A stretch of DNA of 21,230 nucleotides from a virus, in the IMG/VR virus record IMGVR_UViG_3300022921_000133, positions 1 through 21,230 of that record, one strand, 5' to 3'. A program made the translations under genes and the position numbers. Within the stretch, counting starts at the first letter, position 1. Each line of letters begins with the position of its first letter. The notes beneath the pieces were generated by a model that was not told where the DNA came from, searched no databases, and saw nothing but the letters and a program-made list of their open reading frames with translations. Below are positions 1-21,230 of this stretch, in pieces.

Positions 1-935
1 CTACTTGTTTCTGTACCAGCTGCTAAGGATTTAATTTCAAAACTCTGCGCTCCAGCGTAGTTGCGTGTTTCAAGAAGAATACCGTGAGTTCCATCATCAT
101 GCAGCATCTTGATAGTAGAATCAAGTTCCCCAGTATCACCAGAGTTACCACTATCACCTCTAAGTATAAGAGTTGCCGTACCAGTTGATGTTGCTTGAAT
201 AGTTCCTACAACCTCTAGCTCTTGAGCTGGACTACTAGTTCCAATACCAACTTTACCACCATTTAACGCAAGGTGTAATTGATTGTCATCAGCATCATTA
301 CCACTGACACGAAGCATTACATTACCCTTAGTGTCATTTCCGTTGGCTGCGTCTACAATCTCAAACTGATTACCACCTTGAGCTACTTGCCAATAAACTG
401 CGTTTCCACCTTTATATAATGTTGCTCTTGTTCCGTGAGCGTCTATTAATTTTTCTTTATCAGCTGTTTGACCGTTACCAGGTAGATATATTGTTTCGTT
501 AAATAATACAGCTTTTTGAAAAGCAGCTGTACCATTAGTAGCAACCTCAAGGACATTAGTAGTTCCTAAAGCAGAAGAAGCAGCAAGTATAAATTTATCA
601 GAGTCTGAGTTGTCAATACCCATCGTAAACGATTGGGTACTAATCTTAAACTGCATACTGGCATCACCAGTGTTACCGTCTTCAATTAGAATCTTAGGAG
701 TGGTAGTCTGGTAGTCAAAAACGTGTAGACGAGCGTCAGGAGAAATAGCTGTTTGATACGTACCAATACGTACATCACTGTTTCTATAAATATCTGAACT
801 CGTAGTAGTCCACAGCGTAGTGCTATAATCGGTTCCAGCTACCGCAGCTGCTAAGTTTCCATTTGAATCAACCTTTAAAATAGAGCCAGCGGTAATGTCT
901 GGAATGTTTAATCCGCTTAATAACTTTATTGCCAT
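1..935 (-). CDS. Fibre-like virion structural protein, 3' end beyond window
   Basis: The leftward frame opens with ATG at 935 and stays open to the window edge, giving about 311 residues with the C-terminus missing. The N-terminus (MAIKLLSGLNIPDITAGSIL) is followed by a low-complexity beta-rich body full of S, T, G, D and N. Around residues 225-245 there is a GIGTSSPAQELEVVGTI segment, a motif common in tail-fibre or fibre-shaft proteins of marine phages and in adhesin-like repeats. No signal peptide or membrane segment is seen. It lies downstream of a terminator, so it may have its own promoter, but I see no exact TAnnTTTG element before it. The role as a fibre or other surface appendage subunit is inferred from composition, motif and neighbours; the exact virion position is unknown. 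Confidence 0.7.
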   Translation of the reverse strand, partial: MAIKLLSGLNIPDITAGSILKVDSNGNLAAAVAGTDYSTTLWTTTSSDIYRNSDVRIGTYQTAISPDARLHVFDYQTTTPKILIEDGNTGDASMQFKISTQSFTMGIDNSDSDKFILAASSALGTTNVLEVATNGTAAFQKAVLFNETIYLPGNGQTADKEKLIDAHGTRATLYKGGNAVYWQVAQGGNQFEIVDAANGNDTKGNVMLRVSGNDADDNQLHLALNGGKVGIGTSSPAQELEVVGTIQATSTGTATLILRGDSGNSGDTGELDSTIKMLHDDGTHGILLETRNYAGAQSFEIKSLAAGTETS

Positions 936-968
936 AATATGATAGTCTAGACTAGTAGCAAAAATACA

Positions 969-996
969 AAAAAAAGAGGGGCGCTAAGCCCCTCCT
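969..996 (-). terminator. Rho-independent terminator after the 445-residue fibre gene
   Basis: Read leftwards, a 7-bp stem GAGGGGC/GCCCCTC with a 5-base loop is followed directly by a run of eight T. It sits about 20 bases beyond the stop codon of the leftward fibre gene and is the cleanest intrinsic terminator in the window. It separates that gene from the truncated fibre gene downstream. Confidence 0.8.
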
Positions 997-1016
997 TATA
1001 TCAGAGTATTAGAGTA

Positions 1017-2354
1017 TTATCCTCCAATCTGTCCTCCGCCACCGCCTTGGATGTTACCGTCATCACCGTGGCTCTGGAATCTTGTTGCTTGCAAAGACAA
1101 GTAGTAGTCTCCGTCAGTAACAGAATCAGCAAAAATTACTTGTACTGCATTATCTGAACTACGCTTAATCTCCACCATAACACTAATAAAATCTGTGCTG
1201 TCGTAAACTTCACACATTACAAACTTAGTACCCATTTGGTGTTCTACAGTGTAAGTGTTTCCAGACTTAGTTACCCATACAGCTCCAGTAGCTTGTGTAC
1301 CACTAGAAGCCTCTAGAGCTACAGTCATGTTAGATACACCTAATGCATCACGTACATCTGCAAGAGGCATCTTTTTAACCTCACCTGCATCGTTTGTATC
1401 GTCATTCTGGATAAGGAATGCCCCAACACCAGAGCTAACAGAAGGAATATCGCTAATCTTTAACTGACCGCTAAGCTCCCATTGACCATTAGTCTCGTGG
1501 TAAACAAATGTTTTGTTACCTGCTAAACCACGGTCAATCTCAATACCAGAAGTAACAGATGTAATACCTGTTCCAGTTTCACCACTGTTAAGTACAATTA
1601 CGTTATCCGTAATTGCCGTGTTTGTGGTTTCAATGCTCGTTAATGAACCCTGTACTGTTAAGTCACCACTTACAATTAAGTCGTCATCAATTGTAACTGC
1701 ATTAGTACTAGGATTCTGTGTAATTACAGTATCAACAAACTGACCGTTTGTATCATCCCACATTACAATGGTATCGTCACTCAAAGACGAAGCACCTTTA
1801 ACAGCAACAGCATCAGTACCTACGGTAATACCAGTTCCAGCTCCAACTGCAAGAGTAGAAGAACTACCTAGTGAAGTAGCAGAAGAACCACCAGTCAAAC
1901 CGTTACCACCAACTACTTGGAAGGTAGAGTTTGCAAGAGATGCGTTAGGAATAGAAGCAAGCTTAAGAGTTGTTCCATCAATGGTAATACCAGTAGTTGC
2001 ATTTGGATACAAGTACGCAGAGCTTGCTCCACTTGCATCGTAGAAGAAAATACCATCAGCATTTTCTGCACTAATTGCAGCAAGGTTTTCAAGTCCTAGG
2101 TGAGAAAGAGATACCGTAGCATCACCACCAGAACCATCAGACACCGCAATACCAGTACCTGCTGAAATAGAACGAACATCACCAGTTACGTCCAACCATG
2201 CAGAACCATTGTATACATAGAGCTTGTCATCTCCAGTATTCCAATAGATTTGACCTTCAGATGCGTTCTGAGGGTCAGAGCTCAATGGATGAATGACAGC
2301 CTTCTGAAGCTGTAATCCCCCTAAGTCAATATGACTTTTAAAAACTAATGCCAT
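1017..2354 (-). CDS. Tail-fibre-like structural protein (445 aa)
   Basis: The 445-residue protein is rich in G, S, T, D and V and reads as a beta-structured phage fibre. The N-terminus contains GQIYWNTGDDKLYVYNGSAW (around residues 34-54), a segment typical of phage fibre and adhesin proteins. The middle carries repeated GTGI and DDTIVMWDD-type segments and a DLIVSGDLTVQGSLTSIETT stretch (around 226-246) typical of marine phage fibre shafts. A C-terminal domain (around 345-430) contains YTVEHQMGTKFVMCEVYDS, resembling the domain in the neighbouring 105-residue protein. It ends in a glycine-rich tail, GGGGGQIGG. The ATG start is preceded by an A/T-rich leader without Shine-Dalgarno. It follows the 105-residue gene by 11 bases and ends at a strong terminator. 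Receptor binding or a tail appendage is inferred, not shown. Confidence 0.75.
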   Translation of the reverse strand: MALVFKSHIDLGGLQLQKAVIHPLSSDPQNASEGQIYWNTGDDKLYVYNGSAWLDVTGDVRSISAGTGIAVSDGSGGDATVSLSHLGLENLAAISAENADGIFFYDASGASSAYLYPNATTGITIDGTTLKLASIPNASLANSTFQVVGGNGLTGGSSATSLGSSSTLAVGAGTGITVGTDAVAVKGASSLSDDTIVMWDDTNGQFVDTVITQNPSTNAVTIDDDLIVSGDLTVQGSLTSIETTNTAITDNVIVLNSGETGTGITSVTSGIEIDRGLAGNKTFVYHETNGQWELSGQLKISDIPSVSSGVGAFLIQNDDTNDAGEVKKMPLADVRDALGVSNMTVALEASSGTQATGAVWVTKSGNTYTVEHQMGTKFVMCEVYDSTDFISVMVEIKRSSDNAVQVIFADSVTDGDYYLSLQATRFQSHGDDGNIQGGGGGQIGG

Positions 2355-2365
2355 AATTTATTTTT

Positions 2366-2683
2366 TTAGTTTAGATAGGCTTTACCGCTTGTTGAGGCTA
2401 CAAAACGGATTTCTAGGTTATTTTTATCTATGTACTCCACCTCAGCGTACAATACGTTATCTCCACTGTCTACAATAGTGACAGATGGATATTTATTCAT
2501 GTTATGCTCAACAGCCCATACTTTTGATAGCATATCCTGTCTATGCGTGTAATGTGCATCGGCCGCAGCCTTAGCAATACTTACATTTATTGAAGGCTGT
2601 TGTATAGCGACAGAACTCGTTGTAGTAGATATACCACTAACATTAAAAGTTCCTCCGCTGCTATTTACTTCTACGTTACTCAC
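2366..2683 (-). CDS. Small tail-tip-like beta protein (105 aa)
   Basis: This 105-residue protein starts with GTG inside the end of the upstream gene; the 8-base overlap GTGAGTAA gives start and stop together. The N-terminal 40 residues are S/T/V-rich. The C-terminal half contains VWAVEHNMNKYPSVTIVDS and ends FVASTSGKAYLN. This W-x-V-x-H ... YPSV-x-V-x-DS ... G-x-AYLN pattern recurs in phage fibre-tip or baseplate-associated proteins. The C-terminus of the following 445-residue fibre carries a related pattern (TVEHQMGTKFV ... DGDYYLSL). A role in the tail tip or as a fibre-associated domain is inferred from that resemblance. No other ATG offers a better start. Confidence 0.65.
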   Translation of the reverse strand: MSNVEVNSSGGTFNVSGISTTTSSVAIQQPSINVSIAKAAADAHYTHRQDMLSKVWAVEHNMNKYPSVTIVDSGDNVLYAEVEYIDKNNLEIRFVASTSGKAYLN

Positions 2684-3035
2684 TTACGTCTTCGTTAATT
2701 TTAAACAATCCGTAAACCCAAGTTTTTACAACGCCACCAGCTGTAGACTGTAAGTCAAAGACATAAAGACCTCCAGATGTGTTTGCCATAACTGATGCCG
2801 AAGCGGTAATTTTTAATGTTCCGTTTTCGTCTCCTGCGTAAACAAAATCAGAATCAGCTATAATATCTCCAGACGATGTATCCGTTTCTTTAACGTCCAT
2901 TTTCCATGTATATCCAGTCAAGTCCATACCTGCACCAGTGTCGTCCGTGAACGTAAAGTCGAGCTCAAACGTATCACCCTTTCTGCAGGTAATATCAACT
3001 CTTGTAGCTGTATCTAGATTTATTGAGTTTGCCAT
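2676..3035 (-). CDS. Small beta-sandwich virion protein, baseplate/LtfC-like (119 aa)
   Basis: The protein has 119 residues and starts MANSINLDTATRVDITCRKG. The pattern CRKGDTFELDFTF ... DLTGYTWKMDVKE ... G-x-L-x-I resembles the small Ig/beta-sandwich domains of phage baseplate and tail proteins (BppU N-terminal or LtfC/p132/Gp6-like), which typically begin with a GDT-x-x-x-x-x-F strand and a DLTG turn. Family membership is my reading and has not been tested by profile search. It lies just after the portal gene and overlaps the next gene by 8 bases, so it is translated with the tail genes. A TACCTTTG -7 element ends five bases before its ATG, suggesting a separate, nearly leaderless transcript. 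Confidence 0.65.
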   Translation of the reverse strand: MANSINLDTATRVDITCRKGDTFELDFTFTDDTGAGMDLTGYTWKMDVKETDTSSGDIIADSDFVYAGDENGTLKITASASVMANTSGGLYVFDLQSTAGGVVKTWVYGLFKINEDVSE

Positions 3036-3039
3036 ATTG

Positions 3040-3066
3040 CAAAGGTACTAATTTACTGATTATCAA
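3040..3066 (-). promoter_or_regulatory. Putative Bacteroidota-type promoter before the 119-aa gene
   Basis: On the minus strand TACCTTTG (3047-3040) matches the -7 consensus TAnnTTTG. A TTG lies 16 bases upstream (3066-3064), just short of the 17-23 bases usual in flavobacteria. The ATG at 3035 is only 4 bases past the element, so any transcript would start at or within the start codon. This would be leaderless, or the match is coincidental. Confidence 0.4.
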
Positions 3067-5498
3067 GATGTTAGCATATCTAATAGATTGTCTCCATCGT
3101 TTTGCAATTCCTCTCGTTTTCCTTGACGTTGAGACAACAGCTTACTTTGCTCTACAGCTTGTTTTTTAACTCTATCATCTTTTGCCTTTTCTTTGCTTTC
3201 TTCCATTTCTTTTCTGAAAGCCATGTCTTGCTGCTTCATACCTGCGGTCATCTGAGTCTTTTGAGACTCAATCTGACCTTTAAGCTGGTATTCTAGTTGT
3301 AGAAGTTGAGCTTTTGCTTGTGCGTCTGCTTGAATCTCGGCAATCTTAGCTTGAGATTGCATTTGAATTTCTTGCATCTTGCCCTGTGCTGCTGCTTGAG
3401 CTGTTGCTTGATTCATCTGAGCTTGCATCTGAGAGTTCTGCTGAGCAATTTGCTGCTGCATTCTCATACGCTTCTTACGTCTAATAATAAGAAGTCTCTC
3501 TGCCTGGTCAACGTCTTTTAATTGACGTACAGCAATAGCGTCCTCTAAGTCAATCTCTTTTTGAGCCAGCGCAACTTGAATGTTTTGCTCTAGATATGAC
3601 TTTTCGGTATCGTCCATTTCTGTCTGAACTTTAACCCCAAAGTTGTACATAGGTAAGTCTCCAAATGAAGACAGTACTTCCATATTAGATTTACCGATTG
3701 CTCTTTCGTAAGCTTGAAACAATACAGATTTAATAGGTAGAATCTGAAGACATTTAACAATGTCCTCACAGACTCTGCTATACAAATAAATAGATGCGTT
3801 TGTGATGTCGTAGATAGCGTTATTACCAGCGGCAATAGCCTGCTGGCGCACACCTACCAACTGCTCTCCCTTAGGAGATGTTCCATCCATTACTTCGTTA
3901 ATACCTGTAGTATCACGGATAAGACGGAGATTATGGTTGTAGATACCAATAAGCTCATTGATATTCCTAATGCTATTGTCCAGAGAGCGAACTGGAGGGT
4001 TCTGGAATCCACCTTCTGGATTCTTTGAACGATAGTAGAATACACCTGTTTGTTCATAGATGTCTTGTATATCTAGTGGTTGTAGTTCTCCACCTTTTCC
4101 TAGTTGTACGTTCTCAAGTCCTTCAATATCTACAATCAAACCATCTGGCTTTGCCTTTGCAATAGCCTGCTGTAGCTTTAAGTGAGACAATTGTAATTGG
4201 TCAGCAAAACCAATTACAGAAGCAACCAAAGACTTAGGCATCATTCTGCGTAGGTTTGTGGCTACTACAGAGTAAGACAATCTTGCCTTGCTTAAGTCGT
4301 GAACGTTTTTAGGTATGTTACGCTTCTGTCCGTATCCAAACATATGGTCTGTACCTACAATGTAACTACCTCCAAAAACAGTTTGGATACTCATATTTAC
4401 AGGCTTTCTTTCGTAAACAGACTCTTTTGGAGGTGTATACTCAAATCCTTTGTAGTAGAAGTTTGAGTTTCCGAACTTAGAACCTTTCTCTTCAAACATC
4501 ATGTCGTCTACAGACATGAACTCAAAGTCCATAATCTCTATGATAAATTCATCATATCCGTAAGTTGTACGGTCTAATGTTTCATCGTAGTATTTGTAGC
4601 TTAATTTGTCTGCACGGTTCTGGTATTTGTTCTTGACAGTGTTTGCAATTTTTTGGTATTGCTCTTCTGTAAGCTCATCGCCAGCAATACGCTTAAGCTC
4701 TGATATACTAATCTTCTTGACGTGTCCTGCGTATATAAGGTCGCTAAATGTAGGGTCTTCGGTGTAGCTATGGAAGAAGTATGCTGGGTCGATGTATTCT
4801 TCTGTGATTCCATAGTTGGGGTCGTTGTTTCTTTTAACAACAGCCATACCACAGGTAACTAGGTCATTGACTGCTCTACGATAAACACGCTGGTCAAAGT
4901 CGTTCCACTCTAAAGTAATGTTTGTACCAACTTGAGCAGCAATTTCTGCTGCAGTCTTGATGTTGGTATCCATGAAGATTTCTGCTTCCTCTGGAGTTTC
5001 TGGAATTTGGTTTAAATCTGTTTTTACGTCTACACCTTGTTCTGCAAGCTGAGTAAGAAGTTCTCTATTCTTAACCTCAAACATTTTTTTAGCACGCAAT
5101 TCATCTTTCTCAGACTGAGATAGAGGGTCAACAGCTTTAATGTTTGGATATGGTTTTCTAGATAGAATATTGTTTACTACAATCTTGACAAACTTAGGAA
5201 CGATAGGGACTGGAGACCAGTCAAGGTTCAGTAACGTACCGTCCCCATTGTTTGGGTCAAGTGAGTTTAGAATCTGTTTATATATGGATGTATCTTGAGT
5301 ACCGTTGGCATAATCACGGTTTGTCTCAAAGTCTTTTAATCTTCTTCTGAATAAGCTTCTCTCATCATCGGAGTGACCCCATTGCTTCTCAATAGCTTTT
5401 GCATACTTCAAGCCATACCCCTTGGATATCTTCTTGGAATAGTGTGCAAATGGGTCTGGGAAATTACCATATTTCCCCTGGTCGTTGTTATTGTACAT
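3063..5498 (-). CDS. Portal protein (about 811 aa)
   Basis: The portal forms the dodecameric ring at the head vertex through which DNA passes. Evidence is the position immediately after the terminase large subunit, the length, and internal segments typical of large phage portals: PVPIVPKFVKIVVNNILSRK near the start, FADQLQLSHLKLQQAIAKAK in the middle, then a NELIGIYNHNLRLIRDTTGI region. The last 140 residues (about 670-800) form a Gln/Ala/Lys-rich coiled coil (QQQIAQQNSQMQAQMNQAT and following), as in portals with long C-terminal extensions. I place the start at the ATG at 5498. An in-frame TTG at 5525 would add nine residues but lies inside a TATCTTTG promoter element. No frameshift is seen. 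Confidence in the function is good though no profile was run. Confidence 0.85.
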   Translation of the reverse strand: MYNNNDQGKYGNFPDPFAHYSKKISKGYGLKYAKAIEKQWGHSDDERSLFRRRLKDFETNRDYANGTQDTSIYKQILNSLDPNNGDGTLLNLDWSPVPIVPKFVKIVVNNILSRKPYPNIKAVDPLSQSEKDELRAKKMFEVKNRELLTQLAEQGVDVKTDLNQIPETPEEAEIFMDTNIKTAAEIAAQVGTNITLEWNDFDQRVYRRAVNDLVTCGMAVVKRNNDPNYGITEEYIDPAYFFHSYTEDPTFSDLIYAGHVKKISISELKRIAGDELTEEQYQKIANTVKNKYQNRADKLSYKYYDETLDRTTYGYDEFIIEIMDFEFMSVDDMMFEEKGSKFGNSNFYYKGFEYTPPKESVYERKPVNMSIQTVFGGSYIVGTDHMFGYGQKRNIPKNVHDLSKARLSYSVVATNLRRMMPKSLVASVIGFADQLQLSHLKLQQAIAKAKPDGLIVDIEGLENVQLGKGGELQPLDIQDIYEQTGVFYYRSKNPEGGFQNPPVRSLDNSIRNINELIGIYNHNLRLIRDTTGINEVMDGTSPKGEQLVGVRQQAIAAGNNAIYDITNASIYLYSRVCEDIVKCLQILPIKSVLFQAYERAIGKSNMEVLSSFGDLPMYNFGVKVQTEMDDTEKSYLEQNIQVALAQKEIDLEDAIAVRQLKDVDQAERLLIIRRKKRMRMQQQIAQQNSQMQAQMNQATAQAAAQGKMQEIQMQSQAKIAEIQADAQAKAQLLQLEYQLKGQIESQKTQMTAGMKQQDMAFRKEMEESKEKAKDDRVKKQAVEQSKLLSQRQGKREELQNDGDNLLDMLTS

Positions 5499-5522
5499 AG
5501 CGTTTCGCAGAATACTTCCTCG

Positions 5523-5530
5523 CAAAGATA
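5523..5530 (-). promoter_or_regulatory. Putative -7 element TATCTTTG before the portal gene
   Basis: TATCTTTG on the minus strand matches the Bacteroidota -7 consensus exactly and lies 24 bases before the preferred portal ATG. No clear TTG is found 17-23 bases upstream, so the -33 part is weak. If active it gives a portal-specific transcript and rules out the upstream TTG as a start codon. Confidence 0.45.
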
Positions 5531-5550
5531 CAAAATTAAAGTACTGCGAA

Positions 5551-7680
5551 TCAGCGTCTTATCTCTGTCTTATAACGTCTAAAAAACCTCTTATCATCAA
5601 ATGAAGATTGGGGTTTTTCTTCTTTGAATTTCTGGGCTGCAAGAAGCGCTAGGCCTGAAGAAATAGTAAGGTCAAACTTGGTACGATTATCGATTTTATA
5701 CCCAATCCAGTCTTCCAACGTTCTACTGAAATACATCTTGCCAAATTCGCCAGTTTCATTGTTTATTCCTACGTGTTCTTCAACAAAAGCTTCAATAGCG
5801 TGGGCATGAGCCTGTATTACGTCTTGTGAGTTAGATGGTATCCCCCTAGTCTTGGTATTTACAGCGCTATTTGCTGTTTTAAGATGCTCTGGACGCTTCA
5901 TCACGTACTCTTCGTAACCCCTTGACTCAAAATACCTTACGATTCCATACTTGTTGTTCTCTATAAGCAGTGGATAGCCATAGAAAACAGCCGCCATTAG
6001 AACATCTTCGTAAAAAATCCTTGCAAGAGGTGGGCGAGACGCATACTCAGCGACAAACATATTTGCAGGTGCTGCCATATTAAACTTGTTATATAAATGA
6101 CAAGCGCCCTTAGAGCCCCTATTATCAGTCGTTGAATCCAAATCATAACTATCGACACCTCCTACGCCTATATGGTCATTGGCTGGGTGTTTTTTACTGT
6201 ATTTAACTATGTATTTATTACGCATTTCTGGTTTTGGCATCCATGCAATGTGCCATCTCCCATTTTTATCTGGGCTGAACACAACTTCAGTGTCTTGAAC
6301 GCCATTTTTCCATGAAAAGTTGCCCTGCACAACAGGATTTGGGAACAATTCCCTGTTAAATTCTACCTGCTCGTATATTTTACCAATATTGAAGGTAGAA
6401 CCTTCTATAGAATCACGCATGGCTTCATCTACAGTGAACGGAAACTGACGTATAAATTCATTCAGTTCCCTAGCATCGTGTTTCAATGCATCTCTTTCGT
6501 TTTTTAGATAGGTCTTCGCCCCAATCTCAACAAAATCACCATCAATCGTTTCCACTGGCGCTTCAGGATTCTCAACAATAGCGTTTCCATACTTGTCGAA
6601 GAAACCTTCAAGCGCTTCGTATGCAGGAATAAAAAGTCTATATAGTCCTGTCTTTGTCCTTCCATTGGCATTTCTATCATTTGGGTCAGAATCTCTCCAC
6701 AACTCTTTGTATTGATTACCACCCTTATCCATTGGGTTTACAGTAGAACCAACAAGAGCCTTACCAATAATCTTACGACCTACAATGAGACAAGTGCGCT
6801 CAATACGCCAAGCCTCTCGGATATCCGTGGGACGTTCCCATTTACCAGCTTCATCAAGATACATAAGATGAAGCTTCTCACCATCGTATGCGTTGTTGGT
6901 GGTGTTCTTCCAGTTAATAATTGTATTAAGAGCCTCTCCTTTGTTTGAGGTCTTGTTCTTCTTAGTGATTCGCTTACTAGGCTCACGGAAAGCGAGCTCC
7001 ATGCGAGGGTTAGTAGTACCGTCCTGGATGGGCTTGAAAAAGAATGGGTATGACTTGAACATAGGAACCACCTTCTTCATGAAGATGTTTTCCTGTGCAT
7101 CCTTACCAGTCTTTGATTGTATACCGAGTAGTTTATCTTTTACTTGAGTACCCTCGTCAACTAGGATGGCAGCGGACATATTGGTGTATCCAGAACGTCT
7201 ACACTTAGTATACATCTGACCAATCGAGCGTGGGTCAGACTCACAAGCGGCAAAGTGAATAAACAGCCTTCTCTGGAACTCAAGATAGTCGGCATATCCG
7301 ATATCCATCTTGCTCCATTGTAGCATCATATAGTGTCTCCCTGTAATGTAGATGCGGTCACCATTATTGAAAAACCAAACACCCTCACGCCTGCGTTTAA
7401 ACTCCTGTTCGATATATGGAGAAAAGCGTTTCTTGAAATCGGAAGGCATTTCGTACCACTCATCCATAGAGCGAATCCTCTGCAGTTCTGATGGCACAGG
7501 AAGTCTTTTCCACACTTGCATATCCAGCTCACTTCCATAGTTGAGGATTTCTTTGTCTGCTGGAGCTTTGGGAAGCTGAATATCAAGCCCACCGAGCTGT
7601 ATGATTTCGCCAGCCGTATCGTTGGGACATATGTTGATAACATAGTCATCGTACCCTTCAACTTTTTTAAGTCCTGCCAT
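5551..7680 (-). CDS. terL: Terminase large subunit (709 aa)
   Basis: TerL is the DNA-packaging motor: an N-terminal ATPase translocates DNA into the procapsid and a C-terminal RNase H-like nuclease cuts the concatemer. Visible motifs are an atypical Walker A at residues 160-166 (CRRSGYT, with Y where Lys is usual), Walker B at 271-277 (HLMYLDE), a coupling motif at 311-316 (GSTVNP), and nuclease acidic residues in GGVDSYD (D510), LLIENN (E574) and KFDLTISSGL (D670). The length is at the long end for the family. The gene lies between a small helical protein (possible TerS) and the portal, the classical packaging order. The ATG at 7680 has an AATAAAATAAAATGGA leader without Shine-Dalgarno. The gene is intact. 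Confidence 0.92.
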   Translation of the reverse strand: MAGLKKVEGYDDYVINICPNDTAGEIIQLGGLDIQLPKAPADKEILNYGSELDMQVWKRLPVPSELQRIRSMDEWYEMPSDFKKRFSPYIEQEFKRRREGVWFFNNGDRIYITGRHYMMLQWSKMDIGYADYLEFQRRLFIHFAACESDPRSIGQMYTKCRRSGYTNMSAAILVDEGTQVKDKLLGIQSKTGKDAQENIFMKKVVPMFKSYPFFFKPIQDGTTNPRMELAFREPSKRITKKNKTSNKGEALNTIINWKNTTNNAYDGEKLHLMYLDEAGKWERPTDIREAWRIERTCLIVGRKIIGKALVGSTVNPMDKGGNQYKELWRDSDPNDRNANGRTKTGLYRLFIPAYEALEGFFDKYGNAIVENPEAPVETIDGDFVEIGAKTYLKNERDALKHDARELNEFIRQFPFTVDEAMRDSIEGSTFNIGKIYEQVEFNRELFPNPVVQGNFSWKNGVQDTEVVFSPDKNGRWHIAWMPKPEMRNKYIVKYSKKHPANDHIGVGGVDSYDLDSTTDNRGSKGACHLYNKFNMAAPANMFVAEYASRPPLARIFYEDVLMAAVFYGYPLLIENNKYGIVRYFESRGYEEYVMKRPEHLKTANSAVNTKTRGIPSNSQDVIQAHAHAIEAFVEEHVGINNETGEFGKMYFSRTLEDWIGYKIDNRTKFDLTISSGLALLAAQKFKEEKPQSSFDDKRFFRRYKTEIRR

Positions 7681-7716
7681 TCCATTTTATTTTATTCCCA
7701 ATAAAGAAACCTCCAC

Positions 7717-8013
7717 TTACTTTGAGAATCGCTCTGCGAATCCTCCAGAGTAGTCTTGCTCTTCTTCAAATCCTCCTGTTTCTTTAAGTTCTCTAACCAT
7801 TTGTTCGAGTCGCTGATATTCGATAAGGAGTTCTTTTGCATCTGTAGCTGTTTGTTTTATACTTTGTAATTCAGCCTTGCGCTGGGAGCCAGACAGCTCT
7901 CCATCGACAGGCTTTCTAATCTCATCAATCATATTGTTGATGGCAATCTCCATAGAGGCCAACAGCCTTGTTGACGCTTCTACTGTGTTAAAGCTACTCT
8001 TCTTCCTTGACAT
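7717..8013 (-). CDS. Small helical protein, possible terminase small subunit (98 aa)
   Basis: The protein has 98 residues, is predicted almost entirely helical, and is charged at both ends. The middle (MEIAINNMIDEIRKPVDG, then residues 45-85 with IEYQRLEQMVRELKETGG) looks like a coiled-coil hairpin. Lying directly before terL is the usual place for the terminase small subunit, and its size and helical character would be compatible. I see no obvious helix-turn-helix, so this is a positional guess. It overlaps the co-chaperonin gene by 20 bases. Alternatives are a scaffold-like or head-assembly accessory protein. Confidence 0.6.
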   Translation of the reverse strand: MSRKKSSFNTVEASTRLLASMEIAINNMIDEIRKPVDGELSGSQRKAELQSIKQTATDAKELLIEYQRLEQMVRELKETGGFEEEQDYSGGFAERFSK

Positions 8014-8575
8014 AGACCAGCTCTGTTGTTCTCATACGGTAGACTTTAGTACCGTCAAGAAGTTCCATTTCGTATTGCGAATTTTTTCTGTAACCCACCA
8101 TATCACCAGGCTTCGTTCCAATCCATTCTGAATCTCTGGGTATAGCGAGTAGTTCTCCCTCCAGTTTAGGTTCTTTTTTGATTTCAAGAATGAGGCCAGA
8201 AGCAGTTGTTGTCTCTTCCTCCTCATCTGGGGGTAGAACGAAACACCAATCCCCAAGCATAGTAATATCACCAGCTTCGTCTTCGATTGCGATAGCATGG
8301 TTTCCATATCCACCTTCTGGGTCGTAGTTAACAAGGTATAAGTTATCACCGATATCATACATTTGCTCCATCACAACGTGGTGGTGGAAATACAATACTT
8401 GCCCTACGTATGGGGCATCTTTAAATCCTACAGGAGCAGCCACTATGTGGCCGTAATTAAATCTATGTTCGAACTCGTTGAACTTGGAAACAAGTTCCAG
8501 TTCAATTCCACCTACCTTTATTTTATCTTTAAATTTTTGTGGTAGCTGGACAATGAATTGACGTAAGGGTCTCAT
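7994..8575 (-). CDS. GroES-like co-chaperonin with two Cpn10-type domains (193 aa)
   Basis: It likely caps host GroEL to fold virion proteins, as T4 gp31 does. The C-terminal half (about 110-193) fits Cpn10: TTASGLILEIKKEPKLEGEL ... GDMVGYRKNSQYEMELLDGT ... MRTTELVYV, i.e. a mobile-loop-like segment ending in GLI, a G-x-L/V turn, a GD-x-V strand and a terminal strand. The N-terminal half (about 1-110) has a second, more diverged copy: QKFKDKIKVGGIELELVSKF ... GHIVAAPVG ... VGQVLYFHHHVV ... GDWCFVLPPDEE. The start is the ATG at 8575; an in-frame TTG nine bases upstream lies inside the end of the previous gene. The single-base gap to the upstream stop suggests translational coupling. Family assignment is by motif reading only. 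Confidence 0.75.
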   Translation of the reverse strand: MRPLRQFIVQLPQKFKDKIKVGGIELELVSKFNEFEHRFNYGHIVAAPVGFKDAPYVGQVLYFHHHVVMEQMYDIGDNLYLVNYDPEGGYGNHAIAIEDEAGDITMLGDWCFVLPPDEEEETTTASGLILEIKKEPKLEGELLAIPRDSEWIGTKPGDMVGYRKNSQYEMELLDGTKVYRMRTTELVYVKEEE

Positions 8576-8576
8576 A

Positions 8577-8807
8577 TCAATCAAAGTTTAGGTCGTACTC
8601 CAGAATGCAGGGCATATCATCCACAGCTTTCCAAATCATTGTCCCTTCTTCGTTCTCGATGTAAATGAGATACCGTTTTTTACTGTACTTATACAAATGC
8701 GCCTCATCTTCTGTGATGGCGACTACTTTTCCAGAGCCAGCACGCATACCTACGTAATACGCCATAGCATCCTTAGGGTCACGCCCTATGATAATCTTTC
8801 TAATCAT
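8577..8807 (-). CDS. Conserved small phage protein of unknown function (76 aa)
   Basis: The product starts MIRKIIIGRDPKDAMAYYVG, continues with an acidic and Tyr-rich middle (HLYKYSKKRYLIYIENEEGT) and ends in an acidic tail. The mix of beta strands and short helices suggests a compact soluble alpha/beta protein without membrane segments. It sits six bases after the 111-residue gene and one base before the co-chaperonin ATG, so it is translated in the same operon. I do not recognise the family. Expression with head and packaging genes suggests an assembly or late regulatory role, but nothing more specific can be supported. Confidence 0.6.
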   Translation of the reverse strand: MIRKIIIGRDPKDAMAYYVGMRAGSGKVVAITEDEAHLYKYSKKRYLIYIENEEGTMIWKAVDDMPCILEYDLNFD

Positions 8808-8813
8808 TTTAAT

Positions 8814-9149
8814 TTAATTTATGTCTCCGTCTCTACGTCCGAAGTTTAGCCAGTAGTCTATCTTAGAGGTATCTGGCTCTTCACCCTCTTTTTCCATTCT
8901 ATATGCTTCAACGCAATAAGAAAGCAAATCATCTAATTCTTCTTCGTCCGATATAGCGAATGAAGAAAGTAAACTCATGTTTGCTCGCTCATCGCCTTCT
9001 TCGTCAACGAATGAATTATCTACATCTACAAACCCAACAGCTAAGCACGCTATGAACTCATTTGTTAATTCATATTTTTTTACAACCTCAGTGATTGCAA
9101 GCATTAGCTCTTGGATTTCGAGAATAGCGTCTTTCTGCTTTTCAGTCAT
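8814..9149 (-). CDS. Acidic helical protein of unknown function (111 aa)
   Basis: This 111-residue protein is strongly acidic, with D/E clusters at FVDEEGDERAN and ISDEEELDDLL. It is mainly helical, starting with an amphipathic helix (TEKQKDAILEIQELMLAITE). The ATG at 9149 lies one base after the stop codon of the 330-residue fibre-like gene. The composition could suit a chaperone or inhibitor-like accessory, but I do not recognise a family. It is the first of a run of four small genes leading to terL. Confidence 0.55.
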   Translation of the reverse strand: MTEKQKDAILEIQELMLAITEVVKKYELTNEFIACLAVGFVDVDNSFVDEEGDERANMSLLSSFAISDEEELDDLLSYCVEAYRMEKEGEEPDTSKIDYWLNFGRRDGDIN

Positions 9150-9150
9150 A

Positions 9151-10143
9151 TTAGATTATATTACCAGTTTCTTTAATCTCAAACTTGATTTGAGTTTGTT
9201 GTAAAAGGATTACGTTACCTGAGGCAGATGAAACAACTACTCGTAATGCTTCGCCAATACCTAGGTTAAATATACCCCAAAAAGAATCTACTTGAGTACC
9301 TGTGTATCCTTTGTATCTGGTAACCGATTTTACTGAGTTCCATACGGATGTATCAAATCGCTCTAGTGTATATGTGATATCTGAGTTTGGAGATTGAACG
9401 TCAACAAAAGCTGACATGTCAACATAAACTACCTGTTTAACACCAGATATGTTTTCTACACCGATACCACCGTTCATGCGTTGAATTTGCGCTGGAGCAG
9501 TACCAAAGTGATATGATGTTGTTTCTGATGTATTGTCAGCGAGTGATAGCGCAACAATTGTTGAGCCCCCTGCGCCTAATGGGTACGAAGTCTCTGGAAC
9601 GCCCACAAACATCTCTTCATGTACTCCACCAGTTACGTTGGAACCATCAATAGTAAAGCTAGGGTATGTTCCGCTAACGGCAATACCGCCAGTGCCTCCA
9701 ATAGACACCGTTTGGTCTGGAGCAGAGTTAGTAACGGTAAAGTTTGGATACGTTCCGCTAATAGATATCCCTGTGCTCGCTGTCATTGTAACCGTCTGGT
9801 CTGGAGCTGTATTGTTTATTGCTAGGTTTGGATAGCTACCTGTAATAGATATGCTAGTACCAGCGGATAAGTTTATTAGGTCGCTGAACGCACTTGTACC
9901 TAAATTTCTATATACTGTATCTCCACTCTCTACGAAAAGGGCTGAAGTAGCAGAAGCAGACACCGTAGGTGTTGTATCCCACTTAAGGCTATCGACACCG
10001 ATACCAGTGGTGGAGATAGTCATCCCAGACACGTTACCAGAGCCATCTTCTACAGCTTTATATGTTGATGTTACAGTGTTTGATGCAAGCTTCAATAAAG
10101 AGCCGTATGTGTCTTTTACCTTATTTCCTGAAAGAGTAGCCAT
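9151..10143 (-). CDS. Repeat-containing fibre-like virion protein (330 aa)
   Basis: Residues 95-168 consist of about two and a half copies of a 28-residue repeat with the core GI-x-ISGTYPNFTVTN followed by APDQTVS; the third copy stops after GTYPSFTIDGS. Such SGTYPN...APDQTV repeats occur in fibre shafts of marine phages. The N-terminus is beta-rich. The C-terminal 130 residues (YHFGTAPAQIQRM ... VVYVDMSAFVDVQ ... IKFEIKETGNII) look like a compact jelly-roll-type head domain. It is separated from the other fibre genes by terL and the portal and has its own TTG-N23-TAAATTTG promoter, so it may be regulated apart from them. Function as a head or tail decoration or a receptor-binding fibre is inferred. 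Confidence 0.7.
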   Translation of the reverse strand: MATLSGNKVKDTYGSLLKLASNTVTSTYKAVEDGSGNVSGMTISTTGIGVDSLKWDTTPTVSASATSALFVESGDTVYRNLGTSAFSDLINLSAGTSISITGSYPNLAINNTAPDQTVTMTASTGISISGTYPNFTVTNSAPDQTVSIGGTGGIAVSGTYPSFTIDGSNVTGGVHEEMFVGVPETSYPLGAGGSTIVALSLADNTSETTSYHFGTAPAQIQRMNGGIGVENISGVKQVVYVDMSAFVDVQSPNSDITYTLERFDTSVWNSVKSVTRYKGYTGTQVDSFWGIFNLGIGEALRVVVSSASGNVILLQQTQIKFEIKETGNII

Positions 10144-10148
10144 TTGAG

Positions 10149-10156
10149 TATCTTTG
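10149..10156 (+). promoter_or_regulatory. Putative -7 element TATCTTTG for the rightward winged-helix gene
   Basis: The exact -7 match ends 23 bases before the ATG at 10180. No TTG stands at the expected -33 distance. It lies in the 36-base divergent gap and faces an opposing TAAATTTG element, so the two promoters overlap. Confidence 0.5.
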
Positions 10157-10165
10157 TATTCTATG

Positions 10166-10199
10166 CAAATTTAATAAAAATGAAGAAGCGACCACGCAA
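10166..10199 (-). promoter_or_regulatory. Putative promoter of the 330-aa fibre-like gene
   Basis: On the minus strand TTG (10199-10197) and TAAATTTG (10173-10166) are 23 bases apart, within the range known for Flavobacterium promoters. The fibre-like ATG lies 22 bases downstream of the -7 element. The -33 part lies inside the first codons of the divergent winged-helix gene. Confidence 0.5.
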
Positions 10200-10614
10200 G
10201 GGTATGTTTCGTGATTTCAAGATGCGTAAAGAGGAATGGCTAAACAAAGGCTACCTTAAGTATTTACGCTTAGCAACTAGAGATATCGTAGGTAACTACG
10301 ATGTAAGCGAATCAGAACTCAATTTTATGCTGTTTGTCTATGACTATGAGTTCTTTACCATAGACCATGCAGCCGATGCCTACTTTTACAATAGACTAAA
10401 GATGGCACAACGTATTATATACCCACTTCAAAACAAGAAGTACATATATAAGTACTACGACAGATTATCTCCCACGTCATATGAGGAAGCAATGTTTGAC
10501 CAGGAGAGATGGAAATACAAGGTTAGATATGCCTTGACCCAAAAGGCAAGGCTACTAGTACAAAAATACTATAGGAAGATAGAGGGACAGGAACAGATTA
10601 ATGTGCCGTCTTAA
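10180..10614 (+). CDS. Winged-helix DNA-binding-like protein, lone rightward gene (144 aa)
   Basis: The order of elements resembles a MarR-type winged helix: a basic N-terminus (MKKRPRKGMFRDFKMRKEEW), helices at about 25-60 (VSESELNFMLFVYDYEFFT), a probable recognition-helix region (NRLKMAQRIIYPLQNKKYIY), then a wing. It ends in a LTQKARLLVQKYYRKIEG helix, the terminal helix pattern of small phage winged-helix proteins. I start at ATG 10180: an upstream in-frame extension would begin before the -7 element and overlap the opposite gene's start. It is the only rightward gene in the structural half. It diverges from the fibre-like gene across overlapping promoters and converges on a small gene with a 17-base overlap. 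A transcription regulator of early/late switching is plausible; the target is unknown. Confidence 0.65.
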   Translation: MKKRPRKGMFRDFKMRKEEWLNKGYLKYLRLATRDIVGNYDVSESELNFMLFVYDYEFFTIDHAADAYFYNRLKMAQRIIYPLQNKKYIYKYYDRLSPTSYEEAMFDQERWKYKVRYALTQKARLLVQKYYRKIEGQEQINVPS

Positions 10615-10756
10615 CTTTGAATGCAACCTCTAGGCTTGCTCCTTCGTGTGGAACAAACTTACCATCGTGTGGCATAAGGTAATGTCGCCCCTTCTCGGTC
10701 ATCCAATGATAACCAGAAGGAGCTTTAACCATTACTTTTTTACGTTGCGCTTTCAT
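10598..10756 (-). CDS. Conserved small phage protein with GYHWM motif (52 aa)
   Basis: A 52-residue leftward frame opens with MKAQRKKVMVKAPSGYHWMT and ends EVAFKVKTAH. The pattern GYHWM ... YLMPHDGKFVPHEGASLEV, with regularly spaced His, Tyr and Gly-Ala-Ser, recalls small proteins frequent in Bacteroidota phages; I know no function for them. The ATG is immediately adjacent to the stop codon of the basic 259-residue gene, so translation is probably coupled. Its last 17 bases overlap the end of the convergent winged-helix gene. It is short, but its amino-acid pattern is clearly protein-like. Confidence 0.65.
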   Translation of the reverse strand: MKAQRKKVMVKAPSGYHWMTEKGRHYLMPHDGKFVPHEGASLEVAFKVKTAH

Positions 10757-11536
10757 TTACTTTTTAAGCGCCTTCTTGAGTTTCTCAAACGCAGAACGCT
10801 TTTCGTTTCCAGCAAGCTTGTTGTAAGATTCCTTGATTTGCTTATCTGAACGATTGGCAAAACCACGAGGACTTTGATACTTGTTCAACCTGTTGGTCAT
10901 TGTATCGTATATCTTATCGGTAACCTTGTTACGTGGCAACTTGGCTACAGCGTTTCGTGCATCAAATGCGTTAGCAACCTCTAGTGTCTTGTTTAGGTCT
11001 GCAGTTCCATCCTTACCTCTAGAAGCAGCAATCTTACCTAGTGCACGGTACTTACCTGCTTTAGCAGCGCTACGCACAGCTTTCATAGCTGTTCCTACTT
11101 TACCAGAAGGGTCTCCAGCAAAACGGAAAGCAGAACCTTTAGGTTTATTGACCTCACGCTTAATAGTCGGTCCACCTTTTGGCATCTTTGCCGTTACCGT
11201 AGTTTCACCTACAATACCACCGTAAGTTGGTTTTTCTGCATTAGCCTTCTTAGCTGCAGCACGGTCTTTCAACTTTTGAATAGCTGGAGGTAGAATTCCT
11301 CCTTCTTTGTATTTTCTGTCCCCCACAAAATTCATAATATTATCATAAGCTTCTGAAGCATTTTCCTTAGCAAGATATTCAGCTCGTTCAGCAGCAATTT
11401 TATTTGCCTCATCGGAAACTGTTTCCATCTTGTAACCCTGTTTTCTTTTTTTGTTGTAGGCATCCTTTCCAGCGCCCTTTACAACTTTCTTCTTGCTTGG
11501 AAGCGTACCTCCGTTATTATACTTTTTTGCTTTCAT
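10757..11536 (-). CDS. Lysine-rich basic protein, possible internal virion protein (259 aa)
   Basis: The 259-residue protein is very rich in Lys, Ala, Arg and Gly, with N-terminal MKAKKYNNGGTLPSKKKVVK, a central GGIVGETTVTAKMPKGGP segment (about 105-122) and a helical basic C-terminus (KKALKK end). The NNGG and VTAK-x-P elements recur in proteins of Bacteroidota phages, including crAss-like ones, where they are often structural or internal; this comparison is from memory. No membrane segment. The start overlaps the stop of the preceding basic gene by one base. DNA binding inside the capsid is an inference from charge. Confidence 0.6.
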   Translation of the reverse strand: MKAKKYNNGGTLPSKKKVVKGAGKDAYNKKRKQGYKMETVSDEANKIAAERAEYLAKENASEAYDNIMNFVGDRKYKEGGILPPAIQKLKDRAAAKKANAEKPTYGGIVGETTVTAKMPKGGPTIKREVNKPKGSAFRFAGDPSGKVGTAMKAVRSAAKAGKYRALGKIAASRGKDGTADLNKTLEVANAFDARNAVAKLPRNKVTDKIYDTMTNRLNKYQSPRGFANRSDKQIKESYNKLAGNEKRSAFEKLKKALKK

Positions 11537-11769
11537 TATTTCTTGCTCCTGTTTCTTTTAGCACTCATGAACTTCTTCTCACCATGGTCATAGTCCTTGC
11601 CATCACCATTGCCATACGTACCAGCATCCCTGTTCTTCTTAACTAGGAACGCACGATACTTACGCTTGGACTTCTTCTTGTTCTCCTTACGCTGCCAACG
11701 TCTCCGTTTCTCAGCAGCCTCTGGATTCTCTGCGTAGTATTTAGCTGTTTTGCTCTTCTTTGCTCTCAC
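11536..11769 (-). CDS. Highly basic small phage protein with GNGDGKD motif (77 aa)
   Basis: The 77-residue protein is about 40% Lys plus Arg. It begins MRAKKSKTAKYYAENPEAAE, continues with a long basic helix and ends in a conserved-looking segment KNRDAGTYGNGDGKDYDHGE. I recall this NR-x-x-G-x-x-GNGDG-x-D-x-xH arrangement from small proteins of Bacteroidota phages; its function is unknown to me. It starts with GTG and overlaps the upstream membrane-protein gene by 29 bases. Nucleic-acid binding is likely from the charge, but whether it is a virion component is undetermined. Confidence 0.6.
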   Translation of the reverse strand: MRAKKSKTAKYYAENPEAAEKRRRWQRKENKKKSKRKYRAFLVKKNRDAGTYGNGDGKDYDHGEKKFMSAKRNRSKK

Positions 11770-11917
11770 GCTTTATACAGTCTTTAGCCTTATCACAGAA
11801 ACACATACCGTCTGAACCACACGCAAAAGGGTCTGGTGCAGCTACACTGTAAGTGCTTAGTTTTAAGACCGTTACAGGTACAAAGATAATTAATAATACA
11901 ACAAGTAGAACTAGCAT
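11741..11917 (-). CDS. Small single-pass membrane protein with Cys-rich tail (58 aa)
   Basis: Residues 1-19 (MLVLLVVLLIIFVPVTVLK) form one strongly hydrophobic membrane segment. It is followed by a short linker and a cysteine cluster FACGSDGMCFCDKAKDC with four Cys in 15 residues, then a charged tail. I choose ATG 11917; an in-frame GTG at 11947 would add ten residues. As the first gene of the leftward late block it could be a holin, spanin-like or host-envelope protein, but nothing identifies it. No lipobox with the expected spacing is seen. The cysteines may form disulphides if the tail is periplasmic, or bind metal. Confidence 0.5.
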   Translation of the reverse strand: MLVLLVVLLIIFVPVTVLKLSTYSVAAPDPFACGSDGMCFCDKAKDCIKRESKEEQNS

Positions 11918-11946
11918 AATAATGGGTTTAGATTGTACACACTGCA

Positions 11947-12025
11947 CCGTTCAAACGGCTAATTTGCGTGTCCCATTATCTCTTTGATGATTGGCGGTGT
12001 CCATAAGAGAACCGCCTTATTGAGA
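11947..12025 (-). promoter_or_regulatory. Leader of the leftward late transcript with hairpins
   Basis: Between the late promoter and the membrane-protein ATG lies a leader of about 105 bases. It contains GGCGGT/ACCGCC (11993-11998 with 12011-12016, 12-base loop) near its 5' end and CCGTT/AACGG (11947-11958). Neither is followed by a T-run in the leftward direction, so they are not terminators. A 5'-stabilising or regulatory role is possible. Confidence 0.35.
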
Positions 12026-12030
12026 CTAAG

Positions 12031-12061
12031 CAAAGTTACGGCTTTTTTTTTAATAAATCAA
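12031..12061 (-). promoter_or_regulatory. Putative leftward (late) promoter
   Basis: The minus strand carries TTG (12061-12059), then a 20-base spacer including an A-tract, then TAACTTTG (12038-12031). This matches the Flavobacterium arrangement TTG-N17-23-TAnnTTTG. It is the best-placed promoter for the structural block, with transcription starting near 12024. Confidence 0.6.
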
Positions 12062-12074
12062 TAGGTAGAAAATA

Positions 12075-12159
12075 CTAAGATTATGGTCTATAAGTACAGA
12101 ATTACCCACCCAGTCCGCTTTCACGGACTAGGTATTTTATACTAGTACTTTATACTTAG
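12075..12159. other. Nested inverted-repeat element (85 bases)
   Basis: Four complementary pairs are nested around one centre: CTAAG 12075-12079 with CTTAG 12155-12159, TATAAGTAC 12089-12097 with GTACTTTATA 12145-12154 (one bulged base), TACC 12103-12106 with GGTA 12131-12134, and AGTCCG 12112-12117 with CGGACT 12124-12129. The inner 6-bp and the 9-bp pairs are the convincing ones. It could fold as RNA on either strand or as a cruciform. It is not followed by a T-run. Confidence 0.45.
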
Positions 12160-12189
12160 GGCATATTGATTAATTTTTTGAGTTATGTA

Positions 12190-12467
12190 GGGGTAGGGGA
12201 TTATATATATTGTTGTACGGTTGCGAGCGAGAACCGAAACGGATTGCCAAACCCCACCCCTTCCCTTAGGTCTAAAGACCTACGAAACTTTTAGGCTTTT
12301 ATACCTAGCTAGGCAGATTCTAAGCCTACCTACAAAGACTACGCATAGTACAAAGTACTCACGCTCCAGTCTTCAACACGGAAGCCTTGCAAAGACTATG
12401 GAGTCAATTACACCCCCATATCTTTGATATGACTAACCCAATCCACTCTAGGGTATCTAAATACCCT
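12190..12467. other. Gene-free, hairpin-dense region (candidate structured RNA or origin DNA)
   Basis: No convincing gene lies here. Complementary pairs follow one another: GGGG-TA-GGGG 12190-12199 with CCCC-A-CCCC 12252-12260, enclosing CGGTT/AACCG (12218-12236); TAGGTCT/AGACCTA 12267-12282; TAGGCTT 12292-12298 with AAGCCTA 12322-12328, enclosing the palindrome CCTAGCTAGG; AGTAC/GTACT 12347-12359; CATATC/GATATG 12417-12431; AGGGTAT/ATACCCT 12450-12467. CTAG, usually a scarce tetranucleotide, occurs repeatedly. No tRNA cloverleaf is recognisable. Which strand is transcribed, if any, is not clear. Confidence 0.45.
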
Positions 12468-12529
12468 CTTTCACAATCAACGTTACTAGCGTCAAGGTTT
12501 AGTCTAGCCTAAATTATAATGCACTATTT

Positions 12530-12544
12530 TACTACTACGTAGTA
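12530..12544. promoter_or_regulatory. Palindrome TACTACGTAGTA, copy 1
   Basis: A perfect 12-bp palindrome (12533-12544) preceded by an extra TAC triplet. It lies 79 bases before the first TTGACA element of the rightward module. The same sequence stands before two further promoters, so it is probably a protein-binding operator or activator site. Confidence 0.6.
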
Positions 12545-12579
12545 AGAAAACTATTATAAAAAAAAGTTGCATTTGTAAC

Positions 12580-12618
12580 CTCCCCTAAAGGGGAGAATAA
12601 TCTACCCCTAAAGGGGTA
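12580..12618. repeat. Two tandem dyads CCCCTAAAGGGG before the first early promoter
   Basis: CTCCCCTAAAGGGGAG (12580-12595) and TACCCCTAAAGGGGTA (12603-12618) share the same 12-base core, centred 23 bases apart, about two helical turns. They end six bases before TTGACA, and an extra GGGG half-site follows the TTGACA. The arrangement is that of paired operator sites; RNA hairpins are also possible. Confidence 0.55.
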
Positions 12619-12623
12619 AAAAC

Positions 12624-12671
12624 TTGACAAGGGGTTTATACTATAAGGGTCGGCAGAACAAACGAACCGAC
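12624..12671 (+). promoter_or_regulatory. TTGACA element and inverted repeat upstream of the first early gene
   Basis: TTGACA at 12624-12629 has the same AAAAACTTGACAA context as the later promoters. At the N18 distance there is no TATnTTTG, only TATACTATAAG nearer. A GTCGG/CCGAC inverted repeat (12649-12653 with 12667-12671) lies where the start of transcription would be. So this is a promoter candidate with a deviant -7 region, possibly one requiring an activator. Confidence 0.4.
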
Positions 12672-12691
12672 ACTAACAAAATTTCAATCTT

Positions 12692-13168
12692 ATGGCAACT
12701 ACCAAAGTACCAACAAGCAAAGCACACAAAATCTCTAGAGTCTACGATGACATAGTCATAGACGCTGTTAAAAGTTTCACTTTTACTGCGAAGAAGGACT
12801 ACGGCACTTGTTCCCTTTCAGGGAAGTCTATCTCCAAAGGAGATAAGTGTGAGATGTTAATCCTCGAGGATGGAACTAGAGTAACTACGTTACTGAGCAC
12901 AACTATTGCCAGAGGCAATAAAGCGAAGAAAGTGCAGAGCACTTCTAAGCCTTCGAAGAAGGTTACTGAGCCTACTACTAAGGTAGTAGAAGTAGAGGTT
13001 AAGAAAGAGACAAAGTCTCCGTTTAGCTTCGCTAAAGCATCGGTTAACAGCAAGGCTGTTAGAGAGGCCCTTGTATCCCTTGCTTTAGCAAGTGATAGCG
13101 AGAAGCAATCAATCCTAGAGGCTTTGCCTCTGAATGTGGCTCTAACCATCATCGACCTTACAAAGTAA
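12692..13168 (+). CDS. First early-module protein, unknown (158 aa)
   Basis: The protein has three parts. The N-terminal domain (about 1-75) contains YGTCSLSGKSISKGDKCEML with Cys40 and Cys53 and a following EDGTRVTT strand, a possible half zinc-ribbon. A Lys/Pro/Thr-rich linker follows (about 88-118). The C-terminal helical domain (about 118-158) contains REALVSLALASDSEKQSILE. The ATG follows an AAAATTTCAATCTT leader. It is the first gene of the rightward module and ends before a G/C hairpin. Early position and a basic linker suggest a nucleic-acid or host-takeover protein, but I recognise no family. Confidence 0.65.
   Translation: MATTKVPTSKAHKISRVYDDIVIDAVKSFTFTAKKDYGTCSLSGKSISKGDKCEMLILEDGTRVTTLLSTTIARGNKAKKVQSTSKPSKKVTEPTTKVVEVEVKKETKSPFSFAKASVNSKAVREALVSLALASDSEKQSILEALPLNVALTIIDLTK
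12972..12989. repeat. Inverted repeat CTACTAC-TAAG-GTAGTAG inside the first early gene
   Basis: A 7-bp inverted repeat with a 4-base spacer. Its arms match the half-sites of the TACTACGTAGTA palindrome but with wider spacing. It encodes part of a Thr-Lys-Val stretch, so it may be a coding coincidence or a weaker binding site. Confidence 0.3.
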
Positions 13169-13201
13169 GGTACGAATCAAGACAAAGTATTTATAACCCT
13201 C

Positions 13202-13229
13202 AGAGAGGGTTTCAAAGCCCTCTCTTTAA
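13202..13229 (+). terminator. Intercistronic hairpin AGAGAGGG/CCCTCTCT
   Basis: An 8-bp stem with an 8-base loop is followed by TTAAATTTT. The tail is T-rich but broken by AAA, so termination would be partial. It separates the first and second early genes and merges with the A/T leader of the second. Confidence 0.5.
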
Positions 13230-13244
13230 ATTTTCAATTTAACC

Positions 13245-13586
13245 ATGAGCAAGCAAACTGAAATCATGAAGACTATTGTCTTCGAAGGACTGGAACTAAT
13301 CAAACAAAATCTAAGACTTTGTACGAAACTTCAAAATTCTCACGAGATGGACTACATCATCGAAGATGAGCTAGAAGACTTAATCGAAAACCCAATCGGT
13401 CATATCGAGGATATGGTAGGATATGGAGAGGATTTGGCTCAAGAGCCTATCAAAGACTTGACTCCTTTGCAGAGAGCCTTAGCATTCCTCTATCTTGATA
13501 GAGAGGTAAATGTAAGAAGGAGTATCGAAGGACTTCTTCGAATGCACATCAAGTCAAGCAAAGAATTCAGAACATTAGCAAAGTAA
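13245..13586 (+). CDS. Acidic helical early protein, unknown (113 aa)
   Basis: The protein is mostly helical and acidic in the middle (YIIEDELEDLIENPIGHIED). The N-terminal helix begins MSKQTEIMKTIVFEGLELIK. The C-terminal helix ends in a basic patch (IEGLLRMHIKSSKEFRTLAK). No cysteine pairs or membrane segments. The ATG is preceded by AAATTTTCAATTTAACC, the leader type shared across the module. It lies between two small unrecognised genes and likely shares their transcript. I recognise no family. Confidence 0.6.
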   Translation: MSKQTEIMKTIVFEGLELIKQNLRLCTKLQNSHEMDYIIEDELEDLIENPIGHIEDMVGYGEDLAQEPIKDLTPLQRALAFLYLDREVNVRRSIEGLLRMHIKSSKEFRTLAK

Positions 13587-13605
13587 CCTTAAAATTTCAA
13601 AGACT

Positions 13606-13878
13606 ATGAACGGCTATCAATTTATCATCGTTATGAACGACTTAATGTTAAACATTAAGTTAGGAATGAGAATGACCGACCCTAACAAAGGCTTGACCAG
13701 GCTTAAGGGTGAGTACAAGCAGATGCTTGGTCTACCAAAGAATACAAAGAACAAAGACTTGTTTATCGCTCTCTTTGAGTCTGTTGTTAGCATTAACAAA
13801 GACAAGTTAAACGAGGACTTTGTAAGCTCTTGCGAGGAATTCTATGGAGAATTAATGACTGCTGAGCTAAGCAAATAA
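13606..13878 (+). CDS. Small helical early protein, unknown (90 aa)
   Basis: A 90-residue soluble protein, predicted as several helices: MNGYQFIIVMNDLMLNIKLG, then a basic loop (TDPNKGLTRLKGEYKQMLGL) and a C-terminal acidic helix. The ATG follows AAAATTTCAAAGACT, the clearest example of the module's initiation leader. It is followed by an 8-bp G/C hairpin before the next gene. Function unknown. Confidence 0.6.
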   Translation: MNGYQFIIVMNDLMLNIKLGMRMTDPNKGLTRLKGEYKQMLGLPKNTKNKDLFIALFESVVSINKDKLNEDFVSSCEEFYGELMTAELSK

Positions 13879-13886
13879 TACTAATC

Positions 13887-13907
13887 GGAGGGGGTTTATC
13901 CCCCTCC
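13887..13907 (+). terminator. Intercistronic hairpin GGAGGGGG/CCCCCTCC
   Basis: A very stable 8-bp stem with a TTTAT loop, followed by TAAAAC rather than a T-run. It is more likely an RNA-processing or 3'-end-protecting hairpin than a true terminator. It is one of several hairpins with GGAGGGG-type arms in this module. Confidence 0.45.
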
Positions 13908-13920
13908 TAAAACAAAGACT

Positions 13921-14250
13921 ATGGAAGCAAAGACTTATAACAGCATCTTACAAGATGCTACTGAAAGATTCGACAACACTATCCAACAAGTGGATAGCAA
14001 CGGCAAACTACTCTATTACTTCTATGTAATAGTAGAGTATGGACTAGCAATAAAGTACTACAAAACCTATGTAATAGGTAAAGGTCGTTACAAGCAGCCA
14101 ACAAGAACAAAGTTCTACAAGACTATGCATAGAATGTTGGACACTTGGGACAATCGAGTAGTGTCATGCGGATACTCGGTTACGGCTCCGCTTGGGTATG
14201 AGCACACACCTCCCCCATACAAGTTTATTGATGACCTTACTACTACGTAG
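13921..14250 (+). CDS. Early protein with Tyr-rich core, unknown (109 aa)
   Basis: The 109-residue protein has an N-terminal helix, then a Tyr-rich alternating segment (KLLYYFYVIVEYGLAIKYYK) suggesting beta strands, and a basic stretch (IGKGRYKQPTRTKFYKTMHR). A C-terminal segment contains PLGYEHTPPPYKF. The initiation site is the AAAGACTATGG form. Its last codons ACT ACT ACG TAG are the TACTACGTAGTA palindrome, so the stop codon lies within the regulatory repeat. It is the last gene before promoter 2. Family unknown. Confidence 0.6.
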   Translation: MEAKTYNSILQDATERFDNTIQQVDSNGKLLYYFYVIVEYGLAIKYYKTYVIGKGRYKQPTRTKFYKTMHRMLDTWDNRVVSCGYSVTAPLGYEHTPPPYKFIDDLTTT

Positions 14251-14253
14251 TAG
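14238..14253. promoter_or_regulatory. Palindrome TACTACGTAGTA, copy 2
   Basis: The palindrome (14241-14252) extends to a 14-bp perfect dyad CTACTACGTAGTAG. It overlaps the stop codon of the preceding gene and lies 33 bases before the TTGACA of promoter 2. Confidence 0.6.
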
Positions 14254-14285
14254 AAACTTAATAAGAAAAATTTATCGATAAAAAC

Positions 14286-14317
14286 TTGACAAACGGCAAT
14301 CGACCATTATATCTTTG
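14286..14317 (+). promoter_or_regulatory. Early promoter 2: TTGACA-N18-TATCTTTG
   Basis: TTGACA (14286-14291) and TATCTTTG (14310-14317) are 18 bases apart. This combines a full -35 hexamer with the Bacteroidota -7 element. CGGCAATC occurs in the spacer and again just downstream of the start region (14328-14335). It drives the 106-residue gene whose ATG lies at 14366. Confidence 0.7.
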
Positions 14318-14365
14318 TCCCATCAATCGGCAATCAAGCCACAAAATTTCAAACACTTTTCAATT

Positions 14366-14686
14366 ATGGCAAAACAAGAACGCCTTCCGAAACTAGAGTA
14401 CTTTACTATGAGACTCGAACAAGCTGTCAAAGATGGCTTGACTGACAAAGCTGACTACTATCGTAGTCGTATCGCTCAACTCAAAGAGGCTGAGCAACCA
14501 TCTGAAGAGAGAATCTCTCTTCAAGTAGCAGGAATGTTTGGCTCTCGTGATACTTTGCAAGAAGCTTTTGACTATGCAGAGATGATGAGCAAATCATTGG
14601 ACTCTCCGATTCATGCTATCACTCCTGTCTATGTCTTGTACAATACTATTGCTAAGCAATACGACCTTGTCCCAAAGGCTAAGTAA
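14366..14686 (+). CDS. Small helical early protein, unknown (106 aa)
   Basis: I start at ATG 14366, because the longer frame would begin at the promoter's -7 element. The protein (MAKQERLPKLEYFTMRLEQA...) opens with charged helices and an ISLQVAGMFGSRDTLQEAFD segment, and ends VPKAK. It is predicted all-helical and soluble. The leader contains AAAATTTCAAACACTTTTCAATT. It is the first gene of the second early unit and ends at a terminator-like hairpin. Family not recognised. Confidence 0.6.
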   Translation: MAKQERLPKLEYFTMRLEQAVKDGLTDKADYYRSRIAQLKEAEQPSEERISLQVAGMFGSRDTLQEAFDYAEMMSKSLDSPIHAITPVYVLYNTIAKQYDLVPKAK

Positions 14687-14693
14687 CTACTAC

Positions 14694-14720
14694 GGAGGGG
14701 CTGAGTCCCCTCCTTTCTTT
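14694..14720 (+). terminator. Terminator-like hairpin GGAGGGG/CCCCTCC
   Basis: A 7-bp G/C stem with a 6-base loop is followed by TTTCTTT, the best rightward terminator candidate in the early module. Genes downstream may then depend on read-through. Confidence 0.6.
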
Positions 14721-14743
14721 AACTAATCAAATTTTCAATGACT

Positions 14744-14890
14744 ATGAATTATTCAAAGATGTATGCCGAGCGAGTTCTAAAGATGAACGAACCTAAAGAT
14801 GAAATAGCTTGGCTATTCACTAAACTTTCCGAAGAAGACCAAGAAAACCTAATAGAAATCTTCGATTTAAATTTTCAAGACAATGAGTAA
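14744..14890 (+). CDS. Acidic small protein, unknown (48 aa)
   Basis: A 48-residue acidic frame, MNYSKMYAERVLKMNEPKDE through to FDLNFQDNE. The start could also be the ATG six bases upstream; I prefer the second because of the recurring GACT-ATG pattern. Its 3' end encodes the AAATTTTCAAGACA leader of the next gene, and its stop overlaps that gene's start in ATGAGTAA. The coupling implies it is truly translated. Mostly helical; no family recognised. Confidence 0.6.
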   Translation: MNYSKMYAERVLKMNEPKDEIAWLFTKLSEEDQENLIEIFDLNFQDNE

Positions 14891-15587
14891 AGTAGTATGG
14901 CTTGAGGGCGACAATGTCTTTGTTGTCCGCAAGGGTAAAACAAGTAACGACAAGATATCCGATGGTTCAGCATTGGTACAGACTTACACTTTCAGTGTAC
15001 AACAATGGGCTTTGGCTACTACAAGCAAGGGCTTCGGTATGAAGAAGTTCTTTTCTCTTGACCATAGCAATTGTCTTGACTGCCCATTCTCTTTGGGCAA
15101 TGGTAACGGAGGCTGTTACACTCACAAGTTTCAGCAGTACGTTGGCTTCCTCTCACTACTACGTAGTATCAAGCGTGAGGACTTGACTCCTCTTGACCGC
15201 AACAAACAAGCCGACATAGTCGAGATGTGCTTCAACACTTATGTTCGTTTCGGTACTTATGGTGAGCCATCTTTGATGCCAACCAAAGTAGTCGAGGCTA
15301 TGGTATGGGTAGCAAAGTCTTGGACTGGATACACACACCAATGGAACAAGGATTGGGCTAAGGACTATGGCCAATGGTTCATGGCTAGTGTACATAGTCA
15401 AGACGAGGCTCTTACGGCAAGTGAAAAAGCATACCGCTCATTCATTGCTACTACCGATGGTAGTGAGGATGCTGTGTCTTGTCCTGCCTCTAAAGAGATG
15501 GGCTACAAAAGTAACTGCGCCAAGTGTGGACTATGTAGTGGACTTGTCGGTAAGGGTAAGCGAGACATCAAGATTTTACAACACTAA
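14883..15587 (+). CDS. Eight-cysteine phage protein, putative metal or Fe-S binder (234 aa)
   Basis: The protein (234 residues) contains two Cys groups: NCLDCPFSLGNGNGGCYTHK (C64, C67, C78) and CPASKEMGYKSNCAKCGLC (C200, C212, C215, C218), plus C116. Between them are YVRFGTYGEPSLMP (120-133) and a W-rich segment with YTHQWNKDW (150-158), then FMASVHSQDEA (166-176). I recall this architecture from uncharacterised proteins of many phages and mobile elements, where metal or Fe-S binding is likely. Function is unknown. It carries one copy of the TACTACGTAGTA palindrome in its coding sequence (codons for Leu-Leu-Arg-Ser). It overlaps the preceding gene by 8 bases. Confidence 0.7.
   Translation: MSKVVWLEGDNVFVVRKGKTSNDKISDGSALVQTYTFSVQQWALATTSKGFGMKKFFSLDHSNCLDCPFSLGNGNGGCYTHKFQQYVGFLSLLRSIKREDLTPLDRNKQADIVEMCFNTYVRFGTYGEPSLMPTKVVEAMVWVAKSWTGYTHQWNKDWAKDYGQWFMASVHSQDEALTASEKAYRSFIATTDGSEDAVSCPASKEMGYKSNCAKCGLCSGLVGKGKRDIKILQH
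15157..15168. promoter_or_regulatory. Palindrome TACTACGTAGTA, copy 4, inside a gene
   Basis: An exact 12-bp copy within the eight-cysteine gene, not close to a promoter. It may be a decoy or auxiliary binding site, or a coincidence of Leu-Leu-Arg-Ser coding. Confidence 0.4.
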
Positions 15588-15604
15588 TTTAAATTTCAAA
15601 GACT

Positions 15605-15805
15605 ATGTCAATTAGAAAACTAAACAAAAGAGAAGAAGTAGCAGAATGGTATGCTATGAATGTATTCAACAACATTGAATGGGCTGAGACTGAGTCTGCT
15701 GTAGAGTGGCTCGTTATGAACCTCAGCCGTAACGCCTTTAATGAATTAAAGGAAGTATACGATGAACAAATGTCTAACCTAGAAGCTGAAGGCTTCTTTA
15801 AATAA
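15605..15805 (+). CDS. Small acidic helical protein, unknown (66 aa)
   Basis: A 66-residue protein predicted as two or three helices: MSIRKLNKREEVAEWYAMNV, then an acidic helix with ETESAVEWLVMNLSRNAFNE and a C-terminal acidic helix ending AEGFFK. The leader AAATTTCAAAGACT directly precedes the ATG. No metal or membrane motifs. It could be a small regulator or anti-host factor, but nothing specific supports it. Confidence 0.6.
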   Translation: MSIRKLNKREEVAEWYAMNVFNNIEWAETESAVEWLVMNLSRNAFNELKEVYDEQMSNLEAEGFFK

Positions 15806-15812
15806 AAACAAT

Positions 15813-16019
15813 ATGAGTAATTCAAATAGCAAGTGGGCTATCACTATCCTCGACTTTGCATTAGGCAAAGTCTTTACCTACACACTAAGCGACAACGCTA
15901 TCTTTCACAACGATGGCGATGAGATTGTCGAATACTTCGGACACAATCTAGACGATTGTCAATACATGATACATCGACTAGGCAACATGGAGCTATCGCA
16001 CCAAGTACAACCTATGTAA
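15813..16019 (+). CDS. Small early protein, unknown (68 aa)
   Basis: A 68-residue protein with beta-type N-terminal strands (KWAITILDFALGKVFTYTLS) and an acidic segment (HNDGDEIVEYFGHNLDDCQY). The ATG lies 7 bases after the preceding stop in an A-rich context. The combination of a short beta hairpin and a helix resembles other small phage proteins, but no family is recognised. Confidence 0.55.
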   Translation: MSNSNSKWAITILDFALGKVFTYTLSDNAIFHNDGDEIVEYFGHNLDDCQYMIHRLGNMELSHQVQPM

Positions 16020-16030
16020 TTACTAATACT

Positions 16031-16213
16031 ATGAAACAAAGAGGTACTGTACATGTGGACTGCACATTGTCTTTCAAGGGTAGCGTTGATGCTACCCTAT
16101 GGAACGACATGACTATGGCTGAGGTAATCCACGACATCATTCATAGTGGAGACTATGAATACGAGGTAATTCAAGGAAATATGGACATTGATAATATCGA
16201 AGACTATGATTAA
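16031..16213 (+). CDS. Small early protein, unknown (60 aa)
   Basis: I choose the ATG at 16031 because the TAATACT-ATG context matches the local initiation pattern, whereas an upstream in-frame start would overlap the previous gene by about 60 bases. The 60 residues start MKQRGTVHVDCTLSFKGSVD and end in an acidic tail (MDIDNIEDYD). The first half reads as a beta hairpin, the second as a helix. Its stop is embedded in the next gene's start (ATGATTAA, 8-base overlap). Confidence 0.6.
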   Translation: MKQRGTVHVDCTLSFKGSVDATLWNDMTMAEVIHDIIHSGDYEYEVIQGNMDIDNIEDYD

Positions 16214-16466
16214 AATAACAAGCTTAAAGAAGCAACGCTTTCAAGATGACAAGCCAACATCCAAGCTCTACTCAGTAGAGTCTTGGATAAACCCTGACAA
16301 CATTGTGTCAATCGTACCAACAAAGACAAGCATCTATGACTATGACAACGGCATAGACTATGTAGCGCAAGGCAGTAAGGTAACGATGTCAAACGGCAAC
16401 CGACTGACATCCGACATGACTCCTTCCGAGTTGGTCGCACTCATAGACGAGTGCTACACACACTAG
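16206..16466 (+). CDS. Small beta-rich early protein, unknown (86 aa)
   Basis: The ATG at 16206 lies within the end of the preceding gene in the GACT-ATG context. The 86 residues (MIKITSLKKQRFQDDKPTSK...) include alternating strand-like stretches around WINPDNIVSIVPTKTSIYDY and a C-terminal helix TPSELVALIDECY. The pattern recalls small phage proteins with an SH3-like barrel, but I do not assign it. It is the last gene before promoter 3; some 30 bases downstream lies palindrome copy 3. Confidence 0.6.
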   Translation: MIKITSLKKQRFQDDKPTSKLYSVESWINPDNIVSIVPTKTSIYDYDNGIDYVAQGSKVTMSNGNRLTSDMTPSELVALIDECYTH

Positions 16467-16495
16467 GGTGGGCACACGAAAACTATTGGGCCACC

Positions 16496-16510
16496 TACTA
16501 CTACGTAGTA
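16496..16510. promoter_or_regulatory. Palindrome TACTACGTAGTA, copy 3
   Basis: The exact palindrome (16499-16510), again preceded by an extra TAC triplet, lies 23 bases before the TTGACA of promoter 3. Confidence 0.6.
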
Positions 16511-16533
16511 AATAATTAATAGAAAAAAAATAC

Positions 16534-16565
16534 TTGACAACGGCTCGACTACAATACTATCTTGT
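16534..16565 (+). promoter_or_regulatory. Early promoter 3: TTGACA-N18-TATCTTGT
   Basis: TTGACA (16534-16539) and TATCTTGT (16558-16565) have the same 18-base spacing as promoters 2 and 4. The -7 element has TATCTTG in place of TATCTTTG. The spacer starts ACGGC like the others. The transcript leader of about 50 bases includes AGGAGG, far from the ATG and unlikely to serve as ribosome binding site. Confidence 0.6.
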
Positions 16566-16622
16566 ATACGCAAGGAGGCAGAGAGCCACCAATTCACAAT
16601 CAACTTTTAATTTTCAAACAAC

Positions 16623-17168
16623 ATGAAAAACGCAATCATCAAATTCTTAGGCATCGACAAGATTCAAGAAGAAAACCAAAAACTAACTGCATTACTACAT
16701 GATGCTAAGAAACACATCGAGCGACTATCTCGCTCAGTTAACGACCTAGAGCAAACCGATTGGAACGAAATTGCTCGAGACAATATTGACTACAACGACA
16801 TTGCAAGTAGCATAGATATGTACGACTTAGTCGAGTACATTGACAATTCAGACATTGCAGGACACATAGACACCGAAGATGTAGCTCGTTCATTAGACCT
16901 ATCGGACATTGTAGAATACATTGATTACAATCAATTGCAAGACCAAATGACTGATGCTATTGATATGGATATCCTTGCTCAGACTGTGTCTGAAAAGATT
17001 GCAGACCGAGATGGTATGCACCAACTAATCTCTGAAGAGATTGAGAATCAAGGTGTGGGTAATAGTGTCAGCACTGATGCTGTTCAGTCTATGATTGATA
17101 CCTCTATCGAGCAGTTCGCTGATAGCCTTGAGGTAATGGTATCTGCTAAACTTAACTACGAAAAGTAA
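16623..17168 (+). CDS. Coiled-coil protein with 9-residue acidic repeats, unknown (181 aa)
   Basis: An N-terminal helical segment (about 10-50; IQEENQKLTALLHDAKKHIE) is followed by six consecutive 9-residue units at 55-108 of the form ID-x-x-D-I/L/V-x-x-x: IDYNDIASS, IDMYDLVEY, IDNSDIAGH, IDTEDVARS, LDLSDIVEY, IDYNQLQDQ. The C-terminus (about 110-181) is again helical and acidic. The protein is very acidic overall. It is the first gene of the third unit, with leader TTTTAATTTTCAAACAAC. I do not know the family. A stacked-helix or solenoid scaffold or DNA-mimic role is possible but speculative. Confidence 0.65.
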   Translation: MKNAIIKFLGIDKIQEENQKLTALLHDAKKHIERLSRSVNDLEQTDWNEIARDNIDYNDIASSIDMYDLVEYIDNSDIAGHIDTEDVARSLDLSDIVEYIDYNQLQDQMTDAIDMDILAQTVSEKIADRDGMHQLISEEIENQGVGNSVSTDAVQSMIDTSIEQFADSLEVMVSAKLNYEK

Positions 17169-17272
17169 TGAAGTATACCACTTGTAACCTTTGTTGCTAC
17201 GACATCGTAGATGACAATGGAGATATTATGGAACACGAATGTATAACTGAGGGGGCTGATACCCCCTCTTAA
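17168..17272 (+). CDS. 34-residue Cys/His mini-protein
   Basis: A short frame starts at the last base of the preceding stop (TAATG). Its 34 residues contain TCNLCCY and HEC, so C6, C9, C10, H23 and C25 could form a small zinc knuckle. The final codons encode the G/C hairpin at 17249-17268. Translational coupling, the Cys spacing and the acidic middle (DIVDDNGDIME) speak for a real gene. It is too short to classify. Confidence 0.5.
   Translation: MKYTTCNLCCYDIVDDNGDIMEHECITEGADTPS
17249..17268 (+). terminator. Hairpin GAGGGGG/CCCCCTC inside the end of the 34-aa gene
   Basis: A 7-bp G/C stem with a 6-base loop overlapping the last codons of the mini-gene and followed by TTAAATTT, the leader of the next gene. 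It may attenuate or stabilise the transcript. Confidence 0.45.
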
Positions 17273-17283
17273 ATTTCAAAACA

Positions 17284-17481
17284 ATGGATATAATCAAAGT
17301 AGCAACTGACTATTGCAAAGACAAAGTAAAAGAGTACCCTCAACTTTCGGAGGAAATCAATGACCTCTATTCTCTATTTAGAATGGAGATTGAAGATGAT
17401 AGCACCTCTTGGGATAACGAATGGGAACTGCTATATAGCGATGTTAAAAACTTAATTGAAGAATATAATACTAATAAGTAA
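17284..17481 (+). CDS. Acidic helical early protein, unknown (65 aa)
   Basis: A 65-residue protein of two or three helices, MDIIKVATDYCKDKVKEYPQ then an acidic stretch (FRMEIEDDSTSWDNEWELLY) and an acidic C-terminal helix. The leader is AAATTTCAAAACA. Its stop overlaps the first of two candidate ATGs for the next gene. It is rich in Trp and Asp/Glu, as small phage inhibitors or DNA mimics often are, but there is no direct evidence. Confidence 0.6.
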   Translation: MDIIKVATDYCKDKVKEYPQLSEEINDLYSLFRMEIEDDSTSWDNEWELLYSDVKNLIEEYNTNK

Positions 17482-17486
17482 TGACT

Positions 17487-17675
17487 ATGAATATAGACAA
17501 GGCAGATTTCTTGGCTTGGTACTTTAGTGGTAGCGACCAAGAGCAGTACGACCTAGCATTTCAAATTGGGCAAGAGGCTCGTGAGAATCTAGAGGAATGC
17601 GGAACATATACTATTAATGTAGACGACCTTATCGCAATGTGCGGTGAGGTTTACCTAGAAGAAAAAGGACTATGA
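17487..17675 (+). CDS. Acidic early protein, unknown (62 aa)
   Basis: Two ATGs lie six bases apart (ATGACTATG). I choose the second, at 17487, because GACT-ATG recurs at gene starts here; the first would add Met-Thr. The 62 residues begin MNIDKADFLAWYFSGSDQEQ and include ENLEECGTYTINVDDLIAMC. The stop shares four bases with the next start (ATGA). Helical, acidic, unknown family. Confidence 0.6.
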   Translation: MNIDKADFLAWYFSGSDQEQYDLAFQIGQEARENLEECGTYTINVDDLIAMCGEVYLEEKGL

Positions 17676-18055
17676 AAACAAAAGAATTAATACCTATGGA
17701 ATTTATCAGTAGCGATGGCTATGTCTATGTAAACGAAGATGGAACTTTAGATTCCATAGAATGGGCAGGGTCAATGGATAAAACAAGTTGGCTACTCGAT
17801 ATAGAACGAGTAGACATAGAAGAGCTAAATAACTATCTAAGTTACTATGACTTTGAACTCGCTGATGGTGGCGATGTATTAGACTTTGGTTATTGGGATA
17901 AAAATGGTGTGTACCACCTACCTAGTAGACAATGGCGAGAGGATACCTTTCACAAAGTACCCATCTCCGATGAGGAGAAAAAGTTTTGGACTAGTGAAGA
18001 GATAATGAAAGTAATCGATAAAAGTTTCAATTGGATAAAAGAAAATAGACTATGA
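17672..18055 (+). CDS. Acidic Trp/Tyr-rich early protein, unknown (127 aa)
   Basis: The 127-residue protein has a strand-rich N-terminus (MEFISSDGYVYVNEDGTLDS), an acidic centre (DIERVDIEELNNYLSYYDFE, then GGDVLDFGYWDKNGVYHLPS) and a C-terminal helical part ending IKENRL. It is net acidic, with no Cys and no membrane segment. It overlaps the neighbouring genes by four bases on each side (ATGA), so it is tightly coupled. Family unknown. Confidence 0.6.
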   Translation: MKTKELIPMEFISSDGYVYVNEDGTLDSIEWAGSMDKTSWLLDIERVDIEELNNYLSYYDFELADGGDVLDFGYWDKNGVYHLPSRQWREDTFHKVPISDEEKKFWTSEEIMKVIDKSFNWIKENRL

Positions 18056-18177
18056 CACAAAAAGAAAAACTAGAAAAGGTAAAAGAGTTGGTAGCTAACC
18101 TATGCTTTGACCATCAACGTATGAGTTCAAGCGGTCAGTATTACTATGAAGAACTATGTAAACTTTTAAATATATAA
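18052..18177 (+). CDS. 41-residue helical protein, unknown
   Basis: A 41-residue frame starting at ATG 18052 in the GACT-ATG context and overlapping the previous stop by four bases. MTQKEKLEKVKELVANLCFD suggests one amphipathic helix, followed by HQRMSSSGQYYYEELCKLLN and a second helix. The coupling and ordinary codon use support it. A tiny helical hairpin with two Cys (18, 36). Confidence 0.55.
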   Translation: MTQKEKLEKVKELVANLCFDHQRMSSSGQYYYEELCKLLNI

Positions 18178-18180
18178 TCT

Positions 18181-18435
18181 ATGTACGAATTTAATAATAT
18201 AGAAGACTTGGGTAAAGCTGTTGATATGTACGGCAACTACTCTAAGGAGCAATTAATCCAACAGCTTTGTTACTACAAAGACAGATATGAATTAGAACAC
18301 AAGCATCTTGAATGGCTTGACTTGTTAGCTGACTATCTTCGTGATACATCAGACAAAGAACAAGAACAAGCCTCTAGCGAAGCATACGAAGAGTATCAGT
18401 TCTATTCACGTAAGTTTAACAAGAAATGGTATTAA
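18181..18435 (+). CDS. Small helical early protein, unknown (84 aa)
   Basis: The protein has 84 residues and is entirely helical: MYEFNNIEDLGKAVDMYGNY, a central coiled-coil-like stretch (CYYKDRYELEHKHLEWLDLL) and a charged C-terminus rich in Glu, Gln and Tyr (DKEQEQASSEAYEEYQFYSR). It lies three bases after the 41-residue gene and two bases before the next start. No family recognised. Confidence 0.6.
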   Translation: MYEFNNIEDLGKAVDMYGNYSKEQLIQQLCYYKDRYELEHKHLEWLDLLADYLRDTSDKEQEQASSEAYEEYQFYSRKFNKKWY

Positions 18436-18437
18436 CT

Positions 18438-18869
18438 ATGAATGATTTTGTAATAATAGATACCCCAAACAAGTTAGGGGTAAGTGAATTAAAATACATG
18501 CAGTCTAGTACTGGACATTACTGCGGTTATGCTGTGCTTTCTCCTAGTCACATATTCACTCAGTTGTACGATAAGTATGGATGGGATTTTATAAGAAAGT
18601 ATTGGTGGTATCAACCACATGGTGGTGTAACCTACCATGAGCTTGACTCGGATGGTAATCTTGTGCTTGGCTTTGACCAAGCTCACATTGGCGATGATGA
18701 ATCAGGCATCAATGATAACCCAAAGTATGTGACGAATGAGCTCACTAGATTTGGAGCTGAGCTGATGCGTCAGCAAGGTGGTCGTAGTAGCGTAATTCAA
18801 AATAGAATAGACGAGATACTATTCGAACACATGCAGTTAACGATTTTAGAAAAAGAAAAAATACAATAA
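18438..18869 (+). CDS. Conserved phage protein with HGG...GFDxAHxGDD motif (143 aa)
   Basis: I start at ATG 18438, preceded by TTAACT, rather than an upstream in-frame ATG that lies inside the previous gene. The protein carries WWYQPHGGVTYHELDSDG and then VLGFDQAHIGDDESG, followed by NPKYVTNELTRFGAEL. This HGG-x-T-Y/F ... GFD-x-AH-x-GD ... YV-x-x-E order is one I recall from a widespread uncharacterised phage family (variants such as HGGLT ... GFDCAHAGD). The conserved His and Asp look like metal or active-site residues, but no function is known. The C-terminus is a charged helix. Confidence 0.7.
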   Translation: MNDFVIIDTPNKLGVSELKYMQSSTGHYCGYAVLSPSHIFTQLYDKYGWDFIRKYWWYQPHGGVTYHELDSDGNLVLGFDQAHIGDDESGINDNPKYVTNELTRFGAELMRQQGGRSSVIQNRIDEILFEHMQLTILEKEKIQ

Positions 18870-18872
18870 ACT

Positions 18873-19001
18873 ATGAGTAAATCAAACGTAACAAAGCTTG
18901 GACTTTTCACTGTAAAGCCTCAGCAATCAAGAAAAAAACTAGTGGTGGTTGACCCAAAAACCAAAGAAGTCAAGGATATACCCAATGACAAATCAATTTA
19001 A
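18873..19001 (+). CDS. 42-residue basic protein, unknown
   Basis: A 42-residue frame, MSKSNVTKLGLFTVKPQQSR then KKLVVVDPKTKEVKDIPNDK and SI. It starts three bases after the previous stop (AAACT-ATG). It is basic, with a likely beta hairpin at VVVDPKTKEVKDI, reminiscent of small DNA- or RNA-associated proteins. It is the last gene before promoter 4. Confidence 0.5.
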   Translation: MSKSNVTKLGLFTVKPQQSRKKLVVVDPKTKEVKDIPNDKSI

Positions 19002-19067
19002 TTAAAATTTTTCTCGCTGATAATCAAGTAGTTAGCTATGTTGACGAAAAAAAATATGGCTAATTAC

Positions 19068-19099
19068 TTGACATCGGCATTCATTTCAATTTATATTTG
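19068..19099 (+). promoter_or_regulatory. Early promoter 4: TTGACA-N18-TATATTTG
   Basis: TTGACA (19068-19073) and TATATTTG (19092-19099) are 18 bases apart as in promoters 2 and 3. CGGCA follows TTGACA and recurs downstream of the -7 element (19103-19107). No TACTACGTAGTA palindrome stands upstream, so this unit may not share that control. The DUF932 ATG lies 34 bases beyond. Confidence 0.7.
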
Positions 19100-19133
19100 C
19101 AACGGCAATGATGCCAAATTAAAACTCAATTCA

Positions 19134-20018
19134 ATGGAAACATTTCAAAAAACATTTGATGTCTTACAAAGTACTGGTCTTAATTGGTCAGTAGAAAAGA
19201 AACCTCTAATATCTGAGGATGGTCTACCGACTGAGAGTTACGGAATCTTTCGTAACGACAACAACGCTTGGCTAGGTACAGCAGGAGAGCGTTACACACC
19301 CTACCAAAACTCTCAACTTGTAGAGCGTATGGTAGAACTTACCGACACAGCAGGTATCCCTATCACAAGCGGTGGTTCTTTGCAAGGTGGTAAAAAGATT
19401 TACTTACAAGCAGAGCTTGAGCAAGAGCGTGTTGGTGCATCCAACATCAAGAGATTTATTACAGCTATGAACTCTCACGATGGCTCCACCTCTATTGCAT
19501 TCGGTGTCGCTAACAAAGTGTTGGTATGTAGCAATGGATTCTACCGCACACTTAAGGAGATGAAGTCTAAGCACCGCCATACTCGTAATGCAGAATCAAG
19601 CATCGACATTAGCATTAGCCAATTGCAGAATGCTATCCGTGAAGAGTTCAACTTGATTCAAACTTACAAGGCGTTCGATGCAACTACATTGACTGATGAA
19701 GCTGTTGACCGCACCATTCGTGCTATGTTTAACGTTAGCCTTGATGCGCCAACTGATAGTGTGTCAACACGTAAGTCTAACCAAGTACAAAGCTTTGCAC
19801 AATCACTTGTGACCGAGGTCAATACACACGGCAAGACACTATGGTCTTTGTTTAATGCTGTTACTCGTTACACTAACCACGTTGCAGCACCTAGAGATGC
19901 AGATGCAAAGAACACATACCTCATGGTAGGTGGTGGCTACAAGCTGTCTAACCTTGGGTACAACGAGGTACTCAAGATGGTTGACGAAAACACCTTAAGA
20001 GAGTTTGTAAATGTATAG
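19134..20018 (+). CDS. DUF932 domain protein (294 aa)
   Basis: The segment WLGTAGERYTPYQNSQLVE followed by TAGIPITSGGSLQGGKKIYL, a later MNSHDGSTSIAFGVANKVLV and then CSNGFYRTL is the pattern of DUF932/TIGR03299 phage- and plasmid-like proteins, which lie near recombination genes in many phages and plasmids. The biochemical role is unknown to me. I start at ATG 19134 (ATTCA-ATG leader); a longer frame reading through the promoter from 19038 is excluded by position. The domain fills most of the protein, at about the usual length. A 41-residue frame overlaps its last 8 bases. Its neighbours (DUF6717-like and ERF) suggest a replication or recombination unit. Confidence 0.8.
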   Translation: METFQKTFDVLQSTGLNWSVEKKPLISEDGLPTESYGIFRNDNNAWLGTAGERYTPYQNSQLVERMVELTDTAGIPITSGGSLQGGKKIYLQAELEQERVGASNIKRFITAMNSHDGSTSIAFGVANKVLVCSNGFYRTLKEMKSKHRHTRNAESSIDISISQLQNAIREEFNLIQTYKAFDATTLTDEAVDRTIRAMFNVSLDAPTDSVSTRKSNQVQSFAQSLVTEVNTHGKTLWSLFNAVTRYTNHVAAPRDADAKNTYLMVGGGYKLSNLGYNEVLKMVDENTLREFVNV

Positions 20019-20136
20019 GACTTTAATACTAGTCAACAAAGTTGTACCGCTAAACCTAAAGCGTATCAACAAGAAAACGATTAGTATTAATATACTAGGC
20101 AGAGTATATATACTCAGGAGGCGGAGGGTTTTTTAA
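20011..20136 (+). CDS. Possible 41-residue basic peptide overlapping the DUF932 stop
   Basis: An ATG at 20011 within the last codons of the DUF932 gene opens a 41-residue frame, MYRTLILVNKVVPLNLKRIN ... RVYILRRRRVF. Its stop lies within the following hairpin. It is strongly basic at the end. Support: 8-base start/stop overlap like other pairs here. Against: no leader motif, and the end is shaped by the palindrome and hairpin. It may be non-coding. Confidence 0.35.
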   Translation: MYRTLILVNKVVPLNLKRINKKTISINILGRVYILRRRRVF

Positions 20137-20150
20137 CCCTCCCCCCCTTA
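20102..20150 (+). terminator. Palindrome GAGTATATATACTC and hairpin GGAGGGTT/AACCCTCC
   Basis: A 14-bp perfect palindrome (20102-20115) is followed by an 8-bp stem with a TTTT loop (20123-20142) and a CCCCCTTATT tail. The T-run is weak, but the position after DUF932 suggests a terminator or processing site. Confidence 0.45.
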
Positions 20151-20170
20151 TTAGATAATAATAGATAAAT

Positions 20171-20195
20171 CATTATCCCCCCTATGGGGATAATG
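20171..20195. promoter_or_regulatory. Dyad CATTATCCCC/GGGGATAATG before the DUF6717-like gene
   Basis: A 10-bp inverted repeat with a 5-base spacer, followed by about 30 bases of A/T only. No TAnnTTTG element is recognised. It may be an operator, or a hairpin in the leader. Its CCCC-spacer-GGGG core recalls the CCCCTAAAGGGG dyads at 12580-12618. Confidence 0.45.
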
Positions 20196-20229
20196 GTTTA
20201 TATAATAATATAATATATAATAATACACT

Positions 20230-20652
20230 ATGAACAAAGTTTTTGAATCTGTTTATCAATTCAGCAAAAAGAAATTAATCCAAGCTAATAAGCTTATCTC
20301 TAAGCCCAGCCAACACAGAATCCATAGATTCTACAAGGACAGAGACGGCTGGTTCATCGACCTACCTAATTGGATTGGCTCTAAGTATCAGCTTGCGATG
20401 GTGCAAGGCGCAGATACATTCCTTGACAACATATCCAACCACACCGATGAGGTGTGGGTTGAGATGTCCATCAATCCTATGGAGGGTAATTTCTATGAGC
20501 TCACAAAGTATCAAGACTTATCCGATGGCGCTATGTACAAGTACTACAACGACCAAGACAACCTAGATGTTATGTGGCTATGTGGTGTTACCGAATTTGT
20601 ATTCGGCAACATGCCTGATAAAATTTATTGTCGAAAAGTTTTGGTAAAGTAA
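20230..20652 (+). CDS. DUF6717-like phage protein (140 aa)
   Basis: The protein contains RFYKDRDGWFIDLPNWIGSK, then LAMVQGADTFLDNIS, an EVWVEMSINPM strand, and finally DVMWLCGVTEFVFGNMPDKI with YCRKVLVK. The order YKD-x-DGW-x-IDLP ... GADT-x-LD ... WLC-x-VT-x-FVFG-x-x-P-x-x-IY matches what I recall of the DUF6717 family of phages and Bacteroidota. The function is unknown. The ATG follows an A/T-rich stretch ending ACACT. It lies between DUF932 and ERF genes. Confidence 0.7.
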   Translation: MNKVFESVYQFSKKKLIQANKLISKPSQHRIHRFYKDRDGWFIDLPNWIGSKYQLAMVQGADTFLDNISNHTDEVWVEMSINPMEGNFYELTKYQDLSDGAMYKYYNDQDNLDVMWLCGVTEFVFGNMPDKIYCRKVLVK

Positions 20653-20692
20653 TTTTAATAAACTAGATTGCATCATAATTCAATTCAACCAA

Positions 20693-21230
20693 ATGGAAAA
20701 ATTAGTCAAGGCACTTATCAAAGTGCAGTCAGAACTCAAAGCCCCTAAAGGGCAGTACAACAGCTTCGGTAAGTATTCTTACCGCAGTGCCGAGGATATC
20801 TTGGAAGCTGTTAAACCTTTACTTGCAAAGAATGGATTGTCTATGCGTGTGACCGATGAGGTCATGGAAGTAGGCGGTGCTGTTTTCATCAATGCGACTG
20901 CTGTCGTTACCGATGGTACTGACAGCATCTATGCTTCAGCTCAAGCAGGTATTGACCCTAATCGTAAGGGTATGGACATTGCTCAGTCTTACGGTAGTTC
21001 TAGCTCATATGCTAGAAAGTATGCACTCAATGGTATGTTCCTAATCGATGATACCAAAGATGCTGATGCTACCAACACACACGGCAAGAGTTCACAATCA
21101 ACTCCTACTACTACTACAGCATCGCCAACATCCGATGCTTTCCAAAAATCTATAGACTACTTAAAGTCTGCTAAAGACAAAGCACAAGCTTACGCTCAAA
21201 TCGAAAGCAAGTACGGAAGTACTTTCTCTG
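20693..21230 (+). CDS. erf: ERF family single-strand annealing protein, 3' end beyond window
   Basis: ERF proteins bind single-stranded DNA and promote annealing during phage recombination. Residues visible here: MEKLVKALIKVQSELKAPKG, then the ERF core FGKYSYRSAEDILEAVKPLL followed by KNGL, and QSYGSSSSYARKYALNGMFL followed by IDDTKDAD. After that comes a Thr/Ser-rich linker (about 130-150), then the start of a helical C-terminal domain. About 179 residues are visible, and the frame is open at the window edge. The ATG at 20693 follows ATTCAATTCAACCAA. A Bacteroidota-type promoter is not clear upstream. Confidence 0.88.
   Translation, partial: MEKLVKALIKVQSELKAPKGQYNSFGKYSYRSAEDILEAVKPLLAKNGLSMRVTDEVMEVGGAVFINATAVVTDGTDSIYASAQAGIDPNRKGMDIAQSYGSSSSYARKYALNGMFLIDDTKDADATNTHGKSSQSTPTTTTASPTSDAFQKSIDYLKSAKDKAQAYAQIESKYGSTFS

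Follow-up and report, generated by a model that had tools for sequence, protein, structure and literature searches.

The 15-bp sequence TACTACTACGTAGTA is very probably a promoter control site, judging from the positions that it takes up in related phages and in the window, by which is meant the whole 21,230-base stretch analysed (IMG/VR virus record IMGVR_UViG_3300022921_000133). It may well be an oriented and sequence-specific site that lies upstream of a subset of the early promoters and is bound by a dimeric activator in a class-I-like fashion. The subset comprises P2 and P4, which are clear, and probably P1. A literature search gave no mention of the 15-mer sequence in this context, and the window matches no Rfam family and has no tRNA.

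Copies of the element and its symmetric unit

The original prediction was built on a 12-bp palindrome, TACTACGTAGTA, which does occur exactly at 12533-12544, 14241-14252, 15157-15168 and 16499-16510. A first-order Markov model gives an expectation of 0.0018 copies in the window, so that four are far above chance, and the expected number of 12-bp palindromes with at least three copies is 1.2e-5. The predicted gaps to the next TTGACA and the stop codon falling within copy 2 were also confirmed, as was the extra upstream TAC of copies 1, 2 and 4, where copy 3 has CAC. The copies are as follows:

12530..12544, + strand: copy 1 of the 15-bp element TACTACTACGTAGTA, at P1 in front of the first early gene, 22 nt to TTGCAT and 79 nt to TTGACA
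14238..14252, + strand: copy 2 of the 15-bp element, with the stop of ORF 13921-14250 inside it, 33 nt to TTGACA
15157..15168, + strand: copy 3, 12-mer only, LLRS codons in gene 14883-15587 (phrog_2554), left out of the element set
16496..16510, + strand: copy 4 of the 15-bp element, 23 nt to TTGACA

The set of four has to be reduced to copies 1, 2 and 4. Read in its frame, copy 3 is a codon coincidence within a gene, and it is excluded because it lies inside ORF 14883-15587, where its codons read L-L-R-S, and because different codons interrupt it in relatives (L121, CTACTTCGTAGC; L125, ATGCTTCGTAGT). It is kept in G001, whose protein is 95% identical to the product of 14883-15587. Phages with a relative of this gene (L147, L152 and L154, from G016, G017 and G019) have repeated intergenic palindromes of their own (AGTGTACTATAGTACACT four times, TACTATAGTA five times and a GAAAGTATAATGCATTATACTTTC-type sequence twice), one of which precedes an A-rich spacer and TTG..TACCTTTG.

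In every case the extra TAC lies on the promoter-distal side, and the pattern of paired changes indicates that the symmetric unit is the 15-mer TACTAC-TAC-GTAGTA, with 6-bp arms and a 3-nt centre, and not the 12-mer. At P4 of G030 the site, aligned by homology and not by its ability to form a hairpin, reads TACTCC-TAC-GGAGTA. One pair is changed on both sides, a compensatory change that fits the 15-mer but not the 12-mer. When ten related hairpins are compared in the 15-mer register, 100% of the pairs form and 4/6 are changed on both sides, as against 0 in the 12-mer register, but these counts are biased and overstate the case because two of the variants (P1 of G002 and P1 of L150) were picked for forming hairpins.

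Copies 2 and 4 come 0-30 nt after the stop codon of the preceding gene, and intergenic hairpins are common elsewhere in this genome, some of them with T-runs, as would suit tail-less terminators that insulate each early unit from preceding transcription. However, the element copies do not show the GC-rich stem and T-run of an intrinsic terminator. Their stem is weak and AT-rich, no T-run stands behind them, and P1 has no same-strand gene just upstream. A terminator role is unlikely, with a very slight chance at best, because the sequence that follows is A-rich and terminator calling leaves out the element copies.

Early promoters, geometry and conservation

The host of the window phage is probably a member of the Bacteroidota, since the matches of the terminase include phages of Flavobacterium and Cellulophaga, and two of the three early promoters (TTGACA-18-TATCTT or TATATT) show the TAnnTTTG form typical of that phylum. 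The promoters and the genes downstream of them are arranged as follows:

12580..12595, + strand: second inverted repeat at P1, CTCCCC-TAAA-GGGGAG, paired but altered in relatives (ATCCCC..GGGGAT, CTACCC..GGGTAG)
12603..12618, + strand: third inverted repeat at P1, TACCCC-TAAA-GGGGTA, 5 nt to TTGACA in 4/4 genomes
12624..12629, + strand: TTGACA of P1, conserved in four genomes
12692..13168, + strand: first early gene, downstream of P1, 158 aa, lysine-rich, no confident family
14286..14317, + strand: P2 promoter, TTGACA-18-TATCTTTG, Bacteroidota-like -33/-7
14366..14686, + strand: early gene downstream of P2, 106 aa, no known family
16534..16564, + strand: P4 promoter, TTGACA-18-TATCTTG
16623..17168, + strand: early gene downstream of P4, 181 aa, no known family

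The promoter is less clear for copy 1 than for copies 2 and 4 because TTGCAT, the TTG box at 22 nt, is without a clear -7 partner. The two CCCC-TAAA-GGGG inverted repeats at 12580-12618 lie 28 and 5 nt before the TTGACA of P1 and have paired changes in G001, G002 and G030. Further upstream, there is a non-coding block, GGGGATTATATATAT...CCGAAACG (12195-12260), that has no Rfam match and is found again ahead of the first early gene in relatives including G001, G008, L352 and L358. The leaders just 3' of the TTGACA promoters contain small GGC...GCC inverted repeats (14331-14345, 16568-16580 and 19100-19115). P5 (19068) is a strong promoter with no copy of the 15-mer. Directly before its TTGACA (19015-19068), GTAGTTAGC and GCTAATTAC can pair, and this pairing is kept in G001 and G030 with G-T pairs.

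All distinct exact 15-mer sites (24/24) share one orientation relative to the promoter. Within the family of the window phage, the distance from the 15-mer to TTG is 22, 22, 22, 23, 23, 23 and 33 nt for seven sites in four genomes: 22 (TTGCAT), 33 and 23 nt in the window, 22 and 23 nt in G001, 22 nt in G002 and 23 nt in G008. The 33 nt of copy 2, compared with 22 nt in G001 and G002, result from an 11-nt insertion, which is about one helical turn. The spacer is A/T-rich in this family. One sequence is thus repeated at several promoters at a fixed distance, as in an operator or upstream activating site, and the promoters in question are mutually non-homologous (three of them in the window, two in G001 and one each in G002 and the distant G008).

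Comparison of orthologous promoters shows a different degree of conservation at each. The exact 15-mer is present at P2 in all three genomes (window, G001 and G002), while the upstream flanks have diverged, and at P4 in two of three (window and G001), with the symmetric variant in G030, the closest relative of the window in the early region. At P1 it is found in the window alone among four genomes, and the other three have different inverted repeats at the same offset: TAACCCCC-CTTTA-GGGGGTTA in G001, TTACCC-TAC-GGGTAA in G002 and TAACCC-TAAA-GGGTTA in G030. In G008, with a terminase 70% identical, the first early promoter has the exact 15-mer and two further promoters have other inverted repeats.

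Long inverted repeats were also seen in L375, ahead of the first early gene, and in L130 and L215, ahead of the orthologue of p19038 (DUF932); none were found at the promoters of L391, L411 and L424. Most of the relatives picked by terminase were without the early region or without the site, and a wider DNA pattern for the promoter module recovered it in G001 and G002 only. As far as these genomes indicate, the exact site is confined to a small genome cluster and inverted repeats near early promoters are more widespread. By our own estimate, the number of 15-mer matches in IMG/VR is, for the bulk of those listed, at about chance level.

The same site in a second phage group

A second, unrelated group of marine phages with the 15-mer came to light when a very large collection was scanned for this sequence. 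Its contigs are related to the Roseobacter phages CRP-345 and CRP-1 and to HMO-2011. They have the exact 15-mer at 17 distinct sites, 9-10 nt before TTGAC, ahead of one or two promoters each in 12/13 of the loci retrieved. The 15 letters are unchanged even though a neighbouring protein drops to 57% identity. This invariance favours recognition of the sequence, because paired changes would also have preserved a hairpin. On the other hand, no 15-mer was found in the first 12-14 kb of CRP-1, CRP-3, CRP-207, CRP-345, CRP-603 or HMO-2011, nor upstream of the first early gene in the stretches read of HMO-2011, CRP-1 and CRP-345. In these last three (L436, L437 and L438) a short hairpin with paired changes is located upstream of the first early gene: GTAATC-GTA-GATTAC, GGTATC-GAA-GATACC and GCAATC-TTA-GATTGC.

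An all-against-all BLAST detected no regulator common to the two groups. The matches between them were structural or virion-type proteins and small unnamed proteins, together with the winged-helix protein (10180-10614 in the window) in G008, itself related to the window phage. The same site before TTGACA-type promoters without a detected common regulator would be accounted for if a host transcription factor, exploited by both groups, bound the 15-mer. This is improbable. The two groups appear to infect different phyla: Bacteroidota for the window group, from homology and promoter type, and Alphaproteobacteria for the second, because of its relation to the CRP and HMO-2011 phages. A scan of 257 Gb of bacterial and archaeal genomes gave only 4 sites before TTGAC, which is no more than chance, and none of them was regulon-like. 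A host regulon was rejected, with no support in the 84,980 genomes. The presence of the 15-mer in both groups may also be due to convergence, since the second group was obtained by scanning so large a collection for this 15-mer.

Proposed mechanisms: protein-bound site or hairpin signal

The leading, though unproven, interpretation is a site for a phage regulator. The original prediction of a phage-encoded regulator controlling several early units was partly supported, by the promoter association, common orientation and fixed distance of the element in relatives. It has to be narrowed to three units, with P5 lacking a copy and the exact site at P1 only in the window and G008. In the mechanism that we favour, a dimeric DNA-binding protein encoded by the phage would bind the two 6-bp arms and touch the host RNA polymerase from about 30 bp upstream of the -33/-35 box, in the manner of a class-I activator. 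That the 15-mer does not vary between unrelated promoters or within the second group suggests recognition of the sequence. The fixed distance and the one-turn insertion suggest that RNA polymerase is contacted from a single helical face, and together these observations favour a protein-bound, class-I-like site. We infer all three of protein binding, activation rather than repression, and a phage-encoded binder.

Class-I activator sites are known from bacterial and phage promoters, for example that of CRP near -61.5. Like them, the element is an inverted repeat set at a constant distance ahead of the -35 box, and in one case it is displaced by about a turn of the helix. Its centre is about 30 bp before the TTG box and, by estimate, at roughly -65 from the transcription start. 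It differs in that the centre triplet gives the 15-mer a fixed orientation and in that the activator is here only putative. The orientation of a TAC centre should not matter to a symmetric dimer, yet all sites point one way. Other observations against an activator are the unrelated inverted repeats at equivalent places (P1 of G001, G002 and G030 and two promoters of G008), the absence of a copy at P5 and the absence of the site from most of the more distant relatives examined. BlaI/MecI operators have the half-sites TACTAC/GTAGTA, letters similar to those of the 15-mer, but their spacing is off by one base and no BlaI/MecI protein was seen, so that the similarity is a lead only.

No protein that binds the element was found, and the presence of the site is not matched by that of the one DNA-binding candidate encoded in the window:

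10180..10614, + strand: MarR-like winged-helix protein, the regulator proposed in the original prediction, no link to the element found

The AlphaFold model of this protein (also given as 10174-10611) has a pLDDT of 73.8 and a pTM of 0.66, and its best structural matches come from the MarR family, MepR among them, with E-values of 5e-3 and up. The fold is therefore predicted to be a MarR-like winged helix, although the protein is only 9-19% identical to the best structures. Unlike what would be expected of a MarR-family regulator of the element, it is not distributed as the site is: its identity is 72-74% in G024 and G025, in which no 15-mer was found, and 66% and 61% in G001 and G002, which both carry the 15-mer. 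It was not found in G003 and G004, the two HMO-2011-type contigs searched, and the predicted DNA-reading helix is nearly alike in G002, with the site, and L215, without it. A role at the element is possible for this phage but finds no support in these comparisons, and the protein may regulate something else.

The inverted repeat might instead act through its structure, with a short hairpin, either extruded from DNA or folded in read-through RNA, serving to mark or insulate the start of each early unit, its arms free to vary as long as they pair. This alternative is tentative. It is suggested by the fixed orientation, the paired changes, as in G030 P4 and the ten hairpins in the 15-mer register, and the unrelated repeats at equivalent promoter positions in G001, G002, G030 and G008. 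The long inverted repeats of L375, L130 and L215 are consistent with it. In G025 (16720-16745) and L150 (1655-1680), the first early gene is preceded by near-identical long hairpins that have a common stem with the loop triplet inverted (GTA in one and TAC in the other). Predicted single-strand folding of the main 15-mer gives -2.2 to -2.4 kcal/mol as DNA and -4.2 as RNA. Pairing alone, however, does not account for the recurrence of an exact 15-mer at unrelated promoters or for its invariance in the HMO-2011-type group, and the pairing counts carry the selection bias described above. Hairpins with a stem of 6 are also enriched upstream of promoter-like motifs that are without an A/T-rich upstream stretch (20/105 compared with 4.8 in shuffles), which means that such hairpins are not promoter-specific.

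A more specific structural proposal, to which we give a small chance, is that the 15-mer acts as an N4-like hairpin signal in DNA, its template-strand loop being C(GTA)G, which two unrelated phage groups use at early promoters that ordinary host RNA polymerase reads, and that the form extruded by supercoiling, not a bound dimer, switches the promoter. In N4 early promoters, hairpin extrusion needs a closing C:G pair and a loop with 5'G and 3'A (PMC4496689). The template strand of the element, TACTAC-GTA-GTAGTA, is similar to these virion RNA polymerase hairpins: it is a short inverted repeat of the kind with a 5-7 bp stem, a 3-nt loop and C(GNA)G on the template. The difference is that no virion RNA polymerase was found here and that ordinary TTGACA/TATCTTTG promoters lie 22-33 nt downstream. 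Searches for such a polymerase gave no phrog_2206 match in 8 contigs, mostly fragments (the N4 control was positive), nothing among the large proteins of G030 and G004 in family scans, and no PF00940 match in a search that had no working control. An N4-type virion polymerase was rejected on these searches.

To our knowledge, early-gene control in marine Bacteroidota phages has been little described. A defined site with its geometry and natural variants makes the sequence-specific control site proposed here directly testable. Since an unrelated phage group has the same 15 letters at its promoters, it may be asked whether a regulator or a DNA structure is common across phage families.
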